A stretch of DNA of 64,000 nucleotides from Brevundimonas sp. NIBR11 (GTDB lineage: Bacteria; Pseudomonadota; Alphaproteobacteria; Caulobacterales; Caulobacteraceae), in the NCBI RefSeq assembly GCF_027912535.1, contig NZ_CP115465.1, positions 2,274,001-2,338,000 on the forward strand, in the 5' to 3' direction. The first letter of the stretch is position 1, and each line of letters begins with the position of its first letter. Positions 1 through 64,000 of this stretch are shown here, one piece after another. The translations under genes and the position numbers were made by a program. The notes under the pieces were generated by a model, which searched no databases, had not been told where the DNA came from, and saw only the letters and a list, made by a program, of their open reading frames with translations.

Positions 1-1
1 G

Positions 2-748
2 GCCGATCCGGTGCTGGCTGAGGTCGTGGGCCAGGCCCTGTCCAACGTCGATCGGAAGCTCCTGAACGTCAGCCTGGAGCTGGGCGCCGGCGACGGCCGC
101 CGCGGCTCGCAGCGGGACTTCTCGGCCGAGGGCATGACCGGCGCCATCGACCGCTGCCTGCATGTCTCCGGCCTCGGCTGGATCGATGTCGCCCTGCTGG
201 AAGAGCCGGGCGAGGACGAGCTGCCGCAATCCTCGCTGAATGCGCTCAAGGCCCTGCGCGCCACCGAACGCGTCCGTTACCTCGGCGTCTCGGGCGAGGG
301 CGAAGTGATGGACGCCTATGTCTCGACCGGCGCCTTCGACGTTCTGGGCACGCCGTTCCACGTCAACGTCGACTGGAAGATTCGCTCGCGCGTCCGCGCC
401 GCGCGCGAGAAGGACATGGCCATCCTGGCCTATGACTATTTCCCTTCGGAGCTCGACACCGAGAAAAAGACCATCGCGCTGAACCAGCCCAAGAAGGGTC
501 TGTTCAGCTTCGGCAAGCCGAAGGCGGCGCCTGTCGCCCAGGCGAGCACCTTCGCCTTCCTGCATCGCACGCCCAACTGGACGGCCGAGGCCATCTGTCT
601 GGCCCATGCCATGACCGATCCAGCCATCTCCAGCGTCCTGGTCAGCGCGCGCGACGCCGAGCGCCTGAACGCCCTCGCCTCCGTGCCCGAGCGGGACATG
701 CCGCCGGGGCTCTCGGCCCAGATCGAGATGGCTAGAGTCGCGGCGTAA
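2..748 (+). CDS. Aldo/keto reductase-like protein (5' end outside window)
   Basis: The reading frame is open from the first bases of the window, so the N-terminus lies upstream and the first in-frame start seen (near 11) need not be real. The visible 248 residues look like the second half of an aldo/keto reductase TIM barrel: a strand ending RYLGVSG, then segments resembling the C-terminal barrel helices and a closing ISSVLVSARD block, which in this family lines the NADPH pocket. The catalytic Tyr/Lys/His region is not visible. Substrate unknown. A glutaredoxin gene follows about 70 bases downstream on the same strand. Confidence 0.7.
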   Translation, partial: ADPVLAEVVGQALSNVDRKLLNVSLELGAGDGRRGSQRDFSAEGMTGAIDRCLHVSGLGWIDVALLEEPGEDELPQSSLNALKALRATERVRYLGVSGEGEVMDAYVSTGAFDVLGTPFHVNVDWKIRSRVRAAREKDMAILAYDYFPSELDTEKKTIALNQPKKGLFSFGKPKAAPVAQASTFAFLHRTPNWTAEAICLAHAMTDPAISSVLVSARDAERLNALASVPERDMPPGLSAQIEMARVAA

Positions 749-819
749 CCGCCCACCGCCCTTGACCGGCCGGGTCGCCGTCCCTAGCTGACGCCTTGAA
801 ACGAAAGGCGTCCCTCCCC

Positions 820-1179
820 GTGTCCGACCAAGCTCTCGATACCGCCGCCGACCCGGTCCACGCCTTCATCGCGAAGACGGTGTCGGACCACGATGTTGTC
901 CTTTTCATGAAGGGAACGCCCGACAGCCCGCGCTGCGGCTTCTCCTCGCTGGCCGTGCAGATCCTCGACCATGTCGGCGCGCCGTTCGTCGGGGTCGACG
1001 TACTGCAGGACGACAGTCTTCGCGACGGCATCAAGACCTTCACCGACTGGCCGACCATCCCCCAGCTCTACGTTAAGGGCGAGTTCGTGGGCGGTTCGGA
1101 CATCGTGCGCGAGATGTTCCAGGCGGGCGAACTGACCGCCCTGATGGTCGAAAAAGGCGTGCCCCTCGGTCAGGAATAG
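820..1179 (+). CDS. grxD: Monothiol CGFS glutaredoxin (Grx4 family)
   Basis: A 119-residue monothiol glutaredoxin. The family binds a glutathione-ligated [2Fe-2S] cluster and passes clusters on with BolA-type partners. The single active-site motif CGFS is at about residues 39-42, preceded by FMKGTPDSPR; the cis-proline loop WPTIPQLY and the glutathione-binding VGGSDI follow, all expected for Grx4. I chose GTG at 820, which gives the usual length; a TTG at 796 would add eight residues. No bolA gene is adjacent. The thioesterase gene begins three bases after the stop, so the two are probably cotranscribed. Confidence 0.92.
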   Translation: MSDQALDTAADPVHAFIAKTVSDHDVVLFMKGTPDSPRCGFSSLAVQILDHVGAPFVGVDVLQDDSLRDGIKTFTDWPTIPQLYVKGEFVGGSDIVREMFQAGELTALMVEKGVPLGQE

Positions 1180-1181
1180 GC

Positions 1182-1607
1182 GTGGCCCGGCAGACCCTAA
1201 ACCCGCGTGAGGACCGCGAGACCTTCGAGGTCCCGTTGGATATCCGGCCCGAGCACATCGACGCCAACGGCCATGTGAACAACGTCGTCTATGTCGGCTG
1301 GCTGCAGGATGCGGGCACCGCGCACTGGAACGCCCGCTTCGACGAGACGACGCGGGCGAAATGGTCCTGGGTCGCCTTGCGGCACGAGATCGACTACCTC
1401 CGCGCCCTGATGCCCGACGACACGGCCGTGGCCCGCACGTGGGTCGGCGATCCGCAAGGGCCCCGCTTCGCCCGCTATGTGCGCATCGAGGACGGCCAAG
1501 GCCGGCTGTGCGCCCAGGGCGTTTCGGAATGGTGTCTGGTCGATGCGCAGACCATGCGCCCGACGCGCATTCCCGCCGACATGCTGCCGACCTTCGAGCG
1601 CCGCTGA
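1182..1607 (+). CDS. Acyl-CoA thioesterase, 4HBT hotdog family
   Basis: A 141-residue single hotdog-domain protein. The motif DANGHVNNVVYVGWL at residues 27-41 is the 4-hydroxybenzoyl-CoA thioesterase signature, with Asp27 as probable catalytic acid. Such enzymes hydrolyse acyl-CoA thioesters in the cytoplasm; the acyl specificity cannot be read from sequence. It starts with GTG two bases after the grxD stop, so translational coupling is likely. The next gene converges from the other strand four bases away. Confidence 0.85.
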   Translation: MARQTLNPREDRETFEVPLDIRPEHIDANGHVNNVVYVGWLQDAGTAHWNARFDETTRAKWSWVALRHEIDYLRALMPDDTAVARTWVGDPQGPRFARYVRIEDGQGRLCAQGVSEWCLVDAQTMRPTRIPADMLPTFERR

Positions 1608-1611
1608 GGCC

Positions 1612-2001
1612 TCAGGTCGTCGGGATGGTCGCCGGCAGCTGGTAGGGGTTGTTCACCGACACCCGCGAGCCGGGCAGCAGGCCCAGTTCCTCGAACGACC
1701 AGATCACCTCGACGCCGTCGGCGATCGGGGTCTCGCAGTCGTCCTGTTCGATGCGGCGCAGGGTGATGGTCGAAGCGGCGCCGACGTGGTCTACGATCGG
1801 GAACAGGTCCGACTTGTCGGTGCAACCGTTGGACGAGACCCAGAAGACGGCCAGATCTCGGGTGATCGCCGCCGCATGGATCGGCTCCACCTGCCCCGGC
1901 ATGGCGGCGACCTGCGTCGGCGCGTCCTGCTGGAACAGGGCGCAGCCGGACGTGGTCAGCGCAACGGCCGCCGTCAGGGCTAGCGTTCGGATGGACCCCA
2001 T
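1612..2001 (-). CDS. Small hypothetical lipoprotein
   Basis: About 129 residues. I chose ATG at 2001 rather than an in-frame start 39 bases upstream because it puts a basic residue directly before a hydrophobic segment and a lipobox ending TSGC, predicting a lipid-modified periplasmic protein. The mature part has only two further cysteines (in NGCTDK and DDCETP), which could form a disulfide. No domain recognised. It converges with the thioesterase gene, and the stop codons are four bases apart. Confidence 0.6.
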   Translation of the reverse strand: MGSIRTLALTAAVALTTSGCALFQQDAPTQVAAMPGQVEPIHAAAITRDLAVFWVSSNGCTDKSDLFPIVDHVGAASTITLRRIEQDDCETPIADGVEVIWSFEELGLLPGSRVSVNNPYQLPATIPTT

Positions 2002-2092
2002 GTCCGTCAAATCCTGTTCAGCAGAGTCATGATCGCTCAATTCGGGCGATTTCGCACCTGATTTTCGCCACCAGCGCGATCACGAAACAGAA

Positions 2093-2118
2093 AAGGCCCC
2101 GGATGTCTCCGGGGCCTT
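2093..2118 (-). terminator. Rho-independent terminator of rpsD
   Basis: A perfect 11-bp stem (AAGGCCCCGGA paired with its complement) with a 4-base loop, followed on the minus strand by TTTTCTGTTT. It lies about 70 bases beyond the rpsD stop. The same 11-bp stem recurs at the superoxide dismutase terminator near 4014-4039. Confidence 0.85.
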
Positions 2119-2185
2119 CAAAGTCACCGGGCTCAAGTAGCGCGAACGCGCGATAGCCCAGAAGAAATGCGCGAAAGGCGAAGCC

Positions 2186-2803
2186 TTACGAGCTGTAGTA
2201 TTCGACGACCAGGTTCGGCTCCATCTTCACCGCGAACGGCACGTCGGCCAGTTCGGGGAAGCGGACGAAGCGGACCGAGAAACCACGGTCGCCCAGCTCC
2301 AGATAGTCGGGGATGTCGCGCTCGCCCGACTGCTGGGCTTCGAGCACCAGAGCCATGTTGCGCGACTTTTCCTTGACCTCGACGACGTCGCCGACGCGCA
2401 GGCGGTAGGAGGCGATGTTCACCTTCTTGCCGTTGACGGTGACGTGGCCGTGGTTGACGAACTGACGGGCGGCCCAGGGGGTCGGCACGAATTTGGCGCG
2501 ATAGACGGTGGCGTCCAGGCGGGCTTCCAGCAGACCGATCAGGATTTCGGAGGTGTTGCCCTTGCGGCGGGCGGCCTCGTCATAGGTCTTGCGGAACTGC
2601 TTCTCGGTCAGGTTGGCGTAGTAGCCCTTGAGCTTCTGCTTGGCCTTCAGCTGCAGGCCGAAGTCGGAAACCTTGGACTTGCGGCGCTGGCCGTGCTGGC
2701 CGGGACCGTAGGAACGCTTGTTGACCGGCGACTTCGAGCGGCCCCACAGGTTCTCACCCATGGCCCGATCGATCTTATACTTGGCGCTGTGGCGCTTCGA
2801 CAT
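2186..2803 (-). CDS. rpsD: 30S ribosomal protein S4
   Basis: A 205-residue S4, the usual length. It is a primary 16S rRNA binder and nucleates small-subunit assembly. The N-terminus ([20 protein letters not shown]) and the S4 RNA-binding domain at roughly residues 95-160, with [11 protein letters not shown] and [13 protein letters not shown], are unmistakable. Here the gene stands alone, away from the alpha operon, as is common in alphaproteobacteria. It ends at its own strong terminator. The ATG start is preceded by an A/G-rich stretch serving as ribosome site. Confidence 0.98.
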
Positions 2804-2953
2804 TCTGTTCTCTTTTAAATGATGCGGCCCGGCCCCTCCGCGAATGGAGGGACGATCTCAACGGCGGTCCACGCATCGTCCGTAGTGTGTTCGCGCCGCC
2901 GACAGGAGCCGGTGACGTGAAGGCGGGGCTTATGAGGGTCTCGCCCCCTGGAG

Positions 2954-3883
2954 TCAAGGCTGGGCGGGCGCGCTTTCCGGAACCCAGACGAAGCCATCGG
3001 CCTGACGGCGGAAGGTCCCCAGTCCCGGGAAGGGGAAGTGGACGCCGTAGACACGCAAGGTCTGCGTCGCCCCACGACCGAGCAGAGCCAGTCGGGTCGC
3101 AACGGCGGCCTCGGAGTTGAAGTCCCAGGCGTTCACGAAGTCCGGCCTTTCGACCGAGATGACGGAACTATGCAGGGCGTCGCCGAAATAGAGCAGGCGA
3201 TCCTGACCTGAGACGATCTCATAGCCGGTGTGGCCCGGTGTGTGGCCTTGCAGAGAGACCGCGGTGATGGACGGCGTCACCTGGGCGCCCGGCTCAAAGG
3301 TCTCGACCCTGGGCGTGATGATCGGGATCAGGGCGGCCTGTTCGGCATCGGCCTGCAAGGCCGTCCACTCGGCGGCGCTCATGCGGATCGTCGCGTTGGG
3401 AAAGACCAGGGCGTCGTTCTTGACCAGGCCGCCGACATGATCGCCGTGGCCGTGCGAGATCAGGATGTCAGTCACCTGCCCCGGTTGGACGCCCGCCGCC
3501 GCCAGGGAGGCCGAGAGCTTGCCCTGGGTGCCCATGCCGCCGCCCGCCCCCGTGTCGATCAGGACGACCTTGTCGTCGCCGCGGATCAGGAGCGGCTGGA
3601 TCGACAGGTGGATTTTCGTGTCGCCAGTCGGACGCAGAACCTCTGCGACCCCGGCGTTGTCCGCCCACGGGCTCTGGCCCTTGGCGTTGTCGAGAACGAG
3701 GTCGCCGTCCTTCAGCGCCACAGCCTGGAGCGCGCCGATGGTGAACGGGTAGACGTCCACACTGGCGGTCGGCTGGACCGCCGGCGCGGCCGGAGCCTGC
3801 GCCTTCTCTGCGGGCTTCTGGCATCCGGCGACGATCAGGCCGGACAGGATCAGAGCGGCGGCGAGCTTGAACTGGGTCGTCAT
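2954..3883 (-). CDS. Metallo-beta-lactamase-fold hydrolase, lipoprotein
   Basis: A 309-residue secreted hydrolase. A hydrophobic signal ends in the lipobox IVAGC (Cys21), so the protein is probably anchored in the periplasm after processing. The zinc-binding motif HGHGDH is at residues 144-149; later candidate ligands are the histidines in GHTPGH and the aspartate in YFGDALH. The fold class covers lactonases, beta-lactamases and glyoxalase-II-like enzymes; the sequence does not decide between them. The gene stands alone, about 175 bases from the terminator-bounded superoxide dismutase gene. Confidence 0.85.
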   Translation of the reverse strand: MTTQFKLAAALILSGLIVAGCQKPAEKAQAPAAPAVQPTASVDVYPFTIGALQAVALKDGDLVLDNAKGQSPWADNAGVAEVLRPTGDTKIHLSIQPLLIRGDDKVVLIDTGAGGGMGTQGKLSASLAAAGVQPGQVTDILISHGHGDHVGGLVKNDALVFPNATIRMSAAEWTALQADAEQAALIPIITPRVETFEPGAQVTPSITAVSLQGHTPGHTGYEIVSGQDRLLYFGDALHSSVISVERPDFVNAWDFNSEAAVATRLALLGRGATQTLRVYGVHFPFPGLGTFRRQADGFVWVPESAPAQP

Positions 3884-4013
3884 GGGAGCCTCTGTGCGGG
3901 AAGAACGGCGGGGCTCAGATAGGTCGGCGTGCGTCGCGCGCCAGACTTAACCCCGCGCCCTCCGGTCATGCCCGGCCACCTGTTGCAGAACTGTCAGACC
4001 GCCGGCCAGCGAA

Positions 4014-4039
4014 AAGGCCCCGGATCACTCCGGGGCCTT
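4014..4039 (-). terminator. Rho-independent terminator of the superoxide dismutase gene
   Basis: The stem AAGGCCCCGGA with its complement and a TCAC loop, then TTTTC on the minus strand, 20 bases after the superoxide dismutase stop. The stem is identical to that of the rpsD terminator at 2093-2118. Confidence 0.85.
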
Positions 4040-4058
4040 CGCAACCTTGGACCTGGGA

Positions 4059-4673
4059 TCAGGCCGTGGCGGCGGCGAAGAGTTCGTTCGCCTTGTTCCA
4101 GTTCACCACGGTCCAGAAGGCCTTCAGGTAATCCGGGCGGCGGTTCTGGTATTTCAGGTAGTAGGCGTGTTCCCAGACATCGGCGCCCAGGACGACGGCG
4201 CCCTTTTGTTCGGCGACGTCCATCAGGGGGTTGTCCTGGTTCGGGGTCGAGGTGACCTTCAGCTTGCCGTCCTGGACGATCAGCCAGGCCCAACCCGAAC
4301 CGAACTGGCCGGCGCCGGCGGCGTTGAAGTCTTCCTTGAACTTGTCGAGCCCGCCCAGGTCGCGGTCGATCGCGGCGGCCAATTCGGCCGAGGGCTCGCC
4401 GCCCTGACCGGCCGGGGCCAGCAGTTCCCAGAACAGGGCGTGGTTCCAGTGACCGCCGCCGTTGTTGCGCACGGCCTTCGGCGCGGTCGAAATGGTCGCG
4501 AACAGCTCTTCCAGCGACTTGCCCTGCAGCGACGCATCGGCGTCCACCGCCTTATTCAGGTTGTCGACATAGGCCTGATGGTGCTTGTCGTGGTGGAAGG
4601 TCATCGTCTCCTTGTCGATGGCGGGCTCCAGCGCGTCATAGGCGTAGGGCAGCGGCGGCAGGGTGAAGGCCAT
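4059..4673 (-). CDS. sodB: Superoxide dismutase, Fe/Mn family
   Basis: A 204-residue cytoplasmic superoxide dismutase. Metal ligands are visible: His27 in TFHHDKHH, the histidine of [11 protein letters not shown], and Asp and His in DVWEHAYY. I chose the ATG at 4673 because homology starts there ([10 protein letters not shown]); an upstream in-frame extension is not supported. Metal use is ambiguous. Gly in GGGH and Gln in NQDNPLM are residues usual for Mn enzymes rather than strict Fe enzymes, so it may be Mn-dependent or cambialistic despite the symbol customary for Caulobacterales. An AGGA ribosome site precedes the start. Confidence 0.93.
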
Positions 4674-4716
4674 TGAGGAGTTCCTTGTGGTCGATGAATC
4701 CGTAACGCGCATGTAG

Positions 4717-4735
4717 GGCTCCCAACGCGGGAGCC
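4717..4735. promoter_or_regulatory. Perfect hairpin in the superoxide dismutase leader
   Basis: GGCTCCC and GGGAGCC form a perfect 7-bp inverted repeat around AACGC, 44-62 bases upstream of the dismutase start. It could be an operator or a leader-RNA hairpin; no T-run follows on either strand. Purely positional evidence. Confidence 0.35.
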
Positions 4736-4861
4736 AAAGGTTTGAAGTGCGCGGACGACGACTTTTTCCAAGCCACGAAGCTTGGTGAGCGTCGCTTAAG
4801 CATCTTTCCCGGGAACACGATCCGACCACAACCCTTGATTGGTGCGAAGGGAAAGAGGCCG

Positions 4862-5089
4862 ATGGGTCAGATGCTCGCCGACGCGCCAATGAAACTCAGC
4901 CAGCACGCGCTCGACGCCCTGTGTCAGGAGTTGATCGACGCGGCCGAGTTCATGGGCGACGAACAAATCCTGTGCGTCGCCGACGCGCTGCACGAGACCT
5001 TGAGGCGTCGCAAGCAATTGCGCTGCAAGATCCATCAGAGGGTCGAGGAAAGACTGTGCTCCGGACGAGGTGCGGCCTTCCCCTTCTAA
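4862..5089 (+). CDS. Small conserved-looking hypothetical protein
   Basis: A 75-residue protein, mostly helical in appearance ([18 protein letters not shown]), with a basic middle and three cysteines. I chose ATG 4862 because GAAAGAGG lies just upstream; later in-frame ATGs at 4871 and 4889 are possible. Its codon third positions are GC-rich, unlike the antisense frame over the same bases, which is a shadow. The stop overlaps the stop of the convergent small gene that follows. No family recognised. Confidence 0.55.
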
Positions 5090-5319
5090 GTCGGCAGATT
5101 GGCCTTCAGGCAGTCGCGCACCGCCCGCTTCAGACTTCCCGGCGCATTGAGAAAGTCGACCCCGTCCGCCTCCAGCACCACCTTGACCGTCGCGTCCAGC
5201 CCCGAAGGCAGGGCCGCGATCACCCTCTTCTGCCCCTTGTCGTGCAGGCAGTGGCCCAGTTCGGTACACAAGGCCGCAAACAGGTCGTCGTACTGAGAAC
5301 CGGTGGTCATGCCGCTCAT
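5086..5319 (-). CDS. Small hypothetical protein coupled to VOC gene
   Basis: A 77-residue protein with no recognised domain. It reads like a compact alpha/beta fragment (VIAALPSGLDATVKVVLEAD). The ATG at 5319 overlaps the stop of the VOC gene as ATGA, so it is probably translated by coupling from that gene. It ends tail to tail with the small plus-strand gene, the two stop codons sharing bases. Confidence 0.6.
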   Translation of the reverse strand: MSGMTTGSQYDDLFAALCTELGHCLHDKGQKRVIAALPSGLDATVKVVLEADGVDFLNAPGSLKRAVRDCLKANLPT

Positions 5320-5699
5320 CCCACCCGGTGCAGGGCGCAAATCTTGTTGCCCGAGGGATCACGCAGATAGGCGAGGTTGAGGACGCCGAATTGACCGGTA
5401 CGCTCGCCGGGCGGGTCCTCGATCGACTTGCCGCCGGCGGCCACGCCCGCGTCGTGGAAAGCCTTCACGGCGTCCGCGTCCTTGGCGAAGAAGCCGATGG
5501 TGCCGCCGTTGGCGTGGCAGGCGGGCTCGCCGTCGATCGGCTTGCCGATGGCGAAGGCGCCGCGATCCGTGCGCCACCAGTAACGACCCTTGGGATCCGG
5601 GCCCTGCGAGGCCGGAACGCCCAGCGCGCCCAGCGCCGCATCATAGAATTTCCGCGACGCCTCAACGTCGTTGGCGCCTACTGTCAGGTGCGTGAACAT
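5316..5699 (-). CDS. VOC-superfamily protein (glyoxalase/bleomycin resistance fold)
   Basis: A 127-residue protein starting MFTHLTVGANDVEASRKFYD, the typical first beta-alpha-beta module of the vicinal oxygen chelate fold, and ending DPSGNKICALH, the second-module signature. His4 and a C-terminal acidic/His set could bind metal. Substrate unknown. It is the first recognisable enzyme downstream of class III alcohol dehydrogenase, with a small gene pair wedged between, and it overlaps the next small gene by four bases. Confidence 0.8.
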   Translation of the reverse strand: MFTHLTVGANDVEASRKFYDAALGALGVPASQGPDPKGRYWWRTDRGAFAIGKPIDGEPACHANGGTIGFFAKDADAVKAFHDAGVAAGGKSIEDPPGERTGQFGVLNLAYLRDPSGNKICALHRVG

Positions 5700-5732
5700 G
5701 GGTGTCCTCCCTCTGTATGTCCTGTGTCGGAC

Positions 5733-5852
5733 CTATTTGGCGTCGATCATCAACGAAGCGAGATCGACCGATACTCCCGAACGGGCGTCGGTCCAGGTTA
5801 GATTTTTCAGATCATCCCGTTCGAAATAGCGAAGTGCATCGTCGAGCGTCAT
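5733..5852 (-). CDS. 39-residue ORF directly after the DUF433-like gene
   Basis: ATG at 5852 lies three bases after the stop of the DUF433-like gene, in the order TAG-GAA-ATG, and the frame runs 39 codons to TAG at 5733. The product starts MTLDDALRYFERDDL and has several acidic residues and one hydrophobic patch (VDLASLMI). No family recognised. The position mirrors a toxin-antitoxin partner gene, but the usual DUF433 partner is a PIN-like protein more than twice this size. It could be a mini-protein or a remnant. Confidence 0.4.
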   Translation of the reverse strand: MTLDDALRYFERDDLKNLTWTDARSGVSVDLASLMIDAK

Positions 5853-5855
5853 TTC

Positions 5856-6188
5856 CTAGTAATCCTGGCTGGATCGAACGACGCCGTCCGCATCGAGATT
5901 TTCGATCAGCACAGCCCAATCTCCCGTGTCCCCACAAATGGTGAAGCGTTGAGGCGACGGCCCCAGCCCTTCGGCGACGAATAGATAGGTCGGATCTTTC
6001 GGTTCCACCCATGCCACCGCTGCTCCGATTTCGGCCTCGCTGAGTTCTGGAAAGCGTTGACGGAGCTGGTCTGCGTGCACGCCAGGTTGACCCCAGAAGG
6101 TCTGCACCTCCGCGATGGTCCGGTCGGTGCCCTCAATATGAGGCCCACCGCCAAACTTCTCCGGTATGCAAACGATTGATCGGGGCAC
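5856..6188 (-). CDS. DUF433-family small protein (antitoxin-like HTH)
   Basis: About 110 residues. The block PEKFGGGPHIEGT followed by a helix-turn-helix-like stretch (QRFPELSEAEIGAAVAWV) matches the pattern of DUF433 proteins, known mostly as antitoxins with a winged or homeodomain-like HTH. The last 45 residues (PTYLFVAEGL onward) are not part of the usual domain. No in-frame ATG is available; GTG at 6188 is the most plausible start, 14 bases after the alcohol dehydrogenase stop. Local base composition is less GC-rich than the flanks, hinting at acquisition. Confidence 0.6.
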   Translation of the reverse strand: MPRSIVCIPEKFGGGPHIEGTDRTIAEVQTFWGQPGVHADQLRQRFPELSEAEIGAAVAWVEPKDPTYLFVAEGLGPSPQRFTICGDTGDWAVLIENLDADGVVRSSQDY

Positions 6189-6202
6189 GGGCCGGTCGCA
6201 GC

Positions 6203-7309
<1,107 letters not shown>

Positions 7310-7381
7310 GAGGGACGTCTCCTGGTCTGAGAGCGCCTGACTAGCAGCCCGTCGAGCCTCAAGTCATCCGCCATCCTGAGC

Positions 7382-8013
7382 CTAGAGCAGCACCAGCATG
7401 TCGAAGCGCGCCACGCCGTCGCGTGGCGCCGTCATCAGGGCGGCCCGCCGGTCGGGCTCGGGGATGCGGGCCAGTTCGACATCCTGAGCATTCAGGGGCT
7501 CGTCCGAGAAGAACATCTGGGTGGTCAACCGCCGAACACCGTCGACCGTGACGGCCATATGGATGTGCGGCGTCCGGGTGATGATGCCGCCCGGTCCCGC
7601 GTCGATGGTGTAGGACGGCGGCTTCAGGGTGCGGAAGCGATAGCGCCCTTCTGCGTCCGTGCGGACCGCGCCATATCCCTGGAAGCCTTCGTCCCGCGCC
7701 ACCGGCCGCGTGTCGCCGCTATGCAGATATCGACGGCGTCACATTGCCAAAGCTCGATCGTGGCGTCGCGGAGGGGGCTGGCGGGCGGGCCGGACACGCC
7801 CTTCACCACGCCTTCGACGATCAGCGGCGTCGCCCCGGACTCCAGCCCTCCATTTCGCAGCAGGTCCCAGTCGCGATCGGCCGGCAGCCGGTCGGGATAG
7901 TAGGGTCCGGTGATCATGCCCGAAGTGATGACCTCGTCATCGTCCGCCAGCGCCGGGGTCACCATCGCAGATGTCAGCAAGCCGCCCAGGACCAGACGCC
8001 GATCGAACATCAT
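7382..8013 (-). pseudogene. Intradiol ring-cleavage dioxygenase-like gene, frameshifted
   Basis: Two overlapping minus-strand frames together spell one intradiol-dioxygenase-like protein. The upstream frame starts at 8013 after GGAG, has a signal-like N-terminus, then GPYYPD and IELWQCDA. Near 7728-7733 the reading must change frame to continue YLHSGDTRPV, then GYGAVRTDAEGRYRF, TPHIHMAV (iron-ligand histidines) and the C-terminus ending at 7382. One base appears missing. Catechol dioxygenases of this family cleave aromatic rings; secreted members such as this are of unknown substrate. A sequencing error is the alternative. Confidence 0.8.
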
Positions 8014-8080
8014 CCGTCTCCAAAACATGTGCGGTCCACCCTCTCTTGCCTCGCCCGCCCTGCCTAGAGGAAAAGCGACG

Positions 8081-8803
8081 ATGGCCCATCGCAACCTCGT
8101 CATCCTGACCGGCGCCGGCGTCTCGGCCGAAAGCGGCGTGCCGACTTTCCGGGGCGCGGACGGCCTGTGGGAAGGCCACCGATTTGAGAACGTCGCGACG
8201 CCCCAGGCCTTCGCGCGCGACCCGGCGCTGGTACAGCGGTTCTACAACCTGCGTCGCGCGGCCCTGTCGACCGTCCAGCCCAACGCCGCCCACCACGCCT
8301 TGGCCCGGCTCGCGGCCGAGTGGAAGGGCGACTTCCTACTGGTGACCCAAAACGTCGACGACCTGCACGACCGGGCGCTTGCCGAGGTGACGCCCGGACC
8401 CGGGTTCGAGCTCATCCACATGCACGGCGAACTGCTGAAGGCGCGCTGCACCGTGTCCGGCGTCGTCTCGAAATGGCGCGGCGACATGGCTGCGGACGAA
8501 CCCTCGCCCGATCACCCAGAGGGGCGGATGCGCCCGCACATCGTCTGGTTCGGCGAAATGCCGCTGTCCATGGACCGGATCGGTCGGGCGCTGGCGAAGG
8601 CCGATCTGTTCGTCTCCATCGGAACCTCGGGCGCTGTCTATCCGGCGGCGGGCTTCGTGCAGGAGGCGCGCTTTGCGGGCGCGCGCACGGTCGAGATCAA
8701 TCTCGAGCCCAGTCTCGGCGCGAGCCTGTTCTCCGAAGGCGTCTATGGCCCCGCGACCGAGACCGTCCCGGCATTCTTCGAGACGCTGAGCCGCCCGGCT
8801 TGA
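8081..8803 (+). CDS. cobB: NAD-dependent protein deacylase, sirtuin CobB type
   Basis: A 240-residue class III sirtuin. It removes acyl groups from lysines using NAD. Visible: [15 protein letters not shown] at 11-25 (NAD site), TQNVDDLH at 89-96, and catalytic His115 in HMHGE, then WFGEMP and [10 protein letters not shown]. The ATG at 8081 follows AGAGGAAAAG. The zinc module is reduced: only one cysteine (Cys123) remains where the family usually has a CxxC pair, and the second pair is replaced by an acidic/Pro stretch. It is divergent from the broken dioxygenase gene. Confidence 0.92.
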
Positions 8804-8863
8804 GAACCCCATTCGGCCAACCTGGCGCACGACCGAGAACGTTCCGACTGAACCGGAGCCAGC

Positions 8864-9637
8864 CTAGCCCTTCTTCGCCTGCTCGCGCGCCAGCCGCTCC
8901 AGCACCCGGCCGCGCCCCTTCGACAGAGCGGTAATCACCCCGCGGAAGGTCGCCACTTCCTGTTCGGTGAAGGCGGCGCGACCCAGCATGACCCGCAGGT
9001 TCTGGCTCATAGACCGGAACTTCTCCGGGGGATGGAAGAAGCCCGCCGCCTCCAGCTCGCGCTCCAGATGTTCGTACATGCCGAGCTGAAGGTCGCCGGA
9101 CGCCGGCGCCTCGGCCTCGCGGAAGTTCGGCGGCGGAGCGTCCAGCACCAGGGTCCGCCACTCATAGGCGTTGATCGCCACCGCCTGGGCCAGGTTGAGG
9201 CTCTGGTGACGCGGATCGATGGGAATGGTGGTGATGCCGTGGCAAAGGGCGATGTCGGTCGTCTCCAGCCCGGCCCGCTCGGCCCCGAACAACAGGCCCA
9301 CCTTCAGGCCGGACGCCGTGTCGTCATAGAGGACCCGAACCGATTCGCGCGGCGTGCGAACGGGCTGGCGGGTCTCGCGCGGGCGAGCCGTGGTGGCGAA
9401 GACGGTGTTCAGGTCGGCGATGGCGGCCGCGACCGTGTCGAAGACCTCGATATCGTCCAGCACCCAGTCGGCGCCGGACGCCGTCGCCCACGCTCGCTCC
9501 TGCGGCCAGCCGTCGCGCGGGGCGACCAGTCTCAGCCGATCCAGCCCGAAATTCGCCATCACCCGCGCCACCGCGCCGATGTTCTCGGCCATCTGCGACC
9601 GGTCGAGGATGACGACGGGAGGGATCGGCTCAGCCAA
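8864..9637 (-). CDS. trmJ: tRNA/rRNA methyltransferase of the SpoU/TrmJ family
   Basis: A 257-residue SPOUT-fold 2'-O-methyltransferase. The three family motifs are clear: NIGAVARVMANFG near the N-terminus, LLFGAERAGL in the middle, and IPIDPRHQSLNLAQAVAI for the SAM-binding knot. A C-terminal extension of about 90 residues matches TrmJ, which methylates position 32 of tRNA in characterised bacteria. The start is TTG at 9637, with GAGGA upstream, four bases after the stop of the nuclease gene, so the two are probably one operon. Exact target is inferred. Confidence 0.85.
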   Translation of the reverse strand: MAEPIPPVVILDRSQMAENIGAVARVMANFGLDRLRLVAPRDGWPQERAWATASGADWVLDDIEVFDTVAAAIADLNTVFATTARPRETRQPVRTPRESVRVLYDDTASGLKVGLLFGAERAGLETTDIALCHGITTIPIDPRHQSLNLAQAVAINAYEWRTLVLDAPPPNFREAEAPASGDLQLGMYEHLERELEAAGFFHPPEKFRSMSQNLRVMLGRAAFTEQEVATFRGVITALSKGRGRVLERLAREQAKKG

Positions 9638-9640
9638 GGA

Positions 9641-10687
9641 TCAGTCCTCGCCGATCATGGCCGTCCACGGGTCGGCGGTCCCTGCCTCGACCTCGGCGAC
9701 TTTGACCGCGGGCCAGCCGATCGACTGGGCGCCCGCCTCGCGCCAGGCCAGGGTGATCAGGTCGCGCAGCTCGGCCGCGCCGGCCGCCAGACGGGCGGTC
9801 GCGAACTCGGCGCCCGGCGTCAGCACGGCGCCCTGCGCATCTGCCGCAAAGGCGCCGGTCTTCTCAAGCCGGTAGAAGGGTACGACCTCCGCCAGGGTGG
9901 CGTTCAGATAGGTCGCGACCCGGGCGCGCATCTGGAAGCCCTCCAGATTAGGGGCCGGCATCGCCGCCTCGACCGCGTCCAGACGCATGTTGCGACGGAT
10001 GAAGGCGCCCTCGAACGCGCCGTGGGTCTGGCGCGAATTGGTGAAGCCCTCCGGGTTCGGATAGTCGCCCCAACCGTTGTAATGGATCGACATGTGGTGC
10101 GGCTGCGACCCGTCGCCGATGTAGTGCGACAGGAAGCCGATATCGCGCCTGATCAGGGCCTCGCGACGCAGACGATCCTCTCGGTACCAGGCCCGTTTGC
10201 CGGCGTCGGTCTCGCGGGCCTCGGCGGCGTTCAGCACGCGCCAGGTGGCGAAGTCGCGCGCCAGTTGCTGGTAGGCGTCCATGATGGCGTAGGGCAGGTA
10301 GCCCGCGTCGTTGACCTCGATGCCCGCCGCCAGAAGTTGGGCGTCGTATTGGCTCTTAAGCTCCGGCAGTTCCGACAGGGTCGGGCCACGGCTGTTCATG
10401 ACATGGCCGTTGTCGTCCAGATCGACGAAGTGAGCGGTGTCGCGCTCGCGGTCGTGCGGCTGGCCCGCGCCCTTGGAGCGGTCGGGCTCTCGCGACAGTT
10501 CGCCGACCTCGGCCGCCGCGCCCGGATCGCGCAGGAAGGCGGGCAGTTCTCCCGGCAGGGCGCGCATGGCGGCGACGCCGACGAAGCGGTGACCGGTCGA
10601 TCCCCAGGCGTCGACCTGGGTGGCGGTGAAGACCCCGCCGGCTCCGACGATCAGGGCGGCGACGGCGACGAGAAGGGTGCGCTTCAT
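9641..10687 (-). CDS. Secreted S1/P1-type nuclease
   Basis: A 348-residue exported protein. A signal peptide ends before Trp28 (AWGSTGHRFVG), and the mature N-terminal Trp is itself a zinc ligand in the S1/P1 nuclease and phospholipase C superfamily. Other ligand candidates are DTAHFVDLDD, FLSHYIGDGSQPHHM and THGAFEGAF. Members degrade single-stranded nucleic acids or phospholipids with three zinc ions. I chose ATG 10687 because the longer frame lacks homology and would bury the signal peptide. trmJ follows immediately; the M28 peptidase gene diverges upstream. Confidence 0.8.
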   Translation of the reverse strand: MKRTLLVAVAALIVGAGGVFTATQVDAWGSTGHRFVGVAAMRALPGELPAFLRDPGAAAEVGELSREPDRSKGAGQPHDRERDTAHFVDLDDNGHVMNSRGPTLSELPELKSQYDAQLLAAGIEVNDAGYLPYAIMDAYQQLARDFATWRVLNAAEARETDAGKRAWYREDRLRREALIRRDIGFLSHYIGDGSQPHHMSIHYNGWGDYPNPEGFTNSRQTHGAFEGAFIRRNMRLDAVEAAMPAPNLEGFQMRARVATYLNATLAEVVPFYRLEKTGAFAADAQGAVLTPGAEFATARLAAGAAELRDLITLAWREAGAQSIGWPAVKVAEVEAGTADPWTAMIGED

Positions 10688-10820
10688 GGCGGGACTCCGG
10701 CTGGGACGACCCGCCGTTAGATCGGGCCGCGCGCGAGGTCCAGCGGCAAGTGCCATATCCGGCTTGACGGAGATGGAGCCGCCCACTTACGCCTTGTCGC
10801 CTGTCCTGTCGGAGCCCGTC

Positions 10821-12185
10821 ATGAAGCGCCTGTCTCTCGCCGCCGTCTCCCTGATCGCCCTCATGGCCGCGCCGGCTCTGGCGCAGCAGACGCCGACGAT
10901 CAGCGAGAACTCGGTCACGGCCCATATCGGCTTCCTGGCGGGCGAAGAACTTCAGGGCCGAGCCAGCGCCACGCGCGACGAGGCCATCGCCGCCGCCTAT
11001 GTCGCCGCCCAGTTCCGCCTGTCGGGCCTGACCCCGGTTCCGGGGATGGACGGCTATGTCCAGCGCGCGCCGGTGGTCAAGACGACGCCGTCGGGCGCCG
11101 CGACCCTGACGCTGGGCGGCGTGACCCTGAACCAGGGCGCCGACTTCGCCATCATGCGGGGAGGGCTGAACGCTGCGTCCGGCGCGGTGACGGTGGCGCC
11201 CAGCGCCGATCCGGCCGCCCTGCCCGCCGGCAGCGAGACCCTGATGGTCGCCCCGGCCGAAGGGCCGGCCGTCCGCGCCCTGTTCGGCGCGGCCATGCGC
11301 AGCGGCGCGAAACTGGTCCTGCTGCGCCGGACCGAGATGCTGGCCCAGGCCACCAGCGACGGCGGCTCTCGCGATCCGGTGATCCGCCTGGCCGACGCCG
11401 CGCCATCGACCGGCCCGGTCATCCTCGTCCTGTCACCCGAAGCCTACGACCGCGTCGCGGCGGCCGGCGGGTCGATCGCCTACGATCCGGGCGCGTCGCA
11501 GGTCGAACAGGGCTTCACCTCCAACGCCATCGGCTGGCTGCAGGGGACCGATCCCACGGCGGGCGTCCTGATGATCTCGGCCCACCTCGACCACATCGGC
11601 CTGCGCTCGGACGGCGTGGTCATGCACGGTGCCAACGACGACGCCTCGGGCACGGTGGCGGTGATCGAACTGGCCGAAGCCCTGGCCGCCATGGGGCCGC
11701 ACGAGCGCAGCATCCTGTTCGTCGCCTATGGATCGGAAGAAGCCGGCCTGCTGGGCTCGCGCTATTTCGTCGAGCACCCGCCGATCCCGCTGGAGGACAT
11801 CGCCGCCAACCTCGAGATCGAGATGATCGGCGACCAGGACCCGCAGCTTCCGGAAGGCGTCATGATGATGACCGGCTTCACCCGGTCGAACTTCGGCGCG
11901 GCTCTGAAGGAACGCGGCGCCTTGGTCGGTCCCGACCCCTATCCGGAACAGAATTTCTTCGAGCGGTCGGACAACTACGCCCTGGCCCTGAAGGGGATCG
12001 TCGCCCACACCGTGTCCGGCTGGGCCACCATCCCGACCTATCACACGGCCGACGACACCATCGCCAACCTCGACATCCCCTTCATGACCAACGCCATCCA
12101 GTCCCTGGTCGCCCCGCTGGCCGCCATGGCCGACGGCGGTTTCACCCCGGAATGGTCGGAAGGCGGACGCCCGGCGGCGCGCTAG
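10821..12185 (+). CDS. Secreted M28-family zinc aminopeptidase-like protein
   Basis: A 454-residue exported peptidase. The signal peptide ends at about residue 21 (ALAQQ). An inserted PA-like domain (about 90-240) precedes the M28 catalytic core: SAHLDHIG (zinc His and the following Asp), ANDDASGT (bridging Asp), YGSEEAGLLGS (catalytic Glu and zinc Glu), EMIGDQD and a late His in PTYHTADDT. This set is what co-catalytic two-zinc aminopeptidases need. ATG 10821 is the only start preserving the signal peptide. The stop overlaps the stop of the convergent GST gene. Confidence 0.88.
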   Translation: MKRLSLAAVSLIALMAAPALAQQTPTISENSVTAHIGFLAGEELQGRASATRDEAIAAAYVAAQFRLSGLTPVPGMDGYVQRAPVVKTTPSGAATLTLGGVTLNQGADFAIMRGGLNAASGAVTVAPSADPAALPAGSETLMVAPAEGPAVRALFGAAMRSGAKLVLLRRTEMLAQATSDGGSRDPVIRLADAAPSTGPVILVLSPEAYDRVAAAGGSIAYDPGASQVEQGFTSNAIGWLQGTDPTAGVLMISAHLDHIGLRSDGVVMHGANDDASGTVAVIELAEALAAMGPHERSILFVAYGSEEAGLLGSRYFVEHPPIPLEDIAANLEIEMIGDQDPQLPEGVMMMTGFTRSNFGAALKERGALVGPDPYPEQNFFERSDNYALALKGIVAHTVSGWATIPTYHTADDTIANLDIPFMTNAIQSLVAPLAAMADGGFTPEWSEGGRPAAR

Positions 12186-12772
12186 CCTTCGATCCCGAAC
12201 TCGGCCTCCACCCGCCCAACCCAGTTCTGCACGAACGGATAGGCGGCGAGGTCGAACCCGCCCTCATGGGCGACGCGCGTGTAGGCGACCAGCGCCAGAT
12301 CGGCAAGCGTTGGCGTCTCCCCGCCCGCCAGCCAGGCGTCGCGGACGAGGGCCGCCTCCATCCGGGCGAGCGCCGCATTCCCGCGCTCGATCAGGCGCGG
12401 CTCGACCTCGTCGGCCGTCTTCCCGGCATAGACCCGCTGGAACCGCGCGACGGCGACATAGGGCTCGTGGCTGTATTGTTCCCAGAACAGCCACTCGAAC
12501 ATCCTCGCCCGCTCGTAGGCATCGGCCGGGATCCAGCCCGTCCCGTCGGCCAGATGCAGCAGGATCGCGTTCGACTGGGCCAGCGTCCGCCCGTCCTCCA
12601 GCACCAGGGTCGGCACCTGACCCGCCGGATTCATCAGGAGAAATCCCGGCGTCCGGCTTTCTCCCGACATGATGTCAACCTCGATCCATTGATAATCACG
12701 CCCGAGCGCGTCGAGCATCCACTTGACCTTCAAGCAGTTGCCCGACCGAATATCTCCGTGAATAGTAAGCAT
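12182..12772 (-). CDS. Glutathione S-transferase family protein
   Basis: A 196-residue GST: thioredoxin-like N-terminal domain with the cis-proline and glutathione motif NPAGQVPTLVLEDG and ESxAI-like AQSNAIL, then an all-helical domain with the N-capping motif GETPTLADLALVAYT. The usual catalytic Ser/Tyr position near the start reads RSGNCLKVK. Substrate unknown. The gene converges on the M28 peptidase gene with overlapping stop codons; its own upstream region is about 220 bases with no gene. Confidence 0.85.
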   Translation of the reverse strand: MLTIHGDIRSGNCLKVKWMLDALGRDYQWIEVDIMSGESRTPGFLLMNPAGQVPTLVLEDGRTLAQSNAILLHLADGTGWIPADAYERARMFEWLFWEQYSHEPYVAVARFQRVYAGKTADEVEPRLIERGNAALARMEAALVRDAWLAGGETPTLADLALVAYTRVAHEGGFDLAAYPFVQNWVGRVEAEFGIEG

Positions 12773-12994
12773 CGCGCCCCAGCAAAGGATTTCTGATCCG
12801 TCTATACTGCTATCGCGATTTCAGGCGTTGCCCAACCCTGGTTCCGCTTATCTCAGGCAACGGTTGACTGATCCATCCACAAATGGGGACGAACCGTCGC
12901 AGCCAGAGTGTTGGACACAATCTCGCCACAGGAACGAACGACAAGCCCGCCGCCGGTACAGTTCTGGGGACCGGTGTCACTATGAGTTCGATCT

Positions 12995-13549
12995 GTGTTC
13001 GACACCCTCGCGGCGTTCGCCATGCTTTGGGCTGCAGCCTTCACGGCTGGAGATCCGGTGCCCTACGAAACGGCCGTCGCGGCCGATCCTGTGGTCGCCG
13101 TAAGCCCCGATAACGCGAACGACAGCGAGGCGGTTGCACCCGAATTGACCCCCGAACAGGCCGCCCTGATGGCCGAAGCCCCCGACTGGAACGCGCGCGC
13201 CAGCCTCTATCACGCAGGCGGTGGTGGAGCGACGGGCAACGATTCGCTCGGCTGCCGGCCGATCCCGATGCGCACCCTTGCCACCGACCCCCGTGTGATT
13301 CCCCGCCGCACCAAGCTGTTCATCCGCGAGACGGTCGGCATGCGGATGCCGAACGGCGCCATCCACGACGGCTACTGGTACGCCTCGGACACCGGCGGCG
13401 CGATCCGCGGTCAGCGCGTCGACCTCTACACCGGCAACGGCCGCGGCTCAATGCAACCGGTCCTGCGCTTCAACCAGCGCAACCTGACCATCACCGACGC
13501 CGGCCGCTTCGACGGCTGCCCCCCGGCGTGGAACACCGCCTCGCGCTGA
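12995..13549 (+). CDS. Secreted 3D-domain protein
   Basis: A 184-residue protein with a short hydrophobic N-terminus, an acidic linker, then a 3D domain at about 85-175: GCRPIPMRTLATDPRVIPRRT, YASDTGGAIRGQRVDLYTG. The three aspartates of the domain are present. In MltA and related proteins this fold binds or cuts peptidoglycan glycan strands; here it stands without the MltA insert, so the role is probably cell-wall related but unproven. The start is uncertain: GTG 12995 is used, ATG 13022 would shorten the signal peptide. Confidence 0.7.
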   Translation: MFDTLAAFAMLWAAAFTAGDPVPYETAVAADPVVAVSPDNANDSEAVAPELTPEQAALMAEAPDWNARASLYHAGGGGATGNDSLGCRPIPMRTLATDPRVIPRRTKLFIRETVGMRMPNGAIHDGYWYASDTGGAIRGQRVDLYTGNGRGSMQPVLRFNQRNLTITDAGRFDGCPPAWNTASR

Positions 13550-13575
13550 GGCTTCAAGCGGCCTAGACTGGCTGC

Positions 13576-14116
13576 GTGGACGGGGTTGAACTCCATTTTG
13601 AATGGCGCGTCGCGCGACTGGCCCTGGCCAGCCTGCTGGCCGGCGCTGCGGCCACACCTTCGCTCAACCCGTCGAACGCGCGCAGGGCCGTGCTGGCCCA
13701 GGTGTACGACGGGCGCACCCTGGTCCCCTTCCGCTTCGTCTGGATCGACGGGCGCATGGTCGTCACCCACGACTACTCCGGCGTGGGCCGGTGTCCGCCC
13801 GGGACCTAGGTCGCGGCGGTCGACGGCGTTGTTCCGACTTCGATTGGGAGGCCTGGCTGGGCGCGGCCGTGGACGATCTGAGCGGCGACGGCGCCCGTGG
13901 CCTGATCGTCGACCTGCGCGGCAACGAGGGCGGCGAGGATTGCGGCGATGTCATCCTAAGTCGATTGATCTGCCGCTGATCGCCAGCTTTCCGGCGATGC
14001 CTCAGCCGGACGCCGCCATCGCACCGGATGTGTTCGTGCACACGACCGCCGCCGACATCGCCGCCGGCCGCGACCCCCATATGACGGCCGCCACCGCCCG
14101 CATCCTCAACGGCTGA
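13576..14116 (+). pseudogene. Decayed S41-family peptidase remnant
   Basis: Three reading frames each carry a piece of one protein. The first (to the stop at 13809) has a leader-like start and RTLVPFRFVWIDGRMV; the second (to 13979) has WEAWLGAAVDDLSGDGARG, then the S41 core LIVDLRGNEGG; the third (to 14116) has the family C-terminus DLPLIASFPAMPQPD and AADIAAGRDP. The stretch that normally carries the catalytic serine, between the core and the tail, is missing. At least two frameshifts and an internal deletion make this a pseudogene. Confidence 0.75.
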
Positions 14117-14129
14117 TCCGGGCCGGCGA

Positions 14130-14450
14130 CTAGAAGCGGCGCTTGCCGGAGATCGTCTCGAAGAACATCCGCCAGTCGCCCATCAGGCTCCACAGCGGAT
14201 ATTTGAAGGTGGCCGGACGGTTCTTCTCGAAAAAGAAATGCCCGATCCACGCAAAGCCGTAACCGATCAGCGGCATGGCGAGGAACCACCAAGCGTTCAC
14301 GAACAGCCCGAGCGCGGCGGCGACCAGCACCAGAGCCGAACCGACGATATGGATGCGGCGGCAGACCTGATTGGAATGCTCGTGGATATAGTAGGGGTAG
14401 AAGGCTTCGAACGAGGCGAAGCGTTCTCCGTTGGCGGGCAGCTGGCTCAT
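14130..14450 (-). CDS. DUF962 / Mpo1-like membrane protein
   Basis: A 106-residue protein with two or three membrane segments (IVGSALVLVAAALGLFV, WFLAMPLIGYGFAW). Histidines in YYIHEHSNQVCRRIH and GHFFFEKNRPATF match the DUF962 pattern; the yeast member Mpo1 is an iron-dependent dioxygenase of 2-hydroxy fatty acids, with these histidines required. The bacterial role is unproven. ATG 14450 is chosen since homology begins at FEAFYPYY. It lies 39 bases downstream of uppP on the same strand, so probably cotranscribed. Confidence 0.8.
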   Translation of the reverse strand: MSQLPANGERFASFEAFYPYYIHEHSNQVCRRIHIVGSALVLVAAALGLFVNAWWFLAMPLIGYGFAWIGHFFFEKNRPATFKYPLWSLMGDWRMFFETISGKRRF

Positions 14451-14489
14451 GACCTCAGCTTGCGCCCGACGCACGCGGGCTGACAAGAC

Positions 14490-15299
14490 TCAGGCGATCA
14501 GACCCGACTGGAGCAGGGCAAGGCCGACGGCGCCCACGGCGATGCGCCACCAGGCGAAGGGCGTGAAGCCATGCCTAGTCACGAAGTCCAGCATGGTCCG
14601 CACCACGAACAGGCCGCTGATGAAGGAAATCACGAAACCGATGGCGATCAGGGTCACGGTGTCGCCGACCAGAAAATCCCGGCTCTCCCAGAAATCCAGG
14701 GCGAAGGCGCCGACCATGGTCGGGATGGCAAGGAAGAAGGAGAACTCCGCCGCCGCCCGCTTGTCGACGCCGAGCAGAAGCCCGCCGACGATGGTGGCGC
14801 CCGAGCGCGACACGCCGGGGATGATCGACAGGCACTGGAACAGACCCACACCCAGCGCCGTCTTGAGCGAGAAGCTCATGGCGTCGTGCTCCTTGGGCTC
14901 GGGCGCCCAGCGCTCGAGCGCGATCAGGGCGACGCCGCCGACGATCAGGCTGATGCAGACCACGGTCGGGTTGAACAGCACGGTCTTGATGAAGTCGTGG
15001 AACAAGAGCCCCACCAGCGCCGAGGGGAAGAAGGCCAGCAGCACCGAATAGGCGAAGCGCCGCGCCGACGGGTCTTTGGACGGCAGGCCGATCAGCACCT
15101 TCCACAAACGCGAGAAATACAGGGCCACCACCGCCAGGATCGCGCCCAGCTGGATCATGACGATGAAGGTGTCCCACGGCTCGTTGGGCAGGCCGAGCAG
15201 GCTCTTGGTCAGCAGCAGGTGACCCGTGGAGGAGACCGGAATGAACTCCGTCAGCCCCTCGACCAGCCCCAGGATGATCGCCGCGATCCAGTCCGCCAT
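14490..15299 (-). CDS. uppP: Undecaprenyl-diphosphate phosphatase
   Basis: A 269-residue polytopic membrane protein that recycles the undecaprenyl carrier for peptidoglycan and other envelope polymers. Signature motifs are present: GLVEGLTEFIPVSSTGH near the N-terminus and PGVSRSGATIVGGLLLG in the second half, which supply the catalytic Glu, Ser and Arg. Length is typical. It follows the citrate-synthase-like gene by 24 bases, and the DUF962 gene follows it. Confidence 0.97.
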   Translation of the reverse strand: MADWIAAIILGLVEGLTEFIPVSSTGHLLLTKSLLGLPNEPWDTFIVMIQLGAILAVVALYFSRLWKVLIGLPSKDPSARRFAYSVLLAFFPSALVGLLFHDFIKTVLFNPTVVCISLIVGGVALIALERWAPEPKEHDAMSFSLKTALGVGLFQCLSIIPGVSRSGATIVGGLLLGVDKRAAAEFSFFLAIPTMVGAFALDFWESRDFLVGDTVTLIAIGFVISFISGLFVVRTMLDFVTRHGFTPFAWWRIAVGAVGLALLQSGLIA

Positions 15300-15323
15300 C
15301 GTGTTCCCCGTTCCTCGACAGGG

Positions 15324-16517
15324 TCACTCGCCCTGCGGTCTCGGCCCCACATAGCGCAGGCGCGCCCGGATAGGCGAGCCGTCGATGATCTGATCCAGCG
15401 CATGGGCCATCAACCCGGTCAGGCGGCCGATCAGCAGGACGTCGGACGCCCCTTCGCGCGGCAGCTCCAGTCGGCGCGCCATAATGGCCAGGGCCGCCGC
15501 GAACCCGGCCCGCTGACCGCACGCCGCCTCCGCCTCGCGGATCACGGCCGTCAGGTCGGGCGGCAGGTCGGCGAGCGCCAGAAGGGCATCGGCCCTGGGG
15601 TCGCCGTGCGGGAAAGTCTCTGAGCCGAAGCCGGGGATGGCGCCCTCCTCGGCCATGCGGCGCTGAGCCGCGCCCGCCGGATCGCGCCGCGCCTCGGCGA
15701 CATAGGCGATGGACCGCGCCAGGATTCGCGCCAGCGCCGACCCGCTCGCCGCCGCCAGTCCGGCGAAGGCCGCCCCCGCCGGGGAGGCGCCGCCCGACGC
15801 CGCCGCCCGCGTCGCCAGAACCGCCGGGTCCAGGTCGAAATCGGCTGCCAGCACCAATGCGCGCCTCAGATGCACGCTGTCGCGCTCCAGCATTCTCCAG
15901 CCGCGCGCGAGACGCTGATGGAAGAACAGCCGGGGTCCGGGTCCGGCCACCGCGTCGACGACCTCGTTCATCGCCACGGCCGCCTCGATCCGCAGGGCGT
16001 CGGGCGATCGGCCTAGCGACGACGGCGCTTCTTCCGCACGCCGGGCCAGAGCCGCGAACAGCCGCGCCCGATGCGAGGCGCCAACGGCCGAATCGACGCG
16101 CACGCCGAGGCCCGCGAACGGGTTGGTCTCCTCGGCGCCCCACAACAGACGCGCGGTGTCCTCGACCCTGGCGTTCTGGGCCCACTGGGCCACGTCGCGG
16201 CCGCGATAGTAGAGCCGGCCCTCCGAGATCAGGCTGACGGTCGACTGGACCAAGGCCTCGCCCTTCACCGCGGGCGGCTCAAACGGCAGGACGACCCCCG
16301 GCGCCTCGCCCGAACTCGACCCCTTCAGCCGGGCCACGTCGGCGGCGGCATAGAGGCTTCGGCGCGGATCGGCGGGATCGGGCCGGGCGGTGATCCGGCC
16401 CCGGCTGACATAGGCGTAGAGGGTCTGGGTCTTGACCCCCAACAGCGACAGGACCTCGGCGCGGGGGATCCAGGGATCCCTCGTCTCTCCGTCCTGTCCA
16501 CCCACGCCTGGCGTCAT
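15324..16517 (-). CDS. Citrate-synthase-fold protein with N-terminal HTH, catalytic residues lost
   Basis: A 397-residue protein. Residues 15-60 resemble a MerR/excisionase-type HTH (PRAEVLSLLGVKTQTLYAYV). The rest follows citrate synthase (VSLISEGRLYYRGRDV, AAASGGASPAGAAFAG, IPGFGSETFPHGDPRA, LTGLMAHALDQ). The three positions that carry catalysis in the family are changed. The GPLHGG-type loop reads GSALAR, the GFGH histidine is serine, and the NVDF aspartate is alanine in AGFAAALA. It is therefore unlikely to make citrate; a regulatory or structural role is inferred. It is followed by uppP at 24 bases. Confidence 0.75.
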   Translation of the reverse strand: MTPGVGGQDGETRDPWIPRAEVLSLLGVKTQTLYAYVSRGRITARPDPADPRRSLYAAADVARLKGSSSGEAPGVVLPFEPPAVKGEALVQSTVSLISEGRLYYRGRDVAQWAQNARVEDTARLLWGAEETNPFAGLGVRVDSAVGASHRARLFAALARRAEEAPSSLGRSPDALRIEAAVAMNEVVDAVAGPGPRLFFHQRLARGWRMLERDSVHLRRALVLAADFDLDPAVLATRAAASGGASPAGAAFAGLAAASGSALARILARSIAYVAEARRDPAGAAQRRMAEEGAIPGFGSETFPHGDPRADALLALADLPPDLTAVIREAEAACGQRAGFAAALAIMARRLELPREGASDVLLIGRLTGLMAHALDQIIDGSPIRARLRYVGPRPQGE

Positions 16518-16647
16518 CGGCCTCAGATCCCCGCCGTCACGGTTAATCGACGTGCACCATGAGGCGCTTTCGTGACCGCAAGCCTAACGCCGGTTCGAGT
16601 CGCGTCCTTCCTTGGCAACCGACGGGCGATAAGCGAAAAGGCGGTTA

Positions 16648-17616
16648 ATGACCTCCCCCGTCACGCCGCCGCCCGAACAGCCCAACCGATCCGGTCCCGA
16701 GACAGGACCATGGGGCTCGGCCCCTACCCTGTCGACGCGCCAGATCACCGGCCTGTCGGTCGGCGTCGCCGTTCTGCTGATCGCGATGAAGGCCTTCGCG
16801 CTGGGGGCCTCCGGATCGGTGTCGATCCTCGCGTCGCTGGCGGATTCGTCGCTCGACCTGATCGCGTCTCTGAGCACCTTCTACGCCGTCCGGTGGGCCG
16901 CCGCGCCCGCCGACGCCGACCACCGCTATGGCCACGGCAAAGGCGAGGCCATGGCGGCCCTGGTCCAGGCGGGTCTCGTCTTCGCCTCGGCCGTCTTCAT
17001 CGGCTGGGAGGCGCTGCAGCGGATGTTCGACCCCCACCCCGTAACCGGCGGTCCCTGGGCCGTGGGTGTGGTCATCGTCTCAATCGTCCTGACGGGCCTT
17101 CTGGTCTGGCTCCAGACGCGGTCGCTGAAAGCGTCGGGGTCTCTGGCCGTCTCAGCCGACCGCGCCCACTACGCCGCCGACCTGGCGTCGAGCGGCGTGG
17201 TCCTGATCGGCGTGGCCTCGGGCGCCTGGCTGGCCGCGCCCGGTCTGGACGCCGCCGCCGGTCTCGTCGTCGCCGTCTGGCTGTTCTGGGGCGCGTTCGG
17301 AGTGTTGAAGGGCGCCGGCGACCAGTTGCTGGACCGCGAGGCGTCGGACGCCGACCGCATCGCCCTGACCAACGCCATCCTGTCTGACCCGCGCGTCGGC
17401 GGCGTGCATCAGCTGCGCACCCGCATGTCGGGCAATCGCATCATCGCCCAGATGCACGTCGATCTGGACCGCAGCCTGTCGTTCGAGGCGTCCCACGACA
17501 TCGTCGTCGCCGCCGAGGACCGGGTGAAGGCCGTCTTCCCCGGCGCCGACGTCCTGATCCACGCCGATCCGCGCGGTCCAGCGTCACTGTCCGTCCCAGT
17601 TTCGCCCTCAGCGTAA
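16648..17616 (+). CDS. Cation diffusion facilitator exporter (FieF-like)
   Basis: A 322-residue CDF transporter with a Pro-rich cytoplasmic N-terminus, six predicted membrane helices and a C-terminal metal-sensing domain. The transport site is visible as SLADSSLDL in TM2 and ADRAHYAADL in TM5 (an HxxxD site), with DHRYGHGKGEAMAAL in between. This pattern fits Zn/Fe exporters driven by proton antiport; the ion is not certain. It lacks the His-rich tail of the second CDF gene at 26.6 kb. The GST-fold gene follows 36 bases downstream. Confidence 0.88.
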   Translation: MTSPVTPPPEQPNRSGPETGPWGSAPTLSTRQITGLSVGVAVLLIAMKAFALGASGSVSILASLADSSLDLIASLSTFYAVRWAAAPADADHRYGHGKGEAMAALVQAGLVFASAVFIGWEALQRMFDPHPVTGGPWAVGVVIVSIVLTGLLVWLQTRSLKASGSLAVSADRAHYAADLASSGVVLIGVASGAWLAAPGLDAAAGLVVAVWLFWGAFGVLKGAGDQLLDREASDADRIALTNAILSDPRVGGVHQLRTRMSGNRIIAQMHVDLDRSLSFEASHDIVVAAEDRVKAVFPGADVLIHADPRGPASLSVPVSPSA

Positions 17617-17652
17617 ACGAGCCTTTAACGGCGACCGGTGCAGGACACCCCG

Positions 17653-18333
17653 ATGTCCGCGAACGTCCTGTTCCATTTCCCCTTCGACCCCGGCAGCCGC
17701 GCCGCGCGTCTGGCTTTGGGCGAAGCGCGCATCGAATGGACCGAGGTCCTCGTCCGCCCTTGGGAAGACGACTGCCCCGTCGGCGATCTGAACCCCTCCG
17801 GCATGCCGCCCGTGCTGCAGGTCGAGGGCAAGCCCGCCCTGACGCTGTGCGAGGCCGGCGCGATTCTCGGCTGGATCGAGGACGCGCAGAAGGGGCCGCT
17901 GCTGATGCCCGCGGACGCCGCCGAGCGCGCCGAGGCCCGCCGCCTGACCGCCTGGTTCGACCGCCGTTTCACCGACGAGGTCAACGCCGTCCTGCTGCAC
18001 GAGCGGATGGAGAAGCCGCTGCTCCGCCTCGGCCCGCCGGAAGCCCGGATGCTGCGCGAAGGCCGAGAGGCGCTGAAGCATCATCTGGCCGTGTTCGAAG
18101 GCCTGTTGGCCCGCCGTGACTGGTTCGCCGGCCGCCGCCTGTCGCAGGCCGACATTGTCGCGGCCGCTCATCTATCGACCCTGGATTATTTCGGCGAGAT
18201 TTCCTGGGCCAACTGGCCGGGGCTGAAGACATGGTACATGAAGATCAAGTCGCGGCCGTGCTTCCGCCCCCTGCTGGCGGACCGGTTCCAGGGGCTGGCG
18301 CCCGCCCCGCACTACGCGGATCTGGATTTCTGA
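17653..18333 (+). CDS. fzlA: GST-fold protein, probable FzlA (FtsZ-binding cell-division factor)
   Basis: A 226-residue glutathione-transferase-fold protein. In Caulobacter, FzlA binds FtsZ filaments and is needed for constriction. Features supporting this: FHFPFDPGSRAARLALGEA at the start, LNPSGMPPVL, an alpha-helical domain with the W-rich stretch SWANWPGLKTWYMKIKSRP, and the C-terminal YADLDF, which fits the functionally important acidic tail reported for FzlA. queG follows directly. ATG 17653 has AGGA seven bases upstream and is preferred over GTG 17638. A generic GST is the alternative. Confidence 0.65.
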   Translation: MSANVLFHFPFDPGSRAARLALGEARIEWTEVLVRPWEDDCPVGDLNPSGMPPVLQVEGKPALTLCEAGAILGWIEDAQKGPLLMPADAAERAEARRLTAWFDRRFTDEVNAVLLHERMEKPLLRLGPPEARMLREGREALKHHLAVFEGLLARRDWFAGRRLSQADIVAAAHLSTLDYFGEISWANWPGLKTWYMKIKSRPCFRPLLADRFQGLAPAPHYADLDF

Positions 18334-18367
18334 TTTCGCCCGGATGAGCGGTGTGGGAAACGGCCCC

Positions 18368-19477
18368 ATGTCCGACCTCCGCGACATCCTCCGCACCAAG
18401 GCCGCCGAACTCGGCTTCTCGGCGTGCCGGTTCGCCTCGGCGTCCGAGCCCTGGTCCGCCGGCGAACGCCTCGCCCATTTCGTCGAGGCCGGGCGTCACG
18501 GCGACATGCAATGGATGGAGACCACTCTCGAACGCCGCGCCCACCCCACCGCCATGTGGGACGGCGCCCGGACGGCCATCGTGCTCGGGATGAATTACGG
18601 CCCCGAAACTGACCCCCTGCCCGAGATGGCCGACGCCTCCGCCGGCTACATCTCCGTCTACGCGCGCGGCGACGACTACCACGAACTGATCAAGGGCCGG
18701 CTGAAGACCCTGGCCGGCCAGGTCGCCGCCAGGCTGGGCGCGGAGGTGAAGGTCTTCGTCGACACCGCCCCGCTGATGGAAAAGCCCCTGGCCCAGCGCG
18801 CCGGTCTCGGCTGGCAGGGGAAACACACCAATGTCCTCAGCCGCGAGCACGGCAACTGGCTGTTCCTCGGCGTCATCCTGACGGCCGCGGAGATCGAGCC
18901 CGACCCGGCCGAGACCGACCACTGCGGCTCCTGCACGGCCTGTCTCGACGCCTGTCCGACGAACGCCTTCCCGGCGCCCTTCCAGCTCGATGCGCGCCGC
19001 TGCCTGTCCTACCTGACCATCGAGCACGCCGGCCCCTGGCCGATGGAGTTCCGCGACCTGACCGGCTCGCGCATCTACGGCTGTGACGACTGTCTGGGCG
19101 TCTGTCCGTGGAACAAGTTCGCGCAAGGCTCCCGCGAGACCCGCCTCGCCGCCCGCGAAGCCTCGGTGAGTCCCCGCCTGGATCACCTCGCCGCACTTGA
19201 CGACCCGACGTTCCGGACCCTGTTCTCCAAAAGCCCGATCAAGCGCATAGGCCGCGACCGGTTCGTGCGGAACGTCCTCTATGCGGTAGGCAACTCGGGG
19301 GATCCGGCGCTGGTGGAGAGCGCTGAACGGCTTCTGGACGACGCATCGCCGGTCGTGCGCGGGGCTGCCGTCTGGGCGCTGTCACGGCTGTCGGACACAC
19401 AGTCGTTCGCCGCCGCGCGAGAGGCGAGACTGGCGCGGGAAGAGGACGAGAGCGTCAGGGCCGAGTGGGGCGACTAG
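18368..19477 (+). CDS. queG: Epoxyqueuosine reductase
   Basis: A 369-residue cobalamin-dependent iron-sulfur enzyme that performs the last step of queuosine synthesis in tRNA. Two 4Fe-4S cysteine sets are visible: CGSCTACLDACP and CDDCLGVCP, and the C-terminus has a HEAT-like repeat segment (VVRGAAVWALSRL). The start is ambiguous between ATG 18344 and ATG 18368; MSDLRDILRTKAAELGF begins the family homology, so I use 18368. It is 34 bases from the fzlA-like gene, and its stop overlaps the convergent FKBP gene. Confidence 0.95.
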   Translation: MSDLRDILRTKAAELGFSACRFASASEPWSAGERLAHFVEAGRHGDMQWMETTLERRAHPTAMWDGARTAIVLGMNYGPETDPLPEMADASAGYISVYARGDDYHELIKGRLKTLAGQVAARLGAEVKVFVDTAPLMEKPLAQRAGLGWQGKHTNVLSREHGNWLFLGVILTAAEIEPDPAETDHCGSCTACLDACPTNAFPAPFQLDARRCLSYLTIEHAGPWPMEFRDLTGSRIYGCDDCLGVCPWNKFAQGSRETRLAAREASVSPRLDHLAALDDPTFRTLFSKSPIKRIGRDRFVRNVLYAVGNSGDPALVESAERLLDDASPVVRGAAVWALSRLSDTQSFAAAREARLAREEDESVRAEWGD

Positions 19478-20010
19478 CCCTGCGCCAAGCCGACACCGCG
19501 GCCTCCCCCGGGCACCGGCGCCACGTCCAGCAGCTTGATGCGGAAAACCAGGACGGAGTTCGGCGGGATGTCCGCCCCCTGCCCCTGCTCGCCATACCCC
19601 AGCGCCGGCGGGACATAGAGCATCCACTCGTCGCCGACTTTCATCCGCTGAAGGGCCTCGGTCCAGCCGGGCACGACCTGTTCGGCCGTGGTCACATAGG
19701 GCTGGCCGCGCGAGAACGATGAGTCGAACACCGAGCCGTCGGTCAGGGCCCCTTCGTAGTCCACCCGCACCAGATCGTTCCGATCCGGCGTCGCCGCGCC
19801 CGACGGACCGGACTGAATGACCTTGTATTGCAGACCAGACGGCAGGGTTTCGACCCCCTCCGCCTTGCCGTTCGACTCCATGAAGAAGGCCGCGGCCCGG
19901 GCGTTGGCGTCCAGATCCGCGCCGCCCGCCGCGTCGCGGTTGCAGCCGGCCAGCATCAGGACCGAAATCGCGCCGACGGCCGCTGCCGTCCTAGCCCATC
20001 CGAAGCGCAT
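19474..20010 (-). CDS. FKBP-type peptidyl-prolyl isomerase, lipoprotein
   Basis: A 178-residue periplasmic isomerase. The signal ends with the lipobox MLAGC, so a membrane-anchored protein is predicted. The FKBP domain spans about 75-165: DLVRVDYEGALTDGSVFDSS, VVPGWTEALQRMKVG, YGEQGQGADIPPNSVLVF. These are the residues forming the FK506 pocket. Its start codon lies inside the end of the upstream threonine dehydratase gene, about 20 bases before that stop, so coupled translation is likely although the functions seem unrelated. Confidence 0.9.
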   Translation of the reverse strand: MRFGWARTAAAVGAISVLMLAGCNRDAAGGADLDANARAAAFFMESNGKAEGVETLPSGLQYKVIQSGPSGAATPDRNDLVRVDYEGALTDGSVFDSSFSRGQPYVTTAEQVVPGWTEALQRMKVGDEWMLYVPPALGYGEQGQGADIPPNSVLVFRIKLLDVAPVPGGGRGVGLAQG

Positions 20011-21193
20011 AACCCTTGTCCTTCAAAGCCTGTCCGATCGCGTCGGAGTGGGCGCTATCGCGCGTTTCGACCATGATGTCGAACTCCGCGCCCTTGGCCG
20101 GGACGTCGAGCGCCAGACGGTTGTGGACGACGTCGATGATGTTGCCGCCGAGGCCCCCGATCACCGCCGCCATGGCCGACAGCATGCCCGGCCGGTCGTC
20201 GCCCAGGATGCGATAGACGATCAGACGCTTCTCGCGGACCATCTCGCGGTTCAACACCACGGCCAGCATCCGCGCGTCGATGTTACCGCCGCACAGGACC
20301 AGGCCGACCTTCATCCCCTTGAACCGCTCCGGATAGCGCAGCAGGGCCGCCAGACCGCCGGCCCCAGCGCCCTCGGCCACGGTCTTCTCAAGGGTCGCGA
20401 ACAGCGCCACGGCCTTTTCGAAATCTTCCTCGTCGACGACCAGCACGTCCTCGACCAGGGGATCGGCGAGGGCGAAGGGGATGTCGCCGACCGCCTTGAT
20501 GGCGATGCCCTCGGCGATCGTCGCGCCGCCGCAGCGTGGCGTCTCGCTCTTCCGCCTGGCGGTGAACGACGGGTACATGGCCGCCTCGACGCCGAAGATG
20601 CGGATGTCCGGTTTGATCGCCTTGGCCGCGATCGAGCAGCCCGCGATCAGCCCTCCGCCTCCGATAGGGATGATCAGGGCGTCGAGGTCCGGCGCGTCCT
20701 CCAGAAACTCGATGGCGCAGACGCCTTGGCCGGTCACGATTCCCTCGTCGTCGAAGGCGGAGATGAAGACGAAGCCTTCCTCGTCGCGCAGGCGATGCGC
20801 TTCCTCGGTCGAGCCGGTGAAGTCCGCGCCCTTGATGACGACCGTCGCGCCGTGGCTGCGGGTGCCGTCGATCTTGGTGAAGGGCGTGCCCTCGGGCATG
20901 ACGATGGTCACCGGGATGCCAAGTCGACCGCCATGGTAGGCCAGGGCCTGGGCGTGATTGCCCGCCGAGGCGGCGACGACGCCGCGCCTCCGCTCTTCCG
21001 GGCTGAGCTGGCTCAGCCGGTTCAGGGCGCCCCGCTCCTTGAAGCTGCCTGTGAAGTGCAGATTGTCGTACTTGATCCAGACCTCTGCCCCGGTCAGCGC
21101 CGACAGGCGTCTGGAGTAGCGGACCGGCGTGCGGTCGACCTGCCCGGCGATGCGGCCCTGCGCCGCCTGGATATCCGCGAATACGACTGTCAT
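19991..21193 (-). CDS. Threonine ammonia-lyase, biodegradative type with ACT domain
   Basis: A 400-residue PLP enzyme that deaminates threonine to 2-oxobutyrate. Lys52 in HFTGSFKERGA is the Schiff-base lysine; the glycine loop PIGGGGLIAG binds the phosphate; SAGNHAQALAYHG is the substrate loop. A single ACT domain occupies roughly the last 75 residues (LIVYRILGDDRPGMLS). Length and single ACT fit the TdcB/IlvA short form rather than the two-ACT form. ATG 21193 is chosen because homology begins there; the longer frame has none. Confidence 0.9.
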   Translation of the reverse strand: MTVVFADIQAAQGRIAGQVDRTPVRYSRRLSALTGAEVWIKYDNLHFTGSFKERGALNRLSQLSPEERRRGVVAASAGNHAQALAYHGGRLGIPVTIVMPEGTPFTKIDGTRSHGATVVIKGADFTGSTEEAHRLRDEEGFVFISAFDDEGIVTGQGVCAIEFLEDAPDLDALIIPIGGGGLIAGCSIAAKAIKPDIRIFGVEAAMYPSFTARRKSETPRCGGATIAEGIAIKAVGDIPFALADPLVEDVLVVDEEDFEKAVALFATLEKTVAEGAGAGGLAALLRYPERFKGMKVGLVLCGGNIDARMLAVVLNREMVREKRLIVYRILGDDRPGMLSAMAAVIGGLGGNIIDVVHNRLALDVPAKGAEFDIMVETRDSAHSDAIGQALKDKGYALRMG

Positions 21194-21363
21194 GGGGTCC
21201 CTGTAGACCAGCTGGGCGGTCGGTCCGAACGGCCGGCCGTTCTGTTGTTCGGGTCTTGTGGCGCCCGCCGTCAGGTCCCGCAACCTTGACCTTACGCCTG
21301 CGTTAGGCGTCATGTGGACCTGGCCCTTCAGGCGTATCCATGTGCCCGTTCGAGAAAAGTCCG

Positions 21364-21879
21364 ATGTCGATGCGCTCCGCTTCCACCCTCGCCGCCGCCG
21401 CTGCGATTACCGCCGCCCTGTCCGCCTGCGCGCCCGTCCCCGGGCCGTCGGGCTATGCGCCGGCGCCGCCCGCCGCCTTCAACGCCGCCGACTTCGGCTG
21501 GTCGACCCGGACGGGTACGGCGGGCATCGCAGGCAGCGTCGCCTATGGCCGCGACGGCCAGAGCTTCGCCTGCACCGGATCGGTCGCCCTGACGCCCGAC
21601 ACCCCCTACACCCGCGCCCGGTTCCAGACCCTGTACGGATCGACCGACCAGGCGGCGGTCCCAGAGGCGGTGATTCGCGCCCGCACCGTGGCCGATCCCA
21701 ATGGCGACTACCGCTCCTATGTTCGGTCGGCGACCTGCGCCAACGGTCGCTTCCGCTTCGACGGCCTGCCGGATGGCGGCTGGTTCCTGATCACCCCGGT
21801 CAGCGCTGGCGGCGACCGCATCGTCCTGATGCGCCACGTCGTGACCCGCGCCGGCACGACCGCCAACGTCACTCTGTAG
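21364..21879 (+). CDS. Hypothetical secreted lipoprotein
   Basis: About 171 residues. A short basic N-terminus, hydrophobic stretch and lipobox LSACA predict a lipoprotein. The mature part has a repeated beta pattern (GSVAYGRDGQSFACTGSVALTPDTP, cut here) and an end resembling the carboxypeptidase-regulatory beta sandwich (FRFDGLPDGGWFLITPV). Function not recognised. Start could be ATG 21364 or 21370. It is divergent from the threonine dehydratase gene. Confidence 0.65.
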   Translation: MSMRSASTLAAAAAITAALSACAPVPGPSGYAPAPPAAFNAADFGWSTRTGTAGIAGSVAYGRDGQSFACTGSVALTPDTPYTRARFQTLYGSTDQAAVPEAVIRARTVADPNGDYRSYVRSATCANGRFRFDGLPDGGWFLITPVSAGGDRIVLMRHVVTRAGTTANVTL

Positions 21880-21930
21880 CGTCCGACCCCAAACCGGCGG
21901 GTCGATCCCGCACAAGCCGAGGCGTTAACC

Positions 21931-22461
21931 ATGAAAGCCGCAGCCATCGCCGTCGCCCTCCTGACCGCCTCGGTCGCGCTTCCGGCCGTTGCGCAGAACT
22001 GGAGCTATCCGGATCAGGTGCGGTCGTATTCGAGCTACGGTCGCTATGGCTACGACTACAACGGCCAGCAAGACCGCCCCGGCGACTATCGCTGCGACGC
22101 CTACTGGGATCGCGGCCGCGACGACTGCGACGCCCGCTGGCGCGACCATCGTCCTATGCGGTCCTATAGCTCCTATCGCTCGAACCAGGGCTACAGCCCT
22201 TACAGCCGCGAGCGCGACGGCGGCGGCTACGTCTATCAGCCCTACAACCAGGGGACCCAGTACTACGGTGCCTATGGTCGACCCGATCAGGTCTATCCCG
22301 GCTCGGGCTACGGCGGTCAGGTCCTGAACTACTATGGCGCGGGCTACGGCAACGGCCGCGATGGAGGCCGCCAGTCGTACTGCGCCTCGCGCTACCGGTC
22401 CTACGATCCCAACAGCGGCTACTACCGCGCCTATTCGGGCCGACTGATCTTCTGCGGATAA
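21931..22461 (+). CDS. Secreted Tyr/Gly-rich protein with BA14K-like C-terminus
   Basis: A 176-residue exported protein: signal peptide through ALPAVAQ, then about 125 residues dominated by Tyr, Gly, Ser, Arg and Gln in YGRYGYDYNG-like runs. The end (CASRYRSYDPNSGYYR, then a terminal cysteine) matches the BA14K pattern, named from a Brucella immunoreactive lectin-like protein. The paired cysteines may form a disulfide. Envelope or surface role is inferred. The start codon overlaps the 8-base word TTAACCAT, the CtrA half-site sequence, probably by chance. Confidence 0.7.
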   Translation: MKAAAIAVALLTASVALPAVAQNWSYPDQVRSYSSYGRYGYDYNGQQDRPGDYRCDAYWDRGRDDCDARWRDHRPMRSYSSYRSNQGYSPYSRERDGGGYVYQPYNQGTQYYGAYGRPDQVYPGSGYGGQVLNYYGAGYGNGRDGGRQSYCASRYRSYDPNSGYYRAYSGRLIFCG

Positions 22462-22563
22462 CCGCGATCAGTCGATCACAGGTTCGCGCCTGAACGCCGT
22501 TCGCCATTTTTCGGACGCACCGGCCCCGCTTTCCTCGACCTCAATCAGTCGGGGAGTACGTCC

Positions 22564-22761
22564 GTGTCCCAGCACAACATCATCGGTTCGGAAGCCTTCG
22601 ACCGGTCGCCGTTCGTCATCATCCGCTCGGTCCGCACCGGCGGCATGCGCCGCAAGCAGACGCGCACGGCCTTCGCCTTCATGGCCGGAGCAGCCGCCGC
22701 TGTGATCGGCGGAATCGTGGCGGCGGTGGTGGCGTTCGGGCCGGGGTTGGCGGGGGGGTAA
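22564..22761 (+). CDS. Small single-pass membrane protein
   Basis: A 65-residue protein starting at GTG 22564. A polar N-terminus ending in a basic cluster (RRKQTR) precedes one hydrophobic helix (FAFMAGAAAAVIGGIVAAVVAF), giving a predicted inner-membrane protein with its N-terminus in the cytoplasm. No family recognised. It ends just before a strong GC-rich inverted repeat. Confidence 0.5.
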   Translation: MSQHNIIGSEAFDRSPFVIIRSVRTGGMRRKQTRTAFAFMAGAAAAVIGGIVAAVVAFGPGLAGG

Positions 22762-22768
22762 AGGCAAA

Positions 22769-22797
22769 CCTACCCCCCCCTGCGGGGGAGGGGTAGG
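22769..22797. terminator. Bidirectional GC-rich hairpin
   Basis: CCTACCCC pairs with GGGGTAGG, with an inner C-run/G-run stem, between two convergent genes. There is no clear T-run, so it could be a bidirectional terminator or a dispersed intergenic repeat. Confidence 0.5.
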
Positions 22798-22804
22798 CTT
22801 CGGC

Positions 22805-23338
22805 CTAAGCCAGCCACACCATCATCCGCGTATCGATGTCCGCCTGCCGCGCGCGGCTGAACGCCCGGCGCGTCTCGCCGGTGTAGAGGAAGCCCGCCTT
22901 CTCCAGCACACGCCCCGACGCCGGGTTGTCGGCGAAATGCCCGGCCACCAGCGCACGCCGCTTCCAGCGCTTGGACGCCCAGACCAGGGCGCCTTCCAGC
23001 GCCTCGGTCGCCAGACCCCGGCCCCAGAACTCGCGGCCGATCCAGTAGCCGGTCTCAGGCACCCGATCCTCGTCCTCGAACATGCCCAGAACGCCCACGA
23101 CGCCGTGGTCCTCGTGCTCGATGACAAAGGTGTTGGCTCGAGCCGGGTTCTGTGCGGCGACGGCGATGACGAAGTCCTCCGCATCGCCCTGTCCGAAGGG
23201 GTGCGGCATCCGCTTGGTCATGCGGGCGATGTCGTGATCGTTGGCCAGGCGGGCGATTGCGGGCACGTCCTGCGGCGCGGGCGCGCGCAGCAACAAACGC
23301 CGGGTCTCGACGACCGGAGAGGTTTCAATGACGCACAT
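22805..23338 (-). CDS. GNAT acetyltransferase, RimJ/RimL-like
   Basis: A 177-residue N-acetyltransferase. The start ETRRLLLRAPAPQDVPAIA, the mid-section TGYWIGREFWGRGLATEAL (acetyl-CoA P-loop region) and NPASGRVLEKAGF are the hallmarks of the RimJ/RimL subgroup, which acetylates ribosomal protein N-termini or small amines. Substrate unknown. It lies downstream of rplU-rpmA but behind the rpmA terminator. The ORF ends eight bases from the GC-rich hairpin. Confidence 0.85.
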   Translation of the reverse strand: MCVIETSPVVETRRLLLRAPAPQDVPAIARLANDHDIARMTKRMPHPFGQGDAEDFVIAVAAQNPARANTFVIEHEDHGVVGVLGMFEDEDRVPETGYWIGREFWGRGLATEALEGALVWASKRWKRRALVAGHFADNPASGRVLEKAGFLYTGETRRAFSRARQADIDTRMMVWLA

Positions 23339-23406
23339 GTCTGGCCTCGTTCATCGGTCCGCCTCCTTGGAGGGCTCGGGCGGACTTCGAGGCGGGGAAA
23401 CGCAAA

Positions 23407-23434
23407 CGGGGAGCCTGGTGATCCAGACTCCCCG
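23407..23434 (-). terminator. Rho-independent terminator of rplU-rpmA
   Basis: CGGGGAG pairs with CTCCCCG, extended by CTGG/CCAG around a TGAT loop with one mismatch, followed on the minus strand by TTTGCGTTT. It lies 70 bases beyond the rpmA stop. Confidence 0.75.
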
Positions 23435-23504
23435 CGGAATATTTCCCTTGGTCCGGATCGGCTGCTTCTTGGAGGAGCAACGCGATCCGAAATCCGGTTT
23501 CGCG

Positions 23505-23792
23505 TTACTCGGCGGCGAGCGCCTGTCGGGCGTCGTCATTCGCCGGAATGATCGACACGTAACAACGGCCGTTGGCTTTCTTGGTGAACTTCACGGCGCC
23601 GTGCTCGGTGGCGAACAGGGTGTGGTCGCGGCCGAGGCCGACGTTCTCACCCGGGTGGAAGGTGGTGCCGCGCTGGCGCACGAGGATGTTGCCGGCCAGG
23701 ACGTTTTCGCCGCCGAACTTCTTCACGCCCAGGCGCTTGGAGTGCGAGTCGCGACCGTTACGCGACGAACCACCGGATTTTTTGTGAGCCAT
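23505..23792 (-). CDS. rpmA: 50S ribosomal protein L27
   Basis: A 95-residue L27, which lies near the peptidyl-transferase centre. [20 protein letters not shown] and the core [19 protein letters not shown] are diagnostic. It is not preceded by the N-terminal extension cleaved in Firmicutes. It follows rplU by 57 bases on the same strand, the universal rplU-rpmA order, and ends before a terminator. Confidence 0.98.
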
Positions 23793-23849
23793 CTGAACTC
23801 TCTCTTCGTTGCGTCAGCGGCCGTAGGACCGTCTGGCGCGCGTCTTGTT

Positions 23850-24404
23850 TTAGGCTTCGTCGGTCGAAGCGGCGGTTTCGGTCGGGGCGGCCTTCTTGGC
23901 CGGGGCCTTCTTGGGGGGAGCCGAAGCTTCCACCACGCCGGCTTCGACCTTGGCGCCGTTGCCGCCGGTCACGACCGTCTCGGTCGAACCCAGGTCAGAC
24001 GTCGCCGTGCGCGAGGCCAGGTTGCGGGCGCGCAGGTTGATCTCGGCCTTGGTCATCAGGTCGATCTTGCCTTCCCACTTGGCGGTCTCGCCGGCGCCGT
24101 CGATGCCGGTGATGCGCAGGACCGATTCCATCTGGCGGTGGCCGTTCGTGCGGCGATAGCCCTGACGACGGGTCTTCTTGAAGATCTTGACCTTCTCGCC
24201 CTTGCGGGTCTCGATCAGGGTCGCGCCGACGAAGGCGCCCGAGATCAGCGGTGCGCCCAGGGTCACGCCCTTGTCGCCGCCCAGCATCAGGACGCTGTCG
24301 AACTTCAGTTCCTGACCGGCGTCGCCGTCCAGCTTTTCAACGACGATCGTGTCGCCCGGTTGAACCCGGTACTGCTTGCCGCCGGTCTTGATCACCGCGT
24401 ACAT
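23850..24404 (-). CDS. rplU: 50S ribosomal protein L21 with Ala/Lys-rich tail
   Basis: A 184-residue L21. Residues 1-103 are the normal protein (MYAVIKTGGKQYRV, GYRRTNGHRQ), which binds 23S rRNA. The remaining 80 residues are a low-complexity tail rich in Ala, Lys, Thr and Glu (KKAPAKKAAPTETAA), common in Caulobacterales L21 proteins. Expression may be tuned by the leader hairpin upstream. rpmA follows. Confidence 0.96.
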   Translation of the reverse strand: MYAVIKTGGKQYRVQPGDTIVVEKLDGDAGQELKFDSVLMLGGDKGVTLGAPLISGAFVGATLIETRKGEKVKIFKKTRRQGYRRTNGHRQMESVLRITGIDGAGETAKWEGKIDLMTKAEINLRARNLASRTATSDLGSTETVVTGGNGAKVEAGVVEASAPPKKAPAKKAAPTETAASTDEA

Positions 24405-24425
24405 GTTGGAGCCTCAGCGTAACGC

Positions 24426-24462
24426 AAAAAAGGATGCGCCCGCCGGGTAGACCCCGCGGGCG
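24426..24462 (-). promoter_or_regulatory. Terminator-like hairpin in the rplU leader
   Basis: On the minus strand CGCCCGC and GCGGGCG pair, with an inner GGGT/ACCC stem and a C-C mismatch, and a run of six T lies five bases after the stem. It starts only about 20 bases upstream of the rplU start, with no gene upstream on that strand, so it can only act on the rplU leader transcript. This looks like an attenuator or autoregulatory leader element. Confidence 0.45.
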
Positions 24463-24605
24463 AAGAGCGGCGACATATACGGACCGCCCCCTCCGAGTCA
24501 ACGCGAAAGGCGCCGAAAACGCCCGGCGCCGCTCATTTGGACGGCTGATCTAGCCCCGTTCCTGCAGGCCGTGCAAAGACGAACCGCGCCACAGGGGAAG
24601 ACGCC

Positions 24606-25928
24606 ATGACCCAGACCACCGACCGCCGGGTCGTCGCCGCCCGCCGCATCGCGGGCCATATCGCCGACCACCTTCAGGCCGACCTTTCGCTGGAACTGTG
24701 GACAGGCGAGGTCATTCCGCTCGGCCCCGACGCCCGCGACGACATCCGCATCATCCTGGCTGATCCCTCCGCCGTGCGCCGCCTGATTCTCAAGCCCGGC
24801 CTGATGACCCTGTTCGAGCTTTACGCCACCGGCGATGTCCGCATCGAGGGCGGATCGCCGCTGGAGGCCGCCGACCGCTGGGACCACGGCCGGGCCGTCC
24901 ACCTGCCGAAGCGCGTGAACAAGGGACTGATTGCGCGCGAACTGGTTCCCTTCCTGCTGGCCGGGTCGAAACGCTCGATCGGCGACGCCGCCTACGACCC
25001 CAACGGCGAGGCAGGCCAGCGTCAGGCCAAGGCCGCCCGCAAGGACAAGGACTTCATCTCCTTCCACTATGACGTCGGCAACGACTTCTACGGCCTCTTC
25101 CTCGATCCGGAGATGGTCTATTCCAGCGCCTATTACGCCAATGCCGATCAGTCGCTGGAAGACGCCCAGACTCGCAAGCTGGACTTCATCTGTCGCAAGC
25201 TCCGCCTCAAGCCCGGCCAGAAGCTGCTCGACGTCGGCTGCGGATGGGGCGGCCTGTCGTGCTGGGCGGCGCAACACTACGGCGTCACCGTCCACGGCGT
25301 GACCCTGTCGGAGGAACAACTCGCCTTCGCCAACGCCAAGATCGCCCGCCTCGGCCTGCAGGACAGGATCACGCTCGAGCTCAAGGACTACCGCGATCTG
25401 ACGATGACCGAGCATTTCGACGCCATCTCCCAGGTCGAGATGTTCGAGCACGTCGGCTTCGCCAACCACGACCGCCACTTCATGGAGATGCACCGCCTGC
25501 TGAAACCGCGCGGCCTCTATTTCCACCAGGCCTCGGTGCGTCGTGGCGGCCGCGAGGCCGGAAACATCACGCCCCAGACCAACGCCACCCGCACCATCGG
25601 CCGCTTCATCTTCCCGGGCGGAGAGCTGGACACCATCGGCATGACGGTGACCAACCTCGGCCGCCTCGGCTTCGAGGTTCTGGACGTTGAGGACCTGCGT
25701 GAGCATTTCCAGGCCACCACCGCCGAATGGTCCCGCCGCCTGATGGCCCGCCGCGACGAGGCCGTCGCCCTGGTCGGCGAAGAACGCACCCGCCTCTGGC
25801 TCATCTTCTTCGCCATGTGCGCCAAGGGCTTCGAGCGGGGGTCGATCCTTGTGTACCAGACGGTGGCGCAGAAGCGGCGCGCGGGTCCGTCAGGCGTGCC
25901 ACTGGATCGGGGATCGCTTTATCGCTGA
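24606..25928 (+). CDS. cfa: Cyclopropane-fatty-acyl-phospholipid synthase family methyltransferase
   Basis: A 440-residue SAM-dependent enzyme that methylenates unsaturated acyl chains of membrane phospholipids, or a close relative. The N-terminal third is a lipid-binding domain; the methyltransferase core has LLDVGCGWGGLSCWAAQHYG, then GVTLSEEQLAFA and SQVEMFEHVGF, the motif containing the bicarbonate-ligand glutamate. The C-terminal region is somewhat short of the E. coli enzyme's arrangement but complete in motifs. It diverges from rplU across about 200 bases. Confidence 0.88.
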   Translation: MTQTTDRRVVAARRIAGHIADHLQADLSLELWTGEVIPLGPDARDDIRIILADPSAVRRLILKPGLMTLFELYATGDVRIEGGSPLEAADRWDHGRAVHLPKRVNKGLIARELVPFLLAGSKRSIGDAAYDPNGEAGQRQAKAARKDKDFISFHYDVGNDFYGLFLDPEMVYSSAYYANADQSLEDAQTRKLDFICRKLRLKPGQKLLDVGCGWGGLSCWAAQHYGVTVHGVTLSEEQLAFANAKIARLGLQDRITLELKDYRDLTMTEHFDAISQVEMFEHVGFANHDRHFMEMHRLLKPRGLYFHQASVRRGGREAGNITPQTNATRTIGRFIFPGGELDTIGMTVTNLGRLGFEVLDVEDLREHFQATTAEWSRRLMARRDEAVALVGEERTRLWLIFFAMCAKGFERGSILVYQTVAQKRRAGPSGVPLDRGSLYR

Positions 25929-25941
25929 TCCCGGCTGGCGC

Positions 25942-25954
25942 GTTATAAAGTAAC
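25942..25954 (+). promoter_or_regulatory. Possible Zur box
   Basis: GTTATAAAGTAAC matches the imperfect palindrome GTTATA-N-TATAAC used by alphaproteobacterial Zur in ten of twelve positions. It lies 18 bases upstream of the first ATG of the zinc-related cluster, just before a TATAT-like -10 element, where a repressor would block transcription. No site test is possible here. Confidence 0.45.
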
Positions 25955-25971
25955 AGGCTATATCGCGATCA

Positions 25972-26631
25972 ATGTCGCCGCCCGATCTCGAACAGCCGGT
26001 CCTGTGGTCCCTACTCGGGGGCGGGTTCGCCGCGGCCTTTCTGCACGCGGCCCTGCCGACCCACTGGTTGCCGTTCGTACTGGTCGGGCGCGCCCAGCGG
26101 TGGGGCTTGCCGAAGAACCTCTTGGCCGTCGCCGCCGCCGGCCTCGCCCACATCGCCTCGACCGCCTTGGTCGGCTCCCTGATCGTCGCGGCCGGGATGG
26201 CGCTGGACGAGATTGTCGCCGGCCTCCTCCCCCATCTCTCCGCCATCCTTCTGTTCAGCTTCGGCGCCTTCTATCTGGTCAAGTCCGCCATCCGTCGCCC
26301 GGTCATGGCGGGCGGCCCCGCCCTCGACCTCGCCGAGCCCACCGTCGGCCACGGCGCCGCATTCTGGGGCCTGGTCGCCGTCATGGCCCTGTCGCCCGGC
26401 GAGGTGCTGCTCCCCATCTATATGTCCTCCGCCCAGGAAGGCGTCGGCGCCCTCGCCCTTCTGACCGCCGCCTTCGCCCTCGGCACCATTCTCGGCATGG
26501 CGACCTTCACCACCCTGGCCCGCGCGGGCGCCTCGGTTCTCAAGCTGGAGCGGTGGGCGCGCTATGAAGGGGCCATCCTCGGCCTCGCCCTGATCGCGAT
26601 CGGCCTTCTCGTCGTGCTCCACCAGCACTAG
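25972..26631 (+). CDS. Predicted metal-related polytopic membrane protein
   Basis: A 219-residue protein with about six hydrophobic helices. HAALPTHWLPF in the first helix and a His in TVGHGAAFWGL suggest metal contact. The overall pattern resembles the LysE/RcnA-like exporter fold, but the identity is not secure. It starts 18 bases after a possible Zur box with no obvious ribosome site, so the transcript may be nearly leaderless. A His-rich CDF gene and a His-rich G3E GTPase follow on the same strand, arguing for zinc handling. Confidence 0.6.
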   Translation: MSPPDLEQPVLWSLLGGGFAAAFLHAALPTHWLPFVLVGRAQRWGLPKNLLAVAAAGLAHIASTALVGSLIVAAGMALDEIVAGLLPHLSAILLFSFGAFYLVKSAIRRPVMAGGPALDLAEPTVGHGAAFWGLVAVMALSPGEVLLPIYMSSAQEGVGALALLTAAFALGTILGMATFTTLARAGASVLKLERWARYEGAILGLALIAIGLLVVLHQH

Positions 26632-26640
26632 GGTCGCCGG

Positions 26641-27606
26641 ATGGCTTTCCACGATCACGCACACGGCGACCATGAGCATGGTCACGACCATTCGCATCAT
26701 GGTCACTCCCATGGCGGAGGCGGCCACCACGGCCACGCCCACGGCCCGGTCGACACCGGCGACTGGCGCTATCTGGTCGGACTGATCGTCAACCTCGCCT
26801 TCGTCGCCTGCGAGTTCGGCGCCGGGATTTACAGCGGCTCCACCGCCCTCCTCGCCGACGCCGGCCACAATCTGTCGGACGTCCTCGGCCTCGCCATGGC
26901 CGGCGGCGCGGCCGTCCTCGCCCGTCGCGCGGCGGGCAAGCAACTGACCTACGGCTTCGGCAAGGCAACCATCCTCGCCGCCCTCGCCAACGCCCTCCTG
27001 CTCATCTTCGCCTGCGGAGCCATCGCCTTCGAGGCGGTCCAGCGGCTGACCGATCCCGCCCCGGTCCAGTCCGGCATCATCATGATCGTGGCCGGCATCG
27101 GCTTCGTCATCAACCTGGGCACCGCGCTCCTGTTCATGCGCGACCAGCACAGCGACCTGAACGCGCGCGGAGCCTATTTGCACATGATGGCCGACGCCGG
27201 CGTCTCCATCGGCGTCGTCATTTCGGGCGCCCTGATCCTGTTCACAGGCTGGTCCATCGTCGACCCGCTGGTCTCCATCGCCATTGTCATCGTCATCCTT
27301 CTGGGCACCTGGGGCCTGCTCAAGGATTCGGTTGGCCTGGCCATGGACGCCGCCCCCGGTTCGGTCGATGTCGCCAAGGTCAGGGACGCCCTCGCCGCCC
27401 TCCCCGGCGTTTCGGCCGTCCACGACCTGCACGTCTGGAACATGTCGACGACCTCGACCGCGCTGACCGCCCACCTCGTCCACGACCGCGGCGACCCCCG
27501 CGCCCTCCTGGCCGAAGCCCAGACCCTAGCGAAGACGCAATTCGCCATCGCCCACACAACGCTTCAGCTCGAAACCGATGTCATGCCGGATTGCCCGGAC
27601 TGTTGA
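26641..27606 (+). CDS. Cation diffusion facilitator with His-rich N-terminus (zinc exporter)
   Basis: A 321-residue CDF transporter. The first 35 residues contain about a dozen histidines in HDH/HGH repeats, a typical zinc-buffering tail. Transport sites: [13 protein letters not shown] in TM2 (HxxxD) and [12 protein letters not shown] in TM5 (HxxxD), both the Zn-specific form of ZitB/CzcD exporters. The C-terminal domain has the conserved VHDLHVW. The start ATG is nine bases after the upstream stop and the downstream GTPase follows 37 bases on, indicating one operon. Confidence 0.88.
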
Positions 27607-27643
27607 CCTTCACAAGAAGGGCGCCAACCGCCATCTAGCGCCC

Positions 27644-28792
27644 ATGACCGACACGACCTCTTCGAAGATCCCCGTCACCGTCCTCACCGGCTACCTCGGC
27701 GCGGGCAAGACCACCCTGCTTAACCGCATCCTCACCGAGGACCACGGCAAGCGTTACGCCGTCATCGTCAACGAGTTCGGCGAGATCGGCATCGACAATG
27801 ACCTGGTCGTCGGCGCCGACGAGGACGTGTTCGAGATGAACAACGGCTGCGTCTGCTGCACGGTGCGCGGCGACCTGATCCGCGTCGTCGCCGGCCTGAT
27901 GAAGCGCCAGAAGCCGGGCCAGCCCGCCTTCGACGCCATCATCGTTGAAACCACCGGCCTCGCCGACCCCGGGCCGGTGGCTCAGACCTTCTTCGTCGAC
28001 GAGGATGTGAAGGCCAAGACGACGCTCGACAGCGTCACCGCCCTGGTCGACGCCAAACACGTCATGGCCCGCCTGGACGACTCGAAAGAGGCCCGCGAGC
28101 AGGTCGCCTTCGCCGACCGCATCATCCTCAACAAGACCGACCTGGCCTCAGCCGCCGAACTGGCCGCCGTCGAGGCCCGCCTCAGGAAGCTCAACCCCAT
28201 CGCCCCCATCACCCGCGCCGAGCGGGCGAATGTGCCGCTGGACCAGGTGCTGGGCCTGCACGGCTTCGACCTGCAGCGCATCCTCGAGATCCAGCCCGAG
28301 TTCGCCAACCCGCCCCACGGCGAGGACGGCCACGTACACGACGAACACTGCGGCCACGACCACCATCACCACGCGCACGATCATGACCACGATCACCACC
28401 ATCATGGGCACGACCTTGCGCACGGTGTGGACGGGTCGGACGGTTTGGACGGGGTTTCGCCGTCCGTTTCGGGCGCGCGCGGGCACAATCATGCCGACGA
28501 CATCAAGGGCGTCTCCCTGTCGCTCGACCAGCCGATGAACGGCGTCAAATTCACTCAGTGGCTAGACAAGCTGCTGGGCGAGAAAGGCCAGGACATCCTG
28601 CGCGCCAAGGGCATCATCAACGTCGAGGGCGAAGACAAGCGTCTAGTCTTCCAGGCCGTCCACATGATCCTGGAGGGCGACCTGCAACGCGAATGGGGCC
28701 CGACCGAACGCCGCTGGAGCCGCGCTGTCTTCATCGGCCGCGACCTCGACGAAGCGGCGCTGAAAGCCGGTTTCGAAAGCTGCGCGGCATGA
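27644..28792 (+). CDS. CobW/G3E-family GTPase, His-rich zinc chaperone-like
   Basis: A 382-residue G3E GTPase. Walker [13 protein letters not shown] at about 16-27, the metal motif GCVCC at 68-72, ETTGLADP and NKTD for guanine recognition, and a CobW C-terminal domain from about 300. Between domains, residues 229-262 are a His/Asp repeat of more than fifteen histidines. In several bacteria Zur-controlled G3E proteins supply zinc to client enzymes; cobalamin synthesis is the alternative but no cob genes are nearby. ATG 27644 begins the homology; the longer frame does not. The stop overlaps the next start as ATGA. Confidence 0.85.
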
Positions 28793-29472
28793 GCAAAGCC
28801 ATCCTGATCGTCGGCGCCTCTCGCGGTCTGGGGCTCGGTCTCGTCGCCGAACACCTGAAGCGCGGCTTCGACGTCGTTGCTACCGTGCGCAAACCCGCCG
28901 ACGAAACAGAACTGAAGGCCCTGCCCGGCGCGGAGCGCCTGACGGTGCTTCAGGCCGACGTGACCTCGGATGACGACATCGCCCGTCTGGCCGCCAAGGT
29001 CCCCGGCCTGCTGGACGTCGTCTTCGTCAATGCGGGCGTCATCGGTCCGAAGAGCGTCGTCGATGCCTCGCCCGCAGAGTTGGACAAGGCCTTCCACACC
29101 AACGTCTTCGGCCCCATCCGCCTCGCCCACGCCCTCATTGGAAAGATGCGGGACAAGACCGGCGTCCTCGCCCTGATGTCCAGCCGCATGGGCTCCATCG
29201 GCGAACAATCCAGCGGCCATTCCGCCGTCTACCGCTCGACCAAGGCCGCGCAGAACAGCCTCGCTCGGTCCCTGTGGCTGACCGAGGCGAAGGATCGTGG
29301 CGTCACCGTGCTGTCCATCCACCCCGGCTGGGTGAAGACCGACATGGGCGGTCAGAACGCCGACATCGATATCGAGACCAGCGTGTCCGGCATCGCCGAC
29401 CAGCTCGCCGCCAACATCGGCGCCGACGCCCATCGCTTCATCGACTACAGGGGCAAGGACATCGCGTGGTAG
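28789..29472 (+). CDS. Short-chain dehydrogenase/reductase
   Basis: A 227-residue [12 protein letters not shown] cofactor loop (residues 9-17), NAG at the third strand (VFVNAGVIG), and the YRSTKAA catalytic Tyr-Lys pair with an upstream Ser in MSSRMGS. The C-terminus [11 protein letters not shown] closes the active site. Substrate unknown. The start overlaps the GTPase stop by four bases, so it belongs to the same operon despite no obvious metal role. The WD40 gene follows after ten bases. Confidence 0.88.
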
Positions 29473-29482
29473 GGCGTCGCGC

Positions 29483-30460
29483 ATGACGCATTTCACCTTC
29501 GACGCCCAGGTCACCTCGGCCCATTTCGAATCCTCCGGCGCGGTCTTCGCCTTGGGCGACGGTTCCGTGCGGTTCGAGGATCGAACCTTCGACGACGTTC
29601 ATGACGGCGCCATCTTGTGCGCCGTGGTCCACCCGTCCGGCGACGGCCTGGTCACCGGCGGCGACGACGGCCGCGTCATCTGGTCGAGGAAGGGCGAGGC
29701 CGGGGTTCTGGCCACCGCCCAAGGACTCAGCAAGGGCCAGTGGATCGATTCCATCGACGCATCGTCCGAGACGAACCTGATCGCCTTCTCCGCCGGCAAG
29801 ACCCTGTCGGTCATCGACGCGACCGACGCCGCCTTCCGCCGCGACTTCGTCCATGAGCGCACCGTTTCGGGCGTGGCCTTCGATCCCAAGGGCCGCCGCA
29901 TCGCCACCTCGACCTACGGCGGCGCCTGCCTGTGGTTCGCGCGGATCGCCGATCAGAAGCCGACCAAGCTGGTCTGGGCCGGATCACATACCGGCGTCGC
30001 CTTCTCGCCCGACGGCGCCTTCGTGATCACCATGATGCAAGACGCCCAGTTGCACGGCTGGCGGCTGAAGGACGCCAAGAACATGCGGATGGGCGGCTAT
30101 CCGTCCAAGATCCGTTCCGTCGGCTTTCTCGCGAAAGGCCGGCTTCTGGCCACCTCGGGCGCGCAAGGGACGGTCCTCTGGCCCTTCGACAGCTCGAACG
30201 GTCCCATGGGCCGCGAGGCGTCGGAGATCGGCTACGACGACACGACCCTGGTCAACCTGGTCGCCACGGCCAATCCGCACAGCCGCATGGCCGCGGGTCT
30301 CGCCGACGGCCGCGTCTGGGTCGCCGACCCGGCCGCCCAGGGGCTCAACTTCATCAAGGCCGAGAAGGGCGCGCCCATCGCGGCCCTGGCCCTGAGTCCG
30401 GACGCCACCCGCGTCGCCTGGGCCGACGAAGAGGGTAACGCCGGCGTTTCGGACCTCTAG
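29483..30460 (+). CDS. WD40-repeat protein
   Basis: A 325-residue cytoplasmic beta-propeller protein, seven repeats judged by recurring hydrophobic/Gly/Asp patterns such as CAVVHPSGDGLVTGGDDGRVI, GVAFDPKGRRIATSTYGG and ALSPDATRVAWADEEG. No enzymatic motif. In Caulobacterales such propellers are small interaction platforms of unknown partner. It ends the operon that begins with the membrane protein at 25972; the tail of the cluster spacing is ten bases. Confidence 0.75.
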   Translation: MTHFTFDAQVTSAHFESSGAVFALGDGSVRFEDRTFDDVHDGAILCAVVHPSGDGLVTGGDDGRVIWSRKGEAGVLATAQGLSKGQWIDSIDASSETNLIAFSAGKTLSVIDATDAAFRRDFVHERTVSGVAFDPKGRRIATSTYGGACLWFARIADQKPTKLVWAGSHTGVAFSPDGAFVITMMQDAQLHGWRLKDAKNMRMGGYPSKIRSVGFLAKGRLLATSGAQGTVLWPFDSSNGPMGREASEIGYDDTTLVNLVATANPHSRMAAGLADGRVWVADPAAQGLNFIKAEKGAPIAALALSPDATRVAWADEEGNAGVSDL

Positions 30461-30506
30461 CCTCGCCCCGCGACGCGCCCTATCGTCCGGCCGAACGGGG
30501 GTCCGG

Positions 30507-30632
30507 ATGAGAAATCGGCCGCGAGGCGAGACGCCGAGAATGGCCTTCGGCTGCATGGCCGTGGGCATCCTGGCCCTCGTCGTGATCGGGGCCTTCGCCG
30601 TGATCTTCCTGTGGGACGTCAACCTTCACTAG
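30507..30632 (+). CDS. 41-residue single-pass membrane mini-protein
   Basis: ATG 30507 to TAG 30630-30632. A basic N-terminus (MRNRPRGETPR) precedes one membrane helix (VGILALVVIGAFAVIFLW), predicting an inner-membrane protein with cytoplasmic N-terminus. GGGG-type ribosome site lies upstream. Too short for most gene finders, but the charge pattern and position right before mtgA make it plausible. Confidence 0.45.
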   Translation: MRNRPRGETPRMAFGCMAVGILALVVIGAFAVIFLWDVNLH

Positions 30633-30688
30633 CCTGGCCCTTGCACGGCCACGCCCATCGGCAAAAAACTCCGCACCGGGAGGGATCG

Positions 30689-31393
30689 ATGACCAACGAT
30701 ACAACCCCGCGCCCGAAGAAGCGCCGTCCCCTTCTGACCGCCGCCTTAATCCTCGCCGCCCTGCCGATCGGGGGTGTCCTGATCCACACCTTCGCCCCGC
30801 CGCCCCTGACCCTTCTGATGGCGCGCGAGTTCATAGCCGGCCATGGGCTTGACTACCGCTGGCGCTCGCTCGACCAGATCTCGCCCAACCTCGTCGCCTC
30901 CGCCATCGCCGCCGAGGACGCCCGCTTCTGTTCCCACGGCGGCTTCGATATGCAGGCCATCGAGAAGGCGCTGCAGAACAACGAGCGCGGCCGAAGGGTG
31001 CGGGGCGGCTCCACCATCTCCCAGCAGACGGCCAAGAATGTCTTCCTCTGGCCTGGGCGCGACTGGATCCGAAAGGGTTTTGAGGCCGGCTACACCCTCA
31101 TGATCGAGACCGTCTGGTCCAAGCGACGGATCATGGAGGTCTATCTGAACGTCGCCGAAATGGGCCCGGGCATTTATGGCGCGGAGGCCGCCGCCCGACA
31201 CTGGTTCGGCAAGTCCGCCGCCGACCTGTCGCCCCGGGAGGCGGCCCGCATCGCCGCCATCCTGCCCTCGCCGCGACGCTACGACGCCCGCTCCCCCGGC
31301 CCCTACCTCCGCCGCCGCGCCGCCCGCGTCCAGGCCAGCGCCCGCGTAGTCCGCAATGAGGGCCTGGCGGACTGCGTGCTGGGCGAACGTTAA
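30689..31393 (+). CDS. mtgA: Monofunctional peptidoglycan glycosyltransferase
   Basis: A 234-residue inner-membrane GT51 enzyme that polymerises lipid II into glycan strands. One N-terminal membrane helix follows a basic tail; then AAEDARFCSHGGFD supplies the catalytic Glu and EDxxF motif, RGGSTISQQTAKNVFLW the second motif, and RIMEVYLNVAEMGPGIYGAE the third. Length and order match MtgA. ATG 30689 follows GGGAGGGA. A single-pass mini-protein gene precedes it. Confidence 0.93.
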   Translation: MTNDTTPRPKKRRPLLTAALILAALPIGGVLIHTFAPPPLTLLMAREFIAGHGLDYRWRSLDQISPNLVASAIAAEDARFCSHGGFDMQAIEKALQNNERGRRVRGGSTISQQTAKNVFLWPGRDWIRKGFEAGYTLMIETVWSKRRIMEVYLNVAEMGPGIYGAEAAARHWFGKSAADLSPREAARIAAILPSPRRYDARSPGPYLRRRAARVQASARVVRNEGLADCVLGER

Positions 31394-31420
31394 CCAGCCG
31401 CCTTGGCCGAAGCCTTAACC
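31390..31420 (+). promoter_or_regulatory. Two CtrA-type half-sites upstream of the TadG-like gene
   Basis: TTAACCA at 31390-31396 and TTAACC at 31415-31420 lie 65-95 bases upstream of the TadG-like start. CtrA sites are usually two TTAA elements seven bases apart; the spacing here is wrong for a full site, so this is tentative. The first overlaps the mtgA stop codon. Confidence 0.25.
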
Positions 31421-31484
31421 GTCAGGCGCTAAACGAGGTCGATTGCGGTCCCCCGTCCGGGGCCGCCGCGACCACGGGTGGGCC

Positions 31485-33179
31485 ATGACGATCGTAATCC
31501 GGGTGATGCAGCGAGCGCGCGACGTCGTGCGCGGCTTCGCATCCGATACGCGCGGCAATATCGCCATGATCTCGGCCTTCGTGATCCCGGTCCTGTTGCT
31601 GATCACCTTCGGCGGGATCGACATTCACCGCGCTTCCACCGTGAAGGCCAACCTGCAGGACTCGCTCGACGCCGCCACCCTGGCCGCCGCCCGGTCGCCC
31701 TACACGACGGATGCAGACATCACCCGGGTGGGTCTGGCTTCGCTGCAGGCGAACCTGGCGCCCTATAAGGACATTTCTCTCCAGACCGCCGGCACGACGT
31801 TCAAGCTTGACAACACCGGCGCGGTCGTCGGCGACGCGCGTGTCAATGTCTCGGCTCTGGTCGCGAACATCATCCTGCCCATGGTCGGCCAGGGCACGGG
31901 CGACACGATCCCGGTCAAGGCCCACTCGGAAGTGCTGCGCTCCAACAACCGGGTCGAGGTGGCCCTGGTGCTCGACAACACGGGCTCGATGGCCGGCACG
32001 AAGCTGTCGAACCTGAAAGCCGCCGCCACCGACCTGATCGACCGACTGGAGGCCGCCGACAGCCGTTCGATCGAGCCCGACGCCATCAAGATTTCGCTGG
32101 TGCCCTTTTCCCAGACTGTTCGCGTCGTCCAGGGCGGCTCGAACACCGTGCCCAGCTACATGTCCAACGCCAATACCCACACGGGCGGGGGCGCCGTGTC
32201 CAGCAACCCCTACAGCCTGTTCTCGACCGCAGTCGGCCGCTTCACCCTGTTCGGACGGCTCGGCACGACCTGGGGCGGCTGCGTCGAGGCTCGCCAGGCC
32301 CCCTACGACATTCGCGACGACGCCCCCGTGTCCAGCAACCAGGCCCGGATGTTCGTCCCCTATTTCGCTGCCGACGAGCCGGATCGCGACGACTATCCCA
32401 ACGACTCCACCTGGCGGAACTTCGACTACGAGGGCAACGACTACCTGCTCGACGGCGCCCAGACCGGCAGCAACAACTACGCCGGTTCGAACAATGCCTT
32501 CGCCAGTTCCACCGCGCGCAACACCGAGTGGTTCCGCAGGGTTCGCAATAGCGCCAAATACGCCACGACCTATTTGAAGTCCGGCTCGCTCAACACGTCG
32601 CGTGGTCCCAATCGCGGCTGCGACCTCCAGCCCCTGATTCGTTTGACCGACAACTACGACCAGCTCCGGACGGCCGTGAACAACATGATCGCAAGCGGCA
32701 ACACGAACGTGCCACTGGGCACGATGTGGGGCTGGCACACCCTGTCGCCGAATGCCCCCTTCGGCGACGGTCGCGCCTACGGCACGGATCGCCTGACCAA
32801 GATCATCATCATCATGACCGACGGCGAGAACGTCATGAGCCAGTACGACAGCCCCAACGGGTCGAACTACAACGGCATGGGCTACATCTGGCAGAACCGT
32901 CTGGGCATCACCTCTGGGTCCGATTCCCAGCGCCGCACGGCCATGGACAATCGCTTCGACCACCCCAACGCGGGCGTCGAGGACATGTGCGGCAACATGA
33001 AGGGCGACGGCATCGAAGTGTACACGGTGGCGGTCCAGGTGGACGCTAGCGCCCAGACCCTGCTGCGCCGCTGCGCCTCCGACGACGAGCACTATTTCCC
33101 GGTGGACAGCGCCTCGGGGATCGGCGCGGCCTTCGACCGCATCGCGGGCGCCATCGAAAACCTGAGGATTTCGCGATGA
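31485..33179 (+). CDS. TadG-like pilus-assembly protein with von Willebrand A domain
   Basis: A 564-residue protein with an N-terminal TadE/TadG-type membrane anchor (GNIAMISAFVIPVLLLITFGG, cut here to twenty or fewer contiguous residues elsewhere) and a vWA domain whose MIDAS begins LDNTGSMAG near residue 163. Later MIDAS-type threonine and aspartate in TDGENV are present. The rest is a Ser/Asn-rich periplasmic region. Known TadG proteins join Flp pilus assembly; no other tad gene is near, so the role is inferred. The stop overlaps the small downstream gene. Confidence 0.8.
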   Translation: MTIVIRVMQRARDVVRGFASDTRGNIAMISAFVIPVLLLITFGGIDIHRASTVKANLQDSLDAATLAAARSPYTTDADITRVGLASLQANLAPYKDISLQTAGTTFKLDNTGAVVGDARVNVSALVANIILPMVGQGTGDTIPVKAHSEVLRSNNRVEVALVLDNTGSMAGTKLSNLKAAATDLIDRLEAADSRSIEPDAIKISLVPFSQTVRVVQGGSNTVPSYMSNANTHTGGGAVSSNPYSLFSTAVGRFTLFGRLGTTWGGCVEARQAPYDIRDDAPVSSNQARMFVPYFAADEPDRDDYPNDSTWRNFDYEGNDYLLDGAQTGSNNYAGSNNAFASSTARNTEWFRRVRNSAKYATTYLKSGSLNTSRGPNRGCDLQPLIRLTDNYDQLRTAVNNMIASGNTNVPLGTMWGWHTLSPNAPFGDGRAYGTDRLTKIIIIMTDGENVMSQYDSPNGSNYNGMGYIWQNRLGITSGSDSQRRTAMDNRFDHPNAGVEDMCGNMKGDGIEVYTVAVQVDASAQTLLRRCASDDEHYFPVDSASGIGAAFDRIAGAIENLRISR

Positions 33180-33385
33180 TCGCCTCCTCGATCGCCGCTG
33201 CGGGAATGACCTCGGCCGTCGCCCGCTTTGAACAGAGCGCGGTGCGCACCGCCCAGGCGCCCCTGGAGAACCTCGAGACCGAAATGGTCGAGCGCGTCGA
33301 AGCCAAGACCCAGTTCTCGGCCAACGTCGCCGTGCTCAAGACCGCCAATGACATGACCGGCGCCCTGCTGGATATTCTGGCCTAG
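33176..33385 (+). CDS. Small protein resembling the flagellar rod C-terminal motif
   Basis: A 69-residue helical protein starting ATGA-coupled to the TadG-like gene. The end AKTQFSANVAVLKTANDM, then LLDIL matches the C-terminal motif shared by flagellar rod, hook and hook-associated proteins, which forms the inner coiled coil of the filament. Free-standing copies are seen in Caulobacterales but their role is unknown. It could be a pilus or flagellum accessory. Confidence 0.6.
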   Translation: MIASSIAAAGMTSAVARFEQSAVRTAQAPLENLETEMVERVEAKTQFSANVAVLKTANDMTGALLDILA

Positions 33386-34074
33386 CCCGCTTTGTCCGGC
33401 AGGCCAAAGAAGGTCTGGAACCGCTCAGCCAGGGCCCGGTCGCCCGTGACCGCCAGCCGACCGGCCGCCTCCATCTGCGCCAGCGGCGGCTTGCCGTAGA
33501 CGTATTCGACCACGGCGGCGGGTTCGCAGTCGAACACCACGTCGCAGGTCTCGATCTCGCTCCGTTCGCTGGTCAGGTCGCCGTCCGCGATGGTCGCCAC
33601 GAAGCTGCGATCCCCGAAGACGAAGCCGATCCGCGCCGTCAGGTCGCCGGCCGCCTCGGCGTCGAACATGGTCCGCAGGGACATCATCACCGACACCGCG
33701 CTGATCGGCAGTCCCGGATCGTGCTGCGGAGAGCGGGCGGCCCAGCGGCCCAAAACCTCGAACACCGGCTGCGCCTCATAGCCCCAGTCGGTCAGCTCAT
33801 AGACTTGGACCGAGGCCGGCGGCGGCAGTTTGCGACGACGCACGATGCCCGCTTCCTCCAGTCCCTCCAGCCGCTGCGTCAGGACGTTGGCCGAGACGCC
33901 GCACAGGTCCGACTTCAGGTCGCCGAACCGGCGCGGGCCGAACATCAGTTCGCGCATGACCAGCAGCGCCCACCGCTCCCCAACCAGGTCCAGCCCATGC
34001 GCCGCCCCGCAGGCGTCGTGGTAGCGGCGCCCGGACGCCTTCGCAGACTCGCTAGTTACTTTTCCTAACTTCAT
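33382..34074 (-). CDS. HxlR-family transcriptional regulator with SCP2-like tail
   Basis: A 230-residue regulator. The HxlR winged helix covers about 20-115: DLVGERWALLVMRELMFGPRRF, NVLTQRLEGLEEAGIVRRR (conserved blocks). The second half (FDAEAAGDLTARIGFVFGD) resembles an SCP2 sterol-carrier-type domain found in a subgroup of HxlR proteins. It probably represses the divergent dihydrofolate-reductase-like gene, from which it is separated by 83 bases. Its stop overlaps the convergent small gene. Confidence 0.85.
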   Translation of the reverse strand: MKLGKVTSESAKASGRRYHDACGAAHGLDLVGERWALLVMRELMFGPRRFGDLKSDLCGVSANVLTQRLEGLEEAGIVRRRKLPPPASVQVYELTDWGYEAQPVFEVLGRWAARSPQHDPGLPISAVSVMMSLRTMFDAEAAGDLTARIGFVFGDRSFVATIADGDLTSERSEIETCDVVFDCEPAAVVEYVYGKPPLAQMEAAGRLAVTGDRALAERFQTFFGLPDKAG

Positions 34075-34157
34075 TGTTGACTAAGATAATCTCATTAGAC
34101 TAGGTTCGCAATATCGAGAGCCCGCAAACGGCCGCCAAACGGGAAGGAGACAATGGG
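34075..34157. promoter_or_regulatory. Divergent promoter region of HxlR regulator and reductase
   Basis: This 83-base region is AT-rich compared with its flanks. A candidate plus-strand promoter is TTGACT at 34077-34082 and TAGGTT at 34101-34106. Between them AGATAATCT is a short odd palindrome at 34084-34092, a candidate regulator site. A GGGAAGGAGA ribosome site precedes the plus-strand ATG. Confidence 0.4.
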
Positions 34158-34730
34158 ATGCCCAAGCTGATCTATTCCTTCCTGTCCTCGCTCGACGGCT
34201 ATGTCGCGGACCGCAATGGCGGGTTTGACTGGGCCGAACCGGACGAGGAGGTTCTCGCCTTCATCAACGATCTCGAACGGCCGCTGCGCAGCTATCTGTA
34301 CGGCCGCCGGCTGTACGAAATGATGACGGGATGGGAGACGGACCCCTCCTTCGCTGGCCTGTCGCCCGCCAGCGCCGACTTCGCCGAAATCTGGAAGGCG
34401 GCCGAGAAGGTGGTCTACTCCACCACCCTGGACGAAGCGCCGACGACCAAGACCCGCATCGAGCGCGCGTTCGATCCCGAGGCCGTGCGTCGGCTGAAGG
34501 CGGCCTCAGCCACCGACATCGCCATCGGCGGACCCACCCTCGCGGCCCATGCGTTGAAGGCGGGGCTGGTGGACGAGATCCAGCTGTTCATCGCCCCCGT
34601 CCTCGTCGGCGGCGGTCTGAAGATGTTCCCCGACGGCGGCTCCCTGCCGTTGGTGTTGCTCGACACCCGCCGCTTCGACGGCGGCATGACCTATCTCCGC
34701 TACCAGGTCGTCCAAGACCTAGCGGAGTGA
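34158..34730 (+). CDS. Dihydrofolate-reductase-family protein (RibD C-terminal type)
   Basis: A 190-residue reductase-fold protein. The start KLIYSFLSSLDGYVAD, mid-section RTL-like YGRRLYEMM and the NADPH-binding IAIGGPTLAAHALKAGLVDE are the RibD_C/YwjB pattern. Such proteins are pterin- or flavin-related reductases but most are uncharacterised. The VOC-like gene follows 38 bases on; both probably answer to the divergent HxlR regulator. Confidence 0.85.
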   Translation: MPKLIYSFLSSLDGYVADRNGGFDWAEPDEEVLAFINDLERPLRSYLYGRRLYEMMTGWETDPSFAGLSPASADFAEIWKAAEKVVYSTTLDEAPTTKTRIERAFDPEAVRRLKAASATDIAIGGPTLAAHALKAGLVDEIQLFIAPVLVGGGLKMFPDGGSLPLVLLDTRRFDGGMTYLRYQVVQDLAE

Positions 34731-34768
34731 CCAAGGCTCCCCAGAGAGCCGCTGACACGGAGGTTTCC

Positions 34769-35257
34769 ATGCCCGACAAGATCACCCCCTGTATCTGGTA
34801 CGACCTCGGCCAGGCCCGTCCGGCGGCGGAGTTCTACGTCTCGCTCGGCCTGCCCAACAGCCATGTCGACAAGACCACCGACAGCCCCAACGACAACCCC
34901 TCCACCAAGGCGGGCGAGGAGTTGGTCGTCGAATTCACCCTGGCCGGCCGCACATTCATGGGCCTGAACGGTGGACCTCAATTCCCGCAGTCCGAGGCTG
35001 TCTCGTTCCAGATCTATACCGACGACCAGGCCGAGACCGACCGTCTGTGGAACGCCATCGTCGGCAACGGCGGCGCCGAGAGCCAGTGTGGCTGGTGCAA
35101 GGATCGCTGGGGCGTCAACTGGCAGATCACGCCCAAGCGGCTGATGGCCTTTTATGACGAGAGCCCAGCCCGCGCGAAGGCCGCCTTCGGCGCCATGATG
35201 ACGATGAGGAAGATCGACATCGCCGCCCTGGAAGCCGCCGCCGACGCGGCGTCCTGA
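34769..35257 (+). CDS. VOC-superfamily PhnB-like protein
   Basis: A 162-residue single-module VOC protein of the PhnB/3-demethylubiquinone-methyltransferase-like subgroup: ITPCIWYDLGQARPAAEFYV at the start, FMGLNGGPQF and SQCGWCKDRWGVNWQITPK near the second half. These are predicted metal or substrate-binding folds with no proven enzyme role. GGAGG lies six bases before ATG 34769. Part of the HxlR-associated cluster. Confidence 0.8.
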   Translation: MPDKITPCIWYDLGQARPAAEFYVSLGLPNSHVDKTTDSPNDNPSTKAGEELVVEFTLAGRTFMGLNGGPQFPQSEAVSFQIYTDDQAETDRLWNAIVGNGGAESQCGWCKDRWGVNWQITPKRLMAFYDESPARAKAAFGAMMTMRKIDIAALEAAADAAS

Positions 35258-35357
35258 CGCATTCGTACAATATCCCGTCCGCCTCACAGTCACACATGGG
35301 CCTCAAGCAGCGAGCGACCGCGTCGCGAGCGGTAGGCCTCTCCGAAGGAGCACCAGA

Positions 35358-35705
35358 ATGTCCTACATCACCGGCTTCCTGATCCCCGTCCCCGCCGAGA
35401 ACAAGGAGCGCTACCGCAAGTCCGCGGAGGTCAGCTGGCCCCTGTTCAAGGAGTTCGGCGCGCTCGAACAGGTCGAGACCTGGGGCGACAATGTCCCGGG
35501 CGGCGAGCACACCTCCTTCCCCATGGCCGTGAAGGCGGAAGAGAGCGAGGTCGTCGTCTTCTCGTGGCTGAAATGGCCGGACAAGGCGACCGCCGACGCC
35601 GCCTGGCAGAAGATGATGGAAGACCCGCGCTTCGAAGGCATGGACATGCCGTTCGACGGTAAGCGGATGATGTGGGGCGGTTTCGAACCTATCTTCGAGA
35701 GCTGA
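35358..35705 (+). CDS. DUF1428-family protein
   Basis: A 115-residue protein of the RNA-signal-recognition-particle-mislabelled DUF1428 family, a dimeric alpha-beta barrel fold. The start MSYITGFLIPVPAENKERYR, mid-section EVVVFSWLKWPDK and end MPFDGKRMMWGGFEPI are diagnostic. Function unknown. GGAG precedes ATG. It follows the PhnB-like gene after about 100 bases and often neighbours such VOC and DHFR-like genes. Confidence 0.88.
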   Translation: MSYITGFLIPVPAENKERYRKSAEVSWPLFKEFGALEQVETWGDNVPGGEHTSFPMAVKAEESEVVVFSWLKWPDKATADAAWQKMMEDPRFEGMDMPFDGKRMMWGGFEPIFES

Positions 35706-35769
35706 TCCCGCTGAGCCAAGCCGGCAGGGCCTGTGACGCCTCCCCAGCGGGAGACCCCGTCACAAGGCC

Positions 35770-35801
35770 TTGACCGTTCCACTGTTACATCATAGTGGAA
35801 C
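35770..35801 (+). promoter_or_regulatory. yerC/his operon promoter with perfect inverted repeat
   Basis: GTTCCACT at 35776-35783 and AGTGGAAC at 35794-35801 form a perfect 8-bp inverted repeat with a 10-base spacer, ending six bases before the yerC start. TTGACC at 35770-35775 is a good -35 element directly abutting the left half. Such a placement fits autorepression by the TrpR-like YerC. There is no T-run, so it is not a terminator. Confidence 0.6.
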
Positions 35802-35807
35802 ACAGAC

Positions 35808-36128
35808 ATGTCCGCCCCACTTTCCAAGAAGGCCATCGATAAGGCCGCCGACGACCGGCTGGCGCTTTATGACGCCCTGCTGTCGCTGAAGACGCCGGCG
35901 GAGCTGGACGCCTTCCTGTCGGACCTCTGCACCCCCGCCGAACTGCGCGCCTTTTCCGAGCGGTGGGCGGTGGCCCGGCTGCTGGACGAGGGACTGAAGA
36001 CCTATCGGGAGATCGGCGCGGAGGCGGGCGCCAGCCCCACCACCGTCGTCCGCGTCGCGCGTTTCCTGCGCGAGATGGATCATCAGGGCTATCGCCTCGT
36101 TCTCGATCGCCTGACCAAGAAAGCCTGA
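35808..36128 (+). CDS. YerC/YecD-family TrpR-like regulator
   Basis: A 106-residue helical protein of the Trp-repressor superfamily: DALLSLKTPAELDAFLSDLC, ERWAVARLLDEGLKTYREIG, then the HTH EAGASPTTVVRVARFL. YerC proteins frequently head histidine operons in alphaproteobacteria. It starts 6 bases after a perfect inverted repeat and ends six bases before hisG, so it is cotranscribed with the his genes and is the likely regulator. The ligand is unknown. Confidence 0.85.
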   Translation: MSAPLSKKAIDKAADDRLALYDALLSLKTPAELDAFLSDLCTPAELRAFSERWAVARLLDEGLKTYREIGAEAGASPTTVVRVARFLREMDHQGYRLVLDRLTKKA

Positions 36129-36134
36129 CTTGCC

Positions 36135-37016
36135 ATGAGTACCGTCCAGGGGCGACTTCGCATCGCCGTGCAGAAATCCGGCCGCCTGGCCGACCGCAGT
36201 CTCGACCTCGTGCGGGACGCCGGCCTGCGCGTCGTGAAGGGGGCGAACGACCTGCTCTACAAGGTCGAGAACTATCCGATCGACCTGCTGCGCGTGCGTG
36301 ACGACGACATCCCCACCTTTGTGGCGGACGGGGTCTGCGACCTCGGCATCGTCGGGGAGAATGTGCTGGAAGAGGGCAAGAATGGCGGGGCCAATGCCTC
36401 GGTCGTGATGCCGTTGGGGTTCGGGAAATGCACCCTGAAGCTCGCCTGTCCGCCGACGCTGGACTACGCAGGGCCGGCATCGCTGGAGGGGCTGCGGATC
36501 GCGACGTCCTATCCGAGGATCCTCAAACGCTATCTGGATGAGCAGGGCGTCCAGGCCGACACCGTCGTCATGCGCGGCGCGGTCGAGGTCGCGCCCCGGC
36601 TGAAGCTGGCGGCGGCGATCTGCGATCTGGTGTCGACCGGCGCGACGCTGGAAGCCAACGGTCTTGTCGCCAAGGAGACGGTGTTCGAGAGTCAGGCCGT
36701 GCTGATCCAGTCGCCTGTCGCGCCTGAGCCGGGCCTGCAGCACCTGCTAGATTCGGTCATCGAGCGGATGGCGGGCGTGGTGTCCTCCCAAGGGGCGAAA
36801 TACGTGATGCTGAACGCACCGCGCTCGGCGCTGGACCAGATCACGGCGATCCTGCCCGGAGCGGGCGCGCCGACGGTCATGCCTCTGATGGGACGCGACG
36901 ATGCGGTCGCGGTCCACGCCGTCTGCCAAGAGGCCGTTTTCTGGGAGACCCTCGAGAAGCTGAAGGCGGCAGGCGCTTCGGCCATCCTCGTCCTCCCCAT
37001 CGAGAAGATGATGTGA
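36135..37016 (+). CDS. hisG: ATP phosphoribosyltransferase
   Basis: A 293-residue enzyme for the first step of histidine synthesis, joining ATP and PRPP. LRIAVQKSGRLADRS at the start, GVCDLGIVGENVLEE, and the PRPP-binding ICDLVSTGATLEANGL are the family signatures. The length and a regulatory-type C-terminal domain (from about 220) fit the long, self-regulated form that does not need HisZ. It is translationally coupled to hisD: the stop and next start share TGATG. Confidence 0.95.
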   Translation: MSTVQGRLRIAVQKSGRLADRSLDLVRDAGLRVVKGANDLLYKVENYPIDLLRVRDDDIPTFVADGVCDLGIVGENVLEEGKNGGANASVVMPLGFGKCTLKLACPPTLDYAGPASLEGLRIATSYPRILKRYLDEQGVQADTVVMRGAVEVAPRLKLAAAICDLVSTGATLEANGLVAKETVFESQAVLIQSPVAPEPGLQHLLDSVIERMAGVVSSQGAKYVMLNAPRSALDQITAILPGAGAPTVMPLMGRDDAVAVHAVCQEAVFWETLEKLKAAGASAILVLPIEKMM

Positions 37017-38338
37017 TGCCCCCGTCTGTCTTCAAACGCATAGATTGGGCGACATTGGATGCGGCGGGGCGGCGCGAGGCCCTGGCCCGGCCGAAGCAGC
37101 GATCGGAAGCGAACGTCGTGGACGCCGTGCGCGCCATCTTCGATGACGTGGAAGCGCGCGGCGGCGCGGCCGTGACGGAGTGGGCGATCAAGCTGGACGG
37201 CTTCGCGCCGCGCCGGATCGCTATCACTGAGGCGGTCGTGGCCGAGGCGCGCGACGCCCTGCCCCCCGCCGATACGCGGGCGCTGCGGGTCGCGACGGAG
37301 AACGTCCGGGTCTTCCATCAGGCGACGGTTCCGGAGGACTCGAAATCGGTCGAGACGACGCCGGGCGTGACGTCGAAGATCGTCTGGCGGCCCATCGGGG
37401 CGGCGGGTCTCTATGTGCCCGGCGGGACGGCGCCGCTCTTCTCTTCACTCCTTATGCTGGCTATTCCGGCGGGTGTCGCAGGGGTCGAGACGAGGGTCGC
37501 GGTGACGCCGCCGTCGAAGGACGGATCGGCTCATCCGGCCATGATCCTGGCGGCGGCCGAGGCGGGACTGGACGCGCTCTGGCTGATCGGCGGGGCGCAG
37601 GCGATCGCGGCGATGACGTTCGGCGTAACGCTGGAGGACGGCGAGATCCCCGCCTGTGACAAGCTGTTCGGACCGGGCAACGCCTATGTGGCCGAGGCCA
37701 AGCGATATGCGTCCTCCCTGCCCGGCGGGCCGAGCGCGGACATGCCGGCGGGGCCGTCGGAACTGCTGGTCATCGCCGACCGGAGCGCCGACGCGGACCT
37801 GGTGGCCGCCGACCTGTTGAGCCAAGCCGAGCACGACGCGGACGCCCAGGTGGTGCTGGTCGCTGACCGGGTCGCGACCATCGATGCGGTGTTGGAAGAG
37901 GTCGAGGAGCAGGTCTCCACCTTGCCTCGCCAAGCCATCGCGCGAACGTCGCTCGCCGAGGCGCGGGCGGTGCTGGTGTCCGATCTGGACGAGGCGGTCG
38001 CGGTGTCGAACCTCTATGGACCCGAGCACCTCGCGCTGCATGTCGAGAACGCGGAAGCGCTGGTGCCAAAAATCCGGGCGGCGGGGGCGGTGTTCGTCGG
38101 GCGATGGGCGGCCGAGACTCTCGGCGACTATGCAGCGGGTCCGAGCCACGTCCTGCCCACCGACGGCGGGGCGCGGACCTTGGGCGGGATCACCACCGCC
38201 AGCTTCATGACTTCAATGTCGGTGCAGACGGTGACCGAGGCCGGCGCCGAACGGTTGGGGCCTATCGCGGCGCGGCTGGCGCGACTGGAAGGGTTGGAGG
38301 CCCACGCGCGGGCAGCCGATCTAAGGAGCGTGCCGTGA
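37016..38338 (+). CDS. hisD: Histidinol dehydrogenase
   Basis: A 440-residue zinc enzyme that carries out the last two oxidations to histidine. GLYVPGGTAPLFSSLLMLAIPA binds NAD; GPGNAYVAEAKR, DLLSQAEHDADAQVVLV and YGPEHLALHVEN carry zinc and catalytic residues; AGPSHVLPT closes the site. The start is ATG 37016 overlapping the hisG stop; GTG 37013 is an alternative. The next gene starts GTGA inside the stop. Confidence 0.97.
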   Translation: MPPSVFKRIDWATLDAAGRREALARPKQRSEANVVDAVRAIFDDVEARGGAAVTEWAIKLDGFAPRRIAITEAVVAEARDALPPADTRALRVATENVRVFHQATVPEDSKSVETTPGVTSKIVWRPIGAAGLYVPGGTAPLFSSLLMLAIPAGVAGVETRVAVTPPSKDGSAHPAMILAAAEAGLDALWLIGGAQAIAAMTFGVTLEDGEIPACDKLFGPGNAYVAEAKRYASSLPGGPSADMPAGPSELLVIADRSADADLVAADLLSQAEHDADAQVVLVADRVATIDAVLEEVEEQVSTLPRQAIARTSLAEARAVLVSDLDEAVAVSNLYGPEHLALHVENAEALVPKIRAAGAVFVGRWAAETLGDYAAGPSHVLPTDGGARTLGGITTASFMTSMSVQTVTEAGAERLGPIAARLARLEGLEAHARAADLRSVP

Positions 38339-39762
38339 CCCTGCCCGCCCCCTATTCACCTCTCGTCACCGGCGGCGAGGGCCTGGAGAAATATCCCGGC
38401 GAGCCGACGGCGCTGCAGGCGCGGATGGCGCAGGTCTATGGCGTCGCCGCCGATCAAGTGCTGGCGGTACGCGGCCTGACGCACGGGCTGGAACTGGTCT
38501 GGCGCATGGCGGCGAGGGATGGACGATCGGTCGAGGCGCCCGAAGCCGAGCCCTATGCCGAGCTGGGTCGCATCTATCGCCCCGGCGACGGCGAACGGGC
38601 GGCGGTGGTGATCCGCGCGCTGGGGTCTGCCGAGGCCGTGGTCGAGATGGCGGAACGCGTCGCGCCTGCTCTCCTGATTGTGGACGAAGGGCTGGTCGAG
38701 TTCTCAGACGCGCCGTCGGCGGCGACACTCGTTTCGCAGCACGCCAATCTGGTGGTTCTGCGGAGCCTGTCGATGGCCCATGGTTTGGCCGGCGCACGAG
38801 TCGGCGCGGCGCTGGCTCGGGCGGAGACGCTGGCGCTGCTCGCCGAGGTGGTCGAGCCCTATGCCTTGCCCGCCCCCCTGGTGCGGCTGGCGATGCAGGC
38901 GCTGGACCCGTCCCGGATGATCGAGACGGCGGAGCGGATTGCAGCCGTCCGACGCGAGCGCGAGCGGCTGGTGCGAGAAATCGGCCGGACCATGGTGGTC
39001 GAGAAAGGCGCGGGGCCGATCCTGATGGCGCGGCCTTCGGACTTGGAGGCGACACTGGGCGAACTGGCGAAGTACGGTGTGGCGGCAGACCGGTCGGGCG
39101 ACCGGCTGAGGCTGCCGGTGTCGATCAAGGCCGAGGTCAACGACCGGCTGTTGACGGCGCTCGGCCTGACGCCGGCCAAGGCGCGGTCGCATCGGGTCGG
39201 GCAGGCCGTGCGCGACACCAAGGAGACGCGCATCGTCTGCGCCGTCGATCTGGACGCGACGGGACCGATCAGGATCGAGACCGGCGTCGGCTTCTTCGAC
39301 CACATGCTGGAGCAGGTGGCCGCGCACGGAGGGTTCTCCCTGCGGCTGTCGTGCGAGGGCGACCTGCACACCGACCCTCACCACACCATCGAGGACTCGG
39401 CCATCGCACTGGGTCTGGCGCTGAAACAGGCGCTGGGCGAGCGACGCGGGATCGCGCGCTACGGCTTCGTCCTGGCCATGGACGAGGCGCAGGCGAACGT
39501 GGCCATCGACCTGTCGGGACGCCCCTATCCGCTGTTCGAGGGGACGTTCGCGACGCCTTTCATCGGCGAGTACCGCACTGACCTGACGGCGCATGTCTTC
39601 CGCTCGCTGGCCGAGGCGATGGGGGCGGCGGTGCACATCTCCGTCACCGGCGACGACGACCACCACAAGACCGAGGCCGTCTACAAGGGCTTCGGCCGAG
39701 CGCTGCGACAGGCGATCCGGATCGAGGGCGATGTGGTGCCCTCGACCAAGGGTGTGCTGTGA
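38335..39762 (+). CDS. hisB: Fused degenerate HisC domain + imidazoleglycerol-phosphate dehydratase
   Basis: A 475-residue fusion. Residues 1-283 align with HisC aminotransferase (AVRGLTHGLELV, LLIVDEGLVEFSD, LVVLRSLSMAHGLAGARVG, VVEPYALPAPLVRLAMQAL), but the PLP lysine in LSKxxGLAG is Met147. The DEAY tyrosine is Leu, and the CNPNNPTG segment is gone with about 25-35 residues. Residues 284-475 are a complete HisB dehydratase: FFDHMLEQVAAHGGF, HTDPHHTIEDSA, DDDHHKTEAVYKGFGRAL with its metal histidines. So HisB activity is expected, HisC activity not. Starts GTGA in hisD. Confidence 0.9.
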   Translation: MTLPAPYSPLVTGGEGLEKYPGEPTALQARMAQVYGVAADQVLAVRGLTHGLELVWRMAARDGRSVEAPEAEPYAELGRIYRPGDGERAAVVIRALGSAEAVVEMAERVAPALLIVDEGLVEFSDAPSAATLVSQHANLVVLRSLSMAHGLAGARVGAALARAETLALLAEVVEPYALPAPLVRLAMQALDPSRMIETAERIAAVRRERERLVREIGRTMVVEKGAGPILMARPSDLEATLGELAKYGVAADRSGDRLRLPVSIKAEVNDRLLTALGLTPAKARSHRVGQAVRDTKETRIVCAVDLDATGPIRIETGVGFFDHMLEQVAAHGGFSLRLSCEGDLHTDPHHTIEDSAIALGLALKQALGERRGIARYGFVLAMDEAQANVAIDLSGRPYPLFEGTFATPFIGEYRTDLTAHVFRSLAEAMGAAVHISVTGDDDHHKTEAVYKGFGRALRQAIRIEGDVVPSTKGVL

Positions 39763-40358
39763 CCGTCGTCATCGTCCACCTCGGCGCGGGGAATACCGCC
39801 TCGGTCCAGTTCGCGCTGGAGCGGTTGGGCGCCGACGTCGTCGTGACCTCGGAGGCGAGCGTGATCGCCGACGCGGAGCGAGTGGTGCTGCCGGGGGTGG
39901 GAGCCGCCGGCTATGCGATGGAGCAGATGGCGGCGCTGGGTCTGGTGAAGGTCATCAAAGCGTTCGAGCGTCCCCTGATCGGGCTGTGCCTCGGCCAACA
40001 GTTGCTGTTCGCCGAGAGCGAGGAGAACGGGGGCGCGACGATGCTGGGGTTCATTCCTGGCCGGGTGACCCGGATGCCTGTTCGTGACGATCTGCCGGTG
40101 CCGCACATGGGTTGGTCGCAGCTTCGGAGCCTGGCCGACGATCCGATCCTGGACGGAGTCAAAGAGGGCGACTACGCCTACTTCGTCCACTCATTTGTCT
40201 GCCCGGACACAGCGTCGACCATCGCCTGCGCGGACTATGGGGCCGAGGTGCCGGCCATGGTCCGGACGGGCAATCGCTGGGGCTGTCAATTCCACCCGGA
40301 GCGATCGGCGAAGGCGGGCGCGCGGATATTGCAGAACTTCCTGGAGTTGCCGGCATGA
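39759..40358 (+). CDS. hisH: Imidazole glycerol phosphate synthase, glutaminase subunit
   Basis: A 199-residue class I glutamine amidotransferase that supplies ammonia to HisF. The nucleophile is in IGLCLGQQLLF, and the His-Glu pair is in FHPERSAKAG; the oxyanion segment LPGVGAAGYAM is present. The start GTG overlaps the previous stop by four bases, and the end overlaps hisA by four bases. Confidence 0.96.
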   Translation: MTVVIVHLGAGNTASVQFALERLGADVVVTSEASVIADAERVVLPGVGAAGYAMEQMAALGLVKVIKAFERPLIGLCLGQQLLFAESEENGGATMLGFIPGRVTRMPVRDDLPVPHMGWSQLRSLADDPILDGVKEGDYAYFVHSFVCPDTASTIACADYGAEVPAMVRTGNRWGCQFHPERSAKAGARILQNFLELPA

Positions 40359-41098
40359 TCGTCTATCCCGCCATCGACCTGCGGAACGGCGTCTGCGTGC
40401 GGCTGATGCACGGGCGGTTCAATCAGGTGACCGAATACGATCAGGTCCCGGCGGCGCGGCTGGCGGCCTTCGCGGCGGAGGGTGCGACCTGGGTCCATGT
40501 CGTCGATCTGGACGGCGCGGAGGCCGGGCGCGCGATGCAGCACCAACTGATCGGCGAGCTGGCCGGCAGCATCGATGTAAAGATCCAGTCCGGCGGCGGC
40601 GTGCGCGACGTGGATGACGTCGAGGCCCTGTTGAACGCGGGTGTGTCGCGGGTGGTGGTCGGGTCGCTTGCGGTCAGCAATCCGGTCGTGGTCGCGACCT
40701 GGCTGGAGCGTTTCAGCCCGGATCGCCTCACCCTGGCGTTCGACGTGAAGGTCGGCGAGGACGGCGTGCCCGTGCCGGCGCTGAAGGGCTGGACCGAGGC
40801 GGCGGGCGTGGATCTGTGGGCCGCGTTGGATCGTTATCCGGCGGGCACGCTGAAGCATGTGCTGATCACCGATGTGGGTCGGGACGGAGCGTTGACGGGG
40901 CCGAACCTGGAACTGCTGGCCGAGGTGCTCCAGCGACGTCCGGAGCTGAAGGTGCAGGCGTCTGGAGGAGTCTCGTCGATCGAGGACATCCTGGCCGCCA
41001 AGGCCATCGGCTGTGACGGCGCCATCGTCGGACGAGCCATCTATGAGGGCCGGTTCACGGCTCGACAGGCCATAGAGGCGGTAGAGGCGGTTCAGTGA
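40355..41098 (+). CDS. hisA: ProFAR isomerase (HisA)
   Basis: A 247-residue TIM-barrel isomerase opening the ribose ring of ProFAR. The catalytic Asp is in YPAIDLRNG, the phosphate sites in SGGGVRD and ASGGVSS, and the second catalytic Asp in ITDVGRDGALTGPN. ATGA overlap with hisH, four-base overlap with hisF; all his genes here are coupled this way. Confidence 0.97.
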   Translation: MIVYPAIDLRNGVCVRLMHGRFNQVTEYDQVPAARLAAFAAEGATWVHVVDLDGAEAGRAMQHQLIGELAGSIDVKIQSGGGVRDVDDVEALLNAGVSRVVVGSLAVSNPVVVATWLERFSPDRLTLAFDVKVGEDGVPVPALKGWTEAAGVDLWAALDRYPAGTLKHVLITDVGRDGALTGPNLELLAEVLQRRPELKVQASGGVSSIEDILAAKAIGCDGAIVGRAIYEGRFTARQAIEAVEAVQ

Positions 41099-41862
41099 CC
41101 GCGCGGCGCATCATTCCGTGCCTCGACGTCAAGGATGGCCGGGTCGTGAAGGGCGTGCAGTTCGAGGGGCATGTCGACATGGGCGACGCCTCGGAGCTCG
41201 CTGCCCGCTACCGCGATCAGGGGGCAGACGAGCTGGTCTTCTACGACATCACGGCTAGCCCCGAGGGGCGGACGCTGGACTATGGCTGGGTGCGGGATAT
41301 CGCGCGGCTGCTGGACATACCCTTCTGCGTGGCGGGCGGGATCCGGACGGTGAACCAGGCGGCGACCTGTCTCGACAACGGGGCGGACAAGGTCTCGATC
41401 AACTCCCCGGCCCTGGAGCGGCCCGAGTTGATCACCGAGATGGCCGAGCGGCTGGGGTCCCAGTGCGTGGTGGTCGGGGTCGATAGCCGGCGCGAGGACG
41501 GCGACTACGTCGTGCATAAATACACGGGCGATCCGGATGCGCGCCGTCTGGCCGGGCGGCGGACGATGGACTGGATCGTGGAGGCGCAGGAGCGCGGTGC
41601 CGGGGAGATCGTGCTGAACTGCATCGATCAGGACGGGGTCCGGAAGGGCTATGACACCGCTCAGCTGGCTGATGCACGGTCGCGGCTGACCATTCCGCTC
41701 GTGGCCTCGGGCGGGGCTGGGTCGGAGTCGCATTTTCTGGACGTTTTTGATCGGGCCAATGTGTCTGGAGCACTGGCGGCCAGCGTCTTCCACTCCGGCC
41801 AGATCGCAGTGCCGGACCTGAAGGCCTTCCTGGCCGGCGCGGGCGTGGAGGTGAGACAATGA
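41095..41862 (+). CDS. hisF: Imidazole glycerol phosphate synthase, cyclase subunit
   Basis: A 255-residue TIM-barrel partner of HisH. IIPCLDVKDGRVVKGV carries the catalytic Asp, and VNCID-like LNCIDQDGVRKGYD carries the second; GGIRTV and ASGGAGS bind phosphates. Starts GTGA in hisA and overlaps the hisIE start as ATGA. Confidence 0.97.
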   Translation: MTARRIIPCLDVKDGRVVKGVQFEGHVDMGDASELAARYRDQGADELVFYDITASPEGRTLDYGWVRDIARLLDIPFCVAGGIRTVNQAATCLDNGADKVSINSPALERPELITEMAERLGSQCVVVGVDSRREDGDYVVHKYTGDPDARRLAGRRTMDWIVEAQERGAGEIVLNCIDQDGVRKGYDTAQLADARSRLTIPLVASGGAGSESHFLDVFDRANVSGALAASVFHSGQIAVPDLKAFLAGAGVEVRQ

Positions 41863-42485
41863 GCATCAATCCGGACACTCTCGATTTCGCCAAGGGCGGC
41901 GGCCTGATCCCCGCCGTGGTGCAGGATGCCGACACGCTTCAGGTGCTGACGCTGGCCTATGTGGACCGGGCGGCGCTTGAGGAAACGATCGAGTCCCGTG
42001 AAGCGACCTTCTTCTCCCGCTCGCGCGGGGGACGGTGGCGAAAGGGCGAGACCTCGGGCAACAGGCTCAAGGTGGTCGGGATCGCGGCCGACTGCGACGG
42101 GGATGCCTTGGTGCTGTCGGTGCGGCCGATGGGACCGGCCTGTCACCTTGGGACCACCAGCTGTTTCGGCGATGAGGACGCGCCGGGTCTGGGTCGAATT
42201 GCGCGGCTGGAGCGGACCATCGCCGAACGGGCTGCGGCCGATCCGGAGACGAGCTGGACCGCCAGACTGCTGGCTAAGGGCCCGAAACGGGTGGCGCAGA
42301 AGGTCGGCGAGGAAGGCGTGGAGACCGCTCTGGCGGGCGCCGCGGGGCCTGACGAAGAAGTCGCATCCGAGGCGGCGGACCTGATCTATCACTTGCTCGT
42401 TCTGTTACGGGCGCGTCACTTGTCGTTTCAGGACGTTCTGGACGTGTTGGCCACGCGCGAGCGACCGGCCAAACAACCACGATAA
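41859..42485 (+). CDS. hisI: Bifunctional phosphoribosyl-AMP cyclohydrolase / phosphoribosyl-ATP pyrophosphatase
   Basis: A 208-residue HisI-HisE fusion performing steps two and three of the pathway. HisI half (1-115): FFSRSRGG, WRKGETSGN, the zinc motif CDGDAL and GPACHLGTTSCF. HisE half (about 118-205): LERTIAERAAADPETSW, EEGVETALAG, SEAADLIYHLLVLL (MazG-type acidic helices). It is the last his gene; zwf starts 38 bases later with only a weak hairpin between. Confidence 0.95.
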   Translation: MSINPDTLDFAKGGGLIPAVVQDADTLQVLTLAYVDRAALEETIESREATFFSRSRGGRWRKGETSGNRLKVVGIAADCDGDALVLSVRPMGPACHLGTTSCFGDEDAPGLGRIARLERTIAERAAADPETSWTARLLAKGPKRVAQKVGEEGVETALAGAAGPDEEVASEAADLIYHLLVLLRARHLSFQDVLDVLATRERPAKQPR

Positions 42486-42523
42486 ACGACGGGGCCACAT
42501 CCCCGACAGGGAGACAGGCAGGC

Positions 42524-43981
42524 ATGACGGCTTTGGTGCTGTTCGGCGGCGGCGGCGATCTGGCGATGCGCATGCTGCTGCCCTCGCTCTATTTCCTCGA
42601 GCACGACGGCCTGCTGCCCGACGGCCTGAAGATCATCGGCGCCGCCCGCTCGGACGAAAGCCGCGAGGAATACGTCGGCAAGGTCCGCGCGGCCGTCGAG
42701 GGCAAGGCCAAGGCCGACGACGCCTGGGATGAGGCGAGCTGGACCCGGCTGGAAAGCCGCCTCGACTACCTCGCCGTCGACGCCACCTCGACCGAGAGCC
42801 TGAAACCGCTGAGGGACAAGGTCGGCGACGGGTCGGTGACTTCCTTCCTGGCCGTCTCCCCGTCCCTCTACGCGAAGATCGTCACGGCGATGCGCGCCGC
42901 CGGATTGGCCGAGCCGGAGGATCGGGTCGTGCTGGAGAAGCCGGTTGGGCGCGATCTCGAGAGCTTCCGCGCCATCGACGACGCGGTCGCCGATGCGTTC
43001 AGCGAACAGCAGGTCTTCCGCATCGACCACTACCTGGGCAAGGAGACCGTTCAGAACCTGATCGCCCTTCGCTTCGGCAACGTCATCTTCGAGCCTTTGT
43101 GGAACAACCTGTCGATCGACCACGTCCAGATCACGGTCGGCGAGACAGTCGGGGTCGGCGATCGCTGGCCCTACTATGATGAATACGGCGCGCTCAGGGA
43201 CATGCTGCAGAACCACATGCTGCAGCTGTTGTGTCTGGTGGCGATGGAGCCGCCGAGTGACCTCGATCCTGACTCGGTGCGAAACGAGAAGGTGAAGGTG
43301 CTGCGCTCGTTGCGCCATGTCACCGACGAGGACGCGGAACGGGTCACGGTGCGCGGTCAGTATGTGTCGGGCACGGTCGAGGGCAATCGGGTGCCCGGGT
43401 ACGACGAGGAGCGCGGGGCCGATAGCGACACCGAGACCTTCGTCGCCATCCGGGCGGACATCGACAACTGGCGCTGGGCCGGCGTGCCCTTCTTCATGCG
43501 GACCGGAAAGCGGCTGCCGGAGAAGCGGACCGAGATCGTCATCCAGTTCAAGCCGGTGCCGCATTCCATCTTCGGTCAGGACGCGCGCGACGAGGAAAGC
43601 GCCAACCGGATGATCATCGAGTTGCAGCCCGAGGAAGACATCTCCCTGACAGTGATGAACAAGAAGCCCGGGCTGGATCAGCGGATGCAACTTCAGCCGA
43701 TCAAGATGAGCCTGTCCTGGGGGGTGGGCGGCAAGGGCGATGCGCCGCCGCGCCGCCGGATCGCCTATGAGCGGCTCCTGCTGGACGCGCTCAACGGCGA
43801 CTCGACCCTGTTCGTGCGGCGCGACGAGGCCGAGAAGGCCTGGGAGTGGGTCGACGGGGTGTCCCAGGCCTGGGTCGACGGCAAGGTGAAGCCCCAGCCC
43901 TATCGTGCCGGGACCTGGGGTCCGGACGCCTCCGACATGCTGATCGCGCGCACGGGCCGGGACTGGAACACGCAGGAATGA
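42524..43981 (+). CDS. zwf: Glucose-6-phosphate 1-dehydrogenase
   Basis: A 485-residue enzyme feeding glucose-6-phosphate into the Entner-Doudoroff route. Nucleotide-binding GGGGDLAMR at the start, then RIDHYLGKE at about 166-174, containing the substrate-binding His/Tyr/Lys signature, and FFMRTGKRLPEK near the end. Length is usual. The start follows a GGGAGACAGGCAGG purine-rich region; it overlaps pgl by four bases at its stop. Confidence 0.97.
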   Translation: MTALVLFGGGGDLAMRMLLPSLYFLEHDGLLPDGLKIIGAARSDESREEYVGKVRAAVEGKAKADDAWDEASWTRLESRLDYLAVDATSTESLKPLRDKVGDGSVTSFLAVSPSLYAKIVTAMRAAGLAEPEDRVVLEKPVGRDLESFRAIDDAVADAFSEQQVFRIDHYLGKETVQNLIALRFGNVIFEPLWNNLSIDHVQITVGETVGVGDRWPYYDEYGALRDMLQNHMLQLLCLVAMEPPSDLDPDSVRNEKVKVLRSLRHVTDEDAERVTVRGQYVSGTVEGNRVPGYDEERGADSDTETFVAIRADIDNWRWAGVPFFMRTGKRLPEKRTEIVIQFKPVPHSIFGQDARDEESANRMIIELQPEEDISLTVMNKKPGLDQRMQLQPIKMSLSWGVGGKGDAPPRRRIAYERLLLDALNGDSTLFVRRDEAEKAWEWVDGVSQAWVDGKVKPQPYRAGTWGPDASDMLIARTGRDWNTQE

Positions 43982-44688
43982 CCGTCGAGATCGAAACCTT
44001 TCCCACCGTCGAGAGCTGGGCCCAATCCATCGCGGGGCGGATCGAAGAGACGCTGGGCGCGGCCGTCATCGCCAGCGGCAAGGCGGTGTTCGCAGGCTCC
44101 GGCGGATCGACGCCGTCGCCGATCTATCAACGGCTGGCGCAGGCCGAGATCGGCTGGGCCAAGGTCGCTGTCACCCTGGTGGACGAGCGCTATGTGCCGG
44201 AGACGAGCCCGGACTCGAACGCGACCTTGATCAAGCAGACCCTGCTACAGGGGCCGGCGGCAAAGGCTTCCTTCATTCCGCTGTACCACGCCGAGATCAC
44301 GGTCGACCGGGCGGCGGCGGTGGCGGCCCACGCCCTGGCGGAAGCCGGCGGACGATTCGACGCGGTCCTGCTGGGCATGGGCGAGGACGGCCACATCTGT
44401 TCGATGTTCCCCGAAAGCCCGACGCTGAAGACCCTGTTGTCGCCGACATTGAAGCCCACGGTGCTGGGCGTGCCACATGGGCGTGACGGCATGGCGCCGA
44501 GCCTGGAGCGGATCTCGATCAACCTGCCGTACTTGATGTCCGCAGGGCGGGTGATCCTGGGCCTGAAGGGCCGGGCCAAGCTGGAGGTGTTCCAGCGTGA
44601 GGCGCTCGGCGATCCGGCCGTGCAACCGATCTCGGCCCTGATCGCTGCCAAGGTCCCGCTGGAAGTCGTCTGGACGGAGGCTGAGTGA
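43978..44688 (+). CDS. pgl: 6-phosphogluconolactonase
   Basis: A 236-residue lactonase of the NagB-like fold that hydrolyses 6-phosphogluconolactone. SGGSTPSPIYQRL, LVDERYVPETSPDSN and GMGEDGHICSMFP (catalytic acid-base region) are characteristic. ATG 43978 overlaps the zwf stop as ATGA; a longer upstream frame inside zwf is a shadow. Its stop shares TGATG with edd. Confidence 0.95.
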   Translation: MTVEIETFPTVESWAQSIAGRIEETLGAAVIASGKAVFAGSGGSTPSPIYQRLAQAEIGWAKVAVTLVDERYVPETSPDSNATLIKQTLLQGPAAKASFIPLYHAEITVDRAAAVAAHALAEAGGRFDAVLLGMGEDGHICSMFPESPTLKTLLSPTLKPTVLGVPHGRDGMAPSLERISINLPYLMSAGRVILGLKGRAKLEVFQREALGDPAVQPISALIAAKVPLEVVWTEAE

Positions 44689-46562
44689 TGCCCCTTCACC
44701 CCACGGTCGCGGAAGTGACCCAACGCATCGTCGAACGGTCCAGAGAGACCCGCACCGACTATCTCCGTCGCATGGACGCGGCGCGGGATGCCGGGATCGG
44801 CCGGGCCAAACTGTCCTGCGCCAACTGGGCCCACGCCTTCGCCGGCCAGACCATCGCCGACAAGCTGAAGGTCATGGACGGCAAGACGCCGAACCTCGGC
44901 ATCGTCACGGCCTACAACGACATGCTTTCGGCGCATCAACCGTTCGAACGCTTCCCGGAAGTCATCCGCGCCGCGACCCGCGAAGTGGGCGCGACAGCCC
45001 AGGTCGCCGGCGGCACGCCCGCCATGTGCGACGGGGTAACGCAAGGGCGGCCCGGCATGGAGCTGTCGCTGTTCAGCCGCGACGTCATCGCCATGTCGGT
45101 GGGTGTCGCCCTGACCCACGACGCCTTCGACGCGGCCATGATGCTGGGCGTCTGCGACAAGATCGTGCCCGGCCTGTTCATGGGGGCGCTGGCGTTCGGC
45201 CACCTGCCCGTCGTGTTCGCGCCCGCGGGTCCGATGCCGTCAGGCATTCCGAATGCGGAGAAAGCTCGCGTCCGGGCCGACTATGCGCAAGGCAAGGTCG
45301 ATCGCCAGACCCTCCTGGAATCGGAGATCGGCTCGTACCATTCGCCGGGCACCTGCACCTTCTACGGCACAGCCAACTCCAACCAGATGATGATGGAGCT
45401 GGGCGGGCTGCACATGCCGTCGACCGCCTTCGTCCATCCGGAAACAGGTTTGCGTGACGCCCTGACGGCGGCGGCGGCCAAAAGGGCGGTCGAGCTGTCG
45501 CGGACGGGCGAATGCCGGATGGCCGATGTGATCGACGAGAAGTCGATCGTGAACATGATCGTGGCGCTCTTGGCCACCGGGGGCTCGACCAACCACGCCA
45601 TCCATCTGGTCGCCATGGCGCGGGCGGCGGGGGTGCTGATCGACTGGACCGACATGGACCAGCTGTCGGCCGTGACGCCTCTGCTGGCGCGGGTCTATCC
45701 GAACGGATCGGCCGACGTGAACGCCTTCCAGGCGGCGGGCGGCGTGGCGTTCGTCGCGCGCGAACTGGCGCAGGCGGGACACATCCACTCCGACGTCACG
45801 ACCATCATGGGCCGCGGCATCGAGCCCTATTTCAAGGAGCCGACGATGGTCGACGGCGAACTGATCTGGAAGGACGGGGTCGCCGAAAGCCTGGATAGCG
45901 ACATTCTGAGGCCCGCATCTGACCCGTTCGATACGGAGGGCGGCCTGCGTCTGGTGCAGGGAGATCTCGGTCGGGCGGTCATCAAGATCTCGGCCGTGAA
46001 ACCGCAGCACCGGATCGTCGAAGCCAAGGCCCGGGTGTTCGACGCCCAGGAGGACGTGCTGGACGCCTTCAAAAAGGGCGAACTGGACGAGGGCTGCGTC
46101 ATCGTCTTGCGCTTCCAGGGGCCCAAGGCCAACGGCATGCCGGAGCTGCATTCCCTGTCGCCGCTGATGAGCGTTTTGCAGGATCGCGGCGTGCCGATCG
46201 CCCTGGTCACCGACGGACGGATGTCCGGCGCCTCCGGCAAGACCCCGGCGGCCATCCACATCACGCCCGAGGCGCTGGAAGGCGGACCCCTGGCCTATGT
46301 GAAGGATGGCGACTTGATCCGGCTGGACGCCGAGGCGGGCGTGGTGGCCGTGGACTCCGACCTGACGACGCGGGTTCGGGCGCGGCCGAACTCGGTGCAG
46401 AGCTGGGGCTATGGCCGCGAGCTGTTCGGAGCCTTCCGCTCGGTCGTGTCCTCGGCCGAACGCGGCGCCTCGGTCTGTTTCGTGGCCGAGCCGAGCGAAC
46501 AACAACCAGAGATCCGGGATGTCGCGGATCCGAATGTCCAGAACCGGGAGATCGACGCGTGA
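44688..46562 (+). CDS. edd: Phosphogluconate dehydratase
   Basis: A 624-residue iron-sulfur dehydratase committing carbon to KDPG, key step of the Entner-Doudoroff pathway. Iron-sulfur cysteines appear in [12 protein letters not shown] and [15 protein letters not shown]; the third in [19 protein letters not shown] segment. [18 protein letters not shown] is the C-terminal signature. ATG 44688 overlaps the pgl stop; GTG 44685 is possible. No eda follows in the window. Confidence 0.97.
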
Positions 46563-47530
46563 GTGACAGCAAGACGCTTCTGGTCGGCGACGTGGGCGGG
46601 ACGAATGCCCGCTTCGCCATCACCACCATGACGGACGGCGCGATCACCCTCGATCACCACGAGAGTTTCCCGGCGGAGCAGTATCCGACCTTTCTGAAGG
46701 GGGTCGCGGCCTATGTGGACGGCTGCGAGGTCAAGCCGACCGGCGGGGTGATCGCCGTGGCCGGGCCGGTAACCGACGGGGCCATCGACCTGACGAACTC
46801 GCCGTGGGCGGTGTCGGAGGCGGAGTTGCAGACGCTGGGCCTCAACCCCGTGCGCCTCATCAACGATTTCGAGGCCCTGGCCTGGGGCGCGCCCGTGGTG
46901 CCGTCGGCCGATCTGGCTCATCTCGGCGGACCCGAGGCGGGTGACCCGCATTCGGCCATCGCGGTCCTCGGGCCCGGCACCGGCTTCGGCGTTTCGGCGC
47001 TGGCGCGGGACGTCCACGGCGTCGAGGTGGCCATGCCGTCCGAGGGCGGCCACGCCTGTTTCGCCCCTGGCGATCCGATCGAGGACGAAATCCTTCGTAT
47101 CCTGCGCAAGCGCTATGATCGCGTTTCCATCGAGCGGCTGATTTGCGGCCCCGGGCTGCTGAACATGCACCGGGCTCTGGCGGAGATCGACGGGCGCGAA
47201 ACCCGTATCGACGATCCAGCCCAGATCACGGAGGAGGCCCTGGCCGATCCGCGCAGCCATTGCGGCGCGACTCTGGCCCGGTTCTGCGCCATCCTCGGGG
47301 CGGTCGCGGGCGACGTCGCCCTGACCATGGGATCGCGAGGGGGAATCTACATCGCAGGCGGCATCGCGCCTCGCATCCTGCCCTTCCTCAAAGCCAGTCC
47401 CTTCCGCGAGCGGTTTGAACGAAAGGGCCGCTTCCAAGGCTATATGGCCGACATCCCGACTTGGGTGATCACCCACAAGCACGCCGCCCTTTTGGGCGCT
47501 GCGCGCGTGGCGTTCGCGGAGGCGGGGTAA
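46559..47530 (+). CDS. glk: Glucokinase
   Basis: A 323-residue proteobacterial-type glucokinase phosphorylating glucose for this operon. VGDVGGTNARFAI binds phosphate, NDFEALAWG carries the catalytic Asp, VLGPGTGFGVS the adenosine site, and CGATLARFCAILGAVAGD a typical late helix. Starts GTGA in edd. Operon order zwf-pgl-edd-glk is the Caulobacter arrangement. Confidence 0.95.
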   Translation: MSDSKTLLVGDVGGTNARFAITTMTDGAITLDHHESFPAEQYPTFLKGVAAYVDGCEVKPTGGVIAVAGPVTDGAIDLTNSPWAVSEAELQTLGLNPVRLINDFEALAWGAPVVPSADLAHLGGPEAGDPHSAIAVLGPGTGFGVSALARDVHGVEVAMPSEGGHACFAPGDPIEDEILRILRKRYDRVSIERLICGPGLLNMHRALAEIDGRETRIDDPAQITEEALADPRSHCGATLARFCAILGAVAGDVALTMGSRGGIYIAGGIAPRILPFLKASPFRERFERKGRFQGYMADIPTWVITHKHAALLGAARVAFAEAG

Positions 47531-47617
47531 CGCCGCTCGCATTTTTTATCACGACGACGTGAACCCTTCTCGAAGCGTGGCGTTTGTGTTGCTTCAACAT
47601 GGAAGGGGACTTTCCCA

Positions 47618-47884
47618 ATGCGTAAACTGATCATCGCTTCCGCCTCGCTGGCTCTGGCCGCCTCGCTGGCCGCTTGCGGCGAATCCGCCGCCGACAAGAC
47701 CGCCGAGAAGCAAGCCGACGCCCTGGAAGCCCAGGCCGCCGCCACGCCGAACGAAGCGCAAGAGCAGGCCCTGAACGCCGAAGCCGACCGCATCGAGCAG
47801 CAAGCCGGCAACGCAGACGGCGGCATGACCACGGCCAACACGCCGAACACCTCGCCGTCGGCTCCGGAAGCTCCGGCTCACTGA
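47618..47884 (+). CDS. Small Ala/Glu-rich lipoprotein
   Basis: An 88-residue lipoprotein: signal MRKLIIASASLALAASLAAC with lipobox LAAC at Cys20, then a highly charged helical stretch rich in Ala, Glu, Asp and Gln (EKQADALEAQAAATPNEAQ), then a Pro/Thr/Ser tail. It resembles small periplasmic coiled-coil lipoproteins; no family assigned. GGAAGGGGA precedes ATG and a terminator follows. Confidence 0.75.
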   Translation: MRKLIIASASLALAASLAACGESAADKTAEKQADALEAQAAATPNEAQEQALNAEADRIEQQAGNADGGMTTANTPNTSPSAPEAPAH

Positions 47885-47910
47885 GTCCTTCCGAAATCCG
47901 GATGACTGCG

Positions 47911-47938
47911 AAACCCCGTCGCGGAAGCGGCGGGGTTT
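47911..47938. terminator. Bidirectional Rho-independent terminator
   Basis: AAACCCCGTCGC pairs with GCGGCGGGGTTT around a four-base loop with one G-T pair. On the plus strand TTTCTGTTT follows, ending the lipoprotein gene; on the minus strand the A-run of the other arm serves the DUF1295 gene, which stops eight bases away. Confidence 0.8.
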
Positions 47939-47945
47939 CTGTTTG

Positions 47946-48749
47946 TCAAAGCTTCTTCGGCGGCATGGGGATGAAGGCGCTGGTCCGGCGAATGTAGTCG
48001 GCGTACTTCGGCTTGGTCTTACCGATGGCCTTTTCGGTGATGCCGATGCCTGACCACTTGGTCAGGGTGAAGGTCAGGAATATCGGTCCGACCACCGAGA
48101 CGATCCCGACCCAGCCGGTCTCCGCCGCGATCAGCCACAGCCCCCACCAAACGCAGGCGTCGCCGAAATAGTTGGGGTGGCGGGTATAGCGCCACAGTCC
48201 CGTGTCCAGCACCTTGCCGTTGTTCTTCGGGTCCTTGCGGAAGGCTGAGAGCTGGGCGTCGCCGATGCTCTCGAAGCCGATGCCGACGACCACGATCATC
48301 GCCCCGATCCAACCGATCCAGCCAATCGGTCCATGCTCGACCTGACCCATCTGCACCGGCAGCGATGTCAGCCAACCGAGCACCGCCTGAGGCAGGAAAA
48401 CGAACAGCAGGGCCGTCTTGCCGAAGCTCCAGCCGTGTTCGCGTTCCTGGGTCTCGACGATGTCGGCATAGCGGCCGTCGATTCCCTTCTCGCGCCAGCG
48501 CCTCAGCAGGTGCCAGCCCAAGCGGACGGCCCAGACGGCGCAGAGCCACAGCAGCAGGAATTTCCGCGTCTGGTCCCCATCCGTGCGGGGGAAGGTTGCC
48601 AACGCCAGCAGCAGCATGCCCAAGGGCCAGACGCCGTCGACGAAGCTGACGTCTTTAAGCCGGAGCGCCAGTCCCCACAGGGCCAGCATCGTCACGACAA
48701 GCAGAGCCAGGTTCAGGCCCAGCAGGGCGGCGAGATCGGTCAGGGTCAT
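47946..48749 (-). CDS. DUF1295 / steroid 5-alpha-reductase-like membrane protein
   Basis: A 267-residue polytopic membrane protein. SFVDGVWPLG near the start, then WRYTRHPNYFGDACVWWGLW (the RHPNY motif of steroid 5-alpha reductase and isoprenylcysteine methyltransferase-like proteins) and YADYIRRTSAFIP at the end, are the DUF1295 pattern. Substrate unknown, possibly a lipid. Its start overlaps the stop of the small lipoprotein gene as ATGA. Confidence 0.88.
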   Translation of the reverse strand: MTLTDLAALLGLNLALLVVTMLALWGLALRLKDVSFVDGVWPLGMLLLALATFPRTDGDQTRKFLLLWLCAVWAVRLGWHLLRRWREKGIDGRYADIVETQEREHGWSFGKTALLFVFLPQAVLGWLTSLPVQMGQVEHGPIGWIGWIGAMIVVVGIGFESIGDAQLSAFRKDPKNNGKVLDTGLWRYTRHPNYFGDACVWWGLWLIAAETGWVGIVSVVGPIFLTFTLTKWSGIGITEKAIGKTKPKYADYIRRTSAFIPMPPKKL

Positions 48750-48913
48750 GCGAAAGCAACGCTAGCACGGCGCCGACGGATGCGTCCTGTTCGGTCGTCG
48801 TGCGGGACGATCAGCGCCTCCTGCGGCTGGGTCGGCGTCGTCGGCGGAGCGGCCGTGAGCGCGCAGGACGCGAGCACGGCCGCCGCAAACACGGCGAGGA
48901 GCGCCCGTATCAG
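48746..48913 (-). CDS. Mini-lipoprotein with probable CTG start
   Basis: A 55-residue ORF between two genes, overlapping both by four bases. CTG at 48911-48913 shares CTGA with the upstream stop, and its own TGA shares ATGA with the DUF1295 start. The product begins with a basic residue, an 11-residue hydrophobic stretch and lipobox VLASC, then a Pro/Thr-rich tail ending in four arginines. No ATG is available; GTG 48892 would leave too short a signal. The double overlap is why I call CTG here. Confidence 0.5.
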   Translation of the reverse strand: MIRALLAVFAAAVLASCALTAAPPTTPTQPQEALIVPHDDRTGRIRRRRASVAFA

Positions 48914-49266
48914 TCGATGCAGAGGGTGGCGTCGGCCTTGCCGTCCTCGACGCGGGTGGCGCAGCCGAAGCGGTTGCTGTCGGCGGCGCATTGGCCCGTC
49001 GCCGCCTGACCGGCGGGAATGGCGCTGGCGGCGGGGGCCAGGCAGTCGCCCTGGCACTGGTCGCCGTCGGTGCAGCGCTTGCCGGCGTCGGCATAGGCGA
49101 TGATGCACTGGACCGACTGCATCCGGCCCACCCGTTGGAGCGTGCCACCCTGTGCGGCGCAAGCGGCCTCTGCGGTCTGTCCGGGGGTCGCGGCGTCGGG
49201 CGCCTGTTCGGCCATCGGCGAGCAGGCGGAGGCCATCAGGGCGAGGGCGGCGATCAGAATGCGCAT
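48910..49266 (-). CDS. Cysteine-rich lipoprotein
   Basis: A 118-residue lipoprotein: signal MRILIAALALMASAC ending at Cys15, then a domain with eight cysteines (AACAAQGG, QCIIAYADAGKRC, DQCQGDC, GQCAADSNRFGC, TLC), surely disulfide-bonded in the periplasm. The spacing hints at a small Kazal-like or DUF-type fold not identified. Small genes and a DUF1295 gene follow with overlaps. hmgA lies nine bases upstream on the same strand, so all four genes may be cotranscribed. Confidence 0.7.
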   Translation of the reverse strand: MRILIAALALMASACSPMAEQAPDAATPGQTAEAACAAQGGTLQRVGRMQSVQCIIAYADAGKRCTDGDQCQGDCLAPAASAIPAGQAATGQCAADSNRFGCATRVEDGKADATLCID

Positions 49267-49275
49267 GGGGAGTCC

Positions 49276-50580
49276 TTACTTGTTGGCGACGTCGCCCTTG
49301 GCGAAGCCGATCCAGACGTCGTCATAGTCGAGCTGCATCGTCGGGGTGGTTTGCGCCCATTCCGTGGTGCGGATGGGGAAACGCGTCTCGAACATGAAGG
49401 CCAGGGTCTTGTCTATCTTCACCGGTTGAAGGGTCGCCGAGACCGCCTTGTCGTAGCTGGCCTGATCCGGACCGTGGCCGCTCATGCAGTTGTGCAGGGA
49501 GGCCCCCCCGGGGGCGAAGCCGCCTTCCTTGGCGTCGTACTCGCCGGTCACCAGACCCATGAACTCGCTCATGACATTCCGGTGGAACCACGGCGGGCGG
49601 AAGGTGTCCTCGGCCACCATCCAGCGGGGCGGGAAGATGACGAAGTCGCAGTTGGCCGTGCCGACGGTGTCGCTGGGCGAAGTCAGGACGGTGAAGATCG
49701 ACGGGTCCGGGTGGTCGAAACTGACCGTGCCGATGGTGTTGAACCGCGCGGTGTCCCAGCGATACGGCGCGAGGTTGCCGTGCCAGGCGACGACGTCCAG
49801 CGGCGAATGATCGAAGGTCGTGACCCACAGGCGGCCGGCGTATTTCTGCACGCATTCGGTCGGGCGGGAGACGTCCTCGAAGGCCGCGACCGGCGCCTCG
49901 AAGTCGCGCGGGTTGGCCAAGCCGTTGGAGCCGATGGGGCCGAGGTCCGGCAGGCGGAACGGGGCGCCGTAGTTCTCGCAGACATAGCCGCGGATGGGCG
50001 TATCGCACTCGACGCGGAAGCGCACGCCGCGCGGAATGACGACGATGTGGCCGGGTTGGGCTTCGATGCGGCCGAACTCGGTGACGAAGGCGTGGTCGCC
50101 CTGCTGCGGTACGATCAGCAGCTCACCGTCGGCGTCGTAGAAGACGCGGTCGGTCATGCAGCGGTTGGCGGCGTAGAGGTGGACGCCGACCCCGACCTGG
50201 GCCTCCGCATCGCCGTTGCCGCCGTAGGTGATCAGGCCCTCGACCCAGTCGGTCGGCTCGGTCGGGATCGGCAGAGGGTCCCAGCGCATGCGGTTGGGGC
50301 TGGGCGGGGCGTCGTGGAAGGGGCCGGAGCGAACGCGGCCCTGGTCGAAGGGCTGGTAGGCCGGGTGCTGGGCCGAGGGGCGCAGGCGGTAGAGCCAGCT
50401 GCGGCGGTTCTCGGCGCGTGGGGCGGTGAAGGCCGTGCCGCTCAGTTGCTCGGCATAGAGGCCCATCGGCGTCTTCTGCGGAGAGTTGCGGCCGACCGGC
50501 AGGGCGCCGGGCACGGCCTCCGTCGCGAAGTGATTGCCGAAGCCGGTCAGATAGGTCGCGCTGTTCAGCGTCATGTGCAT
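49276..50580 (-). CDS. hmgA: Homogentisate 1,2-dioxygenase
   Basis: A 434-residue iron enzyme opening the homogentisate ring in tyrosine and phenylalanine breakdown. [19 protein letters not shown] at the start and the iron motif [13 protein letters not shown] with later NCMSGHGPD are family hallmarks. Length matches. The start may be ATG 50580 or 50574. No maiA or fahA gene is adjacent. A 14-bp palindrome and 9-bp repeats lie in its upstream region. Confidence 0.96.
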
Positions 50581-50629
50581 CGTCTCCCTGATCGGGACTT
50601 AGCCCGTCCCGGACGCGAAAACACCGTCC

Positions 50630-50656
50630 GAAGCGTCTGAAGCGTTCGAAGCGTTC
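50630..50656. repeat. Three tandem 9-bp repeats upstream of hmgA
   Basis: GAAGCGTCT, GAAGCGTTC and GAAGCGTTC are consecutive at 50630-50656. They lie 50-76 bases upstream of the hmgA start, between hmgA and a 14-bp palindrome. Possibly direct-repeat regulator sites, possibly incidental. Confidence 0.4.
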
Positions 50657-50777
50657 GGCTGGAGGCCGCTCCCCCTGATCGGACGGCTCATTATGCGGGT
50701 GTTTCGCTCGACGTCGGACAAAAAGCGCTTCGTTAGAGCCGAGCGTTGATTCGATGAGGGAAATCGGACGATCCGTT

Positions 50778-50791
50778 GATGGATATCCATC
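50778..50791. promoter_or_regulatory. 14-bp perfect palindrome between acyl-CoA dehydrogenase and hmgA
   Basis: GATGGATATCCATC is a perfect 14-bp palindrome ending 22 bases from the stop of the upstream acyl-CoA dehydrogenase gene, about 200 bases upstream of hmgA. A 10-bp direct repeat CCCTGATCGG also occurs at 50586-50595 and 50673-50682. A regulator site for hmgA is plausible. Confidence 0.35.
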
Positions 50792-50812
50792 TCCTACTGG
50801 GAGAGGGAGGGT

Positions 50813-51934
50813 TCAGTACCCCCCCGCTCTCGCCAGTTTTTCCGCATGGAAGCCCGCGTCGCCCAGCAGTTCGTTCAGGACCCGGACCCGCTTCATGTAG
50901 AGGCCCACGTCGAACTCGTCGGTCATGCCGACGCCGCCGTGCATCTGGACCGCTTCCTGGACCGCCAGTTCAGCGACGCGTCCGGCCTTGGCCTTGGCGA
51001 CCGAGACGGCGAGGTCGGCCTTGGGCGCGCCCGCGTCGAGGCGTTGAAGGGCGCCCAAGGTCGCGGCCTTGGCCAGCTCCAGCTCGGTGAACAGATGAGC
51101 GGCGCGGTGCTGAAGGGCCTGGAACTCGCCGATCAGCTTGCCGAACTGCTTGCGGGTCTTGAGGTATTCGACGGTCGTCGCGAAGGCCTGATCGCCCGCG
51201 CCGGTCAGACAGGCGGCGGCGCAGGCGCGGCCGAGGTTGAGCGCGCCCTCAAGGGCGGCCTCGCCCGCATCGACGTCGCCGATGACGGCGTCGGCATCGA
51301 CCTGAACGTCGGTCAGGGTCACGCGAGCGGCGTTGTGGGCGTCGACCATGACGGTGCGCTCGATCTCGACGCCCGAGGTCTTCGGATCGACGAGGAAGAG
51401 GGTCACTCCGCCGTCGGTCTTCGCGGCGACGATCAGGGCGTCGGCGATATGGCCGTCGAGCACGAAGCCTTTCGCGCCATTCAGCTTAAATCCGTTGCCG
51501 GAGCGTTCGGCGGTGGTGGCGATGCGGTTGGGCTGGTGCTTCGGACCTTCGTCCAGCGCCAGCGACACGATGGCGTCGCCCGCCGCGATCTTCGGCAGCC
51601 AGGCGGCCTGTTGCTCAGCCGAGGCGGCGTCGATCAGGACGCGGGCGGCCAGGATCGACGAGCCGAAATACGGCGACGGCGTCAGGGTGCGGCCTAGCCC
51701 TTCGGCCACAATGCCCGCCTCCACGGCGCCGAGGCCGGAGCCGCCGTGCTCTTCCGGGATGATGACGCCGGCGAAGCCCATTTCGCCGAACGCCTTCCAC
51801 AGGTCGCGCGAGAGGCCGTCGGCGTCGCGGCTGTCCCGCAGCTTGCGCAGGGCCGAGATAGGGGCGTTTTCCGACAGGAAGCCGTCGGCGGCCTCCTTCA
51901 GCATCGTCTGCTCTTCGGTGAGGATCAGGGGCAA
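50813..51934 (-). CDS. Acyl-CoA dehydrogenase subunit, catalytic glutamate position lost
   Basis: A 373-residue flavin acyl-CoA dehydrogenase homologue: N-terminal FADE-like helices, mid-domain KLNGAKGFVLDG, and EAVQMHGGVGMTDEF near the C-terminus. The loop that usually reads YEGTSQIQ reads VLNELLGD instead, without the glutamate. Its stop-to-start gap to the partner gene upstream is four bases, and the partner keeps the loop. Such paired genes make alpha2beta2 enzymes in steroid and cholate side-chain breakdown. Confidence 0.82.
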   Translation of the reverse strand: MPLILTEEQTMLKEAADGFLSENAPISALRKLRDSRDADGLSRDLWKAFGEMGFAGVIIPEEHGGSGLGAVEAGIVAEGLGRTLTPSPYFGSSILAARVLIDAASAEQQAAWLPKIAAGDAIVSLALDEGPKHQPNRIATTAERSGNGFKLNGAKGFVLDGHIADALIVAAKTDGGVTLFLVDPKTSGVEIERTVMVDAHNAARVTLTDVQVDADAVIGDVDAGEAALEGALNLGRACAAACLTGAGDQAFATTVEYLKTRKQFGKLIGEFQALQHRAAHLFTELELAKAATLGALQRLDAGAPKADLAVSVAKAKAGRVAELAVQEAVQMHGGVGMTDEFDVGLYMKRVRVLNELLGDAGFHAEKLARAGGY

Positions 51935-51938
51935 GGGC

Positions 51939-53117
51939 TCAGGCTCCCGGCAGCTGAAGCAGGTGTTTGGCGATGATGTTCAGTTGCACCTCGCTGGTGC
52001 CGCCTTCAATCGAGTTTGCCTTGGTGCGCAGCCAGTCGCGGGCGGGCGTGCCGTGGTTCGACCGCTCGCTTTCCCACTCCAGGGCGTCCGAGCCGCCGGC
52101 GGACATGGCCAGTTCGTGGCGGCGCTTGTTCAGCTCCGAGCCGTAATATTTCAGCATGGAGGCGATGGCGGGCGAGACCTGTTTGGCCTTCACCTGATCG
52201 CCGACCCGCTCCATCGACAGGCGGAAGGCGGCGGCGTCGATCTCCAGCTCGGCGATCTTGGCCCGCAGCATTGGCTCGTAGAGACGACCGGCGTCGTCCA
52301 GACCGATGGAATCGACCGCGACCTGGCTCATTGGACGGCCCATGTCGCCGACGGCGCCGATCATGGTGCGCTCGTGAGCCAGCAACGCCTTGGCCACGTC
52401 CCAACCCCGGTTCAGCGTGCCGACGAGGTTTTCCTTCTCAACCCGCACGTCGTCGAAAAAGGTCTCGCAGAAGGCGGACTTGCCGGAGATCAGCTCGATG
52501 GGCTTGGTCGTGACGCCGGGCGTGGCCATGTCGAACAGGACGAAGGAGATGCCTAAATGCTTGGGCGCCTCCGGGTCGGTGCGGATCAGGCAGAAGATCC
52601 AGTCGGCCTTGTCGGCATAGGAGGTCCAGATCTTCTGGCCGTTGATGATCCAGTGATCGCCTCTGTCTTCGGCGCGGGTCTGGACGGCGGCCAGGTCCGA
52701 GCCAGCGCCGGGCTCGGAATAGCCCTGGCACCAGCGGATCTCGCCGCGCACGATCTCGGGCAGGAAGCGCTTCTTTTGTTCCTCGGTCCCGAACTGCAGC
52801 AACGCCGGGCCCAGCATCCAGATGCCGAAGGACGACAGGGGCATCTGTGCGTCGATGCGGCGCATTTCCGACGCCAGGATTTTGGCCTCCTCGCGGTCCA
52901 GCCCGCCGCCGCCGTATTCCGTGGGCCATTGCGGCGCCGTCCAGCCGCGCGCCGCCATGACGTCCATCCAGCGCTTGTGGGCCGGGGTCTTGAAAGTCGC
53001 CTGGCGCCCGCCCCAGACCCGGTCCTCGTCATTGTCCAGCGGGCCGCGGCACTCGGCCGGGCAGTTCGCCTCCAGCCAGGCGCGCGTCTCGGCGCGGAAG
53101 GTTTCCAGATCGGCCAT
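51939..53117 (-). CDS. Acyl-CoA dehydrogenase, catalytic-type subunit
   Basis: A 392-residue dehydrogenase: GWTAPQWPTEYGGGGLD, WCQGYSEPGAGSDLAAVQTRA (flavin and substrate motif), WTSYADKADWIFCLIRTD, and SIEGGTSEVQLNIIAKHLLQLPG (only the part to AKH is quoted as evidence) with the likely catalytic glutamate. It is the upstream gene of the pair on the minus strand; the partner lacks that loop. Together they suggest a heteromeric enzyme for bulky acyl-CoA esters. Confidence 0.85.
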   Translation of the reverse strand: MADLETFRAETRAWLEANCPAECRGPLDNDEDRVWGGRQATFKTPAHKRWMDVMAARGWTAPQWPTEYGGGGLDREEAKILASEMRRIDAQMPLSSFGIWMLGPALLQFGTEEQKKRFLPEIVRGEIRWCQGYSEPGAGSDLAAVQTRAEDRGDHWIINGQKIWTSYADKADWIFCLIRTDPEAPKHLGISFVLFDMATPGVTTKPIELISGKSAFCETFFDDVRVEKENLVGTLNRGWDVAKALLAHERTMIGAVGDMGRPMSQVAVDSIGLDDAGRLYEPMLRAKIAELEIDAAAFRLSMERVGDQVKAKQVSPAIASMLKYYGSELNKRRHELAMSAGGSDALEWESERSNHGTPARDWLRTKANSIEGGTSEVQLNIIAKHLLQLPGA

Positions 53118-53251
53118 GGCGTCCTCCGTGACGCCTGTCCCGGCGTCTATCGAAGCAGGTTAGCAGCGTTCAGTTGCGTTTCGCCACCCTGTCGTCGCGG
53201 CAACATCGCCCCCGCTCGCGCGTTTGTGACGGCGAATCGGGAAGCTTCACC

Positions 53252-53785
53252 ATGACCTACGTGACACGCGGCGTTTTCGCCGCCGCCAGCCTGTTGTTGA
53301 TGTTGCTGGCAACGGCCCTCGTCGTGCTGGGACTGCGCGAAGCGTGGGAGGGGTTCGCCAACCCCGACGCGTCGGGAGCGGACGCCGTACTGGACGTGCT
53401 CGGCTATGTGATCGTCGCCATCGCCGTGTTCGACGTGGCCAAATACCTTTTCGAGGACGAGGTTCGGCGCGGAAACGAGAAGCGCAGCGCGGCCGAGGCG
53501 CGACGCAGCCTGACCAAGTTCCTGTCCACGATCATCATCGCCCTGTTCCTCGAGGCGCTGGTCATGGTTTTCAAGACGGCCCGCGAGGACGTAACCCAGA
53601 TGGGCTATCCCACGGCGCTTCTGGCTGCGTCGGTGTTTGTGCTGATCGGCCTGGGCATCTTCCAGCGCCTGTCGGCGACGGTCGAGGAGAAGGTCGGGGA
53701 AGACGACGAGGCCGAGGACGACGCCGACCGCGTCGATGCCGGAAAACCCGTCAGACGCGGGAAGGCAGGAACGGCGAAAACGTGA
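53252..53785 (+). CDS. Hypothetical membrane protein
   Basis: A 177-residue protein with four hydrophobic helices (LLLMLLATALVVLGL, VLGYVIVAIAVFDV, TIIIALFLEALVMVF, ALLAASVFVLIGLGIF) and an acidic C-terminal tail (EDDEAEDDADRV). The middle loop is basic. Family not recognised. ATG 53252 follows GGAA. Its 3' end overlaps the convergent RAM-domain gene by 35 bases. Confidence 0.7.
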   Translation: MTYVTRGVFAAASLLLMLLATALVVLGLREAWEGFANPDASGADAVLDVLGYVIVAIAVFDVAKYLFEDEVRRGNEKRSAAEARRSLTKFLSTIIIALFLEALVMVFKTAREDVTQMGYPTALLAASVFVLIGLGIFQRLSATVEEKVGEDDEAEDDADRVDAGKPVRRGKAGTAKT

Positions 53786-54008
53786 TGACGGTGAAGGTGT
53801 CGCGGATATGGGGCCGGGTCTGGACCGACTTCGTCACGAAGGTCCCGATGTCCATCTCCTTCGGCAGCTGGAACTTGGCCAGCAGGTCGTACTGACCCGA
53901 GGTCGAATAGACCTCCGAAACGTTCTCGACATTGTCCACCATGTCGGCGGCGACGTCGTTGGCGTGGCCCAGCTCGCATTTGATGAAGACGAAGATGGCG
54001 GTCATCAT
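53751..54008 (-). CDS. Stand-alone Lrp/AsnC ligand-binding (RAM) domain protein
   Basis: An 85-residue protein consisting only of the RAM domain of Lrp/AsnC regulators: IFVFIKCELGHANDVAADMV, then VSEVYSTSGQYDLLAKF and a final beta strand. It has no DNA-binding HTH. Such stand-alone proteins bind amino acids or assemble with full-length regulators. The start is one of two adjacent ATGs at 54003-54008. It overlaps the convergent membrane-protein gene by 35 bases and is divergent from the hydrolase gene. Confidence 0.8.
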   Translation of the reverse strand: MMTAIFVFIKCELGHANDVAADMVDNVENVSEVYSTSGQYDLLAKFQLPKEMDIGTFVTKSVQTRPHIRDTFTVITFSPFLPSRV

Positions 54009-54053
54009 GGTCGTGGACTCCGGTGTTCGCGGGTCTGAGTAGCGGATGCGGAC

Positions 54054-54860
54054 GTGTCGGATAAGCCCCTCGATCTCGAAGCCGAATACAACAACCGCGC
54101 GGCGGTGCCGGACCACCCTGTCGTCATGGCGCGCTGGAAGGCGGACGCCGAGACAGCCCGCGCCGCCCATCCCCCGACCGCCCTGCCCTACGGGTCCGGC
54201 GAACGCGAGGTGATGGACCTGTTCGAGGCCGGGCCGGACGCGCCCGTCGCGGTCTTCATCCACGGCGGATACTGGCAGGCGCTCGACAAGTCGTGGTTCA
54301 GCTGGGTCGCGTTGGCGCTCCTCGAACACGGCGTCAGCGTCGCCATTCCGTCCTACGACCTTTGCCCCAACGTGCGCCTGGGGAAGATCGTCAGCCAGAT
54401 GCGCGATGCGGTGGAGTTGATCCGCGCCCGAACCGGCAAGCGTCCGGTCGTGTTCGGCCATTCGGCGGGAGGGCATCTGTCGGCCTGCATGTTGTCCGAG
54501 GGCCGGGCGGGTGGGGCCGTGGCGATCTCCGGCCTGTTCAATCTGGAGCCTCTGGTCCCGACCTCGCTTAACGCGGCGCTGGGGCTGGACGCGCGGGAAG
54601 CCGCGGCCCTGTCGCCGGTCCATTGGCCCGTGCCGAACGGATCGACGCCGGGCGGGACGGTGCTGGATTGCGTCGTCGGCGCCGCTGAGACGGCCGAGTT
54701 CGTGCGCCAGTCGCGGGACATGGCGGACGACTGGGGCGGCAAGGGGGTGGACACTCGGTTCGAAGCCCTGCCCGGCCTGAACCATTTCACCGTGCTGGAC
54801 CCGCTCTCCGATCCGGACAGCAGCCTGGTGCGGCGGATCGTAGAACTGGCGAAAGCGTAA
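54054..54860 (+). CDS. Alpha/beta hydrolase, arylformamidase-like
   Basis: A 268-residue hydrolase. The oxyanion motif HGGYW (FIHGGYWQALDK), nucleophile GHSAGGHLS, and a late His in GLNHFTV give a full triad. The HGGYW form and the EYNNRAAVPDHP start fit the kynurenine-formamidase/esterase group, which acts on N-formylkynurenine; no other kynurenine gene is adjacent, so the substrate is uncertain. GTG start at 54054. Confidence 0.8.
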   Translation: MSDKPLDLEAEYNNRAAVPDHPVVMARWKADAETARAAHPPTALPYGSGEREVMDLFEAGPDAPVAVFIHGGYWQALDKSWFSWVALALLEHGVSVAIPSYDLCPNVRLGKIVSQMRDAVELIRARTGKRPVVFGHSAGGHLSACMLSEGRAGGAVAISGLFNLEPLVPTSLNAALGLDAREAAALSPVHWPVPNGSTPGGTVLDCVVGAAETAEFVRQSRDMADDWGGKGVDTRFEALPGLNHFTVLDPLSDPDSSLVRRIVELAKA

Positions 54861-54924
54861 CCGTCAGGGGTCGCAATCGCGCGCCGGGATCGCCACAATA
54901 GTGGCCTGACCACACGGAGCGATC

Positions 54925-56790
54925 ATGGCGGACCCGGCAGCAGGCATGAATCTCGGCCACGCGGTGGTGCTGCTGTCCGCCGCCGTCGTCGCCGTGCCCC
55001 TGTTCCGCAAGCTCGGCATGGGTTCGGTGCTGGGCTACCTGACCGCCGGGGTGATCATCGGCCCCTTCGCGCTCGGCATGATCGGCGATGCCGAGGCCAT
55101 TCTCCACGTTGCCGAGCTCGGCGTGGTCATGTTCCTGTTCATCATCGGACTGGAGATGCGACCGGCGAAGCTGTGGAAGCTACGCAAGGAAATCTTCGGC
55201 CTCGGGGCGGCCCAGGTGGTCACGGCTTCTGTCCTTCTGACCCTCACCGCCATAGCCTTCGGCATCGCCCCGGCCGTGGCCTTCGTCGGCGCCTCGGGCT
55301 TCGTCCTGTCCTCGACCGCTGTAATCATGCAGACCCTGGATGAGCGCAACGAGATCAACACCCCGCACGGTCAGCGGGCGGTGTCGATCTTGTTGCTGGA
55401 AGACCTCGCCATCGTGCCTCTTCTGGCCATCGTGGCGGTGCTGGGGACGGCGCTGGGCACGGCCCAGGACGGACCGCCCCTGTGGCAGACGATCGGCTTC
55501 GCCGTCGCCGCCGTCGTCGGGGTCATCCTGGCCGGCAAATACGCGATCAATCCCATCTTCCGTCAGCTGGCCAAGTACGGCGGGCGCGAGGTCATGCTGG
55601 CCGCCGCCCTGCTGGTCGTCTGCGGCGCGGCCTGGGCCCTGTCTCTCGGGGGGCTGTCGATGGCCATGGGCGCCTTCCTGGCCGGCGTCCTGCTGTCGGA
55701 TTCGACCTTCCGGCATCAGCTGGAGGCGGACGTCGATCCCTTCCGGTCGATCCTGCTCGGCCTGTTCTTCCTGTCGGTCGGGATGTCGCTGAACCTCGGC
55801 GTGGTCGTGACCGACTGGCGCTGGGTCGTCGGCGGGGTCGTCGTGTTCATGCTGGTCAAGGCCATCGGCATCTACACGATCGCCCGCCTGTTCAAGGCCA
55901 AACACCCCGAGGCGCTGGAGCGCTCGGCCCTGTTCGCGCAAGGGGGAGAGTTCGCCTTCGTCCTGTTCGGCGCGGCCATGATGGCCGGGCTGTTCGACGC
56001 CAGGACGGCGGCGATCTTCACCGCCATCGTCATCCTGTCGATGGTGGCCACGCCATTGGTGACGGCGGTGGTGTCGCGCTTCTTCCTCAAGGAGGCCGAG
56101 ATCGACGTCGACGAGGTGGACGGGGTCGACCGGGCCCAGAACCTGCGCGAGCGGGTGCTGGTCATCGGCTTCGGCCGCTTCGCCCAGGTAGTCTGTCAGC
56201 CGCTTTTGGCGCGCGACGTGGACGTTTCGATCATCGACATGGATGTGGAGATGATTCAGGCCGCCGGAAACTTCGGCTTCAAGGTCTATTACGGCGACGG
56301 CTCGCGGCTGGACGTACTGCGGGCTTCCGGGGCCGAGACGGCTGAGACCATCCTGGTCTGCGTGGACAAGCCGGAAGCCGCCGACCGGATCGTGGAGCTG
56401 GTCAAGGCCGAGTTCCCCCTGACCAAGCTGTTCGTGCGCGCCTACGATCGCGGCCACTCGATACGATTGATCAACGCGGGCGTGGAGTTCCACATCCGCG
56501 AGACCTTTGAAAGCGCCCTGGCCTTCGGCGAGCATGTGCTGAAGGACCTTGGCTTCTCCGAGGACGAGGCCCGCGAGACCATCGAGGACGTCCGTCGCCG
56601 CGACGAGGAGCGCCTGACGCTCCAGGTCACGGGCGGCTTGCAGGCGGGGCGCAGCCTGTGGCGCAACAACACCTCCACGCCGCAGCCGGAACCCTATGTG
56701 AAGCCGCGCCGCGAGGCCCGAGCCCTGAACGAGGACACCGCTGAGGTCATGGTCGCCGAGGACGAGGAACGGCGGCAGGAGCAGGCCTGA
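54925..56790 (+). CDS. Kef-type potassium/proton antiporter with RCK domain
   Basis: A 621-residue CPA2 family protein: about twelve helices in the first 390 residues with the transport motif GFVLSSTAVIMQTLDER and EDLAIVPLLA, then a TrkA-N/RCK domain beginning RVLVIGFGRFAQVV. Acidic tail after residue 540. In E. coli KefB/C this protects against electrophiles under glutathione control; the glutathione site is not resolved here. GGAGCGATC precedes ATG. Confidence 0.88.
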   Translation: MADPAAGMNLGHAVVLLSAAVVAVPLFRKLGMGSVLGYLTAGVIIGPFALGMIGDAEAILHVAELGVVMFLFIIGLEMRPAKLWKLRKEIFGLGAAQVVTASVLLTLTAIAFGIAPAVAFVGASGFVLSSTAVIMQTLDERNEINTPHGQRAVSILLLEDLAIVPLLAIVAVLGTALGTAQDGPPLWQTIGFAVAAVVGVILAGKYAINPIFRQLAKYGGREVMLAAALLVVCGAAWALSLGGLSMAMGAFLAGVLLSDSTFRHQLEADVDPFRSILLGLFFLSVGMSLNLGVVVTDWRWVVGGVVVFMLVKAIGIYTIARLFKAKHPEALERSALFAQGGEFAFVLFGAAMMAGLFDARTAAIFTAIVILSMVATPLVTAVVSRFFLKEAEIDVDEVDGVDRAQNLRERVLVIGFGRFAQVVCQPLLARDVDVSIIDMDVEMIQAAGNFGFKVYYGDGSRLDVLRASGAETAETILVCVDKPEAADRIVELVKAEFPLTKLFVRAYDRGHSIRLINAGVEFHIRETFESALAFGEHVLKDLGFSEDEARETIEDVRRRDEERLTLQVTGGLQAGRSLWRNNTSTPQPEPYVKPRREARALNEDTAEVMVAEDEERRQEQA

Positions 56791-56847
56791 GCCAAGCCTG
56801 GAGCCCGATCCGACCGGAGCATCGCGTACGCCTGTCGGGAGCAGGCT

Positions 56848-57228
56848 CTAGGGCTGGATGACGACCCAGTCGCCGCCTTCGCGCCGCGCGGTCCAGCGCT
56901 GGCCGTCCCAGTCCTCGAAATTCAGGATCGCATCCCTGTGAGACTGCCCGGCCCCGACCGGGACATGGAAGAACTCTCGGCGATAGGGGTTCCAACTCGC
57001 CTGCCAGCAGGCCCCGCCCCAGGTGCGATAGCGCATGATGTTGTCGTGTGACGGGCCGCCGGCCTCCGGGGTGTGAATGAAGACCTCACTCTCCAGCCGC
57101 ACGCGCCAGCGCGATCCGTCGCAGGTCACATAGGGGATCTCGCTGACCGTCCGTTCCGGGCGCCCCGCAGGCGCGGCCGCCGCAAACAGACCCAGGGCGA
57201 GACCCATCACTGCCTGAAAACCGACCAT
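56848..57228 (-). CDS. Hypothetical secreted protein
   Basis: A 126-residue protein: signal-like N-terminus (GLALGLFAAAAPAG), then a Trp-rich beta domain (WGGACWQASWNPYRREFF, DWDGQRWTARREGGDW). Single cysteine pair (TCDG, GACW). No family recognised; it may bind cell-wall or other polymers. It converges with the Kef-type gene and stands about 150 bases from the next plus-strand gene. Confidence 0.55.
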   Translation of the reverse strand: MVGFQAVMGLALGLFAAAAPAGRPERTVSEIPYVTCDGSRWRVRLESEVFIHTPEAGGPSHDNIMRYRTWGGACWQASWNPYRREFFHVPVGAGQSHRDAILNFEDWDGQRWTARREGGDWVVIQP

Positions 57229-57380
57229 CGATCGCCCACCTTCGCCTAAAGCCTGACCATTGAAGACCGCCCCCTATGCGGCGCTTCGGCAACAGTCGTT
57301 CGCTTAAAGCCACGCGCGGCCACCAAGCGAGGAACAGCTTGGCCTTTGGCGCCATTGTTTGCGTTGGAAAGGGACTCGCC

Positions 57381-57689
57381 ATGCCGACCAAGAAGCCGAA
57401 CAAGCCCGACCTTCGTCTCGTCGCCGAGAGCGAGGTCTATGATCTGATGCGTGGCCCGCAGACGACGGCCGATCGGGTCAAACGGCTTCAGGCCGAGGCC
57501 CGAGCCCTGGCCATCGAACAGGTTGAGCAGCTCGAGAGGATCCTCGGCGAGGCCGCGTCCCTGGCCGACGAGATCGCCAAGGGCGGCGACGCCTATCCCG
57601 TCGGCGCCCGCGAGATCGCCTCGCGTTTGGCCGAAGACCTCCCCGCCAAGGCCGAGACCATCAAGGCGATCGTGTCGCGTCTGCCGTAA
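57381..57689 (+). CDS. Small helical hypothetical protein
   Basis: A 102-residue helical protein with a Lys/Pro-rich start (MPTKKPNKPDLRL) and heptad-like helices (DRVKRLQAEARALAIEQVEQ, cut). ATG 57381 follows GGAAAGGGA, better than the upstream in-frame start. The family is unrecognised but the codon use and ribosome site support a real gene. Its end overlaps the convergent DUF4126 gene by about 29 bases. Confidence 0.6.
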   Translation: MPTKKPNKPDLRLVAESEVYDLMRGPQTTADRVKRLQAEARALAIEQVEQLERILGEAASLADEIAKGGDAYPVGAREIASRLAEDLPAKAETIKAIVSRLP

Positions 57690-58326
57690 GTCCGTTGCGG
57701 GCGTAAAGCTTCGCCCTCAGCCGGTTGGCCAGGCGGAACAGCAGCACCGCCAGAACGATCAAAACCACCGGGACCAGGATCGGGGCGAGGAGCGCCAGGA
57801 TCACCGTGAAGACGCTCAGCACGTCCTCTATGAAAGACAAAATCGGGTTGCCGACGCCGCCTGTCGTGGCCGTCGACGTCAATCGGGCTCCACCCTGGGC
57901 CGCGTTGAAGGCGAAGGCCGCGGGCGCCCCGACGATGATTCCGGCGACGGCGGCCGTGGTCGGATCGAGCCCGGCGAAGACGCTGCCCGCGGCGATCGCG
58001 CCCGCGACCGGCCGGGTGAAGGCGCCCATGACGTTCAGCCCGTGATCGACCACGGGGATCTTGTCGCCCGCGAACTCCACCACCGCCGCGACACCCAGGG
58101 CGGCGATGGAGGGCCAGTCCGCGAGCCAGCTCATCTGGTCGTTCAACTCGATCCCGAAAAGGCGAAACTTGACCGCCAGCGCCAGCATCAACAGCGGCAG
58201 AAAGGTCCGCAGCCCCGTCGCCGAGGCCAGGCCCAGCCCCAGGAGGGCGGGCAGGACCCAGACCTGAAATGGTCCGGCGACCGTTTCCAGCCCCTGCTGA
58301 ACGCCTTGAAGATCGATGCCGTCCAT
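57661..58326 (-). CDS. DUF4126-family membrane protein
   Basis: A 221-residue polytopic membrane protein. SATGLRTFLPLLMLALAV near the start, DKIPVVDHGLNVMGAFTRPV and NPILSFIEDVLSVFTVIL are the DUF4126 blocks. Function unknown; family often sits with transport or envelope genes. Overlaps convergently with the helical protein by 29 bases. Confidence 0.85.
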   Translation of the reverse strand: MDGIDLQGVQQGLETVAGPFQVWVLPALLGLGLASATGLRTFLPLLMLALAVKFRLFGIELNDQMSWLADWPSIAALGVAAVVEFAGDKIPVVDHGLNVMGAFTRPVAGAIAAGSVFAGLDPTTAAVAGIIVGAPAAFAFNAAQGGARLTSTATTGGVGNPILSFIEDVLSVFTVILALLAPILVPVVLIVLAVLLFRLANRLRAKLYARNGLTADATRSP

Positions 58327-58424
58327 TCGGATGTCCCTTATCAGACACAGGCCGCCGAGGAGGATAATACCCGGAACCGCGCGCGGGTCCGCCGGTTTCG
58401 CTGGGGAGTTTCAAGGAGAGCCCC

Positions 58425-59414
58425 ATGACCGACCGTTTCGTACCCGCCGCCGAGAACACCGCCGACCACGAGCGGAAGATTCAGTCGGAGATCGATGGCA
58501 AGGCGGAGCAGGGCGGCGGCGAGGGTCAGGATAAGGGTGCGGTCCAGGCCGGCGCCCGCCGCTATCCGGAACCCCCCTTCCCCCAGCAGCATCAGACCAA
58601 GCCCGGAAACGAGGCGGCGCTGGATCCGGCGCCGATGTACGACGCCCCCTTCTGGAAGGGCTCGGGCAAGCTGGAGGGGTTCGCGGCCCTCATCACCGGC
58701 GCCGACTCGGGCATCGGTCGCGGCGTGGCCGTCCTGTTCGCGCGTGAGGGCTGCGATGTCGCCATCTGTCACCTCGACGAGGACGCGGACGCCGAGGAGA
58801 CGAAAAAGGCCGTCGAGGCGGAGGGTCGTCGCGCCATCGTCCTTAAGGGCGACGTCGCCGATCCGGCCTTTTCGAAGATGGCGGTGGCCGAGACGCTGAA
58901 GGCCTTCGGCCGCCTCGATGTCGTCGTTCCTAACGCCGCCTTCCAGGAACATGTCGACGCCTTCGAGGACCTGACCTTCGAGCATTTCGACCGGACGCTG
59001 AAGACCAACCTCTACGGCTACTTCAACCTGACCCAAGCGGCTGTGCCGCACATGAAGGCGGGCGGGTCGATCGTGATGACCGGTTCGGTGACGGGCATCC
59101 TCGGCAACAAGGATCTGCTTGACTATTCAATGACCAAGGGCGGCATTCACGCCTTCGCCCGCTCGCTGGGTACACACCTCGCGAAGCGCGGCATTCGCGT
59201 CAACGTGGTCGCGCCCGGCCCGGTTTGGACGCCCTTGAACCCCGCCGACAAACAGGCCGAGGATGTCGCTCATTTCGGGGAGGACACGGTGATGAAGCGC
59301 CCCGCCCAGCCCGAAGAGATCGCTCCGGCCTACGTCTTCCTCGCCTCGCCCCAGATGTCGAGCTTCATCACCGGCGAGTTGCTGCCGATCATCGGCGGCT
59401 ATTCGGGAGGCTAG
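58425..59414 (+). CDS. SDR-family oxidoreductase with polar N-terminal extension
   Basis: A 329-residue SDR of the YghA/general-stress type. Residues 1-60 are a Gly/Gln/Glu-rich flexible stretch (KAEQGGGEGQDKG), then GADSGIGRGVAVL cofactor loop, VVVPNAAFQ, TGSVTGILG, and the catalytic YSMTKGG. Proteins of this group are cytosolic stress reductases of unclear substrate. GGAGAGCC precedes ATG. Its stop overlaps the convergent GNAT gene. Confidence 0.88.
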   Translation: MTDRFVPAAENTADHERKIQSEIDGKAEQGGGEGQDKGAVQAGARRYPEPPFPQQHQTKPGNEAALDPAPMYDAPFWKGSGKLEGFAALITGADSGIGRGVAVLFAREGCDVAICHLDEDADAEETKKAVEAEGRRAIVLKGDVADPAFSKMAVAETLKAFGRLDVVVPNAAFQEHVDAFEDLTFEHFDRTLKTNLYGYFNLTQAAVPHMKAGGSIVMTGSVTGILGNKDLLDYSMTKGGIHAFARSLGTHLAKRGIRVNVVAPGPVWTPLNPADKQAEDVAHFGEDTVMKRPAQPEEIAPAYVFLASPQMSSFITGELLPIIGGYSGG

Positions 59415-59698
59415 CCGACGACGTCCGCCTGATCCGGATGACGCTTGAACCAGGCCACGGCGTAACCGCACACCGGCGTCAGGCGATGATCCTCTGCGCG
59501 GGCGTGGTCGGCCAGGCTCTGCATGAACTGGCCCGCCGCGCCCGATCCGCGCAGTTCATCCTCGGCCTCGACGTGCAGGATGGCGCGGCGGTTTCCCTGC
59601 ACCGAATAGTCGGCCCAGACGCGTCGCGTCTGACCCTCCCCATCCGTGAACCCCTGTTCGTAGCGTTGTTCGGCCACGACATCGCGGAAGTCGGTCAT
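59411..59698 (-). CDS. Small GNAT-family acetyltransferase (YjdJ-like)
   Basis: A 95-residue protein of the short N-acetyltransferase-like group: ADYSVQGNRRAILHVEAEDELRGSGAAGQ (cut) matches the acetyl-CoA pocket GxGxxG/A, and LTPVCGYAVAWFKRHP the closing helix. The enzymatic role is unproven. Its stop is shared with the convergent SDR gene. Confidence 0.8.
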   Translation of the reverse strand: MTDFRDVVAEQRYEQGFTDGEGQTRRVWADYSVQGNRRAILHVEAEDELRGSGAAGQFMQSLADHARAEDHRLTPVCGYAVAWFKRHPDQADVVG

Positions 59699-59766
59699 GA
59701 AGATCCCCTCGTTGCTACGAGAAGAATGTCTTGCATCGGCGGACCGTTCCGTACGGTCACGTATGA

Positions 59767-60156
59767 TCAGGCGGGCCTGTCAGCCAGAAGGTTCAGCAGC
59801 CCCAGAACGCTCTTCACGGTGAACCAGACGCTGAGCAGGAACCAGAGCAGGAGAAACAGAAGCAGGAAGGGGATGCCGATCAGCACGATCGAGGCGACGC
59901 TTGAGATTGCGATCAGCACCCACAGGGCGATGGTCCACCAGAAGACCGACCAGAACAGCGCGATCTGGGCCTCGATATGCTGGCGTGCGACGCCCGTGGC
60001 CGAACCGCGCGCGGCGTAGGACACCACCAGTCCGACCAGAACCAACACGTTCGCCGAAGGAATCGAAAGGATATAGAGCGCCCAGGCCACTAGAGCGGCG
60101 GGCTTGCCCTCGGCTTCGTGGCCCGCCTCGAGACGGGGTTGGGATGCGTCGAACAT
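59767..60156 (-). CDS. DUF4870-like membrane protein
   Basis: A 129-residue protein with three hydrophobic segments (VAWALYILSIPSANVLVLVG, IALFWSVFWWTIALWVLIAI, LLFLLLWFLLSVWFTV). The pattern fits DUF4870, small tic20-like membrane proteins of unknown function. A second copy follows on the same strand after 80 bases. Confidence 0.75.
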   Translation of the reverse strand: MFDASQPRLEAGHEAEGKPAALVAWALYILSIPSANVLVLVGLVVSYAARGSATGVARQHIEAQIALFWSVFWWTIALWVLIAISSVASIVLIGIPFLLLFLLLWFLLSVWFTVKSVLGLLNLLADRPA

Positions 60157-60236
60157 TCAGTCGCTCCTTTATTGACGAGAGCCTTATTCACGGGATCGGC
60201 CGGATCGCTGCACGATCCCTCCTCAGCCGATCAGGC

Positions 60237-60908
60237 TCAGAACAGCCAGGCGCGTGGCTTCTCGATCGGTCGGCTCGCCTTCAGCTTCAGAACGCCTCCA
60301 GCGCCCCGAAGGATCAACCAGACCGCCAGAACGAACAGAACGAAGACCCCCAGGCCCACGGCGATCAGGATAGCGCCGAGCAGGGCGACCACCGCGCCCG
60401 CCCAAAGGGTGCGCTGTTGGAACATGAAGTGGCTCGCGGCGATCTCGCCTTTTGGAGCCGCCCGGCCGGTGACGGCCAGAAGGGCGAGCACGGCGGAGAC
60501 GCCCAGCGTCGGCACCGCGAAGAGAATCAGGGCGTAGACGGTGTAAATGCCCATGGCGCCGTCGATCGGCGCCTGTTGTTCGCCGCGACGTGCGAAGCTT
60601 CCGACAGGTTGTTCGGCGACCGGCGTCTCGCGCGCCCAGCGGGGAACCGGTTCGGGCGCGGGCGGCGGGGCCGGGATCGGCGTCGGAGCAGCCATCTCGG
60701 GAACCGGGGCGACGACCGGGCCAGGCGTCGGTTCGAACAACCCGGCCCCGACTTTCGGCTCCGGCTCGACGGGTCTGCGCTCACGCGTCCGGCCCTCGAG
60801 CGCCGCGGGTGTGGCGAATCCGATCAGGTCGTCGTCATGATGGTCCGGCTCGGACGGCCGGCGTGCACTGGGATCGCCGGGCTCGGCCATCGGGGTCCTC
60901 GCGTTCAT
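60237..60908 (-). CDS. DUF4870-like protein with long Pro/Arg-rich N-terminus
   Basis: A 223-residue protein. Residues 1-110 are hydrophilic, Pro- and charge-rich (PIPAPPPAPEPVPRW), then three helices similar to the neighbour (IYTVYALILFAVPTLGVSAV, TLWAGAVVALLGAILIAVGL). ATG 60908 is chosen; 60890 is a second in-frame ATG. Probably a paralogue of the 59767 gene with an added tail. Confidence 0.7.
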   Translation of the reverse strand: MNARTPMAEPGDPSARRPSEPDHHDDDLIGFATPAALEGRTRERRPVEPEPKVGAGLFEPTPGPVVAPVPEMAAPTPIPAPPPAPEPVPRWARETPVAEQPVGSFARRGEQQAPIDGAMGIYTVYALILFAVPTLGVSAVLALLAVTGRAAPKGEIAASHFMFQQRTLWAGAVVALLGAILIAVGLGVFVLFVLAVWLILRGAGGVLKLKASRPIEKPRAWLF

Positions 60909-60945
60909 GGTGGCGACAATGGCGGGGCGGCCCGTCCGAGGCAAG

Positions 60946-61467
60946 TCAGCCGAGGTCGTTGATCGAGAGATCGGCCCGGTCCATCCAGCTTCCGGCCATC
61001 CAACCGCGCTCGGCGGCGCTTAGATGCTCGCCGATCAGGATGGCGTTGGTCGGCGTCTCTTCGAGCGTCAGTTCGACGCAGCGATAGGGCGAGCCATCGG
61101 CGGCCAAGATGGCGTCGAGCTTGCGCCTCAGGGCGACGGCGAAGGCCTCGGTCGTCGGGTCGCCATCGAAGACCATCAAGCGAGGCACGCGCTGCGGTTC
61201 GGTCTCCCGAAACCACGCCAGCATGGGATCGACGGCGTTCATCTGAAACGCGTGATCCACGGCCTTGTCGATGAAGCCGTGCCAGCGGCCTTTCAGCGTC
61301 TCGAACGAGGCGACGTAGTTGGAGCCGCCGAAATCCATCTCCGCGTCGGTGGCCAGGACGACGTGGACGAACTCGTTATGACCATGCGGCACCGCGCAGC
61401 GCGACGAGGGGTCGGCCAGCAGACGATGGGCCATCGAAAAGCGGCGTGTGAAACGAACCTGGGGCAT
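60946..61467 (-). CDS. 6-pyruvoyl-tetrahydropterin synthase family protein
   Basis: A 173-residue tunnelling-fold enzyme. FSMAHRLL and CAVPHGHNEF supply zinc histidines and a catalytic Cys; ELTLEET carries the substrate Glu. Members make 6-pyruvoyl-tetrahydropterin or, as QueD, 6-carboxy-tetrahydropterin for queuosine; which applies is unclear, though queG is in the window and folB plus a pteridine-reductase-like gene are adjacent. ATG 61467 begins the homology. Confidence 0.82.
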   Translation of the reverse strand: MPQVRFTRRFSMAHRLLADPSSRCAVPHGHNEFVHVVLATDAEMDFGGSNYVASFETLKGRWHGFIDKAVDHAFQMNAVDPMLAWFRETEPQRVPRLMVFDGDPTTEAFAVALRRKLDAILAADGSPYRCVELTLEETPTNAILIGEHLSAAERGWMAGSWMDRADLSINDLG

Positions 61468-61519
61468 TGCGCGGCGACATGTCGTGCCGAAAGCCGGCAA
61501 AGGCAAGGCTGGACCTTGA

Positions 61520-61906
61520 TCAGCGCCGATAGGTCAGCTCGCACCCGGCCCCGTCGGCGGCCTCCAGCGCGCCCGGCTTGTCAACCCGGACGGTGACTCC
61601 CAGCACCCGTCGATCCTCCAGACAGTGGAGGGCCAACCGTTCGGCGAAGGTCTCGACGAGACCAACATGCCCCTCGGCGATTATGCGGCGGACCGAGGCG
61701 GCGATGGTCTCGTAGTTGATGGTGTCGTGGAGGCCGTGGACCTCTGCCTGGCCAAGATCCAGCGTCACGTCGATGACGAGGGTCTGGAGCCGTCCATGCT
61801 CGTGATCGTAGACGCCGATGCCCGCCTCGACCCGCAGGCCTTTCACGAAGACGGTCAGGTTTTCGCGCCGGGCGGCCGAAGGAAACTGGGTCACGGCGCT
61901 GTTCAC
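61520..61906 (-). CDS. folB: Dihydroneopterin aldolase-like protein
   Basis: A 128-residue FolB: VKGLRVEAGIGVYDHEHGRLQ binds the pterin ring, and YETIAASVRRIIAEGHVGLVETFAERLA (cut) carries the catalytic Glu and Lys region. It cleaves or epimerises dihydroneopterin in folate synthesis. GTG start at 61906 overlaps the upstream SDR stop as GTGA. Part of the pterin cluster. Confidence 0.87.
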   Translation of the reverse strand: MNSAVTQFPSAARRENLTVFVKGLRVEAGIGVYDHEHGRLQTLVIDVTLDLGQAEVHGLHDTINYETIAASVRRIIAEGHVGLVETFAERLALHCLEDRRVLGVTVRVDKPGALEAADGAGCELTYRR

Positions 61907-62667
61907 TCGGCGATGTCGGGGGTTTGCCAGGCCAGGTGCTGGCCGGCGTCGACGGCGATCATCTGACCCGTGACGGACTGCGCGCCCACAAGATAAACGA
62001 CAGCCTCGGCGATGTCCTCCGGCGACGGACCGTGGCCCAGCGGCATGGCGGCCTGTTCGGCGGCGAACTGCGCCTCCGACTGGTGGATGGAGGCCAGTGT
62101 CGGGCCGGGCCCCACGCCGTTGACGCGGATGCGGGGAGCGAGGGCCTGGGCCAGGGTCCGCGTCGCCCACCACAGGCCGTTTCGCGACAGGGCGTAGGAG
62201 AAGAAGCGCGGATCGGGCTTCAACACCCGCTGGTCCAGCAGGTTGACGATCGACGATCCGTCCGGGGCCTGGGCCGCGAAGGTCTCGGCCAGCACCACCG
62301 GCGCCCGCAGATTGGTCTCCAGATGCAGGCGCCAGGTCTCGCGCGACAGGTCGCCGACGCGGTCGTCCTCGAACACCGAGGCGTTGTTGATCAGGACGGA
62401 GATCGCCCCCAGGGCCTTCCCGGCGGCGGGCATCAGGGCGCGGACCTCGGCTTCTTCGGTCAGGTCGGCGGAAACGACGGCGGCTCGGACGCCGAGGGCG
62501 CGAACCTCTTCGGCCAGGGCTTCTGCGTCCTCAACCGAATCGCGATGATGGATGGCGACGTCATGGCCGCGCGCGGCCAGGGCCAGCACGATGGCGCGAC
62601 CGATCCGGCGCGCTCCACCGGTGACGAGCGCCGCGCCTCGATCGGACGACGCGCGAGGTTCAGTCAA
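61903..62667 (-). CDS. SDR-family pteridine reductase-like protein
   Basis: A 254-residue SDR. TGGARRIGRA cofactor loop with the Arg-Arg-Ile pattern, INNASVFEDD, and FSYALSRNGLWW (the Tyr in the usual YxxSK frame) match pteridine-reductase/FolM-like enzymes that reduce dihydrofolate or dihydromonapterin. GPGPTLASIHQSE is the substrate loop. The start is probably TTG 62667, sharing TTGACTGA with the mini-protein stop; TTG 62703 is the alternative. folB follows in GTGA overlap. Confidence 0.8.
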   Translation of the reverse strand: MTEPRASSDRGAALVTGGARRIGRAIVLALAARGHDVAIHHRDSVEDAEALAEEVRALGVRAAVVSADLTEEAEVRALMPAAGKALGAISVLINNASVFEDDRVGDLSRETWRLHLETNLRAPVVLAETFAAQAPDGSSIVNLLDQRVLKPDPRFFSYALSRNGLWWATRTLAQALAPRIRVNGVGPGPTLASIHQSEAQFAAEQAAMPLGHGPSPEDIAEAVVYLVGAQSVTGQMIAVDAGQHLAWQTPDIAE

Positions 62668-62740
62668 CCCGGCCGAACTCGAAGAAGTTGAAGGCGCCGA
62701 CAACGGCGACGAAACCGAGGATGATGTAGAGGGCCAGCAT
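62660..62740 (-). CDS. 26-residue membrane mini-protein upstream of pteridine-reductase gene
   Basis: ATG 62738-62740 to TGA 62660-62662, 26 codons. The product is one hydrophobic helix (ALYIILGFVAVVGAFNFF) with a short polar end. AGGAG lies seven bases before the ATG, a perfect ribosome site. Its stop overlaps the TTG start of the SDR gene, so it could also act as a leader peptide. Not found by usual gene finders because of its size. Confidence 0.5.
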   Translation of the reverse strand: MLALYIILGFVAVVGAFNFFEFGRVD

Positions 62741-62883
62741 GGAAAGCTCCTGATAGTCGGGCGGGCATACCGGCGCCGGGCCGTCGGTTCAAGGCCGCCA
62801 CGCGCGTCGGATGGCAGTCAAAGGTCTCGCAAGACGCAGATGTCCAGGTTGCCTCACCCCGCCTCCTGTCGGACAAGGCGGTC

Positions 62884-63240
62884 ATGACTGATTTTCCTGT
62901 GACGGTCTTTCACAACCCCGACTGCTCCAAGTCGCGTGCGACGGTGGACCTGATACAGGCGCGAGGGATCGAGCCGGAGATCATCCTCTATCGCGAGGTT
63001 GGCTGGACCGAGAAGAGACTGCGCGGCCTGCTGGAGCGCTTGGGAGAGCCGGCGAGAGCAATCCTGCGAACGGGGGAGGCGGAGGCGGCTCTGCTGGGCA
63101 CGAACGCCTCGGACGACGTCGTCATCGCCGCCATGGTCGCCCACCCGATCCTGGTCGAACGTCCCATCGTCGAAAGCCCCCTCGGCGTCGTCGTGGCCCG
63201 ACCGGTCGAACGGGTGTTCGAGGTCCTTCCGGCCCTGTAG
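62884..63240 (+). CDS. ArsC-family reductase-like protein
   Basis: A 118-residue thioredoxin-fold protein of the ArsC/Spx-like group: HNPDCSKSRATVDLI carries the active Cys, with YREVGWTEKRLRGLLE and VAHPILVERPIV (conserved). True ArsC reduces arsenate with glutaredoxin; no other ars genes are near, so the substrate is open. GGCGGTC precedes ATG. The Nudix gene follows after ten bases. Confidence 0.85.
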   Translation: MTDFPVTVFHNPDCSKSRATVDLIQARGIEPEIILYREVGWTEKRLRGLLERLGEPARAILRTGEAEAALLGTNASDDVVIAAMVAHPILVERPIVESPLGVVVARPVERVFEVLPAL

Positions 63241-63249
63241 CCTCGCCCC

Positions 63250-63720
63250 ATGAACTGGCGCGTCCGAATCGAGCCCTTCACCCGCCCGATCTTCTTCTTC
63301 GTGTCGCGGCTGTCGCGCGGCATGACCCTGGGCGTGCGGTCCGTGGCGGTGGATGCCCAGGGCCGCGTCATGCTGGTGAAACACACCTATCTGGCCGGCT
63401 GGTGGTTGCCCGGCGGAGGCGTCGATCGCGGCGAGACCACAGGCGAGGCCGCCGCGCGTGAACTGGTCGAAGAGACGGGACTGATCGCCACGGCGCCCGG
63501 CCGGCTGGTCTCCGTCCATTCCAACGAGCGGTTCTTCCGGGGCGATCATGTGCTGGTCTATCGCTTCGACGCCTTCAAGGCGGGCGAACTGACCCATCAC
63601 GGCGAGATCGCAGAGACCGGCTGGTTCGACCCCCTGAACCTGCCCGAGGATGCGCACCGATCGACGCGTTCGCGCATGGCGGAGATGTTCGGCGGTGCGC
63701 CCATCGATTCGCGCTGGTAA
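63250..63720 (+). CDS. Nudix hydrolase
   Basis: A 156-residue hydrolase. The Nudix box GGGVDRGETTGEAAARELVEETG is complete (REXXEE) at about residues 57-80, with the preceding strand WWLPGG. The N-terminal 30 residues contain a hydrophobic stretch (RPIFFFVSRL). Likely hydrolyses a nucleoside-diphosphate-linked compound; substrate unknown. It is followed by the DMT transporter gene in ten bases. Confidence 0.85.
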   Translation: MNWRVRIEPFTRPIFFFVSRLSRGMTLGVRSVAVDAQGRVMLVKHTYLAGWWLPGGGVDRGETTGEAAARELVEETGLIATAPGRLVSVHSNERFFRGDHVLVYRFDAFKAGELTHHGEIAETGWFDPLNLPEDAHRSTRSRMAEMFGGAPIDSRW

Positions 63721-63730
63721 AGGCTTCGCC

Positions 63731-64000
63731 ATGAACTTCGCCCCTTACATCGCCATGCTGGCCGTCGTTTTGGCCGGCGGCGCCACCGCGCTCCAGGCGC
63801 CGACGAACGCCCGGCTGGCGACGGCCGTGGCCAGTCCGGTCAACGCCGCCTTCGTCTCCTTCGCCGTCGGCACGGCGGCACTCGGCCTCCTCGCCGCCAT
63901 CCTGCACACCCGGCCGGACATTACGGCAGCCAAGGGCCTGCCCTGGTACGCCTGGGTCGGAGGCCTGTATGGCGCGATCTTCGTGGTCGCGGCGACCTGG
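63731..64000 (+). CDS. DMT/YdcZ-type transporter (3' end outside window)
   Basis: The first 90 residues of a membrane protein that continues beyond the window. Three hydrophobic helices are visible, including AMLAVVLAGGATALQAPTNA and FVSFAVGTAALGLLAAI, and the PTNARLATAVASPVNAAFVSF (cut) region matches the DUF606/YdcZ group of drug/metabolite transporters. Substrate unknown. Confidence 0.75.
   Translation, partial: MNFAPYIAMLAVVLAGGATALQAPTNARLATAVASPVNAAFVSFAVGTAALGLLAAILHTRPDITAAKGLPWYAWVGGLYGAIFVVAATW

Follow-up and report, generated by a model that had tools for sequence, protein, structure and literature searches.

The histidine operon in the window, a stretch of 64,000 nucleotides from Brevundimonas sp. 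NIBR11, raises the question of why a cell would keep a domain resembling the histidinol-phosphate aminotransferase HisC, its catalytic residues gone, in one polypeptide with an imidazoleglycerol-phosphate dehydratase (IGPD), the enzyme that precedes HisC in histidine synthesis. The gene concerned (38335-39762, + strand) is a single open reading frame of 475 amino acids, pseudo-HisC followed by IGPD, and the operon is arranged as hisR-hisG-hisD-(pseudoHisC-IGPD)-hisH-hisA-hisF-hisIE, with the following features.

35808..36128, + strand: hisR-like regulator of the TrpR-related YerC/YecD family, upstream of hisG (TIGR02531, 64.5 bits; cut-off 42.2)
36135..37016, + strand: hisG, long form with HisG_C, identified by profile search
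37013..38338, + strand: hisD (PF00815, 461 bits)
38335..38338, + strand: GTGA overlap of the fusion start (GTG, 38335-38337) and the hisD stop (TGA, 38336-38338)
38335..39186, + strand: pseudo-HisC domain, residues 1-284, HisC-like, without the N-terminal arm, the N157 block, Y187 and K214
38692..38694, + strand: CTG codon of Leu120, at the position of the DEAY tyrosine in active HisC
38773..38775, + strand: ATG codon of Met147, at the Schiff-base lysine position, where most relatives have Leu
39187..39759, + strand: IGPD domain, residues 285-475, apparently intact
39759..40358, + strand: hisH (PF00117, 54.2 bits), the start of which overlaps the fusion stop by GTGA
40355..41098, + strand: open reading frame that we take to be hisA from its position
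41095..41862, + strand: open reading frame, presumably hisF, named on the same grounds
41859..42485, + strand: bifunctional hisI(E) (PF01502 and PF01503)

The original prediction described a single-frame fusion coupled to hisD by a GTGA overlap, and the open reading frame, its frame, the GTG start and the overlap were all found as described, with AAGGAG at 38323-38328 ahead of the start codon. Elsewhere in the operon, a perfect 8-bp inverted repeat, GTTCCACT-N10-AGTGGAAC, occupies positions 35776-35801, 6 bases upstream of the hisR-like ATG, and from its sequence is a candidate operator of the his operon.

We then compared the N-terminal half with known aminotransferases. In the fusion protein, Pfam models placed Aminotran_1_2 at residues 100-276 and IGPD at 316-457. 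The hisC model TIGR01141 matched at 3e-30 with 105.3 bits, below its curated cut-off of 276.55, and the top solved-structure match was E. coli HisC (1.5e-21). In a fold model with a mean pLDDT of 86.4, residues 13-276 (264 residues) aligned with residues 48-351 (304 residues) of E. coli HisC, and the domain is predicted to fold as a HisC lacking its arm. A chance likeness to HisC was ruled out by the profile match, the structure match and the predicted fold. The alignment to E. coli HisC confirmed that the Schiff-base lysine K214 is Met147, that the DEAY tyrosine Y187 is Leu120 and that the CSPNNPTG block including N157 is deleted; furthermore, R322 is replaced by Asp and the N-terminal arm is gone. 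The D184, S213, R222 and R335 sites are kept in the window protein. The shrinkage, put earlier at about 30 residues, amounts to about 75 relative to E. coli HisC (356 aa); since 264 model residues align to 304, the loss comprises about 35 residues from the N-terminal arm plus some 40 inside the domain, the N157 block included. The earlier reading of a retained pseudo-aminotransferase, in one frame with an entire IGPD in a cell that has a separate HisC, thus stood, except for the size of the shrinkage. As a HisC aminotransferase, the domain has the predicted fold, and neither the Schiff-base lysine nor a score over the curated cut-off. The enzyme fold, the loss of catalytic residues and the conservation over species identify it, by sequence and predicted fold, as a pseudoenzyme domain, presumably now without transaminase activity.

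The IGPD half, for its part, gave 188 bits with PF00475 (cut-off 27) over model positions 1-144 of 144. H323, H349, H350, E353, H420, H443, H444 and E447, which we take to be the metal-site residues, were invariant in 25 aligned fusions, in agreement with the claim that the HisB half keeps its metal histidines, and both observations place it with the IGPDs (HisB C-terminal type). It is not a bifunctional HisNB, as the N-terminal phosphatase domain is absent: the HisNB model NF003937 gave the best NCBIfam score for this half, restricted to the IGPD part of the model, and covered only residues 284-475 of the fusion, with 265.3 bits against a cut-off of 443. The fusion's IGPD is the single PF00475 match in the genome (one contig, 3.17 Mb). 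The same genome holds one HisC over cut-off (C1:2545679-2546728, 304.7 bits), the open reading frame of which carries its lysine, and a HisN match (C1:2634491-2635243, 296 bits; cut-off 275.15), so that the missing transaminase and the HisNB phosphatase both have candidates elsewhere. The original prediction had held that the cell needs another HisC and proposed a genome search for it, and this intact copy answers it.

To place the loss among relatives, Brevundimonas genomes were surveyed, and 118 of the 131 contained the fusion, complete or in part. Of these 118 loci, 114 were analysed, the window's own included, and the lysine site was read by pattern in 112; the residue was Leu in 104, Met in 4, Phe in 1, Ser in 1 and Lys in 2. 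Outside the 112 are L191, missed by the pattern and Leu by eye, and the frameshifted L236; the pieces in G038, G058, G088 and G137 are not in the set. The two Lys copies (G064 and G121) are full-length, live-looking fusions. A lysine kept by relatives and mutated in this strain alone had been named as grounds for abandoning the prediction; 110 of the 112 congeneric sites lack it, and a strain-specific mutation or sequencing error is ruled out by this shared loss. The frameshift of L236 (G112, a single-contig genome) lies within the dead HisC domain and is either natural or a sequencing error. No IGPD match was detected in the 13 fusion-less Brevundimonas genomes (G032, G066, G071, G076, G091, G101, G102, G113, G115, G119, G136, G143 and G144; three of the 13 are <90% complete), which are therefore probably histidine auxotrophs.

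Among 108 Brevundimonas fusions, a set that omits partial and frameshifted copies (<466 aa, L236), L191 and the two live copies, 80 of the 283 pseudodomain positions were at least 97% identical, with gaps of 0.74 residues on average (maximum 11). Selection was assessed as dN/dS by a simple Nei-Gojobori count. Sixteen disjoint close Brevundimonas pairs, pooled, gave 0.170 for the pseudo-HisC against 0.050 for the IGPD, with 16/16 pairs below 0.5, and 72 close pairs gave 0.077 for HisD, 0.139 for the pseudo-HisC and 0.039 for the IGPD. For the Caulobacteraceae genus g4, the medians over 44 overlapping pairs were 0.085 for the pseudo-HisC and 0.058 for the IGPD, and four closer pairs gave 0.034 and 0.043, respectively. 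Over all distances, the 108 sequences gave 0.335 for the pseudodomain against 0.172 for the IGPD; on the same 2359 pairs, HisD reached 0.327 and the pseudodomain 0.334, and we attribute these raised values, equal for HisD, to synonymous saturation. The dead domain is thus under purifying selection, in g4 with a constraint near that of the IGPD, which supports its retention for a reason. This constraint could, nevertheless, arise only because a misfolded domain harms the essential IGPD.

Relatives outside the genus proved to include fusions with the HisC half still live-looking. Among the best 80 of 581 loci taken from a contig scan, the lysine motif was present in fusions from Caulobacterales (L024-L026), a Neisseriaceae MAG (L027), a Burkholderiales MAG (L028) and 11 Bacteroidota/Balneolota loci, that is, in 11/11 read from the last group. 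Y55, N157, D184, E185, Y187, S213, K214, R222, R322 and R335 were all kept in 10/10 sampled live Caulobacterales rows. The dead forms varied in length: in g4, where the lysine is replaced in 24/24 loci read, by Phe in 13 and by Tyr in 11, the domain measures 307-316 aa to the RDTKET motif, against 292 in the window; L270 (genus g15) has at most ~224 aa, and L276 is close to full length. A scan of the order gave a match in 168 of 398 genomes, and 69 loci from these genomes were examined (40 + 29). Of the first 40, 39 had an IGPD frame (8 live, 15 dead, 8 relic and 8 HisD-IGPD); of the next 29, 28 did (3 live, 14 relic, 9 HisD-IGPD and 2 of script class 'other', L333 and L334, in which the end of HisD precedes the IGPD), and L358 had none. 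Live forms occur in families f4 and f5, dead forms in f3 and f5/g40, relics in f4, and HisD-IGPD in f3/g33, f4/g38 and one f4/g28 genome. Loci outside the dead class include the following.

Live-looking HisC-IGPD fusions: L024-L028; L030-L032, L035, L038, L040, L048, L049, L060, L070, L073; L271-L275, L277-L279; L330-L332
Relic loci: L296-L298, L302-L304, L308, L309, L336, L337, L339, L341-L343, L346, L347, L349, L350, L352, L353, L355, L356
HisD-IGPD in one open frame, no HisC between: L029; L292-L295, L299-L301, L310; L335, L338, L340, L344, L345, L348, L351, L354, L357

The relic N-terminal domains of family f4 span 183-218 aa from the likely start to the IGPD (22 loci) and show, by eye, mere traces of HisC sequence. 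Since the pseudodomain is a relic or absent in these other lineages, it is not indispensable everywhere. None of the loci read showed an IGPD of this lineage standing free: wherever a contig end did not truncate it, the IGPD was preceded by a live HisC, a dead HisC, a relic or HisD as its N-terminal partner. Two of the live-looking fusions, from the Balneolaceae MAGs L030 and L031, have a long repeat-like linker joining the halves. A weaker IGPD match in G482 (f5), with 44% identity in a 252-aa frame, may be a free IGPD from another lineage.

We also asked how the state of the HisC half relates to a second HisC in the genome. In a comparison of 40 genomes, a separate HisC was found in 30/30 whose HisC half was dead or lost (29 over cut-off; G490 at 275.6 against 276.55), and in 4/10 with a live fusion. 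When the window genome and L025-L028 were added, the counts were 31/31 for dead or lost halves against 5/14 for live proteobacterial fusions (Fisher p 2e-6 with kinship ignored and 11 Bacteroidota/Balneolota genomes left out); a kinship-controlled independent-pairs test had 1-4 usable pairs, too few for significance. The live fusions of Bacteroidota/Balneolota were accompanied by a second HisC over cut-off in 3/11 genomes, so that 9/14 proteobacterial and 8/11 Bacteroidota/Balneolota live-fusion genomes had no other HisC over cut-off. As a second HisC also stands beside live fusions (5/14 and 3/11), redundancy does not always lead to the death of the HisC half. Within Brevundimonas, 5 of the 118 genomes with the fusion or a piece had no separate HisC over cut-off; among them, G079, G090 and G149 gave partial matches, while nothing strong was matched in G095, which is 95% complete. 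In the fifth, G029 (Brevundimonas albigilva), the separate hisC (C1:2041854-2042902) is split across two frames, and this strain may have no working HisC or carry a sequence error. The separate HisC probably has another job, since 11 of the 13 Brevundimonas genomes without any IGPD match retain it over cut-off, and an aromatic transaminase would be a fitting one.

The history of the fusion was examined in trees built by a quick method. The IGPD tree, with 93 rows, also contained IGPDs from four other Caulobacteraceae genomes that are free proteins beginning directly at the IGPD, and these stand separate (100, starred). The dead label changed 7 times, of which starred branches force 2, and the HisD-IGPD label, carried by nine rows, changed twice, both changes forced by starred branches (3 and 2 in the second tree). 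The N-truncated dead group comprises Brevundimonas, g4, g15, f3 with its HisD-IGPD rows, and L290 and L291 (f5/g40), and its members begin at the LDANENPFPPL region; its constraint to one clade was not rejected (p-AU 0.533). In the unconstrained trees, Brevundimonas has the live copies of G064 and G121 as neighbours, with unstarred support of 90 and 94. The dead L276 adjoins the live L272 (support 93 and 90), which looks like a separate, younger loss. A HisR-like gene was located upstream in 6/7 gamma loci searched and in 17/32 loci overall; this gene and the best match of the IGPD to HisNB lead us to infer an origin in a gamma-type operon, in which HisN was deleted and HisC joined to the IGPD. 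A bifunctional HisC-IGPD enzyme seems to be the ancestor of the fusion; forms with the catalytic residues still occur in other Caulobacterales and in Bacteroidota, and the ancestral HisC half presumably had transaminase activity.

On this evidence, the fusion gene is probably a degenerate bifunctional HisC-IGPD, the dead half of which acts as a non-catalytic structural N-terminal module of the IGPD. The starting point would have been a HisC-IGPD bifunctional enzyme within the his operon, its IGPD grouping with gamma-type HisNB and apart from the free-standing IGPDs of other Caulobacteraceae. With a full-length HisC also encoded separately in this lineage, the HisC half would have been redundant and would have shed the arm at its N-terminus together with the asparagine, the tyrosine and the PLP lysine. 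The remnant, with a HisC-like predicted fold without the arm, would then act as the N-terminal module, most likely as a partner in IGPD folding, solubility or assembly, and its translation would be coupled to that of hisD; scaffolding or regulation, as in the original prediction, is conceivable. Against such a structural module, the relics (22 loci) and the HisD-IGPD frames (two forced origins) show that the pseudodomain is dispensable. It is conceivable, if rather doubtful, that the IGPD of this lineage has come to depend on an N-terminal partner domain, and that the HisC half, dead where another HisC existed, became an obligatory non-catalytic assembly module that could shrink or be swapped for HisD and never be removed to give a free IGPD.

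The main rival to the structural module is slow decay with selection solely against misfolding, in which a functionless domain is kept since clean in-frame excision is rare and a misfolded fusion harms the essential IGPD. The graded series from L276 through g4 (307-316 aa), the window (292), L270 (at most ~224) and the relics (183-218) to HisD-IGPD is what such decay would leave; however, the g4 dN/dS is near the IGPD's own (0.085 vs 0.058), the length is almost constant over the 108 Brevundimonas sequences, the relic lengths are narrow too, and no freed IGPD of this lineage occurs in the loci read, so that we regard decay alone as unlikely. A docking or sensor domain, in which the altered site recognises the separate HisC or a ligand (a pathway intermediate, PLP or histidine) and so adjusts the IGPD, as the regulatory protein HisZ does HisG, would account for the conservation of the D184, E185, S213 and R222 sites in the 108 Brevundimonas sequences and of R335 in 104 of them, and for the derived His at the E86 site (H50), at least 97% conserved in the same set and present in 17/22 N-truncated dead rows. 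Nevertheless, N157, Y187, K214 and the N-terminal arm are lost, R222 is Pro in 13/14 f3/g40 rows, the relics retain hardly any of that site, and the separate HisC is, in an alignment judged by eye, too different in type for pairing, which together make this role improbable. Still further from likely, and close to negligible, is an aminotransferase that remains active through migrated catalytic residues: in its favour are the predicted fold, which resembles HisC, and the persistence of part of the PLP pocket, but the lysine is absent at its site in 110/112 congeners, the counterparts of N157 and Y187 are missing as well, and a separate intact HisC is present.

Returning to the structural module, the fusion can be set beside known systems. 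It shares with HisC (TIGR01141; E. coli 1gex) the predicted fold of its N-terminal half and the D184, S213, R222 and R335 sites, whereas it lacks the arm, K214, Y187 and N157, scores 105 bits against 276.55 and is joined to an IGPD. Its IGPD half groups with HisNB of gammaproteobacteria (NF003937), and its operon runs hisGD-C-B-HAF-IE, the E. coli order, but its N-terminal partner is a pseudo-HisC where that of HisNB is a phosphatase, and the score is 265 bits against 443. The live-looking HisC-IGPD fusions, its direct relatives, have the same domain order and joint; unlike the window fusion, they carry the lysine motif and, wherever the start was read, the N-terminal arm. HisZ is a dead enzyme paralogue, with a fold and pathway step different from those of the pseudo-HisC. 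As the partner of short HisG, it belongs to the same pathway as the window fusion but is a separate polypeptide, and the accessible parts of the literature give it a regulatory function, the enhancement of catalysis by HisG.

Titles and the beginnings of abstracts, a coverage that mostly excludes the subscription literature, yielded no account of a HisC-IGPD fusion. In the accessible text of PMC3485032 and PMC6143707, 'hisCB' is part of an operon name. The available part of PMC1963479 lists five his fusions, with the word hisC absent, and that of PMC10138114 names seven fused his genes, hisC not among them; HisC-IGPD would add a his gene fusion beyond the five. As far as its available text goes, PMC8305728 reports hisNB in all Bacteroidetes considered and a Balneolota HisB with an unexplained short N-terminal domain, which might be a HisC relic. 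HisR is placed in 11 genomes of Rhodobacterales and Caulobacterales by the accessible part of PMC9413887.

For annotation, HisC likeness in this gene need not imply transaminase activity. The family provides a natural graded series from a live-looking bifunctional enzyme through a dead domain to a relic or HisD-IGPD. Because conservation of the domain has far outlasted its catalytic residues, this is a good case for studying why cells keep dead enzymes, and the graded series makes the possible reasons, namely a required structure, regulation or inertia, directly testable.
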